Positions 1 through 64,000 of a stretch of DNA of 64,000 nucleotides are shown piece after piece. The position numbers and the translations under genes are program-made. The notes under the pieces were generated by a model. It ran no database searches. It saw nothing but the letters and a program-made list of their open reading frames with translations, and was not told the origin of the DNA. Location: positions 202,349 through 266,348 of the forward strand of contig CACZJU010000001.1 of the NCBI GenBank assembly GCA_902781515.1. The letters are read 5' to 3'. Positions within the stretch are counted from its first letter, which is position 1. Each line of letters begins with the position of its first letter. This DNA comes from an uncultured Bacteroidales bacterium (GTDB taxonomy: Bacteria; Bacteroidota; Bacteroidia; Bacteroidales; Bacteroidaceae).

Positions 1-732
1 GCCCTGCACCTCGACCATGGTGACAGCTTCGAAATCTGTAAGGAGTGCATCGACAATGGCTTCTCAAGCGTAATGTTCGACGGTTCAGCTCTTCCCTACG
101 AGGAGAACATTGCCATCACAAAGAAGGTTGTTGAATATGCTCATGCTCATGACGTAACTGTTGAGGCTGAGCTCGGTGTATTGGCAGGTGTTGAGGATGA
201 GGTTAGTGCAGCAGAGAGCCACTACACTCGTCCCGAGGAGGTTGAAGACTTCAGCAAGCGTTCTGGTTGCGATAGTCTGGCCATCTCAATTGGTACTAGT
301 CACGGTGCTTACAAGTTCACCCCCGAACAGTGCACACGCGACCCGAAGACAGGCAAACTCGTTCCTCCTCCATTGGCATTTGACATCCTGCACGAGATTG
401 AAAAGCGCATTCCTGGTTTCCCCATCGTACTGCACGGTTCAAGTTCTGTTCCTCAGGACGAGGTTGACACCATCAACGCATACGGTGGCAAACTGCCCGA
501 TGCTGTAGGTATTCCCGAAGAGCAGCTGCGTGAGGCTTCAAAGAGCGCTGTTTGCAAAATCAACATCGACTCTGACTCTCGTCTGGCTATGACTGCTGCC
601 ATCCGCAAGTATCTGGCTGAGAACCCCAGTCACTTCGATCCTCGTCAGTATCTGAAGCCCGCTCGTGAGAACATGAAGAAGATGTACGTTCACAAGATTG
701 TCAACGTACTTGGCTCAGACAACAAACTCTAA
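1..732 (+). CDS. fba: Class II fructose-bisphosphate aldolase, C-terminal part (5' end outside window)
   Basis: Zn-dependent aldolase that interconverts fructose-1,6-bisphosphate with dihydroxyacetone phosphate and glyceraldehyde-3-phosphate in glycolysis/gluconeogenesis. The frame is open from the first base; 243 residues are visible. It begins in the zinc-binding segment LHLDHGDSFE, continues with SIGTSHGAYKF and the metal/phosphate-binding IVLHGSSSVP, and ends with the CKINIDSDSRLA strand that binds phosphate in class II enzymes. The order and spacing fit the family, and roughly the first 80 residues are missing to the left. A strong hairpin terminator follows the stop, so the gene probably ends its transcript. 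The internal ATG at 73 is not the start, because conserved sequence precedes it. Confidence 0.95.
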   Translation, partial: ALHLDHGDSFEICKECIDNGFSSVMFDGSALPYEENIAITKKVVEYAHAHDVTVEAELGVLAGVEDEVSAAESHYTRPEEVEDFSKRSGCDSLAISIGTSHGAYKFTPEQCTRDPKTGKLVPPPLAFDILHEIEKRIPGFPIVLHGSSSVPQDEVDTINAYGGKLPDAVGIPEEQLREASKSAVCKINIDSDSRLAMTAAIRKYLAENPSHFDPRQYLKPARENMKKMYVHKIVNVLGSDNKL

Positions 733-753
733 TCCTTAATTGTTGAGATAATG

Positions 754-790
754 AAGGCGTGCATCATTTGGTGCACGCCTTATTATTTTT
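754..790 (+). terminator. Rho-independent terminator after fba
   Basis: Ten-base-pair stem AAGGCGTGCA / TGCACGCCTT with an 8-nt loop, followed by an AT-rich T tract. It lies 22 bases after the aldolase stop codon and can also act for the convergent gene ending at 810. Confidence 0.85.
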
Positions 791-809
791 ATTAGATGTT
801 CCGTAAGGA

Positions 810-1886
810 TTATTGTTCCAGTTTTTTAACAGCTCCGTTGTCCTGATAAAAGGTGACGCGTGTGGTTGTCTTCTTGTCGAACAACAGGTTACTCAGAATC
901 TCAGTGTAGCCGAACTGCCCCATGCTGTATTCTGCTTGCATAAGTGTCTGATTTACATCGAATATGGTTACTGTTTCTCGCGCAGGTACATTATAATATA
1001 TACCTTGTGTCAACTTGGCCTTCTTTTTGGCTGTTTCAAGGCTTTCCTGCTTGGCTGGCAGGTTGCCAGTGTTCTTGATGCTGATGTATATGGGTTGTCC
1101 CGACAAGTCGTCCTTATCTACCACGCCTGCTAATTGTGAAAAGCGGAACAAAATGTCGCGCTCTGTTTCTTGAGTGGGGAGATAGACAAACGAGAAAACT
1201 TCAGTACTGGTTTCTGTATGACCGGAAAAAAGTTGTTCGAGAGCAGTTGCCTGTGTCTCTAACTGTGAGAGCATCAGTTTGAGTTGTTCTCCGTCTTTGG
1301 GAGTATTGTCGGCTTCGCCACGAACTAAGGCATTGCGACTTTCACGGATGTCGTAGATTTCTTGGGCACATAGTTCTGCCATTTTGGCCGTACTACCAGT
1401 TGACAGCATTTCCTGATTCATGAATTGCTTAGGATTTAGAGGCTCTGGAGCAGGTGTGGGCTGGGGCAGGATAGGAAGTGTCGTTTCTTCGGCCTGCGTG
1501 TTGATGGACAATAGGATGCCGTCGTGGGTTAATGATACCATGGGGGCTATGGTCTTGTTCTTCACCTTCACGCTATAAGCTTTTGAACGATCCGGCACAC
1601 CGAAAGGTTCAATAGTAATGCTCTTTATCTTCCATTCTGTACTTGAAACTGTTGGAACATCTTGCATTCGCAGATAGCGGAAAGCATACTTGTTGAGCTC
1701 GCCGGGAGTTGTTACATTCTTCTCGGCAATGATAGTTATTCGTAGCGCTGTCTGAGGCAGGAAGTAGCATACTCCGTCGGTAGTGGTACCTGGAACAAAG
1801 CTGCTGACATCTGTCTGCGCCCATAGAAAATTGAAGATTGATAATTGAAAATTGAAAGCTAAAAGCAGTAATATAAACCGTTTCAT
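810..1886 (-). CDS. DUF4831 family exported protein
   Basis: A 358-residue protein with an N-terminal signal peptide ending near LWAQ. The mature start (DVSSFVPGTTTDGVCYFLPQ) and the body resemble DUF4831 proteins of Bacteroidales, whose function is unknown. A Pro-rich linker (PILPQPTPAPEP) sits near residue 140. It lies 6 bases downstream of the hydrate dehydratase gene and is probably co-transcribed with it. The signal peptide coding DNA consists of four degenerate copies of a 7-mer (AAAATTG-like on the plus strand, 1827-1854) of the same kind found in intergenic arrays here; the hydrophobic core FNFQLSIFNF is a direct translation of that array. No catalytic motif is recognisable. The family call is from memory of sequence pattern. 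Confidence 0.75.
   Translation of the reverse strand: MKRFILLLLAFNFQLSIFNFLWAQTDVSSFVPGTTTDGVCYFLPQTALRITIIAEKNVTTPGELNKYAFRYLRMQDVPTVSSTEWKIKSITIEPFGVPDRSKAYSVKVKNKTIAPMVSLTHDGILLSINTQAEETTLPILPQPTPAPEPLNPKQFMNQEMLSTGSTAKMAELCAQEIYDIRESRNALVRGEADNTPKDGEQLKLMLSQLETQATALEQLFSGHTETSTEVFSFVYLPTQETERDILFRFSQLAGVVDKDDLSGQPIYISIKNTGNLPAKQESLETAKKKAKLTQGIYYNVPARETVTIFDVNQTLMQAEYSMGQFGYTEILSNLLFDKKTTTRVTFYQDNGAVKKLEQ
1827..1854. repeat. Degenerate 7-mer array inside a signal-peptide coding region
   Basis: Four 7-base units (AAAATTG, AAGATTG, ATAATTG, AAAATTG). Read on the minus strand they encode the hydrophobic core of the DUF4831 protein's signal peptide. Confidence 0.8.
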
Positions 1887-1892
1887 TTTTAT

Positions 1893-2705
1893 CTATGATT
1901 TATAATTTATTATTCGGAATGCGTCGGGTAGGTGGTGTATAATGTCTCGGGACAGCATGCAAGCCTCGCCCATGTTCTCAGCTGCGAAATCTCCTGCTGT
2001 GCCATGTAACCATACACCAAGTAGAGCCGCTTCTAGAGGTTCGTAGCCCTGTGCTAATAAACCTGTGATGAGTCCCGTAAGTACATCGCCGCTGCCGGCG
2101 GTAGCCATGCCGGAGTTGCCAGTGTTCATTACAAACACCTGCCCTTGTGGTGTGCAGACTCTTGTAGGATGTCCTTTTAATACCACTATTACTTTGTGTG
2201 ATATCGCATATTGCAAAACATCTTTCAAATCACAACTGCCAATCAGGCGCATTGCTTCGCCTGGGTGAGGCGTGAGAATGCTGTCTTGGGGTACAAGGTC
2301 TTGTAAGTCGGTGCTTTGTGCCAGCACGTTTAAGGCATCGGCATCAATTACCATTGGAGCTGTCGATTCAGTAAGACACTGGTGCACTAAATCTTCATCA
2401 ATGCCTATGCCCGGACCTATGCCGACAGAATCGAATTTGCTCATCCCTAGATTGTCGTTTTTCAGAATAGCCTCAGGAACTGCTATTTGTAATATTATAC
2501 GGTTCTCATCGGGGGTAAGGATTGAGAGCTTACCGATACCGCTTCGTAGACATGCTTCTGCCGACAGAATGGCAGCTCCGGCCATACCTCTACTGCCTAC
2601 GATAAGCAGGGCGTGGCCAAATGTTCCTTTATGCCCGTCGACTGGCCGTGGGCGCAACATTTGCTGCATATCAGCTGTTTTCGGCTCGACAAATGATATA
2701 TTCAT
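1893..2705 (-). CDS. nnrD: ADP/ATP-dependent (S)-NAD(P)H-hydrate dehydratase, stand-alone
   Basis: Repairs hydrated NAD(P)H by nucleotide-dependent dehydration; ribokinase-like fold. In its 270 residues are HKGTFGHALLIVG at the start of the domain, ILTPHPGEAMRLIG, and the nucleotide/catalytic loop NSGMATAGSGDVLTGLITG. In many bacteria, and as I recall in relatives of this organism, this domain follows a YjeF-N epimerase (NnrE) in a ~500-residue fusion. Here the protein starts just at the dehydratase domain and no epimerase is adjacent. A -7 box TAACTTTG ends only four bases before the ATG, so the message is likely leaderless or nearly so. It is divergent from hpt and followed after 6 bases by the DUF4831 gene. 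Confidence 0.9.
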   Translation of the reverse strand: MNISFVEPKTADMQQMLRPRPVDGHKGTFGHALLIVGSRGMAGAAILSAEACLRSGIGKLSILTPDENRIILQIAVPEAILKNDNLGMSKFDSVGIGPGIGIDEDLVHQCLTESTAPMVIDADALNVLAQSTDLQDLVPQDSILTPHPGEAMRLIGSCDLKDVLQYAISHKVIVVLKGHPTRVCTPQGQVFVMNTGNSGMATAGSGDVLTGLITGLLAQGYEPLEAALLGVWLHGTAGDFAAENMGEACMLSRDIIHHLPDAFRIINYKS

Positions 2706-2709
2706 ATTG

Positions 2710-2717
2710 CAAAGTTA
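2710..2717 (-). promoter_or_regulatory. Bacteroidota -7 box for nnrD
   Basis: TAACTTTG on the minus strand, four bases upstream of the nnrD ATG. This spacing predicts transcription starting at or beside the start codon. Confidence 0.65.
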
Positions 2718-2751
2718 ACGATTAATGTTGACTTCTGTATAAATTTTTGAT

Positions 2752-2773
2752 TTTTAATTCTTAATTTTTAATT
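2752..2773. repeat. Degenerate TTAATT-type 7-mer array
   Basis: Units such as TTTAATT and CTTAATT in tandem between the divergent nnrD and hpt promoters. Confidence 0.55.
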
Positions 2774-2782
2774 AAATTATGT

Positions 2783-2790
2783 TATCTTTG
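2783..2790 (+). promoter_or_regulatory. Bacteroidota -7 box for the hpt-adk-obg operon
   Basis: TATCTTTG matches TAnnTTTG exactly. It lies 21 bases before the ATG at 2812. An upstream in-frame ATG at 2779 would place this box inside the coding sequence, so 2812 is preferred as the start. Confidence 0.75.
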
Positions 2791-2811
2791 CGGAGAAATA
2801 AAAACATATTT

Positions 2812-3351
2812 ATGGGTAATACAATTCAAGTAAAGGATAAGACATTTGCCGTATCCATCCCCCAGGAGAAGATTCTTTCGGAAGTGAAGCGCGTTGCTGC
2901 TGAGATTAACCGTGACTATGCCGGCAAGGAGCCAGTATTCCTTGCTGTATTGAATGGCTCGTTCGTGTTTGCTGCCGATTTGTTGCGCGAGGTCGATATT
3001 CCTTGTGAAATTTCCTTCGTACGTCTCGCCTCTTATCAAGGTGTTTCTACAACTGGTGAGATACGTGAGATTATGGGATTGAGCGTGGACGTGACTAATC
3101 GTCCTGTAATCATTGTCGAGGATATTGTGGATACAGGTTTGACAATGGCTCACATGCTTGAAACATTGAAGAAACACAATCCCAGCAGCGTGGATATATG
3201 TACCCTGTTACTGAAGCCGGGAAAACTGCAAATAAACCTTGATATCCGCTATTGCTGTTTGCAAATTCCTAACGATTTTATCGTAGGATACGGTCTTGAC
3301 TATGATGGTTACGGACGTAATACTAAAGACATTTATACATTAGTACAATGA
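2812..3351 (+). CDS. hpt: Hypoxanthine phosphoribosyltransferase
   Basis: Purine salvage enzyme converting hypoxanthine (and usually guanine) plus PRPP to the nucleotide. It has 179 residues from the ATG at 2812. The PRPP-binding motif is VIIVEDIVDTGLTM (about residues 109-122), preceded by the VLNGSFVFAADL strand that holds the diphosphate loop and by FVRLASYQG. The start at 2812 is chosen because the longer frame from 2779 would contain the TATCTTTG promoter box. It is first gene of an operon and its TGA overlaps the adk start (ATGA). The pairing with adk fits a nucleotide-balance role. Confidence 0.93.
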   Translation: MGNTIQVKDKTFAVSIPQEKILSEVKRVAAEINRDYAGKEPVFLAVLNGSFVFAADLLREVDIPCEISFVRLASYQGVSTTGEIREIMGLSVDVTNRPVIIVEDIVDTGLTMAHMLETLKKHNPSSVDICTLLLKPGKLQINLDIRYCCLQIPNDFIVGYGLDYDGYGRNTKDIYTLVQ

Positions 3352-3929
3352 AGAACATAATTATCTTTGGTGCTCCTGGCAGTGGCAAGGGCACTTACAG
3401 CGAGGCAATCGTTGAGAAGTATGGTATGGGACACATATCCACAGGTGATGTCCTGCGTGCTGAAATCAAGAATGGTACAGAGGTTGGTAAAATTGCCAAA
3501 GGTCTTATCGACAATGGTCAGCTTATACCTGATGAGCTAATGATTCAGATTCTGGCTAACAAGTACGATTCTCTGCCCCAAGGACGTGGTGTCATCTTTG
3601 ATGGCTTCCCTCGTACAATTCCGCAGGCTGAGGCTTTGAAGAAGATGCTTGCAGAGCGTGGTCATGATATGGGCATTGCTATCGAACTCGTTGTGGAACA
3701 GGATATCCTGATGGAGCGCCTGCTGCGTCGTGCTCAGATTGAAGGTCGTGCAGATGACAATGAGGAGACCATCGCAAAACGTTTCGCTGTTTATCACAGT
3801 CAGACAGAACCCATTTTGGGATGGTTGGAGAAAGAAGGCATTCTGAATGTTGTACGTTGGGCAGATACTCCCAACAAGGAAGCTATGATAGAGAGCATCT
3901 TCCGTCTGATTGATGCCAAGAACGCTTGA
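3348..3929 (+). CDS. adk: Adenylate kinase
   Basis: Catalyses ATP + AMP to 2 ADP in the cytoplasm. The P-loop GAPGSGKGT is at residues 8-16; the AMP-binding segments [12 protein letters not shown] and [15 protein letters not shown] follow. The lid is of the short type ([19 protein letters not shown]) without zinc-binding cysteines, giving 193 residues instead of the ~215 of long-lid enzymes. It is translationally coupled at both ends: ATGA overlap with hpt and a one-base TGATG junction with obg. Confidence 0.95.
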
Positions 3930-5098
3930 TGGAAAGTAATTTTGTCGATTATGTAAAGATTTGTTGCCGCTCGGGTAAGGGGGGCAGGGGTTCGGCGCAT
4001 ATGCACCGAGCCAAATATATCGCTAATGGCGGTCCCGACGGAGGAGACGGAGGTCGGGGCGGCCATATTTATTTGCGTGGCAACCATAACTATTGGACAT
4101 TACTGCATCTGCGCTATGAACGTCATGTCTTTGCCGGACATGGCGGTAATGGCGGTAAGAGTCGCAGTACTGGTCACGATGGAGAGGACCGTTACATCGA
4201 TGTACCCTGCGGAACCGTTGTCTATGATGCCGAGACGGGTGAGTATCTGTGCGACATCAGCGAGGACGGTCAAGTAGTGATGCTCCTGAAAGGTGGTCGC
4301 GGAGGACTTGGAAACTGGAACTTCCGCACATCTACGAATCAGGCTCCGCGTTATGCTCAGCCGGGTGAACCGATGCAGGAACGCACCGTAATCCTCGAAC
4401 TTAAACTACTGGCTGATGTGGGTCTTGTAGGCTTCCCTAATGCTGGCAAGAGCACATTGCTCAGCAGTTTGTCGAGTGCACGTCCAAAGATTGCCAACTA
4501 TCCTTTCACGACAATGGAGCCATCGCTTGGTATTGTCAGCTACAGAGGAAACCAGTCTTTCGTGATGGCTGACATTCCTGGTATTATCGAGGGTGCTTCG
4601 GAAGGCAGAGGCTTGGGACTTCGTTTCTTGCGCCACATCGAACGTAACTCGTTGCTACTGTTCATGGTGCCAGGCGATACTGACGATATTAAGAAGGAAT
4701 ACGAGATATTGCTTAACGAGGTTCGCACCTTCAACCCTGATATGATGGACAAGCAGAGGGTACTGGCCATTACTAAGTGCGACCTGCTTGATGATGAGCT
4801 CATGGAGATGTTGAGTCGTGACTTGCCCGATGATCTGCCGCATGTCTTCATATCAGCTGTTGCCAATCGGGGGCTGACGGACTTGAAGGATATGCTATGG
4901 GCAGCACTTAATAGCGAGAGCAACAAGTTGGAGGCAATTACAAACCAGGAGCGCATAGTACATCGCAACAAGGATCTCAGCTATCTGCAGGAAGAACTGG
5001 CAGCAATGGGTGAGGACGAAGACATTGAGTTTGTAGATGAGGAAGACATCGAGGACGTTGAAGACCTCGATGACTTTGAATACGAAGATATGGAATAA
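3929..5098 (+). CDS. obgE: Obg/CgtA GTPase
   Basis: Essential ribosome-associated GTPase acting in 50S maturation and the stringent response. The Gly-rich Obg fold occupies residues 1-158 ([16 protein letters not shown] and similar strands). The G domain follows with G1 [11 protein letters not shown], switch [10 protein letters not shown]3 [16 protein letters not shown] and G4 TKCD. The C-terminal tail is strongly acidic ([18 protein letters not shown]), as in many Bacteroidota Obg proteins. The ATG at 3929 shares one base with the adk stop; a TTG at 3926 is a poorer start. The stop abuts the convergent small gene ending at 5099, with no terminator between them. Confidence 0.96.
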
Positions 5099-5305
5099 TT
5101 ATTTGTGGCGATTAGCACGAGCCTTGCGGATGTCGGCTTTCTTCTTTGCCGAACCGCTGCCGTGAGCGCCAGTAATGTATTGCTTCTTCTTAGCTTTGGA
5201 GCGCACTTTCCCATCGGAAGGTGCGTTTTCGCGTTTAGGTCCCCCGCGGAATGTGATTCCGTTGAGGATAACGTCATCTATGTCATCGCCTGCAAACTTG
5301 TTCAT
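5099..5305 (-). CDS. Small basic protein of unknown function
   Basis: A 68-residue product that I do not recognise. The N-terminal half is acidic (KFAGDDIDDVIL); the C-terminal half is rich in Lys, Arg, Ala and Gly (KAKKKQYITGAHGSGSAKKK, then RKARANRHK), the composition of a nucleic-acid or ribosome-binding tail. It starts 40 bases after the formyltransferase gene on the same strand, so it is likely co-transcribed with it. The ATG at 5305 was chosen because longer versions run back into the formyltransferase gene. The reading frame is intact up to a stop touching obg. Confidence 0.6.
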   Translation of the reverse strand: MNKFAGDDIDDVILNGITFRGGPKRENAPSDGKVRSKAKKKQYITGAHGSGSAKKKADIRKARANRHK

Positions 5306-5345
5306 TGCCTTATGAGTCTGGTTTATAGGTCTAATGAGCTTGGAA

Positions 5346-6527
5346 TTAATGGTGGAATAGGCGAACACCAGTAAATGCCATTGCAATTCCGTATTTGTCA
5401 CAGGTCTCGATAACATGGTCATCGCGAACAGATCCTCCGGCTTGTGCTACATACTGCACACCGCTCTTGTGGGCGCGCTCGATGTTGTCACCGAATGGGA
5501 AGAAGGCATCAGAACCTAGACATACATCAGTATTCTGTGCTAACCATTGGCGCTTTTCTTCGTCTGTAAGCGGCTCGGGACGTTCGGTAAAGAATTTCTG
5601 CCATTCTCCTTCGCGCAGGACATCATCGCACTCGGGCCCCATGAAGATATCGATTGTGTTGTCTCGGTCTGCACGTCGTATGCCGTCAACGAAGGGAAGA
5701 GCCATAACACGTGGGTGCTGACGCAACCACCAAAGGTCGGCTTTCTGTCCGGCAAGTCGTGTGCAGTGGATGCGGCTCTGCTGACCAGCTCCAATGCCAA
5801 TTGCTTGTCCGTCCTTGACGTAACAGACAGAGTTCGACTGGGTGTATTTCAGTGTGATGAGTGCTATCATGAGGTCACGCTTTGCCTCCGGGGTGAACTC
5901 CTTGTTCTTGGTGGGGATGTTCTCGAAGAGTGCTGGGTCAGCGAGATTTATCTCGTTGCGGCCCTGTTCGAATGTGATGCCAAAGACTTGCTTGCGCTCG
6001 ATGGGGGCGGGGCTATACGATGGGTCAATCTTTATGACGCAGTATGTGCCCTTGCGTTTGTTGCGCAGTACTTCCAATGCTTCAGGTGTATAGTCGGGGG
6101 CGATGATGCCGTCTGATACCTCGCGGTTTATGAGGCGGGCAGTTGCTTCATCACATGTATCGCTGAGGGCGATGAAGTCTCCATAGGAAGACATGCGGTC
6201 TGCTCCTCTGGCGCGGGCATAGGCCGAAGCGATGGGTGTGAGAGGCAGGGGAGCATCATCGACGAAGTAAATTTTCTCCAATGTATTGCTTAGTGGCAAT
6301 CCTACTGCAGCTCCGGCAGGACTAACGTGTTTGAAGGACGCTGCTGCTGGCAGGCCTGTCGCAGCCTTTAGTTCCTTGACCAACTGCCACGAGTTAAGTG
6401 CGTCGAGCAGATTGATGTAGCCAGGACGGCCGTTTAACACTTCGATGGGTAGTTCGCCCTCTTCCATAAAGATGCGTGAGGGCTTTTGGTTGGGGTTACA
6501 CCCGTACTTCAGTGACAACTCTTTCAT
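5346..6527 (-). CDS. AICAR formyltransferase domain protein (PurH C-terminal domain only)
   Basis: A 393-residue protein matching only the transformylase half of PurH, which formylates AICAR with 10-formyl-THF in purine synthesis. The signature segments are LKYGCNPNQ at the start, ASFKHVSPAGAA (catalytic Lys-His), LKYTQSNSVCYVKDGQAIGIGAGQQSR with the Ser/Asn residues of the active site, and FPFGDNIERAHKSGVQYVAQAGGSVRDD near the end. The N-terminal IMP cyclohydrolase domain of bifunctional PurH is absent and the start is clean, so this is not a truncation artefact. A second full-length PurH or a separate cyclohydrolase would be expected elsewhere. tmRNA lies immediately upstream. Confidence 0.9.
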   Translation of the reverse strand: MKELSLKYGCNPNQKPSRIFMEEGELPIEVLNGRPGYINLLDALNSWQLVKELKAATGLPAAASFKHVSPAGAAVGLPLSNTLEKIYFVDDAPLPLTPIASAYARARGADRMSSYGDFIALSDTCDEATARLINREVSDGIIAPDYTPEALEVLRNKRKGTYCVIKIDPSYSPAPIERKQVFGITFEQGRNEINLADPALFENIPTKNKEFTPEAKRDLMIALITLKYTQSNSVCYVKDGQAIGIGAGQQSRIHCTRLAGQKADLWWLRQHPRVMALPFVDGIRRADRDNTIDIFMGPECDDVLREGEWQKFFTERPEPLTDEEKRQWLAQNTDVCLGSDAFFPFGDNIERAHKSGVQYVAQAGGSVRDDHVIETCDKYGIAMAFTGVRLFHH

Positions 6528-6540
6528 ACCTTAATAAAAA

Positions 6541-6943
6541 TGGTGGAGCCGGAGGGGATTGAACCCTCGTCCAAACAGGGAAGTCCTGAGCTTTCTACAC
6601 GCTTATCTTGGTCTTGGTTTTCGTGCGGCGGCAAGACCCAAGCCACCAACCGTCGCCTTATCCTCTAAAGTTTCGCCAAACGTGCGAGGCCGCGTATGAC
6701 TATCCCCGATTTTGCTGTGCCACTTTGCCAGAGCGCTTCAGGGCGTTAGCCTCTGAGTGACATCTCGTTGCAGCACCTGGTGCCGCAATTAAGCTTCTGA
6801 TCTACTATACTTCAATCAAGCAGCGAGAGCGTAAGTGTTTTCGCCAGTTAATTGTTCGAAGGTCATTGATTATAGAGAGCGGCCGCCAACTCTCTGCGTG
6901 CTTACCGAGCACCCCATCCTGCTGTCAAATCCATGTCGACCCC
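6541..6943 (-). ncRNA. ssrA: tmRNA (ssrA), one-piece
   Basis: Rescues stalled ribosomes by tagging incomplete proteins. The 3' end encodes CCA and a T-arm with GGTTCAATCCC. The acceptor stem forms from 5' GGGGUCG and 3' CGGCUCC (seven pairs including G-U). The 5' part carries the typical GGATTTGACAGCAGG. The tag reading frame at 6845-6816 reads GENTYALAA followed by TGA, with GGC as the likely resume codon. This resembles the GETNYALAA/GENNYALAA tags recalled for Bacteroides and Porphyromonas. Length is about 403 nt. Confidence 0.96.
6816..6845 (-). other. tmRNA proteolysis-tag reading frame
   Basis: Codons GGC GAA AAC ACT TAC GCT CTC GCT GCT TGA give the tag GENTYALAA. The terminal ALAA is the expected protease recognition end. 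Confidence 0.92.
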
Positions 6944-6958
6944 AGTGATAAGATGATG

Positions 6959-6966
6959 CAAAGGTA
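6959..6966 (-). promoter_or_regulatory. -7 box upstream of ssrA
   Basis: TACCTTTG on the minus strand, 15 bases before the mature 5' G of tmRNA. A TTG about 20 bases further upstream could serve as the -33 element. The gap fits a short 5' leader removed by RNase P. Confidence 0.7.
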
Positions 6967-7057
6967 CGATAAATACATTGCTTATGCAAGTAATGCGTGA
7001 AAATTTCGCTTTGATGTTACAATAAATGGCCCTATCAGTGAGTTATATATATAAATA

Positions 7058-7702
7058 ATGTATAATGCAAGGGAAGTGGTACCAGCAGAAAAGAAATATG
7101 TAGATGGCATGACATGGGGTGGTCGCTTATTGAAGCGTTTGTTCGATATTGTGGCTTCGTCTGTTGGCCTGTTGGTATTGTCACCATTCTTTTTATACAT
7201 ATTGGTGAAGTTACGTCGCAAGGGTGAGGGCCCTGCTATTTTCAGGCAGGAACGAATAGGCCTTCATGGCAAACCTTTCAATATATTGAAATTTCGCACT
7301 ATGCGCCCTGATGCAGAGGCAGATGGTGTTCCTTTACTTGCCGAGCGTTGGGATGAACGTTTGTCGCCCGATTGCCTGTTCCTTCGTGAACACCATCTCG
7401 ACGAACTGCCACAGTTGTGGAATGTGCTTGTCGGCGATATGTCTTTCGTTGGTCCTAGACCAGAACGTCAGTACTTCATCGATAAGATAATGCAGGAAAA
7501 CAGCGACTATCAGTATCTTTATCAGGTTCGTCCCGGCATTACATCGTTGGCAACCATATATAATGGTTATACCGACACCATGGAGAAGATGCTCATACGT
7601 CTGCAGATGGACCTTGAGTACTTACAAAAACGAAGCGTGTGGCTTGATGCCAAGATATTGTTTACAACGATTCGTTTGATAGGATACGGAAAGAAAATCT
7701 GA
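7058..7702 (+). CDS. Bacterial sugar transferase (polyprenyl-phosphate sugar-1-P transferase)
   Basis: Short-form initiating phosphoglycosyltransferase that moves a sugar-1-phosphate from a nucleotide sugar to undecaprenyl phosphate, starting capsule or exopolysaccharide units. One membrane helix lies at about residues 28-51 (LFDIVASSVGLLVLSPFFLYIL). The conserved catalytic region follows: IFRQERIG, FNILKFRTM, then HLDELPQLWNVLVGDMSFVGPRPE with the catalytic Asp-Glu. It has 214 residues, lacking the extra N-terminal membrane domain of WbaP. It converges on a WecA-like transferase gene, so two different initiators of lipid-linked glycans lie side by side. The sugar specificity cannot be told from sequence. 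Confidence 0.92.
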   Translation: MYNAREVVPAEKKYVDGMTWGGRLLKRLFDIVASSVGLLVLSPFFLYILVKLRRKGEGPAIFRQERIGLHGKPFNILKFRTMRPDAEADGVPLLAERWDERLSPDCLFLREHHLDELPQLWNVLVGDMSFVGPRPERQYFIDKIMQENSDYQYLYQVRPGITSLATIYNGYTDTMEKMLIRLQMDLEYLQKRSVWLDAKILFTTIRLIGYGKKI

Positions 7703-7713
7703 TACGCTGCTTA

Positions 7714-8805
7714 CTATGCAGCTTCGTTTTTGTCCCGGTTGTTGACAAAAACTATAACGATAGCATAGAAGGCGACATCGGTCAGGAGTATGAGGGGCAG
7801 TGGGAAACGGCATTCCCACAATCCGTAGTTTATGAGGCAGATGGTGGCAAACATGATGAATATTGCCATTAGAGCCTTGTGCATGGAAAGTCCGGCTGAC
7901 ATAAACAGGTGATGGATGTGCTTCTTGTCGGGGTCGAATATGTTGCGGCCCGACAGCCAGCGCTGGAAGAATACACGCACTACATCAAGTGTTGGAATCA
8001 GCATCAAGGTTACGGATATAAGCATCTGTTCCTCGCCGCAGTCCACGGGAGCAATGGGGCGCATCAGACTCTTGATGCCCATGTAGGCGCAGACATAACC
8101 CAGGAACAGACTTCCTGCATCACCCATGAAAATTTTCATATGCCCCACGCGTCCGAATACGTTGAAACAGAAGAATACGACCAATGCTCCAACTATTGCT
8201 GCGTTGAGTTCTGCAATGAGAGGATATTCGTTGATGGCGAACACATAGGTGTAGGCCGAAAGAATAAGGATGCACAGACCGGAAGAAAGCCCGTCAATGC
8301 CGTCGATAAGGTTTATGGCATTGACGATGGTCATAATCAGTATCACCGTAAGCGGATAGCCCACCCAAAGGGGTATCTCGTATAAGCCAAATATGCCGTT
8401 GAGGTCTGTAATCAGCAAACCGCACAAAGGCATCAGCAACGCTGAAATGGCTTGAATTATGAATTTGTGGCGGGCTTTTATGCTGATAATATCATCGAGG
8501 ATGCCTATCATGTAAATCATGAAAGCTCCGCTGAACATAGCCAGTGTGGATATGCTGATTTCCATGCGGTGGCTTTCGTTGCCAGTGAGGTAGAGAGCTG
8601 CGCATAGGCCCAGTGCAGCAGCAGGCATGAACACGATGCCTCCCAGTCGCGGAATAGGAGCTTTATGTACCTTGCGTGCGTTAGGCATGTCGTATGAGTT
8701 GAAATAACTGCACGACCTTATGACTAATGGAAGGGTGACAGCCGTGAATACAGCTGCCACAAGAAAGGCTATGATGTATGGTAGTAGATGTTCTAATCCG
8801 GTCAT
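7714..8805 (-). CDS. WecA/TagO-type undecaprenyl-phosphate GlcNAc-1-phosphate transferase
   Basis: Polytopic membrane enzyme (363 residues, about ten to eleven helices) that loads undecaprenyl phosphate with HexNAc-1-phosphate to start O-antigen, teichoic-type or capsule polymers. Family motifs are present: RKVHKAPIPRLGG, the paired aspartates in GILDDI, NAINLIDGIDGLSSG, FMGDAGSLFLGY and the cytoplasmic HIHHLF. The HIHH loop and the overall pattern fit WecA/TagO rather than MraY. It is last in a compact minus-strand run that begins with the MFS genes near 16.4 kb; an 86-base gap separates it from the lipoprotein gene. Confidence 0.92.
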   Translation of the reverse strand: MTGLEHLLPYIIAFLVAAVFTAVTLPLVIRSCSYFNSYDMPNARKVHKAPIPRLGGIVFMPAAALGLCAALYLTGNESHRMEISISTLAMFSGAFMIYMIGILDDIISIKARHKFIIQAISALLMPLCGLLITDLNGIFGLYEIPLWVGYPLTVILIMTIVNAINLIDGIDGLSSGLCILILSAYTYVFAINEYPLIAELNAAIVGALVVFFCFNVFGRVGHMKIFMGDAGSLFLGYVCAYMGIKSLMRPIAPVDCGEEQMLISVTLMLIPTLDVVRVFFQRWLSGRNIFDPDKKHIHHLFMSAGLSMHKALMAIFIMFATICLINYGLWECRFPLPLILLTDVAFYAIVIVFVNNRDKNEAA

Positions 8806-8891
8806 TCGTGTACTTTATATCGCGTTTCCTCTTTATAATATAAAAACGTGACGCAGTCCGTTTTTATTGTGTGCAGAAAGCGAAAAAGTTA

Positions 8892-9317
8892 TCAGTATTT
8901 CCGGAAAGAGATAATAGCTGTATCAGAACTCAGCACCATGTTTTCGCTTGTGAGCATATCAATGTGGAAACGTCCGTGTCCGGGCACTCCAAATGGAGCA
9001 AGAGCTGATATATTGCACAAGGAATCCTTGGGCCAATAGACGGGACTCTGAATGATGAGGCTGTCGTTGCGCTTGGTGAAAAGCGAGAGGTAGTAGCCCT
9101 CGTCACTTTGCTTATTTATTCGTATCATGTCCTGCTGGACACTAAAGAACAGTCCATCGGCTTTCGTCTTTTCAACAGTGCCATTGGTAGTGTTGCGCCA
9201 TTCGGTCAGTTGCCACATTCCGTCCAAGTCGCCGTTCTTGTCCCACTTCATTTCGCAAGCGACACAGAGCGCGCAGAGAATACAGATGGCACAGAGTTTT
9301 GTGGATATCTTTTTCAT
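8892..9317 (-). CDS. Small lipocalin-like lipoprotein
   Basis: A 141-residue lipoprotein. The signal peptide ends in a lipobox ALCVAC with the Cys at residue 21, giving an outer- or inner-membrane anchored product. The mature part (DGMWQLTEWRN, repeated short beta strands, HIDMLTSENMVLSSD) resembles lipocalin-like domains of Bacteroidota, function unknown. The ATG at 9317 is chosen over one 18 bases upstream because it places the charged n-region correctly. The signal peptide is unusually Cys-rich (KLCAICILCALCVAC); its DNA is a degenerate array of CTCTGTG-like units also seen upstream of degQ. Confidence 0.7.
   Translation of the reverse strand: MKKISTKLCAICILCALCVACEMKWDKNGDLDGMWQLTEWRNTTNGTVEKTKADGLFFSVQQDMIRINKQSDEGYYLSLFTKRNDSLIIQSPVYWPKDSLCNISALAPFGVPGHGRFHIDMLTSENMVLSSDTAIISFRKY
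9262..9296. repeat. CAGAG-type short array encoding a lipoprotein signal peptide
   Basis: Four CAGAG/CAGAT cores at 8-11-base spacing. On the minus strand they give the Cys-rich hydrophobic core of the lipoprotein. A similar non-coding array sits at 26723-26757. Confidence 0.6.
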
Positions 9318-9320
9318 ATA

Positions 9321-9353
9321 ATTATCAATTGTCAATTATCAATTATCAATTAT
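9321..9353. repeat. Degenerate 7-mer array (TATCAAT type)
   Basis: Tandem units TATCAAT, TGTCAAT, TATCAAT, TATCAAT between the lipoprotein gene and the Wzi-like gene. The right end overlaps the last codons of the latter. Confidence 0.75.
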
Positions 9354-10848
9354 GTTTTATCCATCCGGAGTAGGAGACAGTCAGCATAGCTCCTTTCGAT
9401 TCTCCCAGCAGCTTGCCCCAGTTCTGTCCGTAGGCAGCACCAATGGACAGTCCCTTAACCTGATGCGGACTGTATGTCGCTTCAATCATCAGAAAGTCGG
9501 CTTTTACGGGGTCGGTGTGAGGATTGCTGTATGTTCCCCAGCTCTTCTCGTGCGTGTATAGAATACGGTATTCAATCTCTTTTGTCGGGTTGCCTTCAAT
9601 ACCGATGTGACTGGCTTTGATGCGGTTGTCATAGAACCTGATGTTGCCATCGGTGTTGTAGATAGGCGAGGGTAGCAGGGCATTACCCACACTAAAACCA
9701 GCATGTTGCCATGCAGCATAGACGTGATTGTTGTAATAGTCGTCCTGTCCATAGATGGCGGTCGGAAAATTCGCCGTTTTATCGTGATAAATTGGTCCGC
9801 TTTGGTCGGTGGTGCGCAGGTGCTCATATAGGATAGTACTTACCACCGGGTTCTTAGGTAAGCGAAACTCGCCACCATAGAGCATATCCTTCCACGGATA
9901 CTGCCAAAACATTTGACTGTGGTCCTCGAACAAATGCTCGGCATACACCGATGCTCCCCAGCCTTTGCCGTGATAGTCGAGACGTATGTGCCACGAGCCA
10001 ATCTGATTACCTTCGGCATTTGAGTACTCACCGTCATTACTGTCGCCTCCCCCCGGTATGAATGCGTGCCAGAAGGCTTTTAGTCCGTGAGGCAGCTTCC
10101 TGTTCGATAAGAACGTAGTAGTACTGGTGTTGTCGGGTCTGTCTTTCAGGTTCCACACTTTACCTCCGAACTGAGCCGCCATTTCCAGTCCTCCGGTTAT
10201 GGTCAGCGGGAACTTTTCCGCGTTGCCAATCTTCAAAAAACCAGCCTTGGAGTGGTATAGCGAGTTGTTGGTGCGAAGGTTCGCCGTGCCGGCAGTGAAA
10301 TCATTCTGCCACCCGTTGTCGGTGTGTATACCGTAGGCAATGTGTGCCTTCAGATGCAGCCACCCCTTGGTGCGTGGAATCGTCCAGAAGTCGGGCAGTT
10401 CCAGTCTTACCTGCGGAATCGGACGCGCATTGTTCGAAAGCACCATATCGCCGCTCGACAGACGGTTGTTCTTCAGTTCTATTGGTCTTTCCTTCTGTCC
10501 AACGCTCAGTCGGATGGCCTTGTACTGAAAGTCGGCAAAAGCCTGTTGCACGATGAAGTGACTGTCGTGATTAACGGCTCCCACGAGGTCCAGCCCGTAG
10601 CCGATGCGCCACTTGCGCAGGCTGTCGGCTTCTGCATCGCGACCGATGGCGGCACGTAGCAGGCCGCTGTTCGGCTCGGTTGTTCCCAGTCCGTATCGGT
10701 TATTTGTAAACCAGAACGGGGCAGTGTTGTTGCTCCCTGCCGTCCCTTGCAGCGTGGCGCTGTAGTGGACGTTCTCTCCCAAACGCTTAATCTGGCCTTG
10801 CGCCGTGGCAGCAGTTAGCAATAATAATATGATGAGTGATTTCTTCAT
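9346..10848 (-). CDS. Wzi-like capsule assembly outer-membrane protein
   Basis: A 500-residue exported protein with signal peptide MKKSLIILLLLTAATAQGQ. The remainder is dominated by alternating beta-strand segments with aromatic ends, as expected for an outer-membrane barrel. Sequence landmarks such as APFWFTNNRYGL near the N-terminus, QQAFADFQY, and VGQKERPIELKNNRLSSG resemble the Wzi-family capsule assembly proteins annotated in Bacteroidales. Wzi-type proteins bind surface polysaccharide at the outer membrane. Neighbours support an envelope role: a WecA-like transferase downstream and the receiver/PEP-synthase-like gene 8 bases upstream. Confidence 0.82.
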   Translation of the reverse strand: MKKSLIILLLLTAATAQGQIKRLGENVHYSATLQGTAGSNNTAPFWFTNNRYGLGTTEPNSGLLRAAIGRDAEADSLRKWRIGYGLDLVGAVNHDSHFIVQQAFADFQYKAIRLSVGQKERPIELKNNRLSSGDMVLSNNARPIPQVRLELPDFWTIPRTKGWLHLKAHIAYGIHTDNGWQNDFTAGTANLRTNNSLYHSKAGFLKIGNAEKFPLTITGGLEMAAQFGGKVWNLKDRPDNTSTTTFLSNRKLPHGLKAFWHAFIPGGGDSNDGEYSNAEGNQIGSWHIRLDYHGKGWGASVYAEHLFEDHSQMFWQYPWKDMLYGGEFRLPKNPVVSTILYEHLRTTDQSGPIYHDKTANFPTAIYGQDDYYNNHVYAAWQHAGFSVGNALLPSPIYNTDGNIRFYDNRIKASHIGIEGNPTKEIEYRILYTHEKSWGTYSNPHTDPVKADFLMIEATYSPHQVKGLSIGAAYGQNWGKLLGESKGAMLTVSYSGWIKHN

Positions 10849-10856
10849 TGCATTCT

Positions 10857-13802
10857 TTATTGGCAGATGATGCCTTCTTTTTTCATTCCGTCAATCTTTA
10901 TTGTAAGAGGATGTGTTAGGCGTACGTGGCGCACATGCTCTGTCTCGTTCACAGCAGGCATTTCGTTCAGAATCTCCTGTCGGTAGATGCCGTCCTGCTG
11001 GTAGGCATTAACAGTGAAGTATCCCACACCGAAGGATGTGAGGTTCTGGAAGAAATGCGTGCCCTGACTGGGGTCAACGCGATAGTTCTCCAGTCCCGCT
11101 TCTACAATGACCTTGGCGGCGGAAATGGCAGGCCACTTCACAGGCACTCCCAGCCACGAGTCGCTCGAACCCCATCGTCCGGGCCCTACCAACACATAGA
11201 AACGTCCCTCGTTGAGGAATTTGCGGTTGATGCCCTCAATTTCCTCTGCTATGCGTGGGTTGTTCGATGCTGAATAGTTCTCGGTTTTCACATAAACAAT
11301 ATCCTCGATGTCCGTAATTATGCCGTGTCCGATGGCATTGTGTGAACGAATAAGTGCCATTTCATCAGGGATTTCTCGTATATCTTCGTCCAGTTGCATC
11401 TTGTTGTCTATCATTGGACGAATCTGTAGCAGGTAGAATTCTCCCGTTCGGTCAGGATTCAGTTTTGCTGCCAGTTCTATCTCCACCGGTCGGCGCATTT
11501 CGCTTTGTCCGTATTTCAGCGACAGCGACAGCAGTTCCGGTAATGGGAACACACCTTGCTGCAGTACGCCGCACATAGTTATCACCTTGCGCCCGCCTTC
11601 ATAGATTCCATCGCGAATCACTTGGTCGTAGGGGTCGAAAGTCGATGCCAGTCCGGCCAGTGAACCGTCTTTGTCGGCCTCGCGGACGTTGAGTTTCAGT
11701 ATGTTGAAACCGTCATCCACACTCACTTCCGTTGACATTGTGTTCAGGTCGAGGGCATAGAATCGGGTTTGCGTCTGTCGCAAAGCCATCTCCATCTCGC
11801 TTGTCTGCAGCACCTTGTCGGGATGAGCAGGACAAACGCGAAGGGCGAGACCACCATCAACGATATACTTGCCAAGTCCCAGTGCCAGATCAACGACGCC
11901 TTCATCGGCCTGTTCGTCGCCGATGGGGTAGTAGTTGATTGAGCGTGCAACACCTGAGATGTGCGGATAGAATCGGTCGCCGTATTGCGTACCCACCACC
12001 TCCTGCAGTATTACTGCCATCTTCTCCTGGTCGATGACGTTGCTGGTTGCCACCATGTAGTCCTTCGAAGCGCGGTAGAACACCGAGGCATAGACACCCT
12101 TGATGGCTGCCACCAACATGCGGAGTCGCGCCTGTCGATCCGTGGTGTATGGTATCATGTAGGTGCTGTAGATGCCGGCGAAGGGCTGGTAGTGACTGTC
12201 CTCAAGCAGCGATGAGGAACGTATGGCAATGGGCTCTTCCACAACATCGAGGAAGGCCATGAGGTCTTCTTTCAACGATTCCGGAAGCTTGGCTTTAAGG
12301 AAGTGACTCAGCACCTCGTCGTCGCTCGCCTCGCTAAGTGCTATGGGGTAAAGCTCGTTGGCATCCATGAACTGGTCGAAGATGTCGGTACACAGCACCA
12401 CGGTCTTTGGAATCATCACTCGTGCACCAGGCAGTTTGTTGAGGTCGGGGTGGCGTTTGATAATGTGGTCGATGAATGCCAGACCACGGCCCTTTCCTCC
12501 CAACGAACCGTCGCCTATGCGCTGGAAGTTGGAATAGCGGTCGAATCGGTCGCGATGGAACACAGCCACCACGCCTTGGTTCTTCATCTTTCGGTACTTC
12601 ACAATGGCATCGAAGATGATTTGTCGGTGAGCATCGATGTCGGGATTCGAGTCCCACTTGATGCGCTTCAGGAAGTCGGCAATGGGGAACAGGGCACGCG
12701 ATCCGAGCCAGCGCGACACGTTGTTGTGCGACACGTGGTAGAGCAGCGAGTCGGCAGGCACTGTGAATATGTTGTCCTGCAGGTCCTTGAGGTTTCGTAC
12801 GCGCACTACCTCATTCATTGTCTTGGGGTCGCGGAAGATGAAGTCACCAAAACCGAAATGGTGCGATACCAGATGCTGCAGGTCCACGCCCAGCTTCTTC
12901 GAGTTCTTGTCGAGGAACGATGCTCCGTAGTTGCGTGCCTCCTTGGCGATGTTGGGCTCCGAGGATTCCATGATGAATGGTAGGAACTCGTCGCACTGGC
13001 GCACGGCAGCCAGAAGGTCCATTCCTGCCCGTTCGTCCTTCACCCCGTTGTGGGGGAAACGACAGTCGCTGATGATTCCCAGCATGTTGTCGCGATGCTC
13101 GTCGTAGAGTCGCCAAGCTTCCTCGTAGGTTCGGGCCAGCACAATCTTTGGACGACCTCTCATGCGCAGCGTCTCCAGTTGCGAGTTCAGGGCTTCTGTG
13201 GCGAAGTTCAGACTCTGTTGCAGCACGAACTTGTAGAGGTTAGGCAGGATGGAGGAATAGAAACGGATGTTGTCCTCCACCAGCATTATCATCTGCACAC
13301 CGGCCTCGGTGTCGTGACGCAGGTTCATCTTGTCCTCCATCAGTTTTATTATGGACAGCAGCAGCTCGGTGTTGCCAAGCCAGCAGAACACGTATTCGAA
13401 GATTGAGAGGTCCTCGTGCTCCATGCGCTTTGTGATGCCGTGCGAAAAGGGTGTCAGCACCACTATGGGCACCTTGGAGTTCTGTTCCTTGATGTTACGG
13501 GCGATGTCGAACACGTCGCTTGCTCCTTGTCCCACGTCGGTTCCGGGCATACAGATGACGAGTTCGAAACTGGTGCGTCGGAGTTCGCGCTCAGCCTCGT
13601 CCTGCGATGCCACCTGCACGAATCGGGGAGGGTAGCGCAGACCGAGTTTTGAATATTCGTCGAATATCTTTTCGTCCACACGGCCGTCGTCCTCCAGCAT
13701 GAAGGCGTCGTATGGATTCGCAATCAGCAACACGTTGAAGATGCGGCGACGCATCAGGTTTATAAACTGCGTGTCCCTTAGTTCAAGTTCGTATTCTGCC
13801 AT
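10857..13802 (-). CDS. Double-receiver plus PEP/pyruvate-binding domain protein
   Basis: A 981-residue multidomain protein. Residues ~20-140 look like a receiver fold with the phospho-acceptor lost (LVICMPG, Val where Asp is expected). Residues ~170-300 form a complete receiver: acidic pair in MLVEDN, acceptor Asp246 in ISDCRFP, Ser in MESSE, Lys299 in FLDKN. The second half carries the ATP/PEP-binding domain of PEP synthase and PPDK: GSLGGKGRGLAF, IAIRSSSLLEDS, and LLQIRPM. The phospho-histidine swivelling domain and the PEP/pyruvate TIM barrel are not recognisable, so classical PEP synthase activity is doubtful. The start is the ATG at 13802. It sits in a tight run of envelope genes. Confidence 0.82.
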   Translation of the reverse strand: MAEYELELRDTQFINLMRRRIFNVLLIANPYDAFMLEDDGRVDEKIFDEYSKLGLRYPPRFVQVASQDEAERELRRTSFELVICMPGTDVGQGASDVFDIARNIKEQNSKVPIVVLTPFSHGITKRMEHEDLSIFEYVFCWLGNTELLLSIIKLMEDKMNLRHDTEAGVQMIMLVEDNIRFYSSILPNLYKFVLQQSLNFATEALNSQLETLRMRGRPKIVLARTYEEAWRLYDEHRDNMLGIISDCRFPHNGVKDERAGMDLLAAVRQCDEFLPFIMESSEPNIAKEARNYGASFLDKNSKKLGVDLQHLVSHHFGFGDFIFRDPKTMNEVVRVRNLKDLQDNIFTVPADSLLYHVSHNNVSRWLGSRALFPIADFLKRIKWDSNPDIDAHRQIIFDAIVKYRKMKNQGVVAVFHRDRFDRYSNFQRIGDGSLGGKGRGLAFIDHIIKRHPDLNKLPGARVMIPKTVVLCTDIFDQFMDANELYPIALSEASDDEVLSHFLKAKLPESLKEDLMAFLDVVEEPIAIRSSSLLEDSHYQPFAGIYSTYMIPYTTDRQARLRMLVAAIKGVYASVFYRASKDYMVATSNVIDQEKMAVILQEVVGTQYGDRFYPHISGVARSINYYPIGDEQADEGVVDLALGLGKYIVDGGLALRVCPAHPDKVLQTSEMEMALRQTQTRFYALDLNTMSTEVSVDDGFNILKLNVREADKDGSLAGLASTFDPYDQVIRDGIYEGGRKVITMCGVLQQGVFPLPELLSLSLKYGQSEMRRPVEIELAAKLNPDRTGEFYLLQIRPMIDNKMQLDEDIREIPDEMALIRSHNAIGHGIITDIEDIVYVKTENYSASNNPRIAEEIEGINRKFLNEGRFYVLVGPGRWGSSDSWLGVPVKWPAISAAKVIVEAGLENYRVDPSQGTHFFQNLTSFGVGYFTVNAYQQDGIYRQEILNEMPAVNETEHVRHVRLTHPLTIKIDGMKKEGIICQ

Positions 13803-13837
13803 CAATTGTTAATTGTTAATTGTCAATTCTTAATTCT
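13803..13837. repeat. Degenerate 7-mer array (ATTGTTA/ATTCTTA type)
   Basis: Tandem units ATTGTTA, ATTGTTA, ATTGTCA, ATTCTTA, ATTCTTC fill the 27-base gap and overlap the last codons of the upstream MFS gene. Confidence 0.75.
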
Positions 13838-15074
13838 TCAAGTCGCGCCGGATGAGGCCCGAGACGAGGAAGGTGATAACGGTGCAGGCGCAGACGAAGA
13901 CGAAGAACGTCTGGAATCCCCACATATCGGCCAACTTACCGGCAAACATGCCCGGAATCATCATTCCCAGTGCCTGGAAGGCTGTGCACAGCGCAAACAC
14001 AGAAGTCGAGCGCTCGCCTTGCGAGAAATACACGAGGAACAGCATGTAGGCGGTGAAGCCGAAGCCGTAGCCCAGTTGCTCGATGAAGACGCAGGCATTG
14101 ATAATCCATAGTTCCTGCGGCTGTGCGTACGATAGATATATGTAAACGATGTCGGGCAGCGAAATGGCTACTACCATGGGCCACAGCCAATGGCGCAGTC
14201 CGTTGCGCGATACCACCCATCCGCCTACGATTCCTCCTGCAAGCAGACCAATCACTCCCAGTGTGCCGTATGCAAAGCCCACGGCTGTAGTGCTCAGTTC
14301 CAGTCCGCCCTCACCAATGGTGCGCAGCATGAAAGGCTGTGCCATCTTTGCCAACTGGGCTTCTGGAAGTCGGAACAGCAACATAAACAGCACTGCCGCC
14401 CACAGGTGTGGCTTCGACGCAAATGCTTTTAGTGTCTCAACGAACGGCTGAAGAACCGACCCTTTCACCTTTAACCCTTCACCCTTAACCTGTTTTTCTT
14501 CCGAAGGAAGAGAAACAAAGTGCCACCCGGCAAGGGCAACCATTATGGCAGCCATTAGCAGCATAGTGATGCTCCAGGCGAGTGAAACGCCGTAGCGTTG
14601 CTCCAACCATCCTGCCACCATCACGAGTATCCCCTGACAGAATATGCTGCCAATGCGGTAGAAGGTGCTGCGAAATCCAACGTACAGCGCCTGATCCTCT
14701 TCGTTGAGGGCGAGTATGTAGAATCCGTCGGCGGCAATGTCGTGGGTGGCGCTACTGAAAGCCATCAGCCAGAAACAGGCCAGCGACAGACGTAGCCACA
14801 TGGCTGTGGGCAATGTCAGTGCCACACCTGCCAACGATGCTCCCACGAGCACCTGCATCGTAAGTATCCACCAGCGTTTTGTGCGGAAGTGGTCCACTAT
14901 CGGGCTCCACAGTGGTTTAATCACCCAGGGCAAGTAGAGCCAACTGGTGTAGAGCGCCAGTTCGGTGTTCGACAGTCCGAGGTTGGTGTACATAATCACG
15001 CTCAGCGTCATCACGGCCATGTATGGCAGTGCTTCGGCAAAATATAGTGTTGGTATCCAAGCAAATGGTTTCAT
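13830..15074 (-). CDS. AmpG-like MFS transporter
   Basis: A 414-residue, roughly 12-helix transporter. The start WIPTLYFAEALPYMAVMTLSVIMY and the later ATHDIAADGFYI and YVGFRSTFYRIGSIF segments match AmpG-type permeases, which import anhydro-muropeptides for cell-wall recycling. The central loop between helices 6 and 7 contains EEKQVKGEGLKVKG, encoded by four copies of a 7-mer (14463-14490) that look like an inserted array. Its paralogue lies 47 bases upstream. An A tract of 11 abuts the start codon. Substrate is inferred only. Confidence 0.82.
   Translation of the reverse strand: MKPFAWIPTLYFAEALPYMAVMTLSVIMYTNLGLSNTELALYTSWLYLPWVIKPLWSPIVDHFRTKRWWILTMQVLVGASLAGVALTLPTAMWLRLSLACFWLMAFSSATHDIAADGFYILALNEEDQALYVGFRSTFYRIGSIFCQGILVMVAGWLEQRYGVSLAWSITMLLMAAIMVALAGWHFVSLPSEEKQVKGEGLKVKGSVLQPFVETLKAFASKPHLWAAVLFMLLFRLPEAQLAKMAQPFMLRTIGEGGLELSTTAVGFAYGTLGVIGLLAGGIVGGWVVSRNGLRHWLWPMVVAISLPDIVYIYLSYAQPQELWIINACVFIEQLGYGFGFTAYMLFLVYFSQGERSTSVFALCTAFQALGMMIPGMFAGKLADMWGFQTFFVFVCACTVITFLVSGLIRRDLKN
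14463..14490. repeat. Four-copy 7-mer array inside the MFS gene
   Basis: Plus-strand units TTTCACC, TTTAACC, CTTCACC, CTTAACC, exactly 28 bases. They encode the Lys/Gly-rich cytoplasmic loop of the transporter. Confidence 0.75.
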
Positions 15075-15086
15075 TTTTTTTTTTAT

Positions 15087-15118
15087 GGTTATACGGTTTT
15101 ACGGTTATATGGTTTTAT
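15087..15118. repeat. Four-copy 8-mer array between the two MFS genes
   Basis: Units GGTTATAC, GGTTTTAC, GGTTATAT, GGTTTTAT. A related array of CGGTTTTA units occurs at 34676-34699. Confidence 0.75.
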
Positions 15119-15121
15119 TTT

Positions 15122-16372
15122 TCATTTTCTCATTATATAAAGAAAGAGCCACGCTAGTGGGGCGGTGAGGACGTCTATGAGGAAGAACGTACGGAAGCCC
15201 AGCTCGCTCACCATCCAGCCGCTCAGGGCCATAGCAGGCAGCATTACTGTTGCCACCAACGGTATGTAGAGCACATTGATGGTGTTGCGGTATCGTTCTC
15301 CGCTGATGTAGCGCACGAAGTGACCCACCACGTTCAGTCCGAATCCGAACAGGAACTGTGCCTGGAATGTGGCAATGGAAAGCATCATCAGTGATGCAGG
15401 CTGTTCGAACGTCATCACCAGATACACTACGGGCGACAGTCCCAGGGGTATTGCAAACCACCAGAACACGCGCTCCACATCTATCCATTGCAATAGTTGG
15501 CGACCCAACATCAGTCCGATGCTGAAGGCGATGACACCCACTGTACCCTGTGCGAAACCTATTTCCTGAATGGTGCAACCAAGTCCTCCATCGGCCTTGG
15601 GCAGGTAGAGGAACAGAACACGGCTGTAGAACATCAGGCTCTGAGGTAGCAGGAGCAGCGTCAGTCCCGTCACCACTCGCAACCAGCGTTCCTTGTGGCG
15701 TATGCGCTCTATTACCGCCACCTCGGCCTTCATGGCCTTGAAGGGGTTGTTGGGCATATGGTGATTGCCGACATGGGGTCGGTGGAGTGTAAACAGATGG
15801 TAAATGGCCACGCACAGCATTATGCCTGCCACCAGATAACAACCCTCGTTCCACGAACGCGGAATGCGGCGGTATATCACCTGCAGTGCACCCACAAACA
15901 TTATCAGCATACCATAGGTCAGCACCACAGCCGACTGCGATGCCACTATCTTCAACGTGTTCAGCACGCGTTGCAGTCGGGGACGGAGCATCCGTTCATA
16001 GTACATACGGGCAGCCAACTCATGCCAGGCGGTGAGCATCGACAATATGAAAAGCCCCACGAACAGCGTAGTGCTGCGATTGGTGTAGCGCAGGAACACG
16101 AAGGCCAGCACCATCAGCGTCATTACCATTGCCAGCTCAAGTACTTGCAGTTGGCGGTTGAAGCGCCCCATGCGACGCACGCTGTCCCTGAGAAACGACT
16201 TCAGCACCCATGGCAAAAACAAAAGCCCACAATAGCACGTGGCCATTGTGGGTGTAGTGTCCATTTGCAGGAACATAAGCACAGCGACATAAGTGACGAT
16301 GGCCGCAGGAATCTCCTCTGCGGCAAACACCGTTGTTATCCACTGGCGCCCTGTTCTCTCTCTCTCCTTCAT
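15122..16372 (-). CDS. MFS transporter, diverged paralogue of the AmpG-like gene
   Basis: A 416-residue protein with about 12 membrane helices. Its start TVFAAEEIPAAIVTYVAVLMF and LPWVLKSFLRDSV align with YFAEALPYMAVMTLSVIMY and LPWVIKPLWSPIV of the neighbouring transporter, so the two arose by duplication. ATG 16372 is preferred: the longer reading starts at a TTG that is part of the TAACTTTG promoter box. With that box ending nine bases before the ATG, the transcript would have almost no leader. First gene of the six-gene run 16.4-7.7 kb. Possibly half of a functional pair or a divergent muropeptide carrier; substrate unknown. Confidence 0.75.
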   Translation of the reverse strand: MKERERTGRQWITTVFAAEEIPAAIVTYVAVLMFLQMDTTPTMATCYCGLLFLPWVLKSFLRDSVRRMGRFNRQLQVLELAMVMTLMVLAFVFLRYTNRSTTLFVGLFILSMLTAWHELAARMYYERMLRPRLQRVLNTLKIVASQSAVVLTYGMLIMFVGALQVIYRRIPRSWNEGCYLVAGIMLCVAIYHLFTLHRPHVGNHHMPNNPFKAMKAEVAVIERIRHKERWLRVVTGLTLLLLPQSLMFYSRVLFLYLPKADGGLGCTIQEIGFAQGTVGVIAFSIGLMLGRQLLQWIDVERVFWWFAIPLGLSPVVYLVMTFEQPASLMMLSIATFQAQFLFGFGLNVVGHFVRYISGERYRNTINVLYIPLVATVMLPAMALSGWMVSELGFRTFFLIDVLTAPLAWLFLYIMRK

Positions 16373-16381
16373 TATGAGGGT

Positions 16382-16389
16382 CAAAGTTA
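16382..16389 (-). promoter_or_regulatory. -7 box of the MFS/Wzi/WecA run
   Basis: TAACTTTG on the minus strand, nine bases before the ATG at 16372. The only strong box found ahead of the six-gene minus-strand run. Confidence 0.65.
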
Positions 16390-16431
16390 CGAAAAAACGA
16401 GTGGAAATGCAAATTTTATTTACAATTTGCG

Positions 16432-16676
16432 CGTTACACGTTACACATTACAGTTTTATATTTGCGGGGTACTTATGGGAGTTGATAATGGATAATTGAA
16501 AGTAGAGTGTAAAGATTTTTTATTTATTATTATTTATTTTATAATTATAAATTATTATATATAATATTATTATAATAATATATAATTTATTATATATATA
16601 TTATAAGTCTATATATAGCTTAGTAGGGGGGTGCCAATATTTTAATTGTAACGCGTAACGCGTAACGCGGCACCCC
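16432..16676. repeat. Structured heptamer/AT-core element, copy 1
   Basis: Fills most of the 457-base gap between the MFS and proS genes. Left arm: CGTTACA, CGTTACA, CATTACA (16432-16452). Right arm: TGTAACG, CGTAACG, CGTAACG (16647-16667), an inverted copy matching at 18 of 21 positions. Between them is AGTTTTATATTTGCGGGG and a ~105-base core made almost only of A and T with nested palindromes (16513-16618). The right arm lies in the loop of a hairpin with stem GGGGTGCC / GGCACCCC (16628-16635 and 16669-16676). The second copy is at 63604-63775. Confidence 0.75.
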
Positions 16677-16680
16677 ACAC

Positions 16681-16745
16681 AGGTTAACTTATCAGGAGAG
16701 AGAGGTTAACTTAATATATAATTAAAGGTTAACTTAACCTGTGGC
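16681..16745. repeat. GGTTAACTTA direct repeats
   Basis: Three copies of AGGTTAACTTA (near 16682, 16706 and 16727) between structured element 1 and the proS terminator. The outermost parts, CAGGTTAA and TTAACCTG, are inverted with respect to each other. Confidence 0.65.
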
Positions 16746-16776
16746 CACAAGGAGTAGAACCTTGAGCCCTTAAACC

Positions 16777-16806
16777 AACAAAAGCGACCAGTGGGCCGCT
16801 TTTGTT
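16777..16806 (-). terminator. Terminator after proS (bidirectional)
   Basis: Stem AACAAAAGCG / CGCTTTTGTT, ten pairs, with a 10-nt loop. On the minus strand it is followed by a T-rich stretch. Confidence 0.75.
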
Positions 16807-16829
16807 GTTCTCATTATCTCATTTGGAGA

Positions 16830-18311
16830 TTAGTAGGAGCGAGCGATGAGGACGCGGGCAACGGAGGGTTTGCCGCTGACCATATCCACGCCGGGAGTCT
16901 GCTCGAAGCCGAAGGGCACGCAGCGGATGGTGGCCTGTGTTTCTTCCTTGATGCGAGCCTCGGTCTCGGCCGTGCCGTCCCAGTGGCAGAGGAAGAAGCC
17001 GCCGTCCTTGACGCGAGCCTTGAACTCGTCGTAGTTGTCGCACTCGAAGATGTGTGCATCGCGGTAGGTCTTGGCCTTCTGGTAGATGTTCTGCTGAATG
17101 TCGTCGAGAAGTGTGCGAACGTACTCGGCAATGCCCTCGAAGGGACGTGTCTCCTTCTCCAAGGTGTCGCGGCGCATAACCTCTACGGTACCGTTTTCGA
17201 GGTCACGGGCACCCAGTACGAGGCGTACGGGCACACCCTTCAGCTCGTAGTCGGCAAACTTGAAGCCCGGGCGACGGTTGTCGGCATTGTCGTACTTCAC
17301 GCTGATGCCCATCTTGCGGAGCTGTTCGATGACGGGAGCCACGGCAGCATCCACGGCAGCCATCTGTTCGGGCTTGCCGCCGATGGGGATGATGACCACC
17401 TGAGTGGGAGCAAGGGCTGGGGGCAGCACGAGGCCGTTGTCGTCGGAGTGAGTCATGATGAGGGCACCCATCAGGCGTGTAGAAACGCCCCACGATGTTG
17501 CCCAGGCATATTCGGCCTGATTCTCCTTGTTGAGGAACTGCACGTCGAAGGCACGACCGAAGTTCTGACCAAGGAAGTGGCTGGTGCCAGACTGCAGGGC
17601 CTTGCCGTCCTGCATCATGGCCTCGATGGTGTATGTATCGAGAGCGCCGGCAAAGCGCTCTGTCTCGCTCTTCACACCCTGAATCACGGGAACTGCCATC
17701 ACCTGCTCGGCGAAGTCGGCATACACCTTCAGCATCATCTTAGCACGATCCTCGGCCTCCTCGCGTGTGGCGTGAGCGGTGTGACCTTCCTGCCACAGGA
17801 ATTCGCTGGTGCGCAGGAACAGACGTGTACGCATCTCCCAGCGCATGACGTTGCACCACTGGTTGACAACCAATGGCAGGTCGCGATACGAATGTATCCA
17901 GTTCTTGAAGGTGTTCCAGATGATGGTCTCGGATGTGGGACGTATGATGAGTTCCTCCTCAAGCTTGGCAGCGGGGTCAACCACCACTCCGTCGTGAGTC
18001 TCGTTGGTCTTCAGACGATAGTGAGTAACAACGGCGCACTCCTTGGCGAAGCCTTCCACATGCTCGGCCTCGCGGCTGAGGAACGACTTGGGGATGAGCA
18101 GTGGGAAGTAGGCATTCTGCACGCCTGTCTCCTTGAAACGGTCGTCGAGCAGACGCTGCATCTTCTCCCAAATGGCGTAGCCGTAGGGCTTGATGACCAT
18201 GCATCCGCGCACGTCGCTCTGTTCGGCCAAGTCGGCCTTCACCACCAGTTCGTTGTACCATCTCGAGTAATCCTCGCTTCTCTTCGTAAGGAAGTCTAAT
18301 TCTTTAGCCAT
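16830..18311 (-). CDS. proS: Prolyl-tRNA synthetase, eukaryote/archaeal-like type
   Basis: Charges tRNA-Pro. With 493 residues it lacks the editing insertion of the long bacterial ProS and has the extra C-terminal zinc-type domain of the short form. Class II motifs: motif 1 around [23 protein letters not shown], motif 2 [23 protein letters not shown] followed by [24 protein letters not shown], motif 3 [14 protein letters not shown]. The C-terminus ends in ARVLIARSY; the terminal Tyr is typical of this class. Its own promoter (TATCTTTG) and terminator make it a single-gene unit. Confidence 0.95.
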
Positions 18312-18336
18312 ATCAATGTATTTTCAAATTTGCGTG

Positions 18337-18344
18337 CAAAGATA
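18337..18344 (-). promoter_or_regulatory. -7 box of proS
   Basis: TATCTTTG on the minus strand, 25 bases before the start codon. Confidence 0.75.
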
Positions 18345-18354
18345 CAAAAGAAAT

Positions 18355-18383
18355 AAGAATTAAGAGTTAAGAATTAAGAATTA
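18355..18383. repeat. Degenerate AATTAAG 7-mer array
   Basis: Units AATTAAG, AGTTAAG, AATTAAG, AATT between the divergent proS and OmpA-family promoters. Confidence 0.75.
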
Positions 18384-18388
18384 TTTTA

Positions 18389-18396
18389 TAACTTTG
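18389..18396 (+). promoter_or_regulatory. -7 box of the OmpA-lipoprotein operon
   Basis: TAACTTTG, 44 bases before the ATG at 18441. Confidence 0.7.
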
Positions 18397-18440
18397 CATT
18401 CGTAATTTGATTTCTTTATTAACTAAAAAACAAAAACATT

Positions 18441-19172
18441 ATGAAAAGCTTGAAGATTTGGGCCGGTGCCATGAGCCTGGCTTTGATTATTTCTGGTTGT
18501 GGCGGTATGTCAAACACCGCTAAGGGTTCACTCATCGGTACTGCTGCCGGTGGTGCTGCCGGTACTGGTATCGGTGCACTCATTGGTCACCTCGTAGGTG
18601 GTTCAAGCGGCGCTAAGAAGGGTGCCATCATCGGTGCTGCTGCAGGTGCTGCCGCTGGTGTTACCACTGGTGCTCTCATCGGTCACAAGATGGACAAGGC
18701 TGCCAAGGCTGCCAAGGCTCTGGAGAACGCCAAGGTTGAGTCTATCGAGGACTCTAACGGTCTGCCCGGTGTAAAGGTTACCTTCGACAACGGCATCCTC
18801 TTCAACGTTGGTAAGGCCGACCTGCAGGCTGCTGCTAAGACCACTCTGAAGCAGTTCGCTACAGACGTTCTGAACGCCAACACCGACATCGACGTTGCCA
18901 TCTGCGGTTTTGCCAGCAGCGACGGTAGCGACGAGACCAACCTGAAGCTGAGCCAGAACCGTTCCGACGCTGTCAAGAACTATCTGACCGGCACTTGCAA
19001 GGTTGCTACGAAGCAGATTAAGAGTTCTACAGGTTACGGTGAGAACCCCGACTATCTGGTGAAGAATGCCGATGGCACTGAGGACGTTAAGGCCAGCCGT
19101 CGTGTAGAGGTTTACCTGATTGCCAGTGACGAAATGATTAAGGCTGCCGAGGCTGAGGCTGCCAAGAAGTAA
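18441..19172 (+). CDS. OmpA-family lipoprotein with glycine zipper
   Basis: A 243-residue envelope protein. The signal peptide has lipobox IISGC with the acylated Cys at residue 20. Residues ~28-90 are a glycine zipper (repeated GAAAGAAAG and GALIGH segments), a membrane-embedding motif. Residues ~110-235 form an OmpA C-terminal peptidoglycan-binding domain with [20 protein letters not shown] and the Arg pair in [10 protein letters not shown]. It anchors the outer membrane to peptidoglycan. The stop overlaps the mtgA start by one base (TAATG), linking it to peptidoglycan synthesis. Codon use looks strongly biased (GGTGCT, CTG, AAG), suggesting high expression. Confidence 0.93.
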
Positions 19173-19852
19173 TGCTCCTGCGCATACAGAAATTTCTCAG
19201 AGGGATTGTGCTCCTGTTCTTTGGGAGTACAATCCTTTTTGTTTTGCTCTATCGCTGGTGTCCCGTATATGTAACGCCGCTGATGGTGATTCGTTGCACG
19301 CAGCAGGTGTGGCATGGCGAGAAAATTCGTCTGCGCCACCATTGGGTGCCGATGGAGCAGATTTCACCCTCGCTGGCAGTGGCTGTGATGGCCAGTGAGG
19401 ACCAGCTTTTCCTCGAACACCACGGGTTCGACTTCAATGCCATAGGACAGGCCATCAAGGAACGCCAGAGCGGCAAACGGAAGCGCGGTGCCTCCACTAT
19501 CAGTCAGCAGGCGGCCAAGAACGTGTTCCTGTGGCCCGGCGGAGGTTGGTTTCGCAAGGGACTGGAAGTGTATTTCACGGCACTCATAGAGCTTGTGTGG
19601 GGCAAGGAACGCATCATGGAGGTCTATCTCAACTCCATAGAGATGGGCGACGGCATTTATGGTGCCGAGGCTGTGGCACAACTGCATTTCGGTTACGAGG
19701 CTAGCAGGCTCACGCGGGCAAACTGTGCCCTCATTGCTGCTACATTGCCCAATCCGCTCCGCTACAGTTCCAAGAATCCCTCGTCGTACATTCTTCGCCG
19801 CCAGACTTGGATTCTCAATCAAATGCGCTACGTTGAAAGAATGAAGGAATGA
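19172..19852 (+). CDS. mtgA: Monofunctional peptidoglycan glycosyltransferase
   Basis: Polymerises lipid II glycan strands. It has 226 residues with one N-terminal membrane helix (~8-28) and a GT51 domain. The catalytic Glu76 is in [17 protein letters not shown]; further motifs are [43 protein letters not shown] and [13 protein letters not shown]. It has no transpeptidase domain. Coupled to the OmpA-family gene upstream (TAATG) and to the DUF1460 gene downstream (ATGA overlap). Confidence 0.95.
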
Positions 19853-19960
19853 GGAAGGGACGTAATATAATGAATAATGGGAAGTGGAGGAAGTGTGTAA
19901 TAATGCTTTCTCATTTTCTCATTTTCTCATTCTCTCATTCTCTTTTCGCGCAAACCGACA
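19849..19960 (+). repeat. Duplicated signal-peptide cassette, copy 1
   Basis: A 112-base segment encoding the n-region and signal peptide, repeated with the same length and frame at 20738-20849. It contains four tandem 8-mers of TTTCTCAT type at 19907-19938. Confidence 0.85.
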
Positions 19961-20733
19961 GTGCGAAGGTGGTGCACCTGCTGGAGCAGGGGAGGAGAGA
20001 GGCAACGACGCCGCTGCATCTGTGGTATGCCCGACAGCTCATAGGCACGCCGTATGTGGCACAGACGCTGGAAGTGAACAAAACGGAACAGCTGGTGGTG
20101 AACCTGCGCGAACTGGATTGCACAACTTTCGTGGAAACTGCCATCGCACTCGCCATGACGCAAGGCCAGGGGAGTACCAGATTCGAGGACTACAAACGGA
20201 ACTTGACACGCATACGCTATCGCGACGGACGGCTCGACGGCTATCCCTCGCGTAACCATTACTTTACGCAGTGGATTTCGAGCAACGAGCGACAGGGCAT
20301 AGTCCGAGAACGCAGTCTGCCTGCTGCCATCAGCACCACACAGCGGCTCGACCTGCATTACATGAGTCTGCACCCCGAATACTATCCCATGCTGCGCAAC
20401 GACAAGGATGCCCAGCAACTGATTCGTAAGTACGAGCGAGAGAGTGAGGGACGGACAGTCCGCTATATTCCTCGTGCACAGCTCAATAAAGCAAAGAATA
20501 CGACTCTCGGACTGATTGAGGACGGTGATATCCTGGCTATCGTCACCAAGAAAGACGGGCTCGACACTTCGCACATCGGTTTTGCCGTGTGGGGCAAGGA
20601 CGGGCGGCTGCATTTGCTTAATGCCAGTCAGATTCACAAGCGTGTGGTGCTGGAACCGATGACGCTCTTCGACTACATGGGCAAGCACCCCAGTCAACTC
20701 GGCATACGGGTCGTTGAAAAAATGAAAGAATGA
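19849..20733 (+). CDS. DUF1460 family NlpC/P60-like protein (putative amidase)
   Basis: A 294-residue secreted protein; DUF1460 members are described as papain-like N-acetylmuramoyl-L-alanine amidases. The probable nucleophile is Cys91 in [14 protein letters not shown]; His is in [11 protein letters not shown] and further polar residues in [12 protein letters not shown]. The signal region (~residues 14-35, ending SLFAQ) is preceded by a basic extension. The first 112 bases of this gene are nearly the same as the first 112 bases of the next gene (33 of the first 37 residues identical), although the mature proteins are unrelated. Location after mtgA supports a role in cell-wall turnover or recycling. 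Confidence 0.88.
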
Positions 20734-20737
20734 AAAA

Positions 20738-20849
20738 ATGAGGAAGGGTAGTAAAATAATAAATAATGGAAAGTGGAGGAAGTGTGTAATAATGCTTTCT
20801 CATTTTCTCATTCTCTCATTCTCTCATTCTCTTTTCGCGCAAACCGACA
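20738..20849 (+). repeat. Duplicated signal-peptide cassette, copy 2
   Basis: Second copy of the 112-base segment; its 8-mer array is at 20796-20827. It differs from copy 1 by substitutions only, with no length change. Confidence 0.85.
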
Positions 20850-21994
20850 TCGCACCCCTCCGTTCGTTGCAGGTGACGGTGGATGGAGACCCGCTGGCAC
20901 CGCCCATTGTAGAACTGGGAGGTGGACATCATGTTAGCATCGAATTCGACGAGCTCAGTCACGACTATCACCGATACACTTACCACATCGAGCATTGCAA
21001 TGCCGACTGGACACCGACCGAGGGATTGTTCGAGAGCGATTACCTGTCGGGCTTCAACGACCTGCCCATCGAGGACTACGAGAACTCATTCAACACCACA
21101 CAGCTCTATACCCATTACCGACTCACGCTGCCCAACGAGGAAACGAGATTGCGTCTGTCGGGCAACTATCGCGTGACAATATATGAGGACGATGAGCGCG
21201 ACGAGCCGCTTCTGCAGGCGAAATTCTACGTGGTGAGTCCCTCAATGAACATCATGGCAGAGGTGTCGGGAAATACCGACATCGATTTCAATAGCCGTCA
21301 CCAGCAACTGTCGTACAGCATCAGCTATGGTGCCAACAAGGTTGTTGACCCCTTGCGCGAAATACATACCGTAGTGATGCAGAACCGCCGGGAGGATACC
21401 CGTGTGGTGGACCTCCAGCCCAACATACAACATGCCGGAGGCATAGGGTTCACACATCGCAAGGAACTCATTTTCCCTGCCGGCAACGAGTTTCATAAAT
21501 TCGAGATTCTGGATGTGGAGAAACCGGGAATCAACATCGACAACATCCGTTGGTACGAGCCATTTCACCACGCCACACTCTATGCCGACCGTCCTGCCCG
21601 CAACTATGAGTTCACGGAGGACCAGAACGGCGCTTTTGTGATGCGTAACGACGATGGCAACTACGAGACGGAAAGCGAATATCTATGGGTGCACTTCACC
21701 TTGCTGTTGCCTGAACCCACCACGGATGCAATGTACGTGTGGGGACAATGGAGCAACGGGCCGCGCGACGAGGCTTGCCGTATGACGTGGAACGCCGAGC
21801 AGCACCAATGGGAGGCTGCTGTGTATCTGAAACAGGGATACTACAATTATATGTACGTGAGGGAAGACGGAACGTCGCCCGACGGCAACTTCTATGAAAC
21901 GGAAAACGAATACATAGTACTCGTTTACCATCGTCCGCAGGGAGCCCGCTACGATAAACTCGTGGGCTACCGCATAATGAATACCAAATTTTAG
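20738..21994 (+). CDS. DUF5103 / type IX secretion system plug protein
   Basis: A 418-residue exported protein. After the signal peptide come beta-sandwich segments typical of DUF5103: LRSLQVTVDGDPLAPPIVEL, the N-terminal domain with HYRLTLPN and LRLSGNYRVTIYED, FNSRHQQLSYSI, and the C-terminal YMYVREDG and YIVLVYHRPQGARYDKLVGY. The family has been described as the plug of the T9SS outer-membrane translocon. That fits the cargo-type C-terminal motifs found elsewhere in this window. The N-terminal 37 residues are a copy of those of the preceding gene. Only 4 bases separate it from DUF1460, so it is the last gene of the operon. Confidence 0.87.
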   Translation: MRKGSKIINNGKWRKCVIMLSHFLILSFSHSLFAQTDIAPLRSLQVTVDGDPLAPPIVELGGGHHVSIEFDELSHDYHRYTYHIEHCNADWTPTEGLFESDYLSGFNDLPIEDYENSFNTTQLYTHYRLTLPNEETRLRLSGNYRVTIYEDDERDEPLLQAKFYVVSPSMNIMAEVSGNTDIDFNSRHQQLSYSISYGANKVVDPLREIHTVVMQNRREDTRVVDLQPNIQHAGGIGFTHRKELIFPAGNEFHKFEILDVEKPGINIDNIRWYEPFHHATLYADRPARNYEFTEDQNGAFVMRNDDGNYETESEYLWVHFTLLLPEPTTDAMYVWGQWSNGPRDEACRMTWNAEQHQWEAAVYLKQGYYNYMYVREDGTSPDGNFYETENEYIVLVYHRPQGARYDKLVGYRIMNTKF

Positions 21995-21995
21995 G

Positions 21996-22259
21996 TTAAA
22001 TCAGGCCTATTTCCTGCCACTGCTTTACAACGGCCTCGGCATCCTTGCGGGCGGTTGCTTCGTCAACTTCGTATTCATCGGTCAGCAGCTTTACCATGTC
22101 CTCAACCTCAAAGTCGCGGTCGAGCAGTCCTTTCCACAGCAGCGTGGCACTTTCGTTCAGACTGATGATTTTGCTGAAATCGATGTTCTTGAAACCTGTG
22201 GCAACGATGATATTCTCGCCACAAATTGTACGCAGTTGGAATCCTTCCTTTATTCTCAT
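21996..22259 (-). CDS. PqqD-family protein (RRE-type peptide-binding domain)
   Basis: An 87-residue PqqD-like winged-helix domain. In peptide-modification systems such domains bind the leader of a precursor peptide and present it to enzymes. Family pattern: KEGFQLRTICGENIIVATG, the central SKIISLNESATLLWKGLLDRDFEVEDMVKLLTDEYEVDEATARKD (shown here only as a description of residues 30-73), then a last helix with VVKQWQEIGLI. It overlaps the upstream S26-type peptidase gene by ATGA. No radical SAM enzyme or precursor gene is adjacent. Role here is inferred. Confidence 0.88.
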   Translation of the reverse strand: MRIKEGFQLRTICGENIIVATGFKNIDFSKIISLNESATLLWKGLLDRDFEVEDMVKLLTDEYEVDEATARKDAEAVVKQWQEIGLI

Positions 22260-22786
22260 ATTATAGCCTTATAAACAAATAACAAATATCTACGGATGGG
22301 CAGGAGGCGGCGCCAGATGCGAATGCGACGCTGAAGACGAGGGTCGCTGGCCAATAGCGTGCGGCGCGGACGCAGGTAGTGCGTGACAATGCCTGCAACG
22401 TCCTGTCGCTGGCACGATTCCGTTCCCTGCACGTTGCCATCGCCCATCAGAGTCACTTGATCGCCATCGATACTGATGATGCGGTGCAGTACGTAGTGTC
22501 CTGGTTCTATTTCTGCCAAAACGGCATCACCTATGTTGAGTTCGGTGGGTGGAGCTAGGATTACGCGGTCGCGCTGATGTTCGAGGAACGGGCGCATACT
22601 GTAACCCTTGACGGATATGGTAGCGGTGTGTCCTTCACGAATCATGTCACGGGCAAGACCCAGTAACACGTGGTTGGGCAGTTCACGACGAGCCTCTGTC
22701 GGCTCAACTCCGTTTCTCTTGCGGTAGTTGGCACGAACAGGCGTCATTACCCCTCGCATTATCTTTCTCGCTATCTCTTTAACCAT
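22256..22786 (-). CDS. S24/S26-family signal-peptidase-like protein
   Basis: A 176-residue protein with the S26 core: nucleophile Ser63 in SVKGYSMRPFLEH, followed by DRVILAPP, and HYVLHRIISI where His101 occupies the general-base position, as in SipW/ER-type enzymes rather than the Ser-Lys dyad of LepB. VTLMGDGNVQGTES completes the fold. The N-terminal ~45 residues are basic and not a clear membrane anchor; the C-terminus is very Arg-rich with a hydrophobic end (YLLFVYKAII). Located between the HPrK-like and PqqD-like genes, it could cut a modified peptide. Confidence 0.82.
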   Translation of the reverse strand: MVKEIARKIMRGVMTPVRANYRKRNGVEPTEARRELPNHVLLGLARDMIREGHTATISVKGYSMRPFLEHQRDRVILAPPTELNIGDAVLAEIEPGHYVLHRIISIDGDQVTLMGDGNVQGTESCQRQDVAGIVTHYLRPRRTLLASDPRLQRRIRIWRRLLPIRRYLLFVYKAII

Positions 22787-22834
22787 TCACCCTTAATCCC
22801 AATTCTTAATTCTTAATTCTTAAATTTTAATTCC
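22784..22834. repeat. Mixed 7-mer array between HPrK-like and S26 genes
   Basis: CACCCTTAA-type units followed by TTAATTC units (three copies). It fills the only gap in an otherwise start/stop-overlapping operon. Confidence 0.65.
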
Positions 22835-23710
22835 AACTGTGCTATAGCACAATAAGGCTGCTTCGGCATCGGGCAGACAGCCCAGCTCGTAGATGCTTAC
22901 ACTGCTGATGATGGCAGAAAGCGTGTCGCAGACTCCCAGATAGACGCGCTCGTCCCACTTCATGCTGCTGGCAGCAGGTAGGAGTTGTGCCAGCGATTCC
23001 ACTGGCGACATACGACGTATCTCGTTCTTTTTGCGCTGCTGAATGCGTACTATGGCTCCTACCGGGGCCTGTATGTTACGATAGCAGGGTGTTTTGCCGC
23101 TCCACGGTGTACCGTAGATGATGGGACGTCCATCGACAATGCGCACCACAGGGTTATCGTCGTTCATGAGGTCGCAGCCGGGTATGTTCTTGTACCACAG
23201 ATATGTATGGGTGCTCTTGCCCGTACCGCTGGGGGCTGTCATCAGGTAGCCGTAGCCGTCCTTGCGGATGACACTGGCATGAAGAAGCACCGTCTGCTGT
23301 TCGGCAGACGAGAAGGCGTAGGCCATCATGAGTGCATTGTTGAGGGCAAAGTTGCGGTTCGTCCATTCCTCGCGCAACAACTGTGTGGTACACTTGCGGA
23401 AAAGACGGTCGGCGGTAAGTATGCCGCAGAGCTCGCCGGCAGGGTTGCTCATCTCTATCTGATAGCCTCCGTCGGGCATGCGATAGACTCCGTAGTTGTT
23501 GCCTGAACCGTCGAACTGACCGACCTCGGTGCGTGGTCCGTCGTAGCGATAGGTGCTGTCAACGGTCATAGTGAAAAGCGGCTCGTCGTCAGACTTGCCT
23601 TCTTCCAGTACAAAGGGACGGAAAGACGGGATGAGTTCGGCTGTGGCGTCGGCATCAGCAAACTGCACGCAAAGCACATGGCCACCAACGCGGTATCGTG
23701 CTGTAGTCAT
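22820..23710 (-). CDS. HPr-kinase/PEP-carboxykinase-like P-loop protein
   Basis: A 296-residue protein with a Walker A motif TAPSGTGKSTHT (Lys165), followed by GCDLMNDDNPVVRI (metal/Walker B-like acids) and IYGTPWSGKTPCYRN. These are the hallmarks of HPrK-like kinases found beside PqqD and peptidase genes in peptide-natural-product clusters. The first ~100 residues form a separate beta-rich region. True HPr kinase is less likely: the protein lacks the usual HPrK N-terminal domain and the context differs. It overlaps the upstream secreted-protein gene by ATGA. Confidence 0.8.
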   Translation of the reverse strand: MTTARYRVGGHVLCVQFADADATAELIPSFRPFVLEEGKSDDEPLFTMTVDSTYRYDGPRTEVGQFDGSGNNYGVYRMPDGGYQIEMSNPAGELCGILTADRLFRKCTTQLLREEWTNRNFALNNALMMAYAFSSAEQQTVLLHASVIRKDGYGYLMTAPSGTGKSTHTYLWYKNIPGCDLMNDDNPVVRIVDGRPIIYGTPWSGKTPCYRNIQAPVGAIVRIQQRKKNEIRRMSPVESLAQLLPAASSMKWDERVYLGVCDTLSAIISSVSIYELGCLPDAEAALLCYSTVGIKI

Positions 23711-24174
23711 TTCTTGGGTGTGGTTTTTATGCTGTCGGAGGGCTCGGGTGATGTCTCTATGATTTCGCTATCGACCCATTCTTCAGGCTCGAAACGAAAC
23801 TCATCGACACCAAGCGGTTGTAAAGTCACAGCCTTGCGACTGCGATATGAATTGCGTATCTTCTGATACTTCTTTTCGGCCTTTACCTTATTCTTGTCGT
23901 AGAAGACTGTGCAGGTCATGTGCTCGCGCATCTGCTTCGCTACAAGATGGTTGTTGAGCTGCAGGGTGTAGAGCGAGCGGTCGGCAAGGAACCCGTTGGG
24001 CATAACGTATGCGTCAACTGCTTGCAAGTCGGTCATTACCACGGTGGAATCGGTGAATGAGCAAGCCATGCCGAACATATACACACGTTGTGGCTTGGGC
24101 TTGACAGGAGCTGCCATCAGCGTGGTAACTGTGGCTGCAATGAATATGAGGGCCAGTATGGTACGGCGCATCAT
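23707..24174 (-). CDS. Secreted protein of unknown function, coupled to rpoD
   Basis: A 155-residue product with a signal peptide ([17 protein letters not shown]). The mature part ([58 protein letters not shown]) suggests a small alpha/beta domain, and the tail is acidic and Pro/Thr-rich. I do not recognise a family. Start and stop overlap the flanking genes by four bases each, so it is translated together with rpoD and the HPrK-like protein. Confidence 0.75.
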
Positions 24175-25031
24175 CCGAGGTATGATTTCAGAAGTTTATT
24201 CTTTGAGTTCTGACGCAGACGGCGTATGGCCTTTTCCTTGATTTGGCGCACACGTTCGCGAGTGAGATTGAATTCGTCGCCAATCTCCTCAAGCGTCATT
24301 TCCTGACGACCGATGCCGAAGAACATCTGTATGATGGCTTTCTCGCGCTCGGTAAGTGTGTCGAGGGCGCGGTCTATCTCACGCGCCAGACTCTCGTTCA
24401 CCAATGTGCGGTCTGCCATGGGACTGTCATCGTTCACAAGCACGTCAAGCAGCGAGTTGTCCTCACCTTCCACGAAGGGGGCGTCAACGGAAATGTGACG
24501 ACCGCTGACCTTCAGTGTGTCGCTGATTTTGTCAACGGGGATGTCCAGTTCCTCTGCCAGTTCATCGGGACTGGGACGGCGTTCGTTCTCCTGCTCGAAC
24601 TTGCTGTAGGCCTTGCTGATTTTATTCAGTGAACCCACCTGATTCAGGGGTAAACGCACGATACGGCTCTGTTCGGCCAGAGCCTGCAGAATGCTTTGAC
24701 GAATCCACCAAACAGCATACGAAATGAATTTGAAACCGCGTGTCTCGTCGAACTTCTCTGCGGCCTTGATAAGACCCAAGTTGCCTTCGTTGATAAGGTC
24801 GGGGAGCGAAAGACCTTGGTTCTGGTATTGCTTGGCTACGCTGACTACGAAGCGCAGATTGGCCTTCGTGAGCTTCTCCAAAGCGGCACGGTCGCCCTTG
24901 CGGATGCGCTGGGCCAGTTCCACCTCTTCTTCCACAACGATTAGGTCCTCGCGACCAATCTCCTGCAGGTATTTATCAAGCGACGCGCTTTCGCGATTCG
25001 TAATACTTTTGGTGATTTTTAATTGCTTCAT
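24171..25031 (-). CDS. rpoD: Primary RNA polymerase sigma factor
   Basis: Housekeeping sigma-70 (286 residues; Bacteroidota versions are short and lack region 1.1). Region 1.2 begins at [13 protein letters not shown], region 2 contains [38 protein letters not shown] (residues ~67-105), region 2.4 [23 protein letters not shown], region 3 in the middle, and region 4 ends in [22 protein letters not shown]. The ATG at 25031 is chosen because it gives the usual N-terminus [10 protein letters not shown]; the extension to 25151 overlaps the degQ terminator. Downstream genes form a coupled operon with it. Confidence 0.96.
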
Positions 25032-25097
25032 ACGGGTATGTGCATAATAAACGCCGCGAAAGTACAACTTTTTCACGACAATTCCAAACTTTTCTTC

Positions 25098-25139
25098 AAA
25101 AAAGTTAGGCCCGAAGCAACTGACTGCTCCCGGCCCAAC
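25098..25139 (-). terminator. Terminator after degQ
   Basis: On the minus strand GTTGGGCC pairs with GGCCTAAC around an inner GGAGCA/TTGCTTC stem, followed by six T. It separates degQ from rpoD. Confidence 0.8.
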
Positions 25140-25179
25140 CATCCATGCCAATAAAATATTCTCTAAAAATAGCGAGAAA

Positions 25180-26667
25180 TTATTCGTTTAAGTCGATGAA
25201 GTATGATACCTTGCGACCGCTGGGCTTCAAGGCCTTTATCCACAGCTCACGGTCGGCTGAGCGGTTGGCTTCCTTCACGATTTCTTCCCAATCCTCCGTG
25301 GTTTCCAGCTTTTTGTTATTGACTTCCAAGAGGATGGTGCCCTTGCTGACTCCAGCGTCCATCATCTTGCCACGACGTATACCATTGACAGCCAGACCGT
25401 AGGATATGCTGAATGTCGATTTCTGCTCGTCGGTTACAGGCTTCAGGCTCACGCCAAGCTGGTCCATATCAACTTCGGTCATTACCTTTGTGTTGCCCTG
25501 TGCATTGCGCAGTGTCACACTGGTGCTCTTGGTCTTCTTGTTGCGCAGGTAGGTTATATTAACCTTGTCGCCAGGCTTGTGCTGGGCAATCTGCTCCTGT
25601 AATTCCGACATCTTTGTCACTTCCTTGTCGCCAATCTTTGTAATGACGTCGCCTTGCTCCAGATCTGCTTCTTCAGCGGCACTACCATCGGTCACCTTTG
25701 CGATGTAAACGCCCGTAACGGTGCCCAGTTCGGGAGTGTTACCCTTGGCTTTCTCAACGTCGATGTACTTGTCAACATCCTGTCCTTGAACACCAAGAAT
25801 GGCTCGTTGTACTGTTCCGTAAACCTTGAGGTCGGCTACCACCTTGTTCATGATGGTAGTAGGGATGGCAAAACCGTAGCCTGCGTATGAACCTGTCTGG
25901 CTGTATATCATTGAATTGATACCCACCAGTTCGCCCTGCTCGTTTACAAGTGCGCCGCCCGAGTTGCCGGCATTGATGGCAGCATCCGTTTGAATGAAGC
26001 TCTCCACGCCATTGGCTCCAAGAGTACGGGCCTTGGCGCTGACGATACCAGCCGTAACAGTAGAAGTTAGATTGAAGGGGTTGCCGACTGCCAGTACCCA
26101 CTGACCCAGCTTCAGATTGTCGCTGTTGCCAATCTTGATAGCAGGAAGTCCCTTGGCATCAATCTTCACCAGTGCGAGGTCTGTCGTTTCGTCAGTTCCG
26201 ATGATGCGACCCTTGAATTCGCGACTGTCGTTGAGTTTTACGGTGATTTCGTCTGCCTGACCCACAACGTGGTTGTTAGTGACGATGTAGCCGTCTTGAG
26301 AAATTATGACACCGGAGCCGGCACCATGACGGTCGGGCTGCTTGTATTCGCGCTGCTGGGGCTGCTGACGACGCTGTCCAAAACCGAAGAAATCGCCGAA
26401 GAAATCCTCAAAGGGATCTTGCACCTGCACACGCTGAGTCTTGCCCTGAACCGTTACACTGATATATACCACGCTGTTGACAGCTTGCTCTGCCGCATTC
26501 GTCAGGTCAACGTATGCCGAAGGGGCTGCTGCAGGAGCCGTTGCCACTACGGGTTCTGGCATGGGCAATGTTTGTCCGCTCTTGTTGTTTACCACGGCGG
26601 CAGTCATCATGCTGCTGCCTAATACGAGGGCTACAGCCCCCATCCATGTCTTTGTCTTCTTGTCCAT
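25180..26667 (-). CDS. degQ: Do-family serine protease (DegQ/HtrA)
   Basis: Periplasmic protease/chaperone of the envelope stress response. It has 495 residues: signal-anchor at ~9-27, a low-complexity Ala/Pro linker, the trypsin-like domain with His133 (IVTNNHVVG), Asp163 (TTDLALVKI) and Ser236 (NAGNSGGAL), then two PDZ domains (~300-385 and ~405-490). A Phe/Gly/Gln-rich loop ([16 protein letters not shown]) resembles the LA loop of DegP. The gene has its own promoter (TAACTTTG at 26775-26768) and terminator. Confidence 0.96.
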
Positions 26668-26680
26668 CTTATTTAATTTT

Positions 26681-26708
26681 ACAATTATACAATTACAATT
26701 TCACAATT
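26681..26708. repeat. Degenerate ACAATT 7-mer array upstream of degQ
   Basis: Units ACAATTA, TACAATT, ACAATTT, CACAATT in the degQ leader. Confidence 0.6.
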
Positions 26709-26722
26709 TAATTTCCTTTTTT

Positions 26723-26757
26723 GCTCTGTGCACTCTGTCTGCTCTGTGCTCTCTGTG
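26723..26757. repeat. CTCTGTG-type array in the degQ leader
   Basis: Four CTCTGT cores at 8-10-base spacing. Similar in sequence to the array encoding the lipoprotein signal peptide at 9262-9296. Confidence 0.6.
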
Positions 26758-26767
26758 AATCCTGACA

Positions 26768-26775
26768 CAAAGTTA
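26768..26775 (-). promoter_or_regulatory. -7 box of degQ
   Basis: TAACTTTG on the minus strand, giving a ~95-base leader that contains two repeat arrays. Confidence 0.65.
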
Positions 26776-26883
26776 ATGCAAAAGTTTCATCACCTGTCAC
26801 ACTGTCAGTTGTTTTTTAAGACGATTTAAGAGTCCGAGCCCACCTTTTCACATTCGTTAATACAAATTCGCCCATTTCCCCAC

Positions 26884-26917
26884 CAATTTTCAATTTTCAA
26901 TTTTCAATTTTCAATTT
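26884..26917. repeat. CAATTTT 7-mer array upstream of rnpB
   Basis: Four perfect CAATTTT units plus CAATTT, ending eight bases before the rnpB -7 box. Confidence 0.85.
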
Positions 26918-26924
26918 AAAGTAT

Positions 26925-26932
26925 TACCTTTG
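26925..26932 (+). promoter_or_regulatory. -7 box of rnpB
   Basis: TACCTTTG, 16 bases before the base of the P1 helix. Confidence 0.75.
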
Positions 26933-26944
26933 TGCTCAAAGAAA

Positions 26945-27307
26945 GAAGAGAGCATGCCGGCTTGTCGCTGGTCACTTACGTAGTGGCGAGAGGAAAGTCC
27001 GGGCAACATAGGGCAATCCGCTTCCTAACGGGAAGAAGTCCGCGAGGGCTAGTAGATGCAGAAGAGAATGACAGCCCATTATGGGTGATGGTGAGAAGGT
27101 GGGGTAAGAGCCCACCAGGCGTATGGCGACATGCGTGCTGTGCATCCCGGATGTTGAAAGTTCATGTATACCGGCGTTTGAGGGCGGCCCGTCCGAGCTG
27201 GAGGGTAGAACGATAGAGGCCGACTGGTGACAGCGGCAGTAGATAAATGACAGGCGTCCGCCGCTTGCGGTGGAAACAGAACCCGGCTTACAGGCAAGCT
27301 CTCTTTT
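26945..27307 (+). ncRNA. rnpB: RNase P RNA, bacterial type A
   Basis: Catalytic RNA of RNase P, which matures tRNA and tmRNA 5' ends. The diagnostic P4/CR-I sequence GAGGAAAGTCCGGGC is near 26990. AGATAAATGACAG followed later by ACAGAACCCGGCTTACA forms the 3' conserved region. The 5' GAGAGC pairs with GCTCTC at 27298-27303 to close P1, and the T run after it serves as terminator. Length ~360 nt. Long reading frames crossing it on either strand are chance. Confidence 0.97.
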
Positions 27308-27331
27308 TATATAAAAGAAGACACATACGAT

Positions 27332-28648
27332 ATGATTAGTTTCAATCAAATAAAGCGGATGTTTGACCGCGATATTTGGCGCGTCAGCGACAGCAGACTG
27401 CCTTGGCAGCAGCGTCTGTGGGTGGGACTGGCGCGTCGTACTGTCATCACAGTCGATGGATTTCTGCAGAACAACCTTACCAGCTATGCCGCAGCACTCA
27501 CTTACAGTTGCATGTTGGCTGCCGTACCAGTGTTGGCCATCATCTTCGCCATAGCTCGCGGCTTCAATTTCGGTTCTGTTATTGAGGAACAACTGCGACA
27601 GAATATCAGTCTCAGTCCCGATATTGCCGATACTATTTTCAATTTCATTGACTCTTATCTGGCACACACCCACAGCGGTATATTTCTGGGCTTCGGTCTT
27701 ATCATGCTGCTTTACACGGTGGTGATGTTCACGTCAAACATTGAGACGGCATTCAATACTATTTGGCGCGTACGTTCGTCACGAAACATCTATCGTCGTA
27801 CCATAAATTATGTGACAACATTCGTTATACTGCCCCTGCTCATCATCGTCACTAGCGGTTTCTCGGTATTCATGATTACACTCACGGGACTGTTTAGCGA
27901 CTATGTGATTCTCAGTAGCACAATGGAATTCGTGATTCAGACAGCTCCGATAATGCTGTGGTGTATTGCCTTCGTGGTCCTCTACAAGATGATGCCGAAT
28001 ACCCATGTTCACTGGACAGCGGCCCTTGTTCCGGGCATCATTGCTGGTGCGTTGTTCCAATTGTTGCAGTATCTCTACATTCACTACCAGATAGTGCTTT
28101 CGAGCTACAACGCCATTTATGGAACGTTCGCTGCATTGCCAATGTTCATGCTGTGGCTCAACATTTCGTGGATAATATGTCTTGCCGGTGCACAGATGAG
28201 TTATGCCAATCAGAGTGTCGATGAGTATGCCTTTACCAAGGAGTCGCAGAATATGTCGCGTTGCGACCATGATTCTCTGTGCATACTCCTGCTTACAACC
28301 ATCGGACACCGCTTTGCTGAGGGTATGCCTCCTCATTCCACACATACACTGGCGCATGAGACCGGTCTGCCACACTCTGTTGTTCAGGGGTTGCTCTACG
28401 AGCTTACTGCTGTCGGTCTGCTTAGTGAGGCCAACGATGAGACTGGTCTGCATCAGCACTATTTGCCCAAATTGGATATCCATCGCCTGACAATAAATAT
28501 TATATTGCACCGCCTCGACAATCAAGGAAAGGGACGCATACCTTTGCAATGGTCGCAAAACAGTATCAATTGGAACGCCATTCGCCGTATGCGAGCAACA
28601 CTTGCTGCAACGGACGGCGACAAATCGCTGGCTGAGTTGTGTTCGTAA
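27332..28648 (+). CDS. YihY/BrkB-family membrane protein
   Basis: A 438-residue inner-membrane protein. After SYAAALTYSCMLAAVPVLAI (the conserved family start) there are about six helices through residue ~290, including FIYLGFGLIMLL-like and LVPGIIAGALFQLLQYLYIHYQI segments and the motif YNAIYGTFAALPMFMLWLNISWIICLAGAQM. The last ~130 residues are cytoplasmic and look like a winged-helix (ALAHETGLPHSVVQGLLYELTAVGLL is typical). Family function is unsettled: once called RNase BN, later treated as transporter-like. It starts 24 bases after rnpB, so may read from the same promoter. Confidence 0.9.
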   Translation: MISFNQIKRMFDRDIWRVSDSRLPWQQRLWVGLARRTVITVDGFLQNNLTSYAAALTYSCMLAAVPVLAIIFAIARGFNFGSVIEEQLRQNISLSPDIADTIFNFIDSYLAHTHSGIFLGFGLIMLLYTVVMFTSNIETAFNTIWRVRSSRNIYRRTINYVTTFVILPLLIIVTSGFSVFMITLTGLFSDYVILSSTMEFVIQTAPIMLWCIAFVVLYKMMPNTHVHWTAALVPGIIAGALFQLLQYLYIHYQIVLSSYNAIYGTFAALPMFMLWLNISWIICLAGAQMSYANQSVDEYAFTKESQNMSRCDHDSLCILLLTTIGHRFAEGMPPHSTHTLAHETGLPHSVVQGLLYELTAVGLLSEANDETGLHQHYLPKLDIHRLTINIILHRLDNQGKGRIPLQWSQNSINWNAIRRMRATLAATDGDKSLAELCS

Positions 28649-28661
28649 AGAAATCGTTGAG

Positions 28662-29528
28662 ATGAAACAGAATTTATTTTTTATGGCATTAGTTGCCATG
28701 TTGCTGTCTGCATGTAAAAACAGCACCGACGAGCCTCAACCCTCTGAGGGCGAGGGTCGTATCACATTCCAGGTTATAAACTATCAGCAATTCTCCTTCG
28801 ACGACGAATCCACTCGTGCCTCCGTGTCGAATGTTGATCATCTTGATATGGCGATATACGATGCATCAACCAATGCTCTCGTCAACCACATCCATCAGGC
28901 AAAGGATGCTGATGGCTATGGCGCATTCTCCGCAACGTTGCCATATGGTACATACAAGGTCGTATTCCTTGGTTATAAAGGCTCACGCACGGCAAATGTA
29001 GATAATATAGCCGCAATTTCTTATCTGGATGACTATGTCCCTGATTTCTTTTCAAAGACTCTCGACATTACCATTGACAAGCCTGAAACAGACGCTCGCA
29101 ATGTATCCCTGACTCGTCGTGTTGCCGCATTCAAGTTAGGGAGTAGGGGAGACAATCCGTCTAATTTAAGTTCGCTTACTATTGAATCTCAGGGTGGAAG
29201 CCACCATTTCAATGCATTAACGAATTGTGGAGCCCAGATGGAAAATCGTTCGTATAGGTTTGATGTCTCAGCAAAAGCTGGTAAGGATACGTTGTCAGTT
29301 ACTGTGTTCACATTCCTTACTGATGCAGAGTCTACTATGAACTTCACGGCTACGGCTCGTGACGCAAACGAAAATATTCTTCGTCAGCGTACATTCACAA
29401 ATGTTCCAATGTGTATTAGTCAACGAACACAATACAACGGATATTTCTTTGAGGAGGACAAGAGTGCTACAGGCTTCACCTTGTTACTTGAGGACGGAGA
29501 CTTTACTAATGAACTCTATACATATTAA
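28662..29528 (+). CDS. Fimbrillin-like lipoprotein (possible FimB/Mfa2-type)
   Basis: A 288-residue lipoprotein with lipobox LLSAC at residues 13-17. The mature region begins with a Ser/Glu/Pro stretch, then RITFQVINYQQFSFDDESTR, HLDMAIYDASTNALVNHIHQ and TLPYGTYKVVFLGYKG. This resembles the first transthyretin-like domain of fimbrillin/Mfa2 anchor proteins in Bacteroidales. The ATG at 28662 is chosen because the longer frame lacks a signal peptide at its start and overlaps the BrkB gene. It is the first gene of a three-gene run with the 48-residue membrane peptide and the DUF6359 lipoprotein. Assignment to a fimbrial class is tentative. Confidence 0.6.
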   Translation: MKQNLFFMALVAMLLSACKNSTDEPQPSEGEGRITFQVINYQQFSFDDESTRASVSNVDHLDMAIYDASTNALVNHIHQAKDADGYGAFSATLPYGTYKVVFLGYKGSRTANVDNIAAISYLDDYVPDFFSKTLDITIDKPETDARNVSLTRRVAAFKLGSRGDNPSNLSSLTIESQGGSHHFNALTNCGAQMENRSYRFDVSAKAGKDTLSVTVFTFLTDAESTMNFTATARDANENILRQRTFTNVPMCISQRTQYNGYFFEEDKSATGFTLLLEDGDFTNELYTY

Positions 29529-29546
29529 TATAACACGCACGCGCGC

Positions 29547-29693
29547 ATGAATACCTATTTATATATTTTGCTTGGCTGGTTGGCCTTTGATGTTGTGGTT
29601 TATGCATATATGTTCTATGATATGCATTCCGAGCAGATAGATATCAAAGGACGCTTTCATCGTATTGCCGAGGCAATAACGGAAGAGGAATGA
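29547..29693 (+). CDS. 48-residue membrane peptide
   Basis: Not recognised. The sequence opens with a hydrophobic helix (residues 4-24: YLYILLGWLAFDVVVYAYMF), followed by a polar tail ending RIAEAITEEE. The stop overlaps the start of the next gene as ATGA, strong support that it is translated. It starts 18 bases after the fimbrillin-like gene, across a short GC-repeat (CACGCACGCGCGC). It may be a small membrane partner for its lipoprotein neighbours. Confidence 0.65.
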   Translation: MNTYLYILLGWLAFDVVVYAYMFYDMHSEQIDIKGRFHRIAEAITEEE

Positions 29694-30256
29694 AGTCGTG
29701 TCAGGCTCTCATCCTGTTATCTGCGTTAGGCTTACTGAATTCTTGTGAGAAGGTAGAGCTCAATCCAAACACCGATGGCGATAATGCTGTCGAGATAGTT
29801 GTTCCTACCAGTCTCGGTCAGGGTACACAATTGTCACCCTACACCGTTGCCCAAGTCTTGAAAGGCAAGGTGTCTGATGGTATTGCTCTTGATGCAAAAC
29901 CTCACTGGTTTATAGGATACGTTGTAGGTAGTACATATACAAGTATGGATAATGCTGTCTTTGATGATGAAACAACCAATAAGTCTAATATTCTGATTTC
30001 AGATAATGCGTTTTGTGAGTCCTCTGATGAGTGCGTACCTGTAGACTTGAAGTCGGCTTCTTTACAAAAACTGTATAGCTTGGTCTATAATCCCGAACGT
30101 TTTCGTCAAGTACTTGTTTTAAGAGGACGATATGGTAAATATTTTAGGGCTAATGGTATTCGTGAGATAACTAATGCATATTGGCTATCTGGTATTAGTC
30201 TCGATAATTTAGATACTTCCCCCGAGGAGTGGAATGAAAAGGAAATAGGGTATTGA
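29690..30256 (+). CDS. DUF6359 domain lipoprotein
   Basis: A 188-residue lipoprotein (lipobox LLNSC, Cys19). The single domain matches the DUF6359 pattern: GQGTQLSPYTVAQVL, HWFIGYVVG, NKSNILISD, CVPVDL and VLRGRYGKYF. This OB-fold-like domain is common in surface lipoproteins of Bacteroidota; function unknown. Coupled by ATGA to the 48-residue peptide and closed by a strong terminator. Confidence 0.85.
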   Translation: MKSCQALILLSALGLLNSCEKVELNPNTDGDNAVEIVVPTSLGQGTQLSPYTVAQVLKGKVSDGIALDAKPHWFIGYVVGSTYTSMDNAVFDDETTNKSNILISDNAFCESSDECVPVDLKSASLQKLYSLVYNPERFRQVLVLRGRYGKYFRANGIREITNAYWLSGISLDNLDTSPEEWNEKEIGY

Positions 30257-30260
30257 AAAA

Positions 30261-30300
30261 AATAAGAGCCGCAGTTGATGCCGCGGCTCTTATTTTTTTA
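30261..30300. terminator. Bidirectional terminator
   Basis: Perfect 12-bp stem AATAAGAGCCGC / GCGGCTCTTATT with a 10-nt loop, A-rich on the left and T-rich on the right. It serves the convergent DUF6359 and giant secreted protein genes. Confidence 0.93.
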
Positions 30301-30313
30301 TACCAAGTACTTG

Positions 30314-33300
30314 TTACTTAACAATGACCTTGTTACCATTAACGATGTAGAGACCCTTGATAGCCTTCTGTACACGCTGTCCAGCAACGTTGTAGATAGC
30401 CTGCTGCTTCTCTACGTCAGCCTTGATGCCGTTAATTGCATTTTCTTCTTCTCCATTGCCTAAGTAGTAAAGCTTGAAGTTGTCGAATACAACCCAGTTG
30501 CCAGATACATAACCTTCAGCGTTGTCTTTGCGCAGACCAAAAGTCAATGCTTGGCCTTCAAGCAACGTTATGGAAACTTTGTTCCAATAAAGGTCACATT
30601 CTGCATATAAGTTGAAGCCCTTTTGTCCTGATGGAACGTAGAACTCTTCATAATCTTCGAATGCAACAGCAATTTCGTTGGAAGTACCATCATCTACCAT
30701 GCCTGGGTCAAGTTCACCTTCGCTATCTTCGCGTTGGAACATGTTCTTAAGTACGGTTGTGCTATCAGCCTCTCCAGCCTGAGCGAACAGATATACGTCC
30801 TTACCAAAATTGGGATCGAGAGCGAGTGTGTCAGCCAGTTCCTTGGGTGAGTTGGCACCACGATTGAAGCCTTGTACCTCAATTACATAGTTACCTGCGG
30901 GCAGACCATTCAAAGTCTGTGAGATAGAGAATGTCTTGGTGTCATAGAACTCATAGACATGATGTTGATCGTCACTAAATGCACCAGCACCCTGGCCTTC
31001 ATTCTTACCGCCTTCGCGTTCAATGGTCCAACCGTTAGCGTTGTTGGCAGCTTTTGCAGTAGCCTCATCGTCGAGGTCATACGCGCCGTTGGCAAGATAT
31101 TCGGGATCTGTGAAGCTGTTGTTGTAGATGGCAGCTGTGATATCAACAGGGTTTTCAGCATCGGCAGTATTAATTGCAGGATATGCTACATAGTAAGCCC
31201 ATTTGTTCTTGAGGTCGTCGATAATCTCTTGCATTCTTTCGTTGTTGGCAACCTTGTCGTTAACGGCAACGTCGGCATCAGAAAGAATTTGCGTGTAACC
31301 TGGCTCGTCGCTTTCTCCATATTCTTCACTCAGGTATGTGTAAATCAGAGTGGTATAGTACAGTACCTCAGCAAGGCTATCGGCCTCCTCTGCGTATGCA
31401 AATGCCTCTTCGTACAGTGACATTACTTCGCTCATGGCAGCCAAATCGGTCTTGTCGACAGCGTCGTGCGCATCTTTGGCGCCATTCAGGTAGTCAACGG
31501 CTGCTGTAACCTTCTCTACATTCTCATTCCCGTCGAGAATCTCGTCAGCCTGCTCTCTCATTCCTTCTAGAGCGTCTGCCATGTCATTTGCTTCCATTGC
31601 ATTGTAGGCAAGTTCGAAGCCATACCATACAACCCAGCAGTTGCTTTCCATTACGTCAGCAGTAACACCAAAGGTAAGTTCACCCTTACCGCTTACTACG
31701 CTGGATACAGACTTCTGGACGAGTGCTGTGTAGTCTTTGTCGTTGAATATATCGTATGCAGCCTTCTGAGAGTTAGGAACATAGGTCGTTCCGCCTTCTT
31801 CGAGTGTTGCCCAACCATCAATTGCTTCGTCGGATTCCTTGGCAAGTACTGCAACATTGGTAAGACCAGTTTTGCTAAAGCCAGCAAATACGGAAGCTTC
31901 GGGAGTGTTGCCATCGTCGTAGTTTTCGTAGTTCGCTGCATTAGCGGCGTTGCGGAAGAATGCCTTAGTGGTGATGGTGTACTTACCTGCGGGCAGACCA
32001 GTCAATGTCTGGCTAACAGCAAACGGACTCTGGTTCCATACCTCGGCTGTTCCGTATTGAGTCTTGAAGTTGCTGGCATCGCCATAGCTCCACTCCTTGT
32101 CGGGAACATTGCTACCCTGCTGTACTGTAGTGCTATAAGTGTAGTTCAACTTGAAGAGTGGCGTGATGTCGAGGTCCTTTGCCAACTTCTCTCCAGAAGC
32201 AATGGCTGCGTCCCAAGCCTTCTGTACACCTTCCTTAATAATGGTGGGCAGGGAAGCGATGGTCTCGTTAATCTGCGCAGTAGTCCAATTGGAGGCAGTC
32301 AGTGCAGTAGTAACTTCATCGAGCATAGTGCTCAGTTGGGCACTCAGTGCAGCATAGGAATCGGCTGTGTACTTATCGGTGGCAGGAATAAGTTCGTCGG
32401 TGCGGAAGGCGTTGAGATCTTTGTAAGCCTGAATACTTGCGTTGACGTCTGCCAGCATGTTCTTAATGGCGTTTGTTGCAGCCTTGTTGGCGTCTGTGTC
32501 TTCGCTCTTAGCATCAACCAATGCCTGTCCGTCATTCAGTACGCTGGTGAACTGGCTCTTCAGGTCAACATTGAACTGCTCTTCAAGCAATTTCTTACCT
32601 CCGTTAACCTGAGAAGTCAGACCCAACAGTGAAGCATTGATGCCTGTACCTACATAAATCAGTGAGAAACCATCTATAAATAAGTGAGGTTGTAAATTTG
32701 AACCAGCATTATCTTGATCATTTTTTGCTTTATATGCTTGGTATCCTACTGTAAAGTAACCAGTCGTTTCATCTTCTAATGTGAACTGTACTATATCAGT
32801 TGTCCATTCGCCTACTGGAAACTTTCTAGTTTCTCCCAAATACTTAGTGCCATTGTTTGAGACGAAACCAATCAAATTTTCTGTAACAGTAAGTGTTCCA
32901 CCTGCATTATAGTAGGAAATGGTTATGGTGTATTTACCTTTTGGTAAAGATACATCCTGCTTGTATTGTGCAACAGCACCCCATGAACTTACGATGCCAA
33001 GAACATTGCCTTCGGTGCTACCATTTGACATTTCAGTTGGTACAATGAAGTTCTTATTACCAAGAAATGCATTACTGCCTAATGCATATACACCAGCTGC
33101 AGGACCATTGTTTTTAGTATTCTGTGTCCATCCGGGCACATCGAGCATACTATAATTAGTTGTGGCAATACCGTTCTTCTCGCAGTCGTAGTCGTAAGTG
33201 CAGATACCGCCTTCGACAGGTGTACCTTCAGAGAAGTGGGGATTTTGGATGAAGAATTCGCTAAGGTCGGTCAAACCAGCTTGGTTGCGTTCCTTTTGTG

Positions 33301-34207
33301 CCTCTATTGCAGCCAGAACCTCTTCGAGTGTTGCGTTGGGATTGTTGTAAATATTCTGTGCAGGGGTGGTGTCAACATTATAAGACTCACCTTCTTCGAT
33401 AGCTGCAAGTAGCTTTTCCTTGGCCTTGTCTATTTCTACTTGAATGAGGTAGTTGGGGTCAATCTGATACAGTTCCACAGCATCGATAAAGAGGTGAGGA
33501 GCGCTACCAGAACCAGAGTTAAATGCATAACCTAATTGCACGTTGCCAGTGGTTGCTGCTGCCAACTGGAAGAAAATGGTGTCGTTAGTCCATGTGGTAG
33601 CTGGATATGTTGTCTTTGATGACACATAGCTCTTGTCGGCAGTTGCAAATCCCATGTTGTTCTTTGTCAATGTACCAGTACCAGCGCCGTTAAATACTTT
33701 TACAATAAGCATATAGTCGCCAGCGGGCAGGCTAACCTCTTGGGTGTATTTGATGTCTGAGCCCCATACAGCTACCATACCAAGAACGTTGTCGCTAGTA
33801 CAATCGGGACTGTCACTGTCGTATGGAGGAAGATAGTCGCCGCCTAGACCTGCATTCGAGTCTTCATTTCCACCAGTCCGGTAGGCAAAGATACCTGCAG
33901 CCTTTGCATTAGCACCGTCTTCGCGAGCAGGGTCACTGCCGGTGTTCATCACTTTGATGTTGTCGGAAGGGTAGTTGGCTGTCCAGCCTTCAATAGGCTG
34001 CATACCGAAGAGACCTTCTCCGTCGCTACCTGCCCCATTATCCGGCATGTCGTAGTCGTAGGTGTTGATTGTTGTCGTAACGGGGTCACCCTGACTGAAA
34101 TCAGCATTCTGCAACTCAACTTTCTTGATGATGGACGGCGTGTTCTGTGCATTGACTGCCAGAACGAACATCCCTGCTACCAGGGAAAAGAGTAGACGTT
34201 TTTTCAT
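30314..34207 (-). CDS. Giant multidomain secreted protein with T9SS-type sorting motif
   Basis: A 1297-residue protein with signal peptide (LVAGMFVLAVNAQ). Four beta-jelly-roll modules can be seen: two related N-terminal ones (residues ~25-250 and ~315-525, both with PHLFIDAVELY or PHLFIDGFSLIY ends and LPAGDYMLIV or LPKGKYTITI cores) and two of another subtype (~690-905 and ~1050-1255; QTLTGLPAGKYTI and QTLNGLPAGNYVI). Alpha-helical spacers lie between them. The end IYNVAGQRVQK...GLYIVNGNKVIVK is a Por-type C-terminal signal. No catalytic motif is seen; carbohydrate or protein binding is plausible. The second module (about 32640-33170) is clearly more AT-rich than the rest. Confidence 0.8.
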   Translation of the reverse strand: MKKRLLFSLVAGMFVLAVNAQNTPSIIKKVELQNADFSQGDPVTTTINTYDYDMPDNGAGSDGEGLFGMQPIEGWTANYPSDNIKVMNTGSDPAREDGANAKAAGIFAYRTGGNEDSNAGLGGDYLPPYDSDSPDCTSDNVLGMVAVWGSDIKYTQEVSLPAGDYMLIVKVFNGAGTGTLTKNNMGFATADKSYVSSKTTYPATTWTNDTIFFQLAAATTGNVQLGYAFNSGSGSAPHLFIDAVELYQIDPNYLIQVEIDKAKEKLLAAIEEGESYNVDTTPAQNIYNNPNATLEEVLAAIEAQKERNQAGLTDLSEFFIQNPHFSEGTPVEGGICTYDYDCEKNGIATTNYSMLDVPGWTQNTKNNGPAAGVYALGSNAFLGNKNFIVPTEMSNGSTEGNVLGIVSSWGAVAQYKQDVSLPKGKYTITISYYNAGGTLTVTENLIGFVSNNGTKYLGETRKFPVGEWTTDIVQFTLEDETTGYFTVGYQAYKAKNDQDNAGSNLQPHLFIDGFSLIYVGTGINASLLGLTSQVNGGKKLLEEQFNVDLKSQFTSVLNDGQALVDAKSEDTDANKAATNAIKNMLADVNASIQAYKDLNAFRTDELIPATDKYTADSYAALSAQLSTMLDEVTTALTASNWTTAQINETIASLPTIIKEGVQKAWDAAIASGEKLAKDLDITPLFKLNYTYSTTVQQGSNVPDKEWSYGDASNFKTQYGTAEVWNQSPFAVSQTLTGLPAGKYTITTKAFFRNAANAANYENYDDGNTPEASVFAGFSKTGLTNVAVLAKESDEAIDGWATLEEGGTTYVPNSQKAAYDIFNDKDYTALVQKSVSSVVSGKGELTFGVTADVMESNCWVVWYGFELAYNAMEANDMADALEGMREQADEILDGNENVEKVTAAVDYLNGAKDAHDAVDKTDLAAMSEVMSLYEEAFAYAEEADSLAEVLYYTTLIYTYLSEEYGESDEPGYTQILSDADVAVNDKVANNERMQEIIDDLKNKWAYYVAYPAINTADAENPVDITAAIYNNSFTDPEYLANGAYDLDDEATAKAANNANGWTIEREGGKNEGQGAGAFSDDQHHVYEFYDTKTFSISQTLNGLPAGNYVIEVQGFNRGANSPKELADTLALDPNFGKDVYLFAQAGEADSTTVLKNMFQREDSEGELDPGMVDDGTSNEIAVAFEDYEEFYVPSGQKGFNLYAECDLYWNKVSITLLEGQALTFGLRKDNAEGYVSGNWVVFDNFKLYYLGNGEEENAINGIKADVEKQQAIYNVAGQRVQKAIKGLYIVNGNKVIVK

Positions 34208-34257
34208 CGTTTCTGTTAGTTTTTGGTTAATAAGATTGGTTTAATAAATATAGTTTC

Positions 34258-34674
34258 TTAAAAATGCCACCACGAGCTCTTCTTTTTGTGTTCGTGGTTA
34301 TGACCTTCGCTGAGGAGTATTTCCTCATACGTGCGGTTTTCAGTAATTATTTCATAGATGGTTCCCCAATCGGGTAATCCTCCCACATTGCGGTCGTCGA
34401 TAAAGATATCCACCTTCGGCTTACGCGCGTAGTTCTTTCCATCTCGCTCGTCACCTTGGAATACCTGATTGATACCATAGAACTCTACGCCGCGTTTGCG
34501 ACACCATTCTATGGCTGCATCAAGGGCGCGCCCACTACGTACTGTCCAAAGAATGAGTTGATGTCCCTTTTCGGCAAGCATCTTCAGTGTTGCTGTGGCA
34601 AATGGCATCTCGCTACCAATGTCGGGGTAACAATCCTTAACTATTGTGCCATCGAAATCTACTGCGATAATCAT
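34258..34674 (-). CDS. Small HAD-family hydrolase
   Basis: A 138-residue HAD-like phosphatase. Motif I is VDFDGTIVKD (nucleophile Asp6 or close), motif II LWTVRSGR, motif III Lys in NYARKPKVD and motif IV FIDDRNVGG. It has no cap domain, so it may act on a large substrate or in a complex. The His/Lys-rich end (EGHNHEHKKKSSWWHF) could bind metal. It follows rny by 20 bases, across a CGGTTTTA array. Confidence 0.88.
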   Translation of the reverse strand: MIIAVDFDGTIVKDCYPDIGSEMPFATATLKMLAEKGHQLILWTVRSGRALDAAIEWCRKRGVEFYGINQVFQGDERDGKNYARKPKVDIFIDDRNVGGLPDWGTIYEIITENRTYEEILLSEGHNHEHKKKSSWWHF

Positions 34675-34675
34675 T

Positions 34676-34699
34676 CGGTTTTACGGTTTTACGGTTATT
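34676..34699. repeat. CGGTTTTA 8-mer array
   Basis: Three 8-base units (CGGTTTTA, CGGTTTTA, CGGTTATT) spanning the rny stop codon and the gap to the HAD gene. Confidence 0.7.
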
Positions 34700-36254
34700 T
34701 GGCATAGCTGACGGAACGCACTTCGCGGATGACGGTTATCTTTACCTGTCCGGGATATGTCATCTCGTTCTGAATCTTGGTTGCAATCTCGTCAGAGAGT
34801 TTCGTTGTTTCCTGGTCGCTAATCTGGTCGGCGCCAACGATTACACGCAGCTCACGACCAGCCTGTATGGCGTATGTCTTGGTAACACCAGCGTATGACA
34901 TGGCAATGTTCTCAAGGTCTTTCAAACGCTTGATGTAGGCTTCGGCAATCTCACGACGTGCTCCAGGACGTGCACCGCTGATGGCATCGCATACCTGAAC
35001 AATAGGAGCAATCAATGTCTCCATCTCCATCTCCTCGTGGTGAGCACCGATGGCGTTACATATATCGGGCTTCTCCTTGTATTGTTCTGCTAGCTTAGCA
35101 CCATAGAGTGCGTGTGGTGTTTCGGGGTCTTCGTCGGGCACTTTACCGATATCATGGAGCAGACCAGCACGTTTTGCCTTCTTGGGATTCAAACCAAGTT
35201 CGGCTGCCATTACTGCACACAGGTTGGCGGTTTCGCGAGAGTGCATCAACAAGTTCTGTCCGTATGATGAACGGTACTTCATCTTACCAATTAGACGCAG
35301 CAGTTCGGGGTGCAGACCATGTACGCCGAGGTCGATGGCTGTACGTTTGCCGGTTTCCATGATTTCCTCGTCGATTTGCTTTTTCACTTTTGCCACAACT
35401 TCCTCGATACGGGCGGGATGGATACGGCCGTCGGCAACAAGCTGATGGAGTGACAGACGGGCAATCTCGCGGCGTACGGGGTCGAAACCGCTGATGACAA
35501 TTGCTTCAGGAGTATCGTCAACCACAATTTCTGTACCTGTGGCAGCTTCGAGTGCACGTATGTTGCGGCCCTCACGGCCAATGACGCGCCCCTTAATATC
35601 ATCGTTGTCGAGGTGGAATACTGTCACGCTGTTTTCTACAGCGGTTTCTGTTGCAACTCGTTGGATGGTCTGTATGACGATACGCTTGGCCTCTTTGTTG
35701 GCTGTCATCTTTGCATCGTCCATAATGTCATTGATGTATGCCTGTGCCTGAGTCTTAGCTTCTTCCTTCAGACTTTCTACAAGGCGCTCGCGGGCTTCCT
35801 CAACGCTCAGCCCAGACACTTCTTCCAAACGTGTGCGTTCTTGCTCAACCAAGCTGTCCATACGCTGTTGGAGCTCCTGTTCGCGGTTCTCGAGAGCTGC
35901 CTGTTGGTTTTCTACTCTCTGTCGCGATGCTTCCAGTTCCTGCTTCTTGCGATTCAGTTCATCCTGACGCTGGTTGAGGCTCTGTTCGCGCTGCTTGATG
36001 CGATTCTCGCCTTGCTGTATCTGTTGATTGCGCTGCTGTACTTCCTTTTCCAGCTCGGCCTTCTTGTTGAGGAACTTTTCCTTAACTTCCAAAAGCTTCT
36101 TCTGCTTAATTACTTCCGCCTCTCTTTCGGCTTGTTCACGGGCTCTGGTTTCCATGCCCTTCATCTTTGCCGGCAGTAATGCTCTGAAGAAGTATATTAC
36201 CCATGCGGCAATGATGACAAGAGCAATGATTACGGCAATTATTATCTGTACCAT
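34695..36254 (-). CDS. rny: Ribonuclease Y
   Basis: Membrane-anchored endoribonuclease that starts mRNA turnover. 519 residues: N-terminal helix ([20 protein letters not shown]), a long Glu/Gln/Arg-rich coiled coil (~30-200), a KH domain with [15 protein letters not shown], and an HD domain with [18 protein letters not shown] and [10 protein letters not shown]. The order is the one expected for Rny. It lies downstream of the zapA pair on the same strand, a common arrangement in Bacteroidota as far as I recall. The last codons overlap an 8-mer array. Confidence 0.96.
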
Positions 36255-36294
36255 AGATGTTTGTTAGAGTTTGAATATATATGTATGATTTTTT

Positions 36295-36585
36295 CTATTT
36301 CAGTGCTTCTTCCACTTCGGCAAGTAGTTCCGAGAGGGGCTTTTGCAATGGTGTTGCATCAACGGTGGTCTCGACGCGTTTCAGTCGTACTGCAATGTCA
36401 AGAGCCATCATCAGCAGATACATTTCGTTGCCCTGATTCGGATATTTGGAAGCATAGTAGTTGAATCGGCCGTTTATGAGTTTTTCCGCTTCGCGGTATA
36501 TGTACTCATCGCTGCGCTCAATTTGCATTGGAAGCACACGCGTACCGAATTTAAGTCGTATTTGTAGGGGGTCGTTTAATGCCAT
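36295..36585 (-). CDS. zapA: Cell division protein ZapA
   Basis: A 96-residue FtsZ-ring stabiliser. The N-terminal part (LQIRLKFGTRVLPMQIERSDEYIYREAEKLINGRFNYY, residues 7-44) matches the ZapA head; the C-terminal half is helical (LLMMALDIAVRLKR, then PLSELLAEVEEALK) for dimerisation. A 7-mer array (36593-36617) separates it from the coiled-coil gene upstream. Confidence 0.88.
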   Translation of the reverse strand: MALNDPLQIRLKFGTRVLPMQIERSDEYIYREAEKLINGRFNYYASKYPNQGNEMYLLMMALDIAVRLKRVETTVDATPLQKPLSELLAEVEEALK

Positions 36586-36592
36586 CTTTTTG

Positions 36593-36617
36593 AAATGTCA
36601 AATGTTAAATGTAAAGT
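36593..36617. repeat. AAATGTC 7-mer array
   Basis: Units AAATGTC, AAATGTT, AAATGTA, AAGTGG in the 35-base gap between zapA and its upstream neighbour. Confidence 0.7.
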
Positions 36618-36620
36618 GGA

Positions 36621-36914
36621 TTAACCTTTCAGCAGAGCGATGCATTTATCCACCTCTCGAATGAGGCGATTAAGCCTTTGGCGCGCATTGCGTGTGTCTG
36701 TATCGCTAAGTTCGAGCATACGCGCTACTTTGAGCGTTGAGTAGTGCTGTGCAATATCATCGCGCTCGGTAGCTATTCGGCTCACTTGCTGCTCGCGGTC
36801 TGCAAGCTGGCTTTTGAGGCTCTCTATTTCGTCGCGTAGAGCCTTGTCGTGCAGGATGAGTTGTCGAACTCTTGTTTCCAGCATCCGGAGTGTATCTTCT
36901 GCTTGATTTGCCAT
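36621..36914 (-). CDS. Coiled-coil protein, possible ZapB-like partner of ZapA
   Basis: A 97-residue protein that is helical for most of its length, with heptad-patterned segments LRMLETRVRQLILHDKALRDEI and LADREQQVSRIATERDDI, and a C-terminal ELSDTDTRNARQRLNRLIREVDKCIALLKG region. It sits directly upstream of zapA under one promoter (TACATTTG at 36949-36942). By position and coiled-coil character it could play the part of ZapB, although sequence similarity to ZapB is not evident. Confidence 0.7.
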   Translation of the reverse strand: MANQAEDTLRMLETRVRQLILHDKALRDEIESLKSQLADREQQVSRIATERDDIAQHYSTLKVARMLELSDTDTRNARQRLNRLIREVDKCIALLKG

Positions 36915-36941
36915 TGTTTACTGTTTAGGCCATTGTCGTCA

Positions 36942-36949
36942 CAAATGTA
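36942..36949 (-). promoter_or_regulatory. -7 box of the coiled coil-zapA-rny-HAD run
   Basis: TACATTTG on the minus strand, 27 bases before the ATG at 36914. Confidence 0.65.
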
Positions 36950-36998
36950 GTGAATTCTTTGGTTTTGACCAAATTATTTACAGCGTTTTTGGACTTGT

Positions 36999-37631
36999 TT
37001 ATGCCTTTTCGTCTTCTATTTTGTTGCGAGGCTCCTTCTTGGCGAGCATGAGGATGGTGTGGGCAAACTCTACAATCCACGTCTCGCTGTATCCCAGTGT
37101 TCCCTGTGCTTTACGTATTGCAGCAACACTGCGTCGCATGGCATCGTCTTTCCACGAATTTGATGTCAGAACCTCGTGTACGGTCTTTTCCGTCATCTGG
37201 CGCAGGGCTTTGTGGAAGAACGAAGGCAAACGTAGCTTCCATTGCATCAGTTGCCCCATGCTCATCATCAGATTTTGTGAAAAGTCTTGGAAAACAAGGA
37301 AGTAGGTCTGTACTTCTTGGGGTGTGCGGCAACGTTTCTTAATACTTTCGTCAATCTCTGCAAAGAAGCTGTCGGACATGCCGTACATCTCGCTCATCAT
37401 TTTCTGGGCACGTTTCTTTTCGCCCACTCCGAGTTTGTTGTTCACTGTTGGCACTTTCAGCGTCTGCTTGAAGACACGCAGGTCGGGAAATGCCGCCAAA
37501 TTGCTAATGCCCAGGCGGGCTGCCATTGATGCCTGGTAATATACACGTACTAACGTCATGAAGTCTTCCATGCCGCCAATACGCATCTGTTCGGCTTCTT
37601 TACGACCGAAAATCTTGTTCAATATCGACAT
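36999..37631 (-). CDS. Conserved-looking cytosolic protein of unknown function
   Basis: A 210-residue, largely helical protein with no signal peptide or membrane helix. Recognisable features are an N-terminal MSILNKIFGRKEAEQMRIGG, a Met-rich helix (FSQNLMMSMGQLMQWKLRLP) and a charged tail (KKEPRNKIEDEKA). I do not assign a family. It overlaps the end of the mini sugar-transferase gene by 32 bases, so the two are coupled. Confidence 0.7.
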   Translation of the reverse strand: MSILNKIFGRKEAEQMRIGGMEDFMTLVRVYYQASMAARLGISNLAAFPDLRVFKQTLKVPTVNNKLGVGEKKRAQKMMSEMYGMSDSFFAEIDESIKKRCRTPQEVQTYFLVFQDFSQNLMMSMGQLMQWKLRLPSFFHKALRQMTEKTVHEVLTSNSWKDDAMRRSVAAIRKAQGTLGYSETWIVEFAHTILMLAKKEPRNKIEDEKA

Positions 37632-37998
37632 TGTTTTCTATGTTATTTGTTGTTTGTTCTTGGGTTGATGGGTCTAATGGGATCGAGGGGGCTACGATGG
37701 AGCCAGTGTCGTATGTTGCTGTGATTGTCAAGGGGATGTCACCACGCAGCAGGTTGATAAGTTGTGGCATGCGTGCTATGAAGCTATCTTTGTTATCTAC
37801 GCGGAATGTAAGGGCATCGTATTCGTATCCGTCATCGCGACGGCGTATGCTTGTTACGATGGCGGGGCCTGCGCTGCGTCGTTTTACGATTACGGCCATT
37901 ACGATGTATATTATGGGAAATACTGTCAGCAGGAAGAAAAAGCTGATAAGTATCTCTATTATGCGCCCAAATGCGCGGTGAAACTCTATTTTAGTCAT
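37600..37998 (-). CDS. Degenerate mini sugar-transferase-like membrane protein
   Basis: A 132-residue protein with one strong membrane helix (IIEILISFFFLLTVFPIIYIVMAVIV). The order of elements copies the bacterial sugar transferase family: R.IEI.IS..FLLTVFPI, KRRSAGPAIVTSIRRRDDGYEYDALTFR (compare FRQERIG...KFRTM), and MPQLINLLRGDIPLT (compare LPQLWNVLVGDMSFVGP). The catalytic Asp-Glu before LPQL is missing (IARMPQL) and the core is compressed, so activity is unlikely. The ATG at 37998 is used because the alternative TTG at 38022 lies in the TATCTTTG promoter box. The tail is rich in Thr, Gln and Asn. Confidence 0.65.
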   Translation of the reverse strand: MTKIEFHRAFGRIIEILISFFFLLTVFPIIYIVMAVIVKRRSAGPAIVTSIRRRDDGYEYDALTFRVDNKDSFIARMPQLINLLRGDIPLTITATYDTGSIVAPSIPLDPSTQEQTTNNIENNVDIEQDFRS

Positions 37999-38019
37999 CT
38001 TGTTTTGGTAAATATCGCG

Positions 38020-38027
38020 CAAAGATA
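38020..38027 (-). promoter_or_regulatory. -7 box ahead of the mini sugar-transferase-like gene
   Basis: TATCTTTG on the minus strand, 21 bases before the ATG at 37998. Confidence 0.7.
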
Positions 38028-38153
38028 ATCATAAAATGGCAGTATAGCAAACTTTTGCGCGTATAATTAATAATGTATATACGAATTAAAAAGTTTTTTA
38101 TCATTAAATTGTAACTTTTTGTAAGATTTTTTGGCGGTTTGCTAACAAATTGT

Positions 38154-38161
38154 TACCTTTG
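38154..38161 (+). promoter_or_regulatory. -7 box of gdhA
   Basis: TACCTTTG, with TTTTTTG ending 20 bases upstream as a -33 candidate. The leader to the ATG at 38207 is about 40 bases. Confidence 0.75.
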
Positions 38162-38206
38162 CAATCGAAAAGGTAAAAGATTGACACTTTTAATATTTAG
38201 TTTTTT

Positions 38207-39547
38207 ATGGACGCAAAGAAAGTTTTGGACGACTTGAAACGTCGTTTCCCCAACGAGCCTGAGTATCATCAGGCAGTGGAAGAAGTGCTTGGTACTATTG
38301 AAGAAGAGTACAACAAACACCCCGAGTTTGACAAGGTAAACCTGATTGAGCGCTTATGCATTCCCGATCGCGTTTATCAGTTCCGTGTTACATGGATGGA
38401 CGACAAGGGTCAAATCCAGACCAACATGGGTTATCGCATTCAGCACAACAATGCCATTGGTCCGTACAAGGGCGGTATCCGTTTTCACTCAAGTGTGAAC
38501 TTGGGTATTTTGAAGTTCCTGGCCTTCGAGCAGACCTTCAAGAACTCATTGACAACACTGCCTATGGGTGGTGGTAAGGGCGGTTCCGACTTCAGCCCCC
38601 GTGGTAAGTCAAATGCTGAGGTTATGCGTTTCTGTCAGGCATTCATGCTTGAGTTGACTCGTCACATCGGTCCCAACATCGACGTTCCCGCTGGTGACAT
38701 TGGTGTAGGTGGTCGCGAGGTTGGTTATATGTTCGGTATGTATAAGAAGCTGACACGCGACTTCAGCGGCGTTCTCACAGGTAAGGGTCTGGAGTTCGGT
38801 GGTTCGCTGATTCGTCCCGAGGCTACTGGTTATGGTACCGTTTACTTCCTGCGTGCAATGCTGAAGACTAAGGGCGACAGCGTAGAAGGTAAGAAGGTCC
38901 TCATCTCTGGTGCTGGTAACGTTGCCCAGTACGCTGCCGAGAAGGTGCTGCAGTTGGGTGGTAAGGTGATGACCATGAGTGACTCAGATGGTTATATCTA
39001 CGATCCAGACGGCATCGATCGCGAGAAACTCGATTATATTATGGAACTGAAGAACATCTATCGTGGACGTATCCGCGAGTATGTTGACCAGTATCCAAAG
39101 GCAAAGTACGTTGGCGATGGTGCAAAGCCTTGGTTCGAGAAGGCAGACATTGCCCTGCCTTGCGCTACTCAGAACGAGTTGAACGAGGAGCAGGCAAAGG
39201 CTCTGGTTGCCAATGGCGTTATTGCTGTTGCTGAAGGTGCCAACATGCCCTCTACTCCCGGTGCTATCCGCGTATTCCAGGAAGCTAAGATTCTGTACTC
39301 TCCCGGTAAGGCCAGCAATGCAGGTGGCGTATCTGTAAGTGGTCTGGAGATGTCTCAGAACTCTGAGCGTCTGAGCTGGAGTGCCGAAGAGGTTGACGCT
39401 AAGCTTCTCTGGATTATGGAGAACATCCACGAGAACTGCGTTAAATATGGTAAGGAAGCCGATGGCTATGTCAACTATGTGAAGGGCGCAAATGTTGCCG
39501 GCTTCATGAAGGTTGCCAAAGCTATGATGGCTCAGGGCATCGTATAG
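38207..39547 (+). CDS. gdhA: NADP-type glutamate dehydrogenase
   Basis: Assimilates ammonia into 2-oxoglutarate to give glutamate. 446 residues, the length of the hexameric class I enzyme. Substrate-binding motifs: MGYRIQHNNAIGPYKGGIRF, LPMGGGKGGSDF with the catalytic Lys, PAGDIGVGGREVGYMFGMYK. Rossmann domain: VLISGAGNVAQYAAEKVLQLGG followed by SDSDGYI, which favours NADP. Codon use and a canonical promoter suggest high expression. Monocistronic; a terminator follows. Confidence 0.95.
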   Translation: MDAKKVLDDLKRRFPNEPEYHQAVEEVLGTIEEEYNKHPEFDKVNLIERLCIPDRVYQFRVTWMDDKGQIQTNMGYRIQHNNAIGPYKGGIRFHSSVNLGILKFLAFEQTFKNSLTTLPMGGGKGGSDFSPRGKSNAEVMRFCQAFMLELTRHIGPNIDVPAGDIGVGGREVGYMFGMYKKLTRDFSGVLTGKGLEFGGSLIRPEATGYGTVYFLRAMLKTKGDSVEGKKVLISGAGNVAQYAAEKVLQLGGKVMTMSDSDGYIYDPDGIDREKLDYIMELKNIYRGRIREYVDQYPKAKYVGDGAKPWFEKADIALPCATQNELNEEQAKALVANGVIAVAEGANMPSTPGAIRVFQEAKILYSPGKASNAGGVSVSGLEMSQNSERLSWSAEEVDAKLLWIMENIHENCVKYGKEADGYVNYVKGANVAGFMKVAKAMMAQGIV

Positions 39548-39572
39548 TAATAGTTGCTTTATAATGTGTGTG

Positions 39573-39617
39573 AAGGGCGGAGCCTCTAATTTGAGGCTTC
39601 GCTCTTTTGTTTTATCA
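39573..39617 (+). terminator. Terminator after gdhA
   Basis: GAGCCTC / GAGGCTTC hairpin with a short loop, followed by TTTTGTTTT. Confidence 0.7.
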
Positions 39618-39628
39618 GATATAATTGT

Positions 39629-39636
39629 TAACTTTG
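39629..39636 (+). promoter_or_regulatory. -7 box of the GH3 gene
   Basis: TAACTTTG, 33 bases before the ATG at 39670. Confidence 0.7.
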
Positions 39637-39669
39637 TTGCGCTAAACGCGTCAATACATTGTTAATATT

Positions 39670-42246
39670 ATGAAAAGCAATACCATAATCCTTTTGGCCT
39701 TAGTGTTTTGTCTGGGCGTATCGGCTCAGCAGTTGCCATATCAGAATCCTAATCTTAGTGCCCGTGAGCGGGCTCGTGATTTGTGTGGTCGTTTGACTTT
39801 GGAAGAAAAAGCGCAACTGATGCTTGACGAAAGCCCTGCAATTCCTCGTCTCGGAATTAAGAAATTCTATTGGTGGAGCGAGGCCCTTCATGGAGCTGCA
39901 AATCAAGGCAACGTTACGGTCTTTCCAGAACCTGTAGGTATGGCTGCATCGTGGAATCCCGAATTGCTCTATCATGTTTTCGATATCGCCAGCACAGAAA
40001 TGCGTGCACAATATCACAAACGTATTGGTAGTGGCGGTGAGGACGAGAAGTTCCATAGTCTGAGCGTATGGACGCCGAATGTCAATATATTCCGCGACCC
40101 ACGATGGGGAAGAGGTCAGGAGACTTATGGCGAAGACCCATATCTTACGGGTGTTATGGGTGCTGCTGTTGTTAGAGGATTGCAAGGGCCAGAGGATGCA
40201 AAATACCGTAAGTTGTGGGCATGTGCCAAGCACTATGCCGTGCACAGCGGACCCGAATACACCCGTCATACTGCAAATCTCAATAATGTATCCCTTCGTG
40301 ATCTTCAGGAAACTTATCTGCCAGCCTTCAAGGTGCTTGTGCAGGATGCCAAGGTTCGCGAGGTTATGTGTGCCTATCAGCGTCTTGACGATGAACCCTG
40401 TTGTGGCAATAGCCGATTGTTGCAGCAGATTCTTCGCGATGAATGGGGCTTCCAGTATCTTGTCGTCAGCGATTGTGGCGCGGTAAGTGATTTCCATCAG
40501 AATCACAAGACATCGAGTGATGCGGTACATGCAGCTGCCGTAGGAACTGTTGCAGGCACAGACGTGGAGTGCGGTTGGGGATATGTCTATCGCAGTATTC
40601 CCGAGGCAGTAAAGCGCGGCTTTATAACAGAGGCTGAGGTGGATAAACATGTTCTTCGTCTTCTGGAGGGACGTTTCGACCTTGGAGAGATGGATGACCC
40701 ATCACTCGTCGAGTGGTCGAAGATTCCATATAGCGTGATGTCATCACCCGCGCATCAGAAGACGGCACTCGATATGGCGCGTCAGAGTATTGTTCTGCTC
40801 CAGAACAAGAATAACATACTGCCTTTGAAGGCAAATAAGGAGCGCATAGCAGTTATTGGTCCCAATGCTCACAATGTGGCAATGATGTGGGGTAACTACA
40901 ATGGTGTGCCCAATCATACCACAACCATTCTCGATGGAATACGCGCCCGTCAGAAGAAAGTCCTTTATCTGCCTGGCTGTGATTTGGTTGATGATAAGGT
41001 TATGGATGGTCTGATGGATAAGGAGTGTCAGATGGCTGGTAAGAAAGGCTTGCGTGGTACATTCTGGAACAACACGGAAATGAAGGGTAATCCCGTATCT
41101 GTTCAGTATTTCACGGCTCCAATGGCGGTTACTACGGCCGGTTTCCACAATTTTGCCCCGAATGTCAATATTACCGACTTCTCAGGACGTTACGAGACTG
41201 TGTTCACTCCTAAGACCGCTGGTGAATACGTAGTCAATGTGGAGGGTACGGGGCATTTCGAGGTGTACGTCGATGGTGTTGAGAAGCAAAAACAGCACAC
41301 TTGGCGCACAACTGCCACTCGCACTGCCATTCAGGCAGAAGCGGGAAGGTCATATAACATAGAAATCCGATACCAGTTTGTTCCCACTTGGGGCGCTGAC
41401 CTAAAGATAAACGTGGCAAAAGAAGAGAAAATCAATTATCAGACACTTATCGACCAGCTCAAGGGTATCAATACGGTTGTGTTTGTAGGTGGAATTTCAC
41501 CAGCTCTCGAAGGCGAGGAGATGCCGGTTAATGTTGAGGGCTTCAAGGGGGGCGACCGTACAAACATTGAGTTGCCTCGCGTTCAGCGGGAATTCCTTCA
41601 CGCCTTAAAGCAGGCAGGAAAGCACATTGTCTTCGTCAACTGTTCAGGCTCTGCTATTGCATTGCAGCCGGAAACGGAAACTTGTGACGCTATCGTTCAG
41701 GCTTGGTATGCAGGTCAGGAGGGCGGCACAGCCATTGCTGAAATACTGTTTGGTATCACGAATCCCAGTGGTAAACTGCCAGTTACTTTCTATAAGAACA
41801 GCGAACAGTTGCCCGACTACGAGGATTACTCGATGAAGGGACGTACCTATCGTTACTTCTCAGATGCTTTGTTCCCGTTTGGATATGGTCTTAGCTATAC
41901 CAATTTTGAGGTCGGAGAAGCCAAGCTTGAAAATGATAAATTCGACTGCACGCTGACTGTTCCCGTGTCTAACAAGGGCAAGCGCGATGGTACAGAGGTG
42001 CTGCAGCTTTACATTCGCAATCTCGAGGATGCAGAAGGACCGCTACGTTCACTTCGTGCTTTCAAGCGTGTTGATGTTAAGGCCGGGCAGACGGTTGATG
42101 TTAAATTGAATCTGGATGCTCGTTCATTCGAATTCTTCGATCCCAATAGCAATGCTATGTGCACTCGTCCTGGTCGTTACGAATTGCTCTATGGTACCAG
42201 TTCTGACCCCAAGGACCTGCGTACTCTACCACTGACTATTAAATAA
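39670..42246 (+). CDS. Glycoside hydrolase family 3 with PA14 domain (beta-xylosidase/glucosidase-like)
   Basis: An exported 858-residue GH3 enzyme (signal peptide IILLALVFCLGVSAQ). The N-terminal barrel has YWWSEALHGAAN, NIFRDPRWGRGQETYGEDP, CAKHYAVHSGPE and the nucleophile Asp268 in YLVVSDCGAVSDF. The alpha/beta sandwich follows (IAVIGPNAHNV), interrupted by a PA14 domain (~residues 460-590, GHFEVYVDGVE). The Fn3-like C-terminal domain ends near YELLYGTSS. Barrel motifs resemble xylan beta-xylosidases, but the sugar specificity is not certain. No SusC/SusD pair is adjacent. It is followed 13 bases later by serB. Confidence 0.93.
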   Translation: MKSNTIILLALVFCLGVSAQQLPYQNPNLSARERARDLCGRLTLEEKAQLMLDESPAIPRLGIKKFYWWSEALHGAANQGNVTVFPEPVGMAASWNPELLYHVFDIASTEMRAQYHKRIGSGGEDEKFHSLSVWTPNVNIFRDPRWGRGQETYGEDPYLTGVMGAAVVRGLQGPEDAKYRKLWACAKHYAVHSGPEYTRHTANLNNVSLRDLQETYLPAFKVLVQDAKVREVMCAYQRLDDEPCCGNSRLLQQILRDEWGFQYLVVSDCGAVSDFHQNHKTSSDAVHAAAVGTVAGTDVECGWGYVYRSIPEAVKRGFITEAEVDKHVLRLLEGRFDLGEMDDPSLVEWSKIPYSVMSSPAHQKTALDMARQSIVLLQNKNNILPLKANKERIAVIGPNAHNVAMMWGNYNGVPNHTTTILDGIRARQKKVLYLPGCDLVDDKVMDGLMDKECQMAGKKGLRGTFWNNTEMKGNPVSVQYFTAPMAVTTAGFHNFAPNVNITDFSGRYETVFTPKTAGEYVVNVEGTGHFEVYVDGVEKQKQHTWRTTATRTAIQAEAGRSYNIEIRYQFVPTWGADLKINVAKEEKINYQTLIDQLKGINTVVFVGGISPALEGEEMPVNVEGFKGGDRTNIELPRVQREFLHALKQAGKHIVFVNCSGSAIALQPETETCDAIVQAWYAGQEGGTAIAEILFGITNPSGKLPVTFYKNSEQLPDYEDYSMKGRTYRYFSDALFPFGYGLSYTNFEVGEAKLENDKFDCTLTVPVSNKGKRDGTEVLQLYIRNLEDAEGPLRSLRAFKRVDVKAGQTVDVKLNLDARSFEFFDPNSNAMCTRPGRYELLYGTSSDPKDLRTLPLTIK

Positions 42247-42259
42247 TACATAATTATAT

Positions 42260-43483
42260 ATGGAAAACAAGAAAGAACTGATATTGCTGCGTATCACGGG
42301 TGAGGATCGTCCGGGTTTGACAGCCAGCTTTATGGAAATCTTGGCACGCTACGATGCCGATGTAATGGATATCGGTCAGGCCGACATACATAATACATTG
42401 TCGCTTGGCATTATGATATATGTAGATGAGGCCAATTCCGGTCAGGTAATGAAACATGTATTGTTCAAGGCCAGCGAGCTTGGTGTTACAGTCCATTTCG
42501 CCCCTGTCAGCGAGAAGGAATACAACGCTTGGGTGGGCCGTCAAGGCAAGAACCGTGCCATACTGACTGTCCTTGGACGTCGCTTGGAGGCTCGTCAGAT
42601 AGAGGCTGTAACGAAGATTATCGCCAATCAAGGATTGAATATCGACTCTATCCGTCGTCTAACAGGTCGTCCCCCTCTTCATGAGGATAAGGATTCTGCT
42701 AAGGCATGTATCGAATTCTCAGTCCGCGGCACTCCCAACGACAAGGCCCAGCTTCACGAACAGTTGATGCGCCTGTCGTCGGAGATGGAGGTTGATTTTT
42801 CATATCAGAAGGATGATATGTACCGCCGTATGCGCCGTCTTATTTGCTTCGATATGGATTCTACGCTCATTCAGACGGAGTGCATCGATGAACTGGCAGA
42901 GCGTAACGGTGTGGGCGCAGAAGTACGTGCAATTACCGAGAGCGCAATGCGTGGCGAGATTGATTTCAAGGAGAGCTTCACCCGTCGTGTCGCTCTTTTG
43001 AAGGGTCTCGATATCAGTGTTATGCAGGACATTGCCGAGCATTTGCCTATGACAGAGGGCGTTGAACGCTTGATGATGGTTCTGAAGCGATATGGCTACA
43101 AGATTGCTCTGCTTTCAGGTGGATTCACCTTCTTTGGCGAATACCTTCAGAAGAAACTTGGCATAGATTATGTTTATGCTAATGAGCTGGAGGTTGGCGA
43201 GGACAATAAACTGACAGGTCGCTATGTGGGCGATATTGTCGATGGTCATCGCAAGGCCGAACTGTTGCGCTTGATTGCTCAAGTAGAGAAGGTTGATTTG
43301 GAACAGACTATCGCTGTTGGTGATGGAGCCAACGACCTGCCTATGCTTTCACTCGCAGGATTAGGAATTGCGTTCCATGCTAAGCCGCGTGTCGTTGCTA
43401 ACGCCCGTCAGAGCATCAATACAATAGGCATCGATGGCGTTCTTTACTTCCTCGGCTTCAAGGATTCCTACCTCCATATGTAA
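42260..43483 (+). CDS. serB: Phosphoserine phosphatase with two ACT domains
   Basis: Last step of serine synthesis. 407 residues: ACT-like domain ~8-80 (LRITGEDRPGLTASFMEIL), second ACT ~93-175, then a HAD phosphatase. HAD motif I CFDMDSTLIQTECIDELAE (nucleophile Asp), motif II LSGGFTFFGEYLQKKLG, motif IV VGDGANDLPMLSLAGLGIAFHAKP. The ACT pair suggests feedback control by serine or another amino acid. It ends at a TTCTCAC-type 7-mer array shared with the convergent hemolysin III gene. Confidence 0.95.
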   Translation: MENKKELILLRITGEDRPGLTASFMEILARYDADVMDIGQADIHNTLSLGIMIYVDEANSGQVMKHVLFKASELGVTVHFAPVSEKEYNAWVGRQGKNRAILTVLGRRLEARQIEAVTKIIANQGLNIDSIRRLTGRPPLHEDKDSAKACIEFSVRGTPNDKAQLHEQLMRLSSEMEVDFSYQKDDMYRRMRRLICFDMDSTLIQTECIDELAERNGVGAEVRAITESAMRGEIDFKESFTRRVALLKGLDISVMQDIAEHLPMTEGVERLMMVLKRYGYKIALLSGGFTFFGEYLQKKLGIDYVYANELEVGEDNKLTGRYVGDIVDGHRKAELLRLIAQVEKVDLEQTIAVGDGANDLPMLSLAGLGIAFHAKPRVVANARQSINTIGIDGVLYFLGFKDSYLHM

Positions 43484-43508
43484 CTTCTCACCTCTCACTT
43501 CTCACTTC
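43484..43508. repeat. CTTCTCA 7-mer array
   Basis: Units CTTCTCA, CCTCTCA, CTTCTCA, CTTC in the 18-base convergent gap; the array includes the stop codon of the minus-strand gene. Confidence 0.7.
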
Positions 43509-44143
43509 ATCAGGATTCCCCACACAGCAATAATGTGGCAGACGGAGCCTGCGAGGACGAAGAAGTGAAATACGGAGTGCAGGTAGGGGCGTTCGTGCAG
43601 GGTGTAGAATAGTGCACCTGTGATGTAGCATACGCCTTCGGCAACTATCCATGCAAAACTTTCTGGAATAACTTCCAGCAAGGGTTTCAGTGCAACGAGA
43701 CACGACAGTCCCATAACAACGAAACATATAGTCTCGAGGTTGCTGTGTTCTTTCAGTTTGACAAAACTCATCACAGTACCCACGATAGCACACGTCCAAA
43801 CGAAGGCGAACAAAGCCCATCCCCAAGCTCCTTGCTGACGCAGGGCAATAAGTGTGATGGGGGAGTATGAACCTGCTATGTGCCAGTAGATTGCTGCGTG
43901 GTCAAACTTGCGCAGAACCTCTTTCGCTTTACATTGCGAAGGTAAAGCGTGATATATGGTTGAGGCAATGTACGACGAAAGCATCCCGAACAGGTAGAGC
44001 CAGATGCCGAATTCTGCCCATCCGTCGCCCTGACGATATACCCACCATAGGAACAGCACGCCCATGACGAGTCCCAGCAAGATGCCGGCCCCATGTGATG
44101 AAGAATTAATGATTTCTTCTTTCTTTGTATAATTGATAGCCAT
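43502..44143 (-). CDS. Hemolysin III / TrhA-family membrane protein
   Basis: A 213-residue, seven-helix protein of the PAQR-like family. Start YTKKEEIINSSSHGAGILLGL, then IASTIYHALP, KFDHAAIYWHIAGSYSPITLIAL and the C-terminal HSVFHFFVLAGSVCHIIAV carry the conserved His and Asp residues of the metal site. These proteins have been linked to membrane fluidity homeostasis; haemolytic activity should not be assumed. Own promoter TACCTTTG at 44172-44165. Confidence 0.92.
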   Translation of the reverse strand: MAINYTKKEEIINSSSHGAGILLGLVMGVLFLWWVYRQGDGWAEFGIWLYLFGMLSSYIASTIYHALPSQCKAKEVLRKFDHAAIYWHIAGSYSPITLIALRQQGAWGWALFAFVWTCAIVGTVMSFVKLKEHSNLETICFVVMGLSCLVALKPLLEVIPESFAWIVAEGVCYITGALFYTLHERPYLHSVFHFFVLAGSVCHIIAVWGILMK

Positions 44144-44164
44144 CTTTTTACCTTAAAATCGCAG

Positions 44165-44172
44165 CAAAGGTA
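44165..44172 (-). promoter_or_regulatory. -7 box of the hemolysin III-like gene
   Basis: TACCTTTG on the minus strand, 21 bases before the start codon. Confidence 0.7.
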
Positions 44173-44225
44173 CGATATTTTATTTACTTTTTTAAGTTTT
44201 TGTATCAATTATACGATATTATGTG

Positions 44226-44233
44226 TAATTTTG
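44226..44233 (+). promoter_or_regulatory. -7 box of the histidine-kinase-like gene
   Basis: TAATTTTG, 26 bases before the ATG at 44260. It excludes the longer reading that begins at TTG 44200. Confidence 0.6.
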
Positions 44234-44259
44234 CAGTGATAATTGAAAGAAATGGTTAT

Positions 44260-45756
44260 ATGAAAAGAAAACTTTTGTTACTGATATTGTGTTTAGCACC
44301 TTGTTGGGTTTGTGCTGAAGCTGAGCAGGTTAGCGATTTGCAGCAGCAGGCTGAGGCTGACATAAAGAAGGGCAATCCTGTAGGTGCCCGTTACCTTTAT
44401 ATTAAGGCTTACAAGGACTATGCAGCAAAGAAACAGACCAAAGAAGCTGTGGAATGCGGTGTGAAGGCAACCGACCTGTATTGTAGGGACAATATGTATA
44501 AAGAGGCTTTCGAAATGTTACGCGATGTTGAATATACGATTTCCGGTGTCAGCGATAAGGCTGAGCGTGCGGCTCTCTATTATCAGACTTCGTTGCAGAG
44601 GATGAAGATGTATTCTAATATCCACAGACCTGCCAACGCCAAAGAGCAGCTTGATGCTATGGAGCGTCAGGCTAAGGCATCTGGTAATGATGCGGTAATT
44701 AATGACATGCTATATAATAAGACTATTTATTACTATTCTGTTGGTCAGACTCAGAAGGGAAATGAAGCTTTTAAAGAGATGACTGACCGTATGACTGCTC
44801 AGAAAGAGTTCGGCAGGGTAGAGGATGTATATAAGACTCTGATTAACAACGGACGTCGTTCGGGTAATGCAGGTCTCGTGGATCAGTCGTATAAGAGTTA
44901 TGTGGCTTGGAAGGACTCTGTAGCTCAGTTGCAGAGGACAGCTGAAACAGATTCCCTGAAGAACAGGATTGCTGAAGGCGAAGAAGGTATTGAACAGCGT
45001 GACAAATCATTGTCGCGTCGTCGTGCTGCCATTGTAGCACTGGGTGTCGTGGCTATCGCACTCGCTGTCGTGCTGGTGCTCGCAGTCATTGCTCTCTTGC
45101 GTTCCATCGCGGTCACTCGCCGTTTGAAGCAAAAGGTACGCATAGCTAATGAGAATATTGCAATAAAGGCCCATTTCATCGGAAATATCTCTGCTCAGCT
45201 TGCTCCCACATTGCAGAAGTTGGATAATAGTAGTCCAGAGGTAGTAGCCCTGAAGAACTTTACAAACCACATTCAGACGTTGTCAGAACTGGAAAGCAAT
45301 CCAGAAGAACAACTTGAATACGAAGAAGTGCAGATTCAGCCTTTCTGCGATGAAATGGTTGAAAAAGTTCGTCCTAATGTAAAGTTGGGTGTGAACCTAA
45401 AGGTTGATGCTCCCAAGGTGCGCGTTAATATGAATAAAGAATATGTGTCGCACATACTTCACCACTTGCTCTCAAACGCTGCTTATTATGCTTCCGATGG
45501 CGGTAGCATCTGGCTCGATTTCAAGATGCGCGGTCCCCACAGTTGCCAGTTCATTGTTTCAAACACCGGCCAGTATATACCCGAGGATAAACAAGAGGAT
45601 GTCTTTAAGCCCTTCGTTGAAGTGCGCGACCTCACCGAAGGCGATGGTCTTGGTCTTCCCATCTGCCGTCAAATGGCAATGAATATGAACGGCGAGCTCA
45701 CTATCGACCCATCCTTCACCAAGGGCACTCGCTTCATCCTCAGCCTCCACTCATAG
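44260..45756 (+). CDS. Histidine-kinase-like protein with helical sensor and missing acceptor His
   Basis: 498 residues: signal peptide (LLLLILCLAPCWVCA), a TPR-like helical periplasmic region (~22-235, e.g. GARYLYIKAYKDYAAKKQT), a membrane helix (AAIVALGVVAIALAVVLVLAVIALL), then a dimerisation helix and HATPase domain. In the dimerisation helix the line FIGNISAQLAPTL aligns with the usual FLANMSHELRTPL; Ala312 replaces the phospho-acceptor His and Gln the following acid. The ATPase domain keeps the N box (HHLLSNAAYYA) and G2 box (GDGLGLPICRQM). It cannot autophosphorylate in the normal way; it may signal by binding or act with a partner kinase. No response regulator is adjacent. Confidence 0.85.
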   Translation: MKRKLLLLILCLAPCWVCAEAEQVSDLQQQAEADIKKGNPVGARYLYIKAYKDYAAKKQTKEAVECGVKATDLYCRDNMYKEAFEMLRDVEYTISGVSDKAERAALYYQTSLQRMKMYSNIHRPANAKEQLDAMERQAKASGNDAVINDMLYNKTIYYYSVGQTQKGNEAFKEMTDRMTAQKEFGRVEDVYKTLINNGRRSGNAGLVDQSYKSYVAWKDSVAQLQRTAETDSLKNRIAEGEEGIEQRDKSLSRRRAAIVALGVVAIALAVVLVLAVIALLRSIAVTRRLKQKVRIANENIAIKAHFIGNISAQLAPTLQKLDNSSPEVVALKNFTNHIQTLSELESNPEEQLEYEEVQIQPFCDEMVEKVRPNVKLGVNLKVDAPKVRVNMNKEYVSHILHHLLSNAAYYASDGGSIWLDFKMRGPHSCQFIVSNTGQYIPEDKQEDVFKPFVEVRDLTEGDGLGLPICRQMAMNMNGELTIDPSFTKGTRFILSLHS

Positions 45757-45793
45757 ATGTAATGAAAGAGGTTATATTAACCTAAGCGAACAA

Positions 45794-45878
45794 GTTAATA
45801 TTATCTATGCCTATAGGTTAATATTATCTATGCCTATAGGTTAATATTATCTATGCCTATAGGTTAATATTATCTATG
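45794..45878. repeat. 23-bp perfect tandem repeat, 3.7 copies
   Basis: Unit starts at 45794, 45817, 45840 and 45863 (last copy 16 bases). Each unit has GTTAATATTATC followed by TATGCCTATAG; the junction gives the palindrome CCTATAGG. There are no unique spacers, so it is not a CRISPR. It lies in the 236-base gap between the kinase-like gene and nifJ. Confidence 0.92.
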
Positions 45879-45914
45879 GTGCTAGATTGTAGAAGTAGAA
45901 TCATTTAGTCAGAA

Positions 45915-45950
45915 GAAGCGACGCATCCGATTGGGTGCGTCGCTTCTTGT
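45915..45950. terminator. Long-stem terminator hairpin
   Basis: Fifteen-base-pair stem AGAAGCGACGCATCC / GGGTGCGTCGCTTCT (one G-T) with a 4-base loop. It is suited to terminate either flanking convergent gene. Confidence 0.75.
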
Positions 45951-45956
45951 ATGAGT

Positions 45957-45989
45957 AGTATGGTCAGCTGTTACGGCTGACCATACTCT
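45957..45989. terminator. Second hairpin adjoining the nifJ stop
   Basis: Inverted repeat TATGGTCAGC / GCTGACCATA around a short loop, directly after the nifJ stop codon on the minus strand. End points are accurate to a few bases. Confidence 0.7.
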
Positions 45990-45992
45990 TTC

Positions 45993-48900
45993 TTAATCCT
46001 CCCAGTTCTCCTGCGTCTTGCGAACGTAGGTCTTGTAGCGGAGCTGAGCCATGCGCTGAGCTTCAGCGAAGAGTTCCTCGGCCTCGTTGGGGTAAGCCTT
46101 CTTGACGGAGAGGTAACGAACCTCGCCAAGCAGGAAGTCGTGGAAGTTCTCCCAATTTGGCTCCTTAGAGTCGAGAGAGAATGGGTTCTTGCCTTCCTCA
46201 GCCAGAGCTGGGTTGAAACGCCACAGATGCCAGTAACCGCATTCAACAGCCTTCTTTTCTTCGGCCTGGCTCTTACCCATACCGCCCTTGGCCTTCAGAC
46301 CGTGGTTGATACAAGGAGCGTAGGCGATGATGATTGAAGGTCCGTGCCAAGCTTCAGCCTCGCGGATAGCCTTGAGGGTCTGTGCGTGGTCGGCGCCCAT
46401 AGCAATCTGAGCTACATATACATAACCGTAGGTGGTAGCAATCATACCCAGATCCTTCTTGCGGATGCGCTTACCCTGAGCTGCGAACTGAGCGATAGCA
46501 CCAAGAGGAGTAGCCTTAGAAGCCTGACCGCCGGTGTTAGAGTAAACCTCAGTATCGAGCACGAGAATGTTAACGTCCTCACCGCTGGCAATTACGTGGT
46601 CGAGACCACCGTAACCGATGTCGTAAGAAGCACCGTCGCCACCGATAATCCACTGTGAACGCTTAACCAGATAGTGATCCAGAGTCTGGAGCTCCTTGCA
46701 AACGGGGCAGCCCTTAGCCGCGCTCTCAGCGATGCAAGCACGAAGCTTTGGAGCAATCTCCTTGGTCTTGTCAGCATCGTCCTTATTTGCAATCCATTCA
46801 GCAGCCAGAGCCTTGTACTCATCGCTGGCATTGCCGTCAATCATCTCCTGCAGCAGCTTAGCTACGCGCTCCTTCATCTTCTTGTTACCAAGAGCCATAC
46901 CCAGACCGAACTCGCAGAAGTCCTCGAACAGTGAGTTGGTAGAAGGAATAGAAGCAGAGTAGATAGAAGAACAACCAGTAGCGTTGGCAATCATCTGGCG
47001 GTCACCGTACAACTGAGAAATCAACTTAACGTATGGAGTCTCACCGCAACCAGAGCAAGCGCCAGAGAACTCGAACAGAGGCTGAGCGAACTGAGAGTTC
47101 TTCACATTGCTCTTGATGTCAACAAGATTCTGCTTAGAAGGAACCTTCACGAGCTTATCCCAATCGGCAGCCATCTTCTTCATGTCGGCAGCATCAGGAT
47201 TGAATGGAACCATCGTGAGGGCCTTACCCAGCTTAGGATTACCCGGGCAGATATCGGCGCAGTTGCCGCAACCCAGACAGTCGAGAACAGAAGGCTCGAT
47301 TACGAAGTGCATGCCCTTCATAGCTGCAGGCGCCTTCATCTCTATGCTGTCAATTTCGAAGCCAGCCAACTCATCGTCGGTCAATACGAACGGACGGATG
47401 GCTGCATGAGGACAAATGTAAGCACACTGGTTACACTGGATACAGTTGTCTTTATTCCAAGCTGGAACGAAAGCCTCAACACCACGCTTCTCGTAAGCGG
47501 CTGTGCCAACTTCCCAAGAACCGTCGACTGTGTTGTGCTTAACGAAGTCAGAAACCTTCAGCAGGTCGCCGGCCTGAGCATTGATAGGACGTACCAGTTC
47601 CTTAACGAATGCGGGAGCGTTATCAACTTTCTCCGCATCGTCGGGCAGGTTAGCCCACTCGGGCTTAACAGTCAGCTGAACGTATTCGCCACCACGATCA
47701 ATAGCAGCATAGTTCTTATCAACAACGTCCTGACCCTTAGCACCGTAGGACTTCAGGGCAGCAGCCTTCATCTTCTCAACAGCGAGCTCTACTGGAATTA
47801 CGCCGGTGATACGGAAGAATGCGCTCTGCAGGATGGTGTTGGTGCGGTTGCCCAGACCAATCTCCTGAGCAATCTTGGTGGCGTTGATAGTGTAAACAGT
47901 AATGTTGTTCTGTGCGAAATAACGCTTTACTTTGTTGGGCATGAACTTCTCCAGCTCGTCGGCATCGAAGATGGTGTTCAGCAGGAACTGACCGTTCTTC
48001 TGCAAACCGCGAGTTACGTCGTACATGTGCAGGTAAGCCTGAACATGACAAGCTACGAAGTTAGGTGTAGTTACCAGGTAGGTAGAGCGGATAGGTGTAT
48101 CACCGAAACGCAAGTGAGAGCAGGTGAAGCCTCCCGATTTCTTAGAGTCGTAAGAGAAGTAAGCCTGGCAGTACTTGTTGGTGTTGTCACCAATAATCTT
48201 AACTGAGTTCTTGTTAGCACCAACGGTACCATCAGCACCCAGACCATAGAACTTAGCCTGGAACATGCCAGCGCCGCCCAGAGCGATTTCCTCAACCTCA
48301 GGCAGTGAGGTGAAGGTAACGTCGTCTACGATACCAACAGTGAAGTGGTTCTTTGGCTCGGGCATAGCGAGGTTGTTGAACACGCTGATGATTTGAGCAG
48401 GGGTTGTGTCGCGGCTACCAAGACCGTAGCGACCACCAACGATAACGGGACGATCCTGAACATCGAAGAAGGCATCCTTGACATCAAGGTACAGAGGCTC
48501 GCCATTTGCGCCTGGCTCCTTAGTGCGGTCAAGAACAGCAATCTTCTTGACAGTCTTAGGAACAGCTGCCAGCAGATGCTTAACAGAGAATGGACGATAC
48601 AGGTGAACAGAAATCATACCAACCTTCTGACCGTTAGCGTTCAGATAGTCAATAGCCTCGCGGGCTGCATCGGTAGCAGAACCCATGAGGATGATTATGC
48701 GGTCGGCATCCTTGGCTCCGTAGTATGAGAACAAGTGATACTCGCGACCTGTAATCTTAGAAATCTCGCCCAGATACTTCTCGACGACCTCGGGAACTGC
48801 ATCGTAGTATGGGTTGCAGGCCTCACGATGTGTGAAGAATGTCTCAGGGTTCTCAGCGGTACCACGGGTGATAGGACGCTCAGGACTCATAGCACGGTCG

Positions 48901-49517
48901 CGGAAACGCTTAACAAATTCTTCCTTAACCAGAGGACGGATATCCTCCATGTCCATCATCTCAATCTTGTGATACTCGTGAGAGGTTCGGAAACCGTCGA
49001 AGAAATTAACGAATGGAACCATTGTCTCGAGAGTAGCCAAGTGAGGTACAGCTGTGAGGTCCATAACCTCCTGTACAGAACCAGAGCAGAACATAGCGAA
49101 ACCTGTCTGACGGCAAGCCATTACGTCCTGGTGGTCACCGAATATACACAGAGAGTGTGAAGCCAGCGTACGGGCAGAAACATCGAATACGCAAGGAATC
49201 AGCTCACCGGCAATCTTGTACATATTAGGAATCATAAGGAGCAGACCCTGAGATGCGGTGAAGGTGGTGGTCAAGGCACCAGCCTGCAATGAACCGTGAA
49301 CGGCACCGGCAGCACCAGCCTCTGACTGCATTTCCTGAACACTGACGTTCTGACCCCAGAGGTTCTTACGACCACGGGCAGCCCACTCGTCAACATGTTC
49401 CGCCATTGGCGAAGACGGAGTGATGGGGTAGATAGCAGCTACCTCCGAGAACATATAGCTCACGTGAGCCGCAGCCTCGTTACCATCACAGGTAATGAAT
49501 TTCTTTTCTTTAGCCAT
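45993..49517 (-). CDS. nifJ: Pyruvate:ferredoxin (flavodoxin) oxidoreductase
   Basis: Single-chain PFOR oxidising pyruvate to acetyl-CoA and CO2 with electrons to ferredoxin, central to anaerobic metabolism. 1174 residues in the usual order: alpha domain (VSYMFSEVAAIYPITPSSPMAE), gamma domain (~415-630), two [4Fe-4S] motifs (CIQCNQCAYICPHAAIRPF and CLGCGNCADICPGN), then the TPP domain with SGACSGCGETPYVKL, NATGCSSIYSAS and GGDGASYDIGYGGLDHVI. Codon bias indicates high expression. It is a single-gene unit with promoter TATCTTTG at 49576-49569. Confidence 0.97.
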   Translation of the reverse strand: MAKEKKFITCDGNEAAAHVSYMFSEVAAIYPITPSSPMAEHVDEWAARGRKNLWGQNVSVQEMQSEAGAAGAVHGSLQAGALTTTFTASQGLLLMIPNMYKIAGELIPCVFDVSARTLASHSLCIFGDHQDVMACRQTGFAMFCSGSVQEVMDLTAVPHLATLETMVPFVNFFDGFRTSHEYHKIEMMDMEDIRPLVKEEFVKRFRDRAMSPERPITRGTAENPETFFTHREACNPYYDAVPEVVEKYLGEISKITGREYHLFSYYGAKDADRIIILMGSATDAAREAIDYLNANGQKVGMISVHLYRPFSVKHLLAAVPKTVKKIAVLDRTKEPGANGEPLYLDVKDAFFDVQDRPVIVGGRYGLGSRDTTPAQIISVFNNLAMPEPKNHFTVGIVDDVTFTSLPEVEEIALGGAGMFQAKFYGLGADGTVGANKNSVKIIGDNTNKYCQAYFSYDSKKSGGFTCSHLRFGDTPIRSTYLVTTPNFVACHVQAYLHMYDVTRGLQKNGQFLLNTIFDADELEKFMPNKVKRYFAQNNITVYTINATKIAQEIGLGNRTNTILQSAFFRITGVIPVELAVEKMKAAALKSYGAKGQDVVDKNYAAIDRGGEYVQLTVKPEWANLPDDAEKVDNAPAFVKELVRPINAQAGDLLKVSDFVKHNTVDGSWEVGTAAYEKRGVEAFVPAWNKDNCIQCNQCAYICPHAAIRPFVLTDDELAGFEIDSIEMKAPAAMKGMHFVIEPSVLDCLGCGNCADICPGNPKLGKALTMVPFNPDAADMKKMAADWDKLVKVPSKQNLVDIKSNVKNSQFAQPLFEFSGACSGCGETPYVKLISQLYGDRQMIANATGCSSIYSASIPSTNSLFEDFCEFGLGMALGNKKMKERVAKLLQEMIDGNASDEYKALAAEWIANKDDADKTKEIAPKLRACIAESAAKGCPVCKELQTLDHYLVKRSQWIIGGDGASYDIGYGGLDHVIASGEDVNILVLDTEVYSNTGGQASKATPLGAIAQFAAQGKRIRKKDLGMIATTYGYVYVAQIAMGADHAQTLKAIREAEAWHGPSIIIAYAPCINHGLKAKGGMGKSQAEEKKAVECGYWHLWRFNPALAEEGKNPFSLDSKEPNWENFHDFLLGEVRYLSVKKAYPNEAEELFAEAQRMAQLRYKTYVRKTQENWED

Positions 49518-49568
49518 AAATTTTAGCGTTTATGAGTTTGTTAAATACTTGGTTTTAAATTACGGGCG

Positions 49569-49576
49569 CAAAGATA
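49569..49576 (-). promoter_or_regulatory. -7 box of nifJ
   Basis: TATCTTTG on the minus strand, giving a leader of roughly 45 bases. Confidence 0.72.
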
Positions 49577-49616
49577 CCTAAAAATAGTGATAATGCAAAG
49601 TATAGATGACAAAAAG

Positions 49617-50714
49617 TTATCTTATGATAAGTTTTCGCCCTTGGTGAATGTACACTCCTGGATGCATAGGACGTGATACGGAGCGTCCACCGAGGTCGTA
49701 ATAGACATCTTTCTCATTGGTTGTCGGTATTGCATCAATGTCCGTTAGGGATTCATCATATAGGTATGTCAGACTAATGTCGTCAACAAGAATCTGAGCA
49801 GGAGTGTTCCCGCTGTTCTTCTTTTGAAAGCCGAAGATAAGGTCGAAGGACTTGGGCTCGTTTTTTACCTCAAAGTTGTAAGTTAATACTCTTGCTGTCG
49901 TGACAGTTCTGTTAATTGCTCTTGATGTCTTTCCAACGACATAGGCCGACAGGTTCTTCATATTGGCAAGGTCGCAATTCCAAGAGAGTGACAGAGTGTA
50001 CTTTCCCACAGGCAGCATTGTCTGTTTAAGAGCTTTGAGGACTACGGCTTTATCAGTCCAGTTAGCACGAAGATAAAGTTGACCATTGTGGTCGGCATTG
50101 CTGTTTTCAATGAAGCACCATCCGTCAAGATTCTGGTACTGTTCTTCCCATCCATCAATATCGTAGATGCTGAATGCTCCATCTGTAGTTAGCCGTTGAC
50201 CTTGTGGTGTGTTGAAGTCGAGATTGTTGCCAAGAAAACCTGCCACATCAATATCGGTTTTATTCTCGTAAGCGTATTCTAGGAATGCTGTATTCAAGTC
50301 AGCGATGGCAGCCTTTTCTTTTTCGTCGTTGCTTGTATATGTGGTTGAGGAATATGTGTCGCCAGCAGCTATGGAGAGGGCTTTTGTACCTGCAATCATT
50401 CCATTGTAGCTCTTAAACAAGCGCAGTGATACATCTGTACTATCTAATTGTGCTGTAAGTTCGTCTTTAAGTGTAGCGTATTCTGAGGTGCGTGTTTCAT
50501 CATCAAGCGCCAGACTTACTTCTTTTACCTTTTTGATGAGATCGGTCCATGCTCCTGCACTCATAGTCACGCGTCGATAGTCGGTACCATCAATCGGGTT
50601 ATAGTCGTTTTCGAAGCGTTCCAGTGCAGCAAGCAGTTTTGCACGGTCGGTTTGAGCCCATGTATTGCTTGTGAAACAAATCAGCGATATTAGTATTATT
50701 ATAAATTTCTTCAT
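49617..50714 (-). CDS. Secreted protein with T9SS-like C-terminal motif
   Basis: A 365-residue protein (signal peptide IIILISLICFTSNTWAQ). Residues ~22-160 are helical, resembling the spacers of the giant protein at 30-34 kb. A beta-jelly-roll follows (~175-325: YDIDGWEEQYQNLDGW, TMLPVGKYTLSLSWNCD, ILVDDISLTYLYD). The end VYYDLGGRSVSRP...GVYIHQGRKLIIR is a Por-type sorting motif. No active site is evident. It starts 13 bases after the metallophosphoesterase gene, so the two are probably exported partners. Confidence 0.75.
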   Translation of the reverse strand: MKKFIIILISLICFTSNTWAQTDRAKLLAALERFENDYNPIDGTDYRRVTMSAGAWTDLIKKVKEVSLALDDETRTSEYATLKDELTAQLDSTDVSLRLFKSYNGMIAGTKALSIAAGDTYSSTTYTSNDEKEKAAIADLNTAFLEYAYENKTDIDVAGFLGNNLDFNTPQGQRLTTDGAFSIYDIDGWEEQYQNLDGWCFIENSNADHNGQLYLRANWTDKAVVLKALKQTMLPVGKYTLSLSWNCDLANMKNLSAYVVGKTSRAINRTVTTARVLTYNFEVKNEPKSFDLIFGFQKKNSGNTPAQILVDDISLTYLYDESLTDIDAIPTTNEKDVYYDLGGRSVSRPMHPGVYIHQGRKLIIR

Positions 50715-50727
50715 CGTCTGTTAAATA

Positions 50728-52137
50728 TTAAAATTGGGCTTGAACGACTTCCTTTACGCCTTCACCGCGTTTAAAGAGTACGATGTATGCATTGTTGCTT
50801 TGTTCTGTATTTCCAGGTGCGGCTACCGTGTAGTCGTGCACCTTGTTGCTGCTGTTCACTGTGGAGGTGTAAGTCCGGTCTGAGAAACGATGATAGTGCC
50901 CTGAGAAGTGTTGAACTTTGCCGTCAGTACGTCCTGCGGCCTTCATCATTATAGCAGATAATGGGTCTTTCTTCAATTTGTTTGCTTGTGTGGCATTGTT
51001 GTATGCAATATCGCTGATGTTGCTTCCGTAGGCAGACTCATCGCTTGTGGGAATGTATAATCCCTTGTCGTTTTGGTCGAGCCACCAACGGTTACAATCG
51101 CTTCCGGCAAGCCATGGGAAGTGTTGCATCCAGACGCTTGCATCGTCGGTATGATTGTCTACGAAGTTGTTGAGAGCCGAGATGACACCGTCGGGAGCAT
51201 AATATGTCGCCTTTGTGAGCGTTGTAGAGCCCCATTTAAGGAAAGTGCCCTTATATAGTTTTTGGAACCAATAGGTGTGGGCGCAATAGAAACGTACGTC
51301 TTTGAACTTAAATGTAAAAGGTTTCGACTGAAAGTCAACTGATTTGGAATTGTCCTCGAAGTATTGTATATTTTCATCGAAAACGCCAGTGCCATTCCAA
51401 TAACTGTTGTTGTCCACAATGGCCGAAATGGTTTTATTGTCGGCATTCGCTCCACTGGATGTTACTCCGTAGTCCGGATCGTCGCCTGTCCAATAGTCCG
51501 GAGACAAGTCGTGGTTGCCAGCTATGAAGATAAAAGGTACACCAGCGGCCTTTGCCACTTCTGCCGTAGCGTTTAGGAAATTGTCATGTGAACCGTTGCT
51601 GCCGTCATCGCCCTTGTCTTGGTCAATATCGCCCAAGCAGAAGATGATGCTTGCCTTGGGCACAATGTTGGTGGCTCCTTCTGTAGTAAAGGATACTTTT
51701 TTGCTGCCGTCCTTGCCCATCGCGATGATGTTATTCATAATACGGGTCATATCTTCAGAACTAGTCCCGTCGTGACTGCTGCCTTGATTTATGTGGCAGT
51801 CAGAAATGAATACGCCGCAGAACCAAACATCTTCCTCAATGCGGAAGCCGTAGGCTTTGTTGTTATATACGAACACCTTCAGTTCACCGTAGTTCCAGGT
51901 AGTGGTCATGGGATTGGGCTTTACCTGAGAAGCAGCAACAGTCTTACCATCAACCTTTATGCCTGTAACGAGACCGCTGAGGTTAGTACCTGCAGGTAAT
52001 GTGATGGTTGTAAATCCCTTGCTGTTACGCTCTGCCACTTCGTCATAGGCGATGCCGTTAAGGGTGAACGTCATTTGAGCTGTTCCACATATGCAGACAA
52101 TGCAGAACAGTATAAGAATATTAAATCGTTTCAACAT
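50728..52137 (-). CDS. Secreted metallophosphoesterase
   Basis: A 469-residue exported calcineurin-like phosphoesterase. After a signal peptide (ILILFCIVCICGTAQ) and an N-terminal beta domain come the metal-binding blocks in order: FISDCHIN, CLGDIDQDKGD, FIAGNHDLS, MQHFPWL and FSGHYHRFSD. All five blocks are intact, so activity on a phosphoester is likely; the substrate is unknown. It lacks the C-terminal sorting motif of its neighbour. First gene of the pair with the secreted protein at 49.6-50.7 kb. Confidence 0.88.
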   Translation of the reverse strand: MLKRFNILILFCIVCICGTAQMTFTLNGIAYDEVAERNSKGFTTITLPAGTNLSGLVTGIKVDGKTVAASQVKPNPMTTTWNYGELKVFVYNNKAYGFRIEEDVWFCGVFISDCHINQGSSHDGTSSEDMTRIMNNIIAMGKDGSKKVSFTTEGATNIVPKASIIFCLGDIDQDKGDDGSNGSHDNFLNATAEVAKAAGVPFIFIAGNHDLSPDYWTGDDPDYGVTSSGANADNKTISAIVDNNSYWNGTGVFDENIQYFEDNSKSVDFQSKPFTFKFKDVRFYCAHTYWFQKLYKGTFLKWGSTTLTKATYYAPDGVISALNNFVDNHTDDASVWMQHFPWLAGSDCNRWWLDQNDKGLYIPTSDESAYGSNISDIAYNNATQANKLKKDPLSAIMMKAAGRTDGKVQHFSGHYHRFSDRTYTSTVNSSNKVHDYTVAAPGNTEQSNNAYIVLFKRGEGVKEVVQAQF

Positions 52138-52161
52138 TTATATATTTTTGATAAAGTAAAA

Positions 52162-53340
52162 TCAATAGAGGAAGCCGAGAAGCCAGAGGGGGATTTGGCG
52201 CTCGTCGCCACGGCGTATTCCGTCCATAGCGTAATAAAGTCCTGATAGCTGGCGCTTGGGTTGTTCGGAAAGAACACGGAAGCGGTGCTTGCCATCAACT
52301 ACAAATGTGCATGAACGGTCTCCTGCATTTACTATGTGACGTCCCCAAAGGGCATTCTGGAAGAACGTCTCTATGGCTTCCTGTCTTGGCACCTGATGAG
52401 GTCTGATGGCATGTGCCAGATTGGGGTTGTGAAGCAGCACTCTGGCGGGTTTCTTGGGTGAACTTTCACCAAGACGGTAGATGATGTTCACCAGTCGGGC
52501 ATCGGACAGGTATTTGATGTAGTTTGCCACTGTGGCACGACTGGTTTGTATGTCGGCTGCCAGTTGACTGACGTTCGGCGTTTGAGTAGGTTCCATTGCC
52601 AAGAGATACAGCAAGCGCTTTATCTTCGACAGGTATTTCAGTTCTATCTGTTTAATGAGCAGGATGTCCACTTCTATCATCATGTTCATGGTCTTCACCA
52701 GATTCTCCGAGAAGTTTCGCTGTTCAAGGAAGAATGGGTAGTAACCGTGATGGATGTATGAGTCGAAGTGCTCAAGGGGATTCACCTGACGACATACCTC
52801 GGCTGCTATCTGACCGTGGTGTGCCATAATGTCTTCAAGAGTGTGCGGCTTCAGATTCAGTCCGGTCTTGATGTTCAGGTACTCACGGAACGAGAACCCT
52901 CTAAGGTTATACGATTTGACGATTCCGTTAAGTTCAGGATTCTCTTCCTTCAACCGCATTACACTGGAGCCCGTGAACACGATACGCAGTCCGGGAAGTT
53001 CGTCGTAGCATCGGCGTAGTTCCTTGCTCCAGTCAGGTTCCTTGAACACTTGGTCGATTAGCAAAACCCGTCCTCCAGCTTCATAGAACTGGTGGGCAAA
53101 TTCCGAAATGGTGTGCCCTTGGAAATAGAAGTTGTTCATGTTGATGTAGAGACACTTACGGTCTTCCACCTTGAATTTCTCGCGAGCATATGACAACAGA
53201 AATGATGTCTTGCCCACACCACGGCTGCCCTTGATACCTATGAGGCGGTCGCGCCAGTCGATTTCGTCCATAAGAAGTCGGCGCACAGGGGCGTGTACGT
53301 GATGAACCAAATAAGCGTGCGTGCGAAAGAGTGATTCCAT
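52162..53340 (-). CDS. AAA-type ATPase with DUF4143-like C-terminus
   Basis: A 392-residue protein with Walker A GIKGSRGVGKTSFLLSYA, Walker B-like RVLLIDQVF and sensor VFTGSSVMRLKE. After ~215 a winged-helix segment (SQLAADIQTSRATVANYIKYLSDARLVNIIYRL) leads to the DUF4143 part (PARVLLHNPNLAHAI). Such proteins are common in Bacteroidota in many copies and sometimes linked to toxin-antitoxin or mobile regions; function is unknown. ATG 53340 is chosen because TACATTTG ends seven bases before it, implying leaderless translation; the longer frame starts inside or before the promoter. Confidence 0.87.
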   Translation of the reverse strand: MESLFRTHAYLVHHVHAPVRRLLMDEIDWRDRLIGIKGSRGVGKTSFLLSYAREKFKVEDRKCLYINMNNFYFQGHTISEFAHQFYEAGGRVLLIDQVFKEPDWSKELRRCYDELPGLRIVFTGSSVMRLKEENPELNGIVKSYNLRGFSFREYLNIKTGLNLKPHTLEDIMAHHGQIAAEVCRQVNPLEHFDSYIHHGYYPFFLEQRNFSENLVKTMNMMIEVDILLIKQIELKYLSKIKRLLYLLAMEPTQTPNVSQLAADIQTSRATVANYIKYLSDARLVNIIYRLGESSPKKPARVLLHNPNLAHAIRPHQVPRQEAIETFFQNALWGRHIVNAGDRSCTFVVDGKHRFRVLSEQPKRQLSGLYYAMDGIRRGDERQIPLWLLGFLY

Positions 53341-53347
53341 AGCGCCG

Positions 53348-53355
53348 CAAATGTA
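53348..53355 (-). promoter_or_regulatory. -7 box of the AAA ATPase gene
   Basis: TACATTTG on the minus strand, seven bases before the ATG at 53340. Confidence 0.6.
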
Positions 53356-53411
53356 CGAAAAAAAGTTGAATTTGCAAACCGGAGTTGACAAAAAGTGCTT
53401 TTTACTTCGAT

Positions 53412-54893
53412 TTAATATTTAAGTTGCGCTGCTTCGCTTTCATTGCCAGAGCGGTCAACAGCGGTCACCGCGAGGTGCACACCATTCAATAAAAGAGACA
53501 AACGCGAGTATGAATATTCCGGTGTTGGGAGAAGGGTAGCCACAAGATTTTCAGCGCGTTTGGTATCTACGGGCTTTTGTCGCGAAGCATAAACATTGTA
53601 GCGTACTCCACCATTTCCGTTCTCTGAAGTGTCTGCGTTCCATCGCAATAGCGTCAATCCGTCTGGTAATTCTTCTTGTGAGAATCCAGTTGGTGCGGCC
53701 GGAGCTATACTGTCGTTCCATGTGTATTGAATCGGCAGGGCAGGGTAGGCATAGAAGGTCTGTCTAAGGTAATCCATCAGTCCTTTGGTGTTGTCGGTAA
53801 GGAACTTTGAACGGAAATAGGCCTGTCCAGCCAATCCTTGTTGACGAATGTAATGCAGTTGACGGGAAATTTCTTGCAGTGTCCAGTTGCGTTCTTGTGG
53901 ATGAAGCAAATAAATTCCAAGTCCAGGTGCAACGGCTCTTCCGTAGCATCCTTCCTGCCAGTCTGCAGCGAATGGGTAGAAATGGTCGCCTGTGAAATAC
54001 ATCATTGGGAACAGTGCATCTTGAATGCCTTCGCGCAACCATCCTTGAGCATCCTGATTTACGGCATCGTAAGCATTCCATCCACGACTCGAATATCGTC
54101 TTGTGTCGCGATATTTCCCAACAGGGCTGCAGGACATCACCACCCAAGGTTTCTTAGCTTTCACCTCTCCGTATATACGACGCACAATACGTGTCACATT
54201 ATCGCGCCGCCATTGTGCTTTGTTCTTTCCGTTGCCGTATTTCTTATATGTGGTGCCATCCGGAAACGAATTTGCCTGCTCGGGATAGCGGATATAGTCG
54301 AAGTGTATGCCGTCAATATCATAGCGCTCTACCACTTCATTCACCATACGCGACAGATAGTCGGCAGTGCCAGGCATTCCCGGGTCAAGATAATATTGTC
54401 CCTGATGTTTTCGCAGTAATTCGGGATGTGTCTTTAGAAGAGATTTGTTGCCCATGCGTTTCACCACCTCTACTTTGAAGGCTGGAATTGTCACTATCCA
54501 TGCGTGAAGTTCCATTCCGCGTCGGTGTGTTTCTTCGATTGCAAAAGCCAGAGGGTCATAACCGGGTGAACGGTCGTAAGAGCCTGTCAGGCACTGGTCC
54601 CAAGGTTCTGTTGATGAGGGATATATCACAGAACCGCGCACTCGCGTTTGCAGTAGGACGGTGTTGATGTGGCACGATTGCAACTGGTCGAGCAACTGGC
54701 ACAATTCCTGTTTTTGTCGCTCGATGCTTTGAGGTGAGGTTGCTTTTGTACGAGGCCAGTCCAAACCACTCAATGTGGTCACCCACACTGCACGCAGTTC
54801 GTGTTTTGGTGCTTCGGCTTCCCAAGGCAGTTGTGCTTTTATGCTTGTTGCCAAGCTCCACAATAGTAGTGTGGCTAATAGGACTTTTCTCAT
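53412..54893 (-). CDS. GHL10 (DUF187) family glycosyl-hydrolase-like lipid- or cell-wall-associated protein
   Basis: A 493-residue exported protein (signal peptide LLATLLLWSLATSIKAQ). The barrel begins with ELRAVWVTTLSGLDWP and shows INTVLLQTRVRG, ELHAWIVTIPAF, YDIDGIHFDYIRYP and VVMSCSPVGKY, the pattern of family-10-like GHL10 proteins. The Asp residues in FDYIRYP are candidates for catalysis. A C-terminal Fn3-like module (~395-490, VRYNVYASR and VTAVDRSGNESEA) completes it. Substrate unknown; related proteins are suspected to act on cell-wall or glycan polymers. Promoter TATCTTTG at 54985-54978 with a leader near 80 bases. Confidence 0.87.
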   Translation of the reverse strand: MRKVLLATLLLWSLATSIKAQLPWEAEAPKHELRAVWVTTLSGLDWPRTKATSPQSIERQKQELCQLLDQLQSCHINTVLLQTRVRGSVIYPSSTEPWDQCLTGSYDRSPGYDPLAFAIEETHRRGMELHAWIVTIPAFKVEVVKRMGNKSLLKTHPELLRKHQGQYYLDPGMPGTADYLSRMVNEVVERYDIDGIHFDYIRYPEQANSFPDGTTYKKYGNGKNKAQWRRDNVTRIVRRIYGEVKAKKPWVVMSCSPVGKYRDTRRYSSRGWNAYDAVNQDAQGWLREGIQDALFPMMYFTGDHFYPFAADWQEGCYGRAVAPGLGIYLLHPQERNWTLQEISRQLHYIRQQGLAGQAYFRSKFLTDNTKGLMDYLRQTFYAYPALPIQYTWNDSIAPAAPTGFSQEELPDGLTLLRWNADTSENGNGGVRYNVYASRQKPVDTKRAENLVATLLPTPEYSYSRLSLLLNGVHLAVTAVDRSGNESEAAQLKY

Positions 54894-54977
54894 TATTATA
54901 CTTATTTAATATTATAATGCGCTTGTACGCGCTTGCGCATACGTGAGACAGGATAGGATAATTGATGTAATTATGGG

Positions 54978-54985
54978 CAAAGATA
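54978..54985 (-). promoter_or_regulatory. -7 box of the GHL10 gene
   Basis: TATCTTTG on the minus strand in the divergent gap with cstA. Confidence 0.68.
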
Positions 54986-55028
54986 AGAAATAATTACCAA
55001 TTACGGATTACTAATTCCGAAAATTGCG

Positions 55029-55036
55029 TATCTTTG
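55029..55036 (+). promoter_or_regulatory. -7 box of the cstA run
   Basis: TATCTTTG, 26 bases before the ATG at 55063. Confidence 0.72.
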
Positions 55037-55062
55037 CATATTGATAATAATTCTACGCCGTT

Positions 55063-56472
55063 ATGATTAGTTTTTCTTTGGCTTTGGTAGCCCTTTTATT
55101 AGGCTATTTGATATATGGAAAGGTGGTTGAACACGCCTTTGGCATAGAGCCGGAACAACGAACCCCGGCCTATACCAAACAAGACGGTATAGACTATACT
55201 CCGATGTCTCGTTGGCGAGTATTCCTTATTCAGTTTCTCAACATTGCCGGCACAGGTCCCATCTTTGGAGCAATCATGGGCATACAGTTCGGTCCAGCAG
55301 CATATCTGTGGATAGTGCTTGGTTGCATTTTCATTGGTGCTGTCCATGATTATCTGACAGGTATGATGTGCGTCCGCAAGGGCGGTATTTCCCTGCCTGA
55401 GATACTTGGCGATGAACTGGGTAGCGCGATGCGTCAGGGTATGCGACTATTCTCGATTGTGCTGTTAGTGCTTGTGGGAACTGTGTTTGTAGTTACTCCT
55501 GCCGACCTTTTGGCAGAGATGACGAATGGCTCGATGGGGCGTTTGGCATGGGTTGGTGTGATATTCATATATTATATTTTAGCAACGATGCTTCCCATCA
55601 GCACCCTCATCGGTAAACTCTATCCGCTGTTTGGTATTTCGCTGTTGGTTATGGCATTGCTCACTTGCTATGGTATCTATACGGAGTCGGGATGGTTGCC
55701 AGAGGTTACAGACGGACTGGCAAGTCATCATCCCAAGGGACTGCCCGTGTTCCCTATGCTTTGTATCACTATAGCCTGTGGAGCGGTAAGCGGATTTCAT
55801 GGAACGCAAAGCCCCATGATGTCGCGTTGCATTGAGAATGAGCGTCACGGTCGCGTGGTGTTTTATGGAGCAATGATAACCGAGGGCGTGGTGGCAATGA
55901 TATGGGCCGCAGCCGCTATTAAATATGCTGGAACATACGAGCATTTGGCAGAATTGGGAACACCTGGCGTTGTGGTAAATATGATATGCAATACGTGGTT
56001 TGGAGCCGTAGGTGCCGTTTTGGCAGTACTTGGCGTTGTTGCTGCTCCCATTACATCGGGCGATACTGCATTCCGTTCAGCTCGTCTGATTGTGGCAGAC
56101 ATTCTTCACATAGGCCAGCAACGATTCGTAAGCCGTTTTGCTATTGCCTTGCCAATGTTTGCAATATCTGTGGCATTGGTGTTCATCGACTTTAACGTAC
56201 TGTGGCGCTATTTCGCCTGGACGAACCAGACGTTGGCAACCTTTACACTCTGGGCCGCTACAGTGTGGATGGTACGAAAGGGACGTTGCTACTGGATACC
56301 CTTCATTCCTGCTCTATTTATGACGGTGGTCTGCACATCGTATATACTGATTGCTCCCGAAGGATTCAGCCTGCCCTATGTGCCAAGCATCATTGCTGGT
56401 CTGATAGTGATGTTTGCTTCTGCTGCGGGATTTATTATATGGAAAATAAATTATAACAAAAATAATAACTGA
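55063..56472 (+). CDS. CstA-family carbon starvation/peptide transporter
   Basis: A 469-residue membrane protein, about 12 helices, shorter than E. coli CstA (about 700) but of the kind usual in Bacteroidota. Conserved segments: RTPAYTKQDGIDYTPMSRW, FLNIAGTGPIFGAIMGIQFGP, GAVHDYLTGMMCVRKGG, GFHGTQSPMMSRC and APITSGDTAFRSARLIVAD. Family members import pyruvate or peptides. It begins a plus-strand run with an outer-membrane barrel, SemiSWEET and NhaC genes. Confidence 0.92.
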   Translation: MISFSLALVALLLGYLIYGKVVEHAFGIEPEQRTPAYTKQDGIDYTPMSRWRVFLIQFLNIAGTGPIFGAIMGIQFGPAAYLWIVLGCIFIGAVHDYLTGMMCVRKGGISLPEILGDELGSAMRQGMRLFSIVLLVLVGTVFVVTPADLLAEMTNGSMGRLAWVGVIFIYYILATMLPISTLIGKLYPLFGISLLVMALLTCYGIYTESGWLPEVTDGLASHHPKGLPVFPMLCITIACGAVSGFHGTQSPMMSRCIENERHGRVVFYGAMITEGVVAMIWAAAAIKYAGTYEHLAELGTPGVVVNMICNTWFGAVGAVLAVLGVVAAPITSGDTAFRSARLIVADILHIGQQRFVSRFAIALPMFAISVALVFIDFNVLWRYFAWTNQTLATFTLWAATVWMVRKGRCYWIPFIPALFMTVVCTSYILIAPEGFSLPYVPSIIAGLIVMFASAAGFIIWKINYNKNNN

Positions 56473-56476
56473 AACT

Positions 56477-57007
56477 ATGATGAAAAGAACTATTCTGGCC
56501 CTTTTGCTGGCCGTTGTATGTGTTGGTGCTAATGCACAGTTCGAGAAGAAAACCAAGTATCTGAATGCCTCACTTACAGGTCTCGACCTCAACTACAGTA
56601 AGAATTCGCGATTCCATCTTGGCTTCGAGGCTACGGCAGGTTATTTTGTGAAGGATAGCTGGATGATAGACGCCCGCGCAGGACTGAATCATCAGGTGGT
56701 GAAGGCCGCTCCCGATGAAACCAGTTTTGAACTGGGAGCAGGTTTCCGTTACTATTTCAAGAGTTGCGGTATCTTCCTTGGTTCTGGTGTTCTGTATGAT
56801 TTGACAAGTGGTCCGAAACCTACTATTCTTGGTACAATGGCAAAGCGTACCGACAACCATGTTTTAATGCCTGTTGAGGCTGGCTATTGCTTCTATGTCA
56901 ACCATTACATTAGCATCGAGCCCGCTTTGTATTACAATATATGTCTTGATGACTTCAAGGATGCCAGTCGTGTAGGACTTCGCTTGGGTCTTGGCTTCTA
57001 TTTCTAA
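56477..57007 (+). CDS. Small outer-membrane beta-barrel protein
   Basis: A 176-residue protein with signal peptide (LALLLAVVCVGANAQ) and alternating amphipathic strands ending in aromatic residues (FELGAGFRYYF, FLGSGVLYDL, RVGLRLGLGFYF with terminal Phe). This is typical of eight-stranded porin-like/OMP barrels of Bacteroidota. It starts 4 bases after cstA and 12 bases before the SemiSWEET gene. Function unknown. Confidence 0.82.
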   Translation: MMKRTILALLLAVVCVGANAQFEKKTKYLNASLTGLDLNYSKNSRFHLGFEATAGYFVKDSWMIDARAGLNHQVVKAAPDETSFELGAGFRYYFKSCGIFLGSGVLYDLTSGPKPTILGTMAKRTDNHVLMPVEAGYCFYVNHYISIEPALYYNICLDDFKDASRVGLRLGLGFYF

Positions 57008-57019
57008 CACCGTTTTTCA

Positions 57020-57307
57020 ATGGACAACCAGATGTTGTTTGAAATCTGCGGTTGGGTAGCCAGCATCAGCATGATTCTGGGCTATTTGCCACAGGCTATA
57101 CAGACCATTCGCACCCGCAACACTGATGGCATAGCATTGCCAACGTTCCTGATGATGGCTATCGGAGGCTTTTGCTTTATGCTTCAGGGCATTCTTCACA
57201 AGCCCGATATTCTTTGGGCTTTGTTCCTTACGAACCTTGTCACTACGTCCTGCAGTGTCATCGTTTTTGTCATAAAGATTTATAATGATTATTTTAAGGG
57301 GAGTTAA
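57020..57307 (+). CDS. SemiSWEET-type PQ-loop transporter
   Basis: A 95-residue, three-helix protein. The PQ motif is in ISMILGYLPQAIQTIRTRNTDGIALPTF, followed by the second and third helices (MMAIGGFCFMLQGI and LTNLVTTSCSVIVFVIKIY). Bacterial SemiSWEETs work as homodimers and carry sugars. The stop lies in a run of GGAAGTTAAAA repeats that forms the gap to nhaC. Confidence 0.92.
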   Translation: MDNQMLFEICGWVASISMILGYLPQAIQTIRTRNTDGIALPTFLMMAIGGFCFMLQGILHKPDILWALFLTNLVTTSCSVIVFVIKIYNDYFKGS

Positions 57308-57343
57308 AGGGGAGTTAAAAGGAAGTTAAAAGGAAGTTAAAGG
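57297..57343. repeat. GGAAGTTAAAA tandem array
   Basis: Four 10-11-base units (GGGGAGTTAAA, GGGGAGTTAAAA, GGAAGTTAAAA, GGAAGTTAAA) between the SemiSWEET and nhaC genes. The last unit ends three bases before the nhaC ATG, in the ribosome-binding region. Confidence 0.85.
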
Positions 57344-57346
57344 ATA

Positions 57347-58681
57347 ATGGGTAACGGTAAATGGTGGGCGCTGTCACCGCTGTTGGTGTTTCTGACGTTT
57401 TATCTCGTGTTCAGCCTTTTGGCACACGATTTCTACAGCGTGCCCATAACGGTGGCTTTCATGGTAGCTTCGGGCTATTCATTGCTGCTGTTGCGTGGAA
57501 TGACACTCGACGAGCGCATTAAGGTCTATTCCAAGGGTGCTGCTCACAGCAATCTGCTCATGATGGTGTGGATATTCATCCTCGCCGGAGCCTTTGCCCG
57601 TTCGGCAGAGAAAATGGGAGCCATTGGTGCCACCGTTGACCTTTGTCTGTGGGCCTTGCCTCCGCAATTGTTGTTGGCTGGGATGTTCCTTGCGGCCTGT
57701 TTCATTTCCATCAGTGTCGGCACCAGTGTCGGCACCATTGTGGCTCTCGTCCCCATCGCCGTTGGTATTACAAATACAATTGATAATGGACAATTGATAA
57801 TTGATAATTCCTATCTTTCCACTCCTCTCCTCGTGGGTGTGGTAGTTGGGGGAGCATATTTTGGCGACAATCTCTCGTTCATTTCCGATACGACTATTGT
57901 CGCAACCCAGACTCAGGGTTGCCGCATGAGCGACAAGTTCCGACTCAATGCCCGTATTGTTGTTCCGGCAGCGTTGGTCGTAATGGGACTCTATGTTGCA
58001 ATAGGGTGGAACACGACTTCATATTCCGCCCAACCACCTTCCGACTGGCTTCTCGTCTTGCCCTATATTGTGGTTTTGCTGACGGCGATAATGGGTGTTA
58101 ACGTAATGATTGTCTTGTCGTTGGGAATATTGTCAACGGGTGTCGTTGGCATCATTCGTGGTTCCTTCCGTATGTTTGAATGGATGACTGCAATGGGAGA
58201 GGGCATACTCAATATGGGCGAGCTTATCATAGTGACCTTGATGGCTGCGGGAATGGTGGGCGTTATCCGTCAGTTAGGGGGCATCGATTTCATTCTTCAT
58301 CGACTCACCCGTCACATTTCAGATCGTCGTGGAGCCGAATTCAGTCTTGCCGGTTTGGTGGTGTTCACCAACTTCTGCACTGCCAACAACACCATAGCCA
58401 TTCTTACCGTGGGAACTGTTGCTAAGGAGATATCCCAGCGATTCGGCATAGACCCTCGTCGTTCGGCTTCCATTTTGGACACATTCTCGTGCTTCGCCCA
58501 GAGCATCATCCCCTACGGGGCGCAGATGCTTATGGCCAGCAGTCTTGCATTCATTAATCCCATAGAAATCATTCCTTATCTCTACTATCCCTTCGTCATG
58601 TGTCTTTTTATGCTCATGGCGATATTATTCCGTTACCCTCGAAAATATGCAACAGATTCTAAAGTACTTTCCCAATCTTAG
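57347..58681 (+). CDS. NhaC-family Na+/H+ antiporter
   Basis: A 444-residue polytopic membrane protein of the NhaC/NqrB-like antiporter family. Helical segments include FAVSFMVASGYSLLLL-like starts, VSVGTSVGTIVALVPIAVGI, GVVVGGAYFGDNLSFISDTTIVATQTQG (the conserved Asp/Ser ion site) and FTNFCTANNTIAILTVGTVAKEI. A 7-mer array (57777-57809) inside the gene encodes TNTIDNGQLIIDNS in the loop just before the conserved GVVVGGAYFGDN helix, where other NhaC proteins have no such sequence that I recall. It overlaps rsmG by 35 bases. Confidence 0.88.
   Translation: MGNGKWWALSPLLVFLTFYLVFSLLAHDFYSVPITVAFMVASGYSLLLLRGMTLDERIKVYSKGAAHSNLLMMVWIFILAGAFARSAEKMGAIGATVDLCLWALPPQLLLAGMFLAACFISISVGTSVGTIVALVPIAVGITNTIDNGQLIIDNSYLSTPLLVGVVVGGAYFGDNLSFISDTTIVATQTQGCRMSDKFRLNARIVVPAALVVMGLYVAIGWNTTSYSAQPPSDWLLVLPYIVVLLTAIMGVNVMIVLSLGILSTGVVGIIRGSFRMFEWMTAMGEGILNMGELIIVTLMAAGMVGVIRQLGGIDFILHRLTRHISDRRGAEFSLAGLVVFTNFCTANNTIAILTVGTVAKEISQRFGIDPRRSASILDTFSCFAQSIIPYGAQMLMASSLAFINPIEIIPYLYYPFVMCLFMLMAILFRYPRKYATDSKVLSQS
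57777..57809. repeat. CAATTGATAAT-type 7-mer array inside nhaC
   Basis: Units CAATTGA, TAATGGA, CAATTGA, TAATTGA, TAATT. It is translated in frame as a short polar loop. Confidence 0.8.
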
Positions 58682-59267
58682 TGAAAGGCAGAAGGAGCAG
58701 CTCCAGCAGTTGGATGCCCTGTATCACGACTGGAATGCCAAAATCAATGTCATTTCGCGCAAGGACATCGATAACCTGTACGAACACCACGTTCTACATT
58801 CCCTTGGCATTGCCCAGTACATCAACTTCCGCGCAGGAACGACAGTGATGGACCTTGGCACTGGTGGCGGTTTTCCGGGTATTCCTTTGGCAATAATGTT
58901 TCCAGAGGTTAAGTTCCATTTGGTTGACAGTACCAAAAAGAAGATTCTGGTGTGCGACGAGGTGATTAAAGGTCTTGGTCTTCAGAATGTTACCACTCGC
59001 TGGTGTCGCGCTGAGGAGGAGAAGGGAAAGTTCGATTTCGTAGTCAGTCGTGCAGTAATGCCCCTTGCTGATTTGGTGAAAATCTGTCGCAAGAACGTCG
59101 CCAAAGAGTGCCACAACGCCTTACCTAACGGTTTGATTTGCCTGAAGGGAGGCGAGCTGGATAGTGAGACTTATCCGATGAAGAACAGTGTTGAGATAGT
59201 CCCCTTGAGTGACTATTTCTCAGAGCCTTTCTTCGAAACAAAGAAAGTTGTTTACTTGCCGTTATGA
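58647..59267 (+). CDS. rsmG: 16S rRNA G527 N7-methyltransferase
   Basis: Methylates G527 of 16S rRNA with SAM. 206 residues. The SAM-binding motif is VMDLGTGGGFPGIPLAIMFP; other family segments are WNAKINVISRKDIDNLYEHHVLHSL and DFVVSRAVMPLADLV. It overlaps nhaC by 35 bases and the MBL gene by ATGA, so all are read as one transcript. Confidence 0.95.
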   Translation: MQQILKYFPNLSERQKEQLQQLDALYHDWNAKINVISRKDIDNLYEHHVLHSLGIAQYINFRAGTTVMDLGTGGGFPGIPLAIMFPEVKFHLVDSTKKKILVCDEVIKGLGLQNVTTRWCRAEEEKGKFDFVVSRAVMPLADLVKICRKNVAKECHNALPNGLICLKGGELDSETYPMKNSVEIVPLSDYFSEPFFETKKVVYLPL

Positions 59268-59905
59268 TGGAATTTAAGCGCTTTGTGAGCAATCAGATAG
59301 GGGAGAACTGCTATCTGATTTGGGATGAGACCAAGGAGGCAGCCATCATCGATTGTGGTGCAATAGATCCTGTCAAGCAACAGCGAATTTCGCAGTTTGT
59401 TGCCGACAACGGCTTGACACTCAAGCTTGTGCTGCAAACCCATACACACTTCGACCACATCTTCGGTCTGCCGTTCCTCTATCGCGAATATGGTTTGCGC
59501 CCCATGTTCCACATTGCCGAGCAACCCATTTATGATGCGGCACCGCAGATGTCAAGCGAATGGTTCGGAGTAGATATACCCAGTCCTCTTCCGGCTCCTC
59601 AAGCATATCTTGCCGACAATTCCGAAGTTGTTTTTGGCAACACCACTCTCAAGGTCCTCCACACTCCGGGTCACACCCCTGGTGGCGTTTCGTTCTACGA
59701 GCCAAATTCGGGTGTGGTTTTCACTGGCGACACACTGTTTGCGGGAGGTATTGGACGCACCGATTTGCCCCTTGGCAACTATGCCGACGAGATTAATTCC
59801 ATTCGTCAGCGTCTGTTCACTCTTCCGCCCTCCACAGTGGTCTATCCAGGGCATGGTCCATCGTCAACTATTGGCGATGAGAGCGTTTCTAATCCCTATA
59901 TTTAG
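59264..59905 (+). CDS. MBL-fold metallo-hydrolase, glyoxalase II-like
   Basis: A 213-residue metallo-beta-lactamase-fold hydrolase. Metal motif THTHFDHIFGLPF (HxHxDH), second His in LHTPGHTPGGVSF, Asp in FTGDTLFAGGIGRTDLP and the last His in YPGHGPSSTIGDE. The compact form without the C-terminal glyoxalase II domain is typical of thioesterase-like hydrolases of this type. Last gene of the cstA run. Confidence 0.92.
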   Translation: MMEFKRFVSNQIGENCYLIWDETKEAAIIDCGAIDPVKQQRISQFVADNGLTLKLVLQTHTHFDHIFGLPFLYREYGLRPMFHIAEQPIYDAAPQMSSEWFGVDIPSPLPAPQAYLADNSEVVFGNTTLKVLHTPGHTPGGVSFYEPNSGVVFTGDTLFAGGIGRTDLPLGNYADEINSIRQRLFTLPPSTVVYPGHGPSSTIGDESVSNPYI

Positions 59906-60004
59906 AAAATCCTTATCCTTTTCGCATTTTTTCTTTGCGGTATACGAATATTTTTCGTAATTTTACCACGATTTATGCGTGAAAATGTAAAATTTAATAC
60001 CGAT

Positions 60005-63000
60005 ATGAGAAAATTTCTATTTCTTTTAAGCTTGCTGACCGTTACGCTCGGCTCCCGTGCTGAGGTGGTCGATACGGTCGAGGTGGCAGCTCCTGCCGAC
60101 ACATTGAAGTCTGCGATTATGTCGAAGATTCAATACATTGTATCCGGCACTTCAGCAACTGTCATTGCCCGTTCGCCTCGCTATAGTGGCGTTGTCGAGA
60201 TTCCCAGCAAGGTAGTTGTCATTGACACAGTTGCCGAAACCAAAACGGAGTACCCTGTGACAGCAATCGGCAAGCTGGCCTTCGAAAAGTGTACCGCTCT
60301 TCGTTCACTGACCATTCCCAATTCTGTTACAGAGTTTGGAACCTCTGCTTTCAGTGGTTGCTCGAGGTTGGATTCTATAACCATTCCCAACAGTGTAGTC
60401 AAGTCAGGAACCAGCACATTCGAGTCGTGCACCAATTTGACTCGTATTACCTTGGGCACTGGTCTTACAGCACTTCCCGACAATATGTTCGTCGGTTGCT
60501 CAAGTGTGACCAAGATTGACATCCCCGAAGGCGTTACCTCCCTCGGTAAGAATGTTTTCGGCGATTGCAAGGGCTTGGTTCTTTTGTCGCTGCCCTCTAC
60601 TCTTAACACCATAGGTCTCGGAGCCTTCTCTGGTTGTGAAAAGCTTTCAGGTGTTGAGATTAAGGGTCCTGTAACATCCATCGAGAACAACACCTTCAAG
60701 GGCTGCAGCAACCTTCGCGCAGCAGTTCTGCCCGAAGGCATCACCAAGATTGGTAACTCTGCTTTCGACGGTTGCTCGTTGATGACTTCGTGCAACATTC
60801 CTTCCACAGTCACCAGCATTGGTAAGCGTGCCTTTGCAAAATGCTCCAGCGTTGCTTCACTGGATATTCCTGCCGGATTGAAGACTCTCAGCGACTCTGC
60901 TTTTGCCGGTTGCGAGCTCATCACCAAGGCTGACCTTCCAAGCGGATTAAAGACCATCAGCGCACAGGCATTCCGTGGCTGTACAGCTCTTAAGGATGTC
61001 ACTATGACTGGTACCACAGACATCAAGGCTTATGCTTTCGGCGGCTGTACCAGCATTCAGACAATCGTCATGCCCACCACAGTGAAGACTATCGATGCCA
61101 ACGCGTTCAACGGTTGCAAATCGCTCGAATCTGTCACTTTGGGCACAGCAATTAAGAAAATTGACAACTATGTGTTCTCGGGCTGCTCAAGCTTGAAGAC
61201 AATCGAGATTCCCACCAATGTTGCCAGCATCGGTAACTATGCTTTCAGCGGTTGTACTTCACTTCAGACAATAACTTTACCCGACAAGACCACTACCGTC
61301 GGTATCAACAGCTTTGCTGACTGCTCTGCGCTTACATCAGTTATCATGCCAAAGGTGAAGACTATCGACGTTTGCGCCTTTTCAAACTGCAAGGCTCTGG
61401 CTTCTGTCGATTTACCCACCACACTCACTGAAATAAGGAAGCAGGCCTTCCAGAACTGCGAGTCGCTGACCTCGATGGTGTTCCCCTCTTCGCTGGCAAA
61501 CCTTCGCGACTCGGCATTCTACAGTTGTAAGACCTTGGCTTCGGTGCAGTTCAACGATTCTCCCGTTACCATTTATAACGGCGTTTTCGCTGATTGCCCC
61601 CTGCTGACCACTATCGACCTTGGCACAAAGCTCAAGGCTCTAAAGGAAGCAGTATTCGAGGGTTGTACCTCTATGACAACAATCAGCCTGCCGGGAACAA
61701 CAACCGAACTCAACAAATATGCTTTTGCACGTTGCGAGAACCTCACCAACGTCACAATAGGTGAGGGCACAACAACCATTGGTGAAGGCTCTTTCTTTGG
61801 CTGTCCCAAGCTTGCGGCAGTCACTTTGCCCAGCACCCTGACCACCATCAACGATATGGCATTCTCGTCGTGCGATGCTCTCACTTCCATCACCATTCCT
61901 GCTAAGGTGACCAATATCGGCAATGCAGCCTTTGCTCAGTGCCAGTCACTTAACAACGTTACTATCGAGAATGGTGTGGGTAAAATTGGTAACTATGTGT
62001 TCCGCGGTTGTGAGAACCTTGCTTCTGTAGTCATTCCCACCAGCGTAACATCTATCGGTGAGTATGCTTTCTATAGCTGTCCGGCTCTCACCAGTGTCAC
62101 TTTCCAGAATTCACCCACTGAGGTCGGGAAACTGGCCTTTGCCGGTTGTCCTCAGCTTGCCACCGTTGACTTCGGCACAGCCTTGAAGTCTGTCGGTGAG
62201 TTTGCCTTCGCCAACTGCTCGTCGCTTACGTCTGTCACCATTCCTGCCACTGCGCAGAAGGTTGACAAGCGTGCTTTCTACAACTGCCCGGCTCTCGCCA
62301 ACGTCAATCTGTCAGCAGCCGCTGTCGAAGAATATGCATTCGCCCAGTGTCCTGCCATTGCCAGCCTCACTCTCGGTGCTGGTGTGCAGACAATCGGTCG
62401 TTCGGCCTTTGAGGGAGCCGACAAGATTCCTGCACTTGCTACTCCGGCATCTCTCACTTCCATCGGTGCCAACGCTTTCGCAGGTTGCGCTTCATTGGCA
62501 AGTGTGACATTCGCCGAAGGTCTCACCACTCTTGATGAGAATGCTTTCCGCGGTTGCACATCACTTGCTACACTCGCTCTGCCCACCAGCCTCACAACAG
62601 TTGGCGATGGAGCCTTCAGCGACTGCGAAGCCCTCACCGCTGCCAACCTCGGCGCAGGTGTTGCAGCCCTTGGCAAATATGCCTTCTACAACTGCGCGGC
62701 TCTCACCAATGTGCAGATTCCCGCCAGCCTGCAGACTATCGGCAGTCAGGCCTTCTATGGCTGCAATGCACTCACTCAGCCCAACTTTGCCGACTACCAG
62801 ACACTCTGCGGCATCTCCTTCGCCGACCCCACTGCCAATCCAGCCTCTCTCGCCCACCGCGTATTCGTAGGTGGTGCTGAGGTTACATCGGCAATAATCC
62901 CCGATGGAATCGCTAAAATTGGCGACTATGCCTTCTGCGACGTTACAGCCCTGCAGTCGGTTACTCTGCCTGCTACGCTCGACTCCATTGGTGCCTATGC

Positions 63001-63529
63001 CTTCGCATATTGCCCGGCAATCACCACTGTCGAATTCCCCGACGACCTCAAGACCATCGGTCGTGGTGCCTTCTGCTACTGCACGGGCCTCGTCAGTGCA
63101 GATCTGCCCGAAGGACTCGGTGACCTCGGTTACCATGCATTCGGTGGCTGTCAGGCCCTGCAGCAGGTATCTCTGCCCAGCTCTATAGCAGCCCTTGGCG
63201 AAAAGTCATTTGAAAAGTGCGTAGCCCTGCGCGATGTATATTGCCGTTCAGTCAGCGTTCCCGATGCTTCCGACGCCTTCGAATCGTCGCCCATCGAGAC
63301 TGCCACTCTCCACGTGCCTGCCGCTGCTCTCGACAGCTATCGTGCAGCTTCCACATGGCGTCGTTTCGCTCGCATCGTAGCCATCGAAAACACCGATGGA
63401 ATCGAGGAAATGAGAAATTCAGAAAATGAGAAAATGAGTAAGGCCATATACGATCTCAGCGGTCGCCGCATCTCAAAGCCCGTCCGCGGTCTCAACATCG
63501 TTAACGGCAAAGTTGTCCTCGTGAAGTAA
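60005..63529 (+). CDS. BspA-type leucine-rich repeat surface protein with T9SS sorting motif
   Basis: A 1174-residue protein from the ATG at 60005 (signal peptide FLFLLSLLTVTLGSRA); an upstream ATG at 59975 adds only a polar extension. From residue ~80 to ~1100 it is built of about forty ~23-residue BspA-type LRRs (pattern AFxGCxxLxxVxIPxxVxxIG). A Ser/Ala-rich stretch (residues ~1085-1110) follows, then a linker IEEMRNSENEKMSK that is encoded by an 8-mer array. The end AIYDLSGRRISKP...LNIVNGKVVLVK is a Por-type sorting motif. BspA-like proteins mediate adhesion in oral and gut Bacteroidales. Confidence 0.93.
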   Translation: MRKFLFLLSLLTVTLGSRAEVVDTVEVAAPADTLKSAIMSKIQYIVSGTSATVIARSPRYSGVVEIPSKVVVIDTVAETKTEYPVTAIGKLAFEKCTALRSLTIPNSVTEFGTSAFSGCSRLDSITIPNSVVKSGTSTFESCTNLTRITLGTGLTALPDNMFVGCSSVTKIDIPEGVTSLGKNVFGDCKGLVLLSLPSTLNTIGLGAFSGCEKLSGVEIKGPVTSIENNTFKGCSNLRAAVLPEGITKIGNSAFDGCSLMTSCNIPSTVTSIGKRAFAKCSSVASLDIPAGLKTLSDSAFAGCELITKADLPSGLKTISAQAFRGCTALKDVTMTGTTDIKAYAFGGCTSIQTIVMPTTVKTIDANAFNGCKSLESVTLGTAIKKIDNYVFSGCSSLKTIEIPTNVASIGNYAFSGCTSLQTITLPDKTTTVGINSFADCSALTSVIMPKVKTIDVCAFSNCKALASVDLPTTLTEIRKQAFQNCESLTSMVFPSSLANLRDSAFYSCKTLASVQFNDSPVTIYNGVFADCPLLTTIDLGTKLKALKEAVFEGCTSMTTISLPGTTTELNKYAFARCENLTNVTIGEGTTTIGEGSFFGCPKLAAVTLPSTLTTINDMAFSSCDALTSITIPAKVTNIGNAAFAQCQSLNNVTIENGVGKIGNYVFRGCENLASVVIPTSVTSIGEYAFYSCPALTSVTFQNSPTEVGKLAFAGCPQLATVDFGTALKSVGEFAFANCSSLTSVTIPATAQKVDKRAFYNCPALANVNLSAAAVEEYAFAQCPAIASLTLGAGVQTIGRSAFEGADKIPALATPASLTSIGANAFAGCASLASVTFAEGLTTLDENAFRGCTSLATLALPTSLTTVGDGAFSDCEALTAANLGAGVAALGKYAFYNCAALTNVQIPASLQTIGSQAFYGCNALTQPNFADYQTLCGISFADPTANPASLAHRVFVGGAEVTSAIIPDGIAKIGDYAFCDVTALQSVTLPATLDSIGAYAFAYCPAITTVEFPDDLKTIGRGAFCYCTGLVSADLPEGLGDLGYHAFGGCQALQQVSLPSSIAALGEKSFEKCVALRDVYCRSVSVPDASDAFESSPIETATLHVPAAALDSYRAASTWRRFARIVAIENTDGIEEMRNSENEKMSKAIYDLSGRRISKPVRGLNIVNGKVVLVK
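63407..63438. repeat. GAAAATGA-type 8-mer array encoding the LRR-to-sorting-domain linker
   Basis: Units GAAATGAG, AAATTCAG, AAAATGAG, AAAATGAG. It is the reverse complement of the CTCATTTT-type array found in the duplicated signal-peptide cassettes. Confidence 0.75.
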
Positions 63530-63562
63530 AAGAAGACGATAATCTAAATACTTATCACAAAG

Positions 63563-63602
63563 CAAAAGCCCCCGCGCCACATCGGCACGAGGGCTTTTTT
63601 TG
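63563..63602 (+). terminator. Terminator after the BspA-like gene
   Basis: AAAAGCCC pairs with GGGCTTTT around an inner GCC/GGC stem, followed by TTTT. Confidence 0.88.
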
Positions 63603-63603
63603 G

Positions 63604-63775
63604 TATACAGTATACAGTATACAGTTTCTATTTGCATGGGTGTGTATGCTTACTTAATAATAATATATAATAATATTATATATTATTATAATTACTTATA
63701 GGCACTATCTCAAGACAGGTGAGGTAACGCATTTTAAAACTGTATACTGTATAACTGTATACTAAACCTCACCTG
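63604..63775. repeat. Structured heptamer/AT-core element, copy 2
   Basis: Left arm: three perfect TATACAG heptamers (63604-63624). Right arm: CTGTATA, CTGTATA, A, CTGTATA (63740-63761), a perfect inverted copy with one inserted A. Between them is AGTTTCTATTTGCATGGG, similar to the segment in copy 1, and an AT-only palindromic core (about 63653-63698). The right arm is in the loop of a 10-bp stem CAGGTGAGGT / ACCTCACCTG (63716-63725, 63766-63775). Copy 1 is at 16432-16676. Confidence 0.8.
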
Positions 63776-63896
63776 CCATTCTCAAGATGACACTTAAATG
63801 CCTGATTATTAACACAATGTAAAAATATGTATTGAGTAATATGGGGTGTTTCAGGAGATATTTACGCGTTTACTTGATTTCGCCTCTCTGATGTTG
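63776..63896. other. Intergenic segment without recognised gene
   Basis: No supported coding sequence or hairpin is seen between structured element 2 and the promoter-like box at 63897. Base composition is AT-rich with no obvious repeats. Confidence 0.5.
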
Positions 63897-63904
63897 TAAT
63901 TTTG
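63897..63904 (+). promoter_or_regulatory. -7-like box before the hairpin array
   Basis: TAATTTTG, reading toward the right window edge. If active, the transcript would begin near 63911 and contain the hairpin array. Confidence 0.5.
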
Positions 63905-63933
63905 CGTTAGAAACAAAAAGGAAGCGAGGCGAG

Positions 63934-64000
63934 TGGCTGCCGCGGCAGGTTGCCCAACCTATGACGATAGGTTCGCCAGCTTATGACGATAAGCTCGCCA
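63934..64000 (+). repeat. 22-bp hairpin-unit array at the window edge (continues outside)
   Basis: Two clear units: AACCTAT-GACG-ATAGGTT (63956-63973) and AGCTTAT-GACG-ATAAGCT (63978-63995), each followed by CGCC. The period is 22 bases. Their stems differ at two pairs (A-T to G-C, C-G to T-A), both compensated; the loop GACG is constant. A looser third unit at 63934-63955 (CTGC-CGCG-GCAG, then GCCC) keeps the same register. The next unit would begin at the last base. 22 is not a multiple of three, so it is unlikely to be coding. Confidence 0.75.

Follow-up and report, generated by a model that had tools for sequence, protein, structure and literature searches.

Dispersed hairpin repeats with matched arms of changing sequence in Prevotella-type Bacteroidales

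How do the two arms of a non-coding hairpin stay matched when the word that they carry changes from one copy to another? For hairpins, MITEs and structured RNAs alike it has long been asked how stems go on pairing as their sequence changes, and the question was raised here by two elements in a 64,000-nucleotide stretch of DNA from an uncultured Bacteroidales bacterium, the whole of which is called the window below. A family of this kind provides dozens of natural replicates in a simple repeated word, from which arm-to-arm copying could be read directly. Our preferred reading, to which we give a probability of roughly 0.55, is that the elements are non-coding dispersed hairpin repeats belonging to one superfamily in Prevotella-type Bacteroidales, with arms kept matched by template switching and slippage and copies spread by a separate activity.

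Architecture of the elements and their copies in one genome

Copy 1, a member of family A, extends from its left-arm edge to its right stem end at 16427..16676 by our reading of the layout (this and all following window features are on the + strand), and 16427, position 28 of the query, is also where the BLAST matches from copy 1 to three other copies begin. The left arm, CGTTACA CGTTACA CATTACA (16432..16452), was recognised by layout and by descriptor; it is followed by CAGTTTTATATTTGCGGGG and runs into an inner motif, ACAGTTT..TTGCGGGGTA (16450..16472), that is common to other 7-mer-class members in several genera. An AT-rich palindromic core (about 16515..16606) precedes a stem with halves S1, GGGGTGCC (16628..16635), and S2, GGCACCCC (16669..16676), both of which occur in all four family A copies, with seven instead of eight pairs in one of them. 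The S1/S2 loop holds ATTTTAA and the right arm, composed of inverted heptamers TGTAACG... (16647..16667). Beyond the stem, the segment GGTTAACTTA..AACCTGTGGCCACAAGG (16681..16766) resembles the 3' part of the downstream module of other copies, with identities of 84% (49 bp) and 88% (58 bp) to the C4a and C4b flanks, respectively.

Copy 2, of family B, spans 63603..63775 from left arm to right stem end. Three GTATACA words (63603..63623) are followed by CAGTTTCTATTTGCATGGG and the AT core, after which come S1, CAGGTGAGGT (63716..63725), which is unlike the S1 of copy 1 in sequence, the right arm of inverted TATACAG words (63740..63763; layout and descriptor) and S2, ACCTCACCTG (63766..63775). 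Sequence reading placed a downstream module at 63871..63951, consisting of promoter-like GATTTCGCCTCT..TTTTGCG and then GCTGCCGCGGCAGGTT, which is 95% identical over 37 bp to the module of the copy on contig C11. Downstream of several elements, at 63925-64000 of the window and in the flanks of the C2, C7 and C13 copies, short hairpins stand in arrays; their stems vary and their loops are alike (CTTATGACGATAAG, CTATGACGATAG, ..GGCGAT..).

The original prediction had given both elements one layout, and direct reading together with a descriptor (tandem arm of 7-9-mers, AT-rich core, inverted partner arm) bore this out at the places named. The two copies were the sole descriptor matches in the 64 kb window, and none were found in three order-2 Markov resamples of it, which led us to reject a chance origin. 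It had also been claimed that the arms match within each copy; they do so at 18 of 21 ungapped positions in copy 1 (three of 21 differ), and local alignment matched 22 of 26 columns in copy 1 and 28 of 30 in copy 2, but the match is imperfect, the right arm of copy 2 having a 1-base indel that is common to its sister on C13. The heptamers of the two copies (CGTTACA and GTATACA) do differ, as had been said, but this is a difference between subfamilies and not between any two copies.

Neither element contains an ORF of ≥100 aa. The Pfam matches of the 48 window ORFs scanned, the larger and non-overlapping ones, included no transposase or reverse transcriptase family, in agreement with the prediction that the window has neither. 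At gathering score, Rfam matched only RNase P and tmRNA in the window, with no match for the hairpin elements; the RNase P RNA (class A) and tmRNA genes lie at 26949-27306 and 6541-6943. Separate AT-rich tandem heptamer arrays, mostly within or adjoining short intergenic gaps, were seen at 1826-1857, 2742-2773, 9320-9353, 13804-13835, 18348-18383, 22801-22833 and 26884-26917 (words GAAAATT, AATTTTT, AATTATC, AATTGTT, AAGAATT, AATTCTT and CAATTTT).

In the 2.46 Mb genome from which the window comes (G000; 46 contigs, 86% complete), BLAST found four family A copies (copy 1, two on C4 and one on C11) and five family B copies (copy 2, one on C13 with both arms, and partial copies on C5, C12 and C17). 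The CGTTACA-type word is common to the A copies and the GTATACA word to the B copies, so the word is inherited with the copy and is a trait of the subfamily; left-right arm differences of the same kind persist across the A copies. The three partial B copies are cut by contig ends, and copies there may therefore be under-counted. An autonomous copy at the C5 and C12 ends was rejected, since both finish in the same 98 bases and there was no further copy among the matches listed.

Two further repeats were seen in this genome. The C11 copy of family A (L022, about 2150-2251) has about 14 tandem GGTAAAT/GGTAATT heptamers between its left arm and core, an array not seen in its three fellow family A copies. 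C2 (L055, about 1910-2085) and C7 (L056, about 1776-1951) each carry one copy of another repeat family, with TACGACAAATA as inverted ends around a similar AT core.

Relatives, downstream modules and orthologous sites

Relatives of the two elements were recovered by opening the word. First-pass searches matched only the own genome among 150 in one case, and the own genome and two of 138 congeners in another, the two congener matches both lying at apparent ribosomal-protein-like genes and neither a true relative. Exact patterns had no match in viral contigs, the first of them had none in genome contigs, and plasmid and phage records held no match to the one relative element tested. A left-arm pattern with the word mostly open found 22 stretches in the genome collection. 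Among the twelve that were read, L103, L106, L114 and L123, all from MAGs titled Prevotella or Prevotellaceae, are clear relatives in which the right arm matches too, and L120 has inverted GTTTACA-type arms; the others looked like plain heptamer arrays or unrelated sequence.

The genomes behind seven loci were then searched with one element, giving 40 stretches (one of them a filler). Pooled with the window, the four named loci and the copies from the own genome, these made up a 164-kb set. The descriptor matched at 36 places in this set, the window and some duplicate views included, and at only 2 in ten resamples of the non-window loci. The typical element is a near-palindrome, mostly of 120-290 bp, with about three tandem 7-9-mers per arm, and the 7-mer class has the inner motif CAGTTT...GCGnGGGGTA. 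Words among the relatives include GATTACA, GAATACA, GTTTACA, ATATCAG, ATGACAG, AGTCATT, GGGACAT and CGCACAG, and the 8-mers GGGACAAT, GTTACGCA, GGCGTTTA and AGTGCGTC.

An inner-motif pattern matched eight of 399 genomes of the family, own included. The descriptor accepts two of the nine loci outside the own genome, L225 and L227. The latter, from a congener, has seven left arms, six of them within a 55-bp array, plus two right arms, and L232 contains part of a similar array. Arms identical over 30 bases, missed by the descriptor, are present in L230, which comes from another genus of the family. Single arms only were present in L223 and L228, and L224, L229 and L233 were chance-like. The 55-bp tandem array of L227 is the left arm and inner motif amplified. 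The proposal to search related genomes for the layout was rewarded among congeners, in MAGs labelled Prevotella and in a different genus of the family, and the outcome that would have made the resemblance a coincidence, unrelated spacer in relatives, was not what was found: layout and matched arms occur together elsewhere.

A module of about 190 bp, made up of a promoter-like ..GTACCTTTGCATTGTCAA and a conserved RNA-like stretch, often comes after the hairpin in the Prevotella MAGs. Of 299 genomes of that genus, 18 matched in a search with the module alone, both source genomes among them; as no more than two candidates were scored in any one genome, copy numbers are lower bounds. At least 28 module places were obtained, of which one was the query, two were already known and 25 were taken as loci L198-L222. 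The descriptor matched upstream of the module in 18 of the 25, with arms identical over the 21-24 bp compared in nine; one of the 18 (L218) is weak and another (L199) is the L123 element again. The tandem right arm is truncated by a contig end in L210 and L217, L201 has a one-armed hairpin, and no descriptor match was found in L211, L221 and L222, each >3 kb, nor in L203. In the module-found loci the order is hairpin first, module second.

Different hairpins occupy orthologous sites. L202 and L205 are the same site in two genomes, with flanks 82% identical over 1.3 kb on the left and 89% over 1.65 kb on the right, and one carries CTTGCATT arms and the other AGTCATTT arms, with differing cores; L155 and L201 have locus-specific flanks in common and hairpins of different classes. 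In both pairs the differing hairpins stand upstream of the same module. In the own genome, a GTCATT-class hairpin resembling that of L156 precedes a family A-type module at C13:42492 (seen by eye; the descriptor misses it). Across two genera, hairpins of the same two classes are coupled with different modules. There thus seems to be more than one way in which hairpin classes and modules are put together. These orthologous sites and the two-genus coupling suggest a bolder reading, in which the hairpin would be a swappable cassette before a promoter-RNA module and the arm word a heritable specificity tag. An enzyme would read the structure and the inner motif of the hairpin, and the word would be rewritten jointly on the two arms. 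We hold this to be rather unlikely; if true, it would be a previously undescribed mobile two-part system in Bacteroidales.

The module also bears on whether the hairpin might be copied through RNA, with a reverse transcriptase or retron-like enzyme writing both arms. A promoter and an RNA-like stretch do lie downstream of the hairpin in the module-anchored loci, but the promoter is directed away from the hairpin, Rfam gave only two matches in seven related loci, both below gathering score and neither relevant (with no relevant match for the module), and the one module RNA copy folded was of unremarkable stability (z -0.6). Copying of this kind strikes us as highly improbable.

Sites lacking the element, which the original prediction had proposed to look for in relatives, were found at proS. 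The search for the gene succeeded in 128 of the 139 genomes that represent the genus, the own genome among them, and in the best 29 congener loci, with the proS end placed in 27, the descriptor found no hairpin element after proS in any (29/29). The spacer after proS is about 445 bp in the window by the ORF list; in three congener loci (L075, L080 and L086) the ATG of the apparent next gene of the window lies within a few bases of the proS end, and other loci have a short spacer or another repeat-like stretch. Presence and absence at orthologous sites, as in MITEs, fits insertion and not decay.

Matched arms and mirrored changes

Within 48 distinct elements the median arm score was 46.5, and between them it was 16 (1128 pairs). 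The 33 elements that were anchored at CAGTT or CAATT and prefiltered at ≥14/21, the other 15 being dropped, had an arm identity of 18.6/21 against 11.2 under permutation (maximum 13.6), and 0 of 20,000 permutations reached the observed value; in 13 non-redundant rows it was 18.2/21 against 9.5 (again 0 of 20,000). Excluded from the 48 were L156 and other 6-mer matches of <0.8 identity, L218, a heptamer match in L022 lying off the arms, the second L178 match and core duplicates. Preselecting matched arms inflates arm identity, which is why the module-anchored set matters, and as the script accepts matched arms only, mismatched relatives are under-counted (L211, L221 and L222 being without a match).

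Homologous copies differ by changes that are mirrored in the two arms, which upholds the claim that arms stay matched while changing between copies, as do the relatives with other words and matched arms. L209 and L220, from one genome, are 78-79% identical over core and module, and their arms, of GAATACA and TATACAG type, differ likewise on both sides; L213, from another genome, has the word ATATCAG and a core that can be aligned with theirs. Gaps aside, the arms within each copy match at 24 of 24 (L209), 25 of 25 (L220, with one displaced unit base) and 24 of 24 positions (L213), and between copies the arms are 88% (L209-L220) and 67% (L209-L213) identical. Similarly, L154 and L156 carry AGTCATT and TTGTCAT words on both sides of one shared core, although the arms of L156 itself match at only 26 of 30 positions. 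Irregular arms are likewise exactly matched in L177, L204, L162 and, over its 30 bases, L230. As evidence to the contrary, one 8-base unit is placed differently in the two arms of L183, L185, L215 and L220.

In 30 of the 48 elements another copy's arm is a better match than the element's own partner, as is expected if subfamilies expand faster than arms change; homogenisation would thus be slow relative to the spread of copies. Over seven homologous pairs, arms were 66-100% and cores 58-91% identical, with arms not consistently the faster to change, and the idea that the arms are hypervariable was dropped for this reason.

One alternative is that selection acts on pairing itself, the hairpin working as RNA or ssDNA and ordinary compensatory mutations maintaining complementarity. 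Both window copies have predicted folds much better than expected (z -3.3 for copy 1 and z -7.8 for copy 2, each beating all 200 dinucleotide shuffles), and the S1/S2 stems of families A and B differ in sequence yet remain complementary. Compensatory changes made singly, however, poorly explain how one base change comes to be present simultaneously in the tandem words of the two arms, and the stem is dispensed with in places: S2 is missing from the C13 family B copy, and no S1/S2 was seen by eye around the right arm of L106. The arm mismatches of 31 oriented elements comprised 31 transversions and 29 transitions, with wobble-type (G-U) mismatches numbering 11 on one strand and 18 on the other, a count that omits the 17 unoriented elements of the 48 (11 transversions, 8 transitions). 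No clear wobble bias is apparent in these small numbers, which fits DNA-level copying better than RNA pairing. We are doubtful that selection on pairing accounts for the elements.

The arms would match trivially if several unrelated MITE families of the ordinary sort were present and the terminal inverted repeats of each belonged to a different transposase. Arms are indeed common within a subfamily (in the copies of genome G203 and in the A copies), and the differing hairpins at an orthologous site could have arrived by independent insertion. Such an origin is nevertheless quite unlikely, in our judgement, given that elements with different words have homologous cores, inner motifs or downstream modules, that the words differ by mirrored changes with unit-level irregularities agreeing between arms, and that a search for Y1 enzymes found no subfamily-specific transposase.

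Arms could also be homogenised by recombination between them, through inversion or gene conversion recurring at the inverted repeats in the manner of invertible promoters. A short segment does lie between inverted arms of about 20-35 bp, and copy 1 has the -7-like TATATTTG in its left inner motif. Inversion would alter little in an interior that is mostly an AT palindrome, though, and words that differ from copy to copy do not suit any one recombinase site; we regard recombination of this type as very unlikely.

Template switching and slippage, the preferred reading, would work as follows. A long quasi-palindrome would be corrected during replication, the nascent strand folding back so that one arm is templated from the other, and unit slippage would carry a base change through the tandem words. 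This would explain the tandem words, the spread of changes to both arms, the matching irregular units and the absence of a clear wobble bias. According to PMC8794818, stems can arise through template switching in inverted repeats and can have their pairing restored in this way. The pattern that such a process leaves in quasipalindromes, arms alike within a copy and mirrored between related copies, is present between subfamilies, not between recent sister copies. Concerted evolution, or copying of one arm from the other, had been put forward in the original prediction; the mirrored changes support it, and the arm-to-arm copying step itself we infer from them.

Mobility and comparison with known systems

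Template switching and slippage do not explain dispersal, and copies may spread as non-autonomous elements by a separate activity. The elements look mobile. The co-occurring enzyme that had been suggested was not found in a genome-wide search, which covered Y1 transposases: PF01797 was not found in G000 (86% complete), G198, G199, G203 or two congeners, and was found in the carriers G200 and G202 and also in 5 of 14 control genomes. A RAYT/IS200 mover was rejected as the general driver, no Y1 transposase having been found in the own genome and in three of five other carriers. No target-site duplication was evident when the flanks were compared by eye, the right end being blurred by the shared module that follows. 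No parent or autonomous transposon with shared ends was found; three B copies break at contig ends, and a longer copy could therefore be absent from the assembly.

Readings as CRISPR, integron attC or retron were set aside on layout alone, and no description of these elements was found among the open-licence PMC papers listed in the searches. In BrickBuilt of Porphyromonas gingivalis (PMC4596501), an internal 23-nt minisatellite accompanies features that are also seen here, namely occurrence in Bacteroidales, intergenic position, tandem repeats with inverted ends and long predicted stem-loops. In our elements, by contrast, the inverted arms are themselves made of the tandem words, which vary, and neither copy 1 nor copy 2 has a 23-mer array, the core being an AT-rich palindrome. 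Elsewhere in the window, a perfect 23-bp tandem repeat of 3.7 copies (45794-45878) is BrickBuilt-like in unit length. TAACTGA repeats, reported from some Bacteroidetes, are likewise heptamer tandem repeats in intergenic DNA, but they are direct repeats of one fixed heptamer, and the portion of PMC4679880 available describes no inverted partner arm, core or hairpin such as those found here.

REPs are palindromes tagged GTAG or CGTC, the GTAG REPs being tied to RAYT transposases, and REPINs, or REP doublets, resemble the present elements in being short dispersed units with two inverted arms that form one long hairpin and with several subfamilies per genome (PMC3733652). As described there they differ from our elements, in which the arms are tandem direct repeats of 7-9-mers and the word changes between subfamilies. 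Neither palindromic GTAG- or CGTC-tagged arms nor a RAYT in the genome was found; some relatives' inner motif contains GTAG, and that of copy 1 does not.

We therefore file the elements as a new variety of small mobile bacterial hairpin repeats, MITE/REPIN-like in kind. MITEs are multicopy, AT-rich elements of a few hundred base pairs with inverted ends. The present elements share this size, copy number, composition and inverted ends, but unlike MITEs they have an inverted-end word that is not fixed. It would seem, then, that a dispersed bacterial repeat can do without a fixed recognition sequence at its inverted ends, a complication for the annotation of repeats and a hint that whatever moves the elements reads structure.
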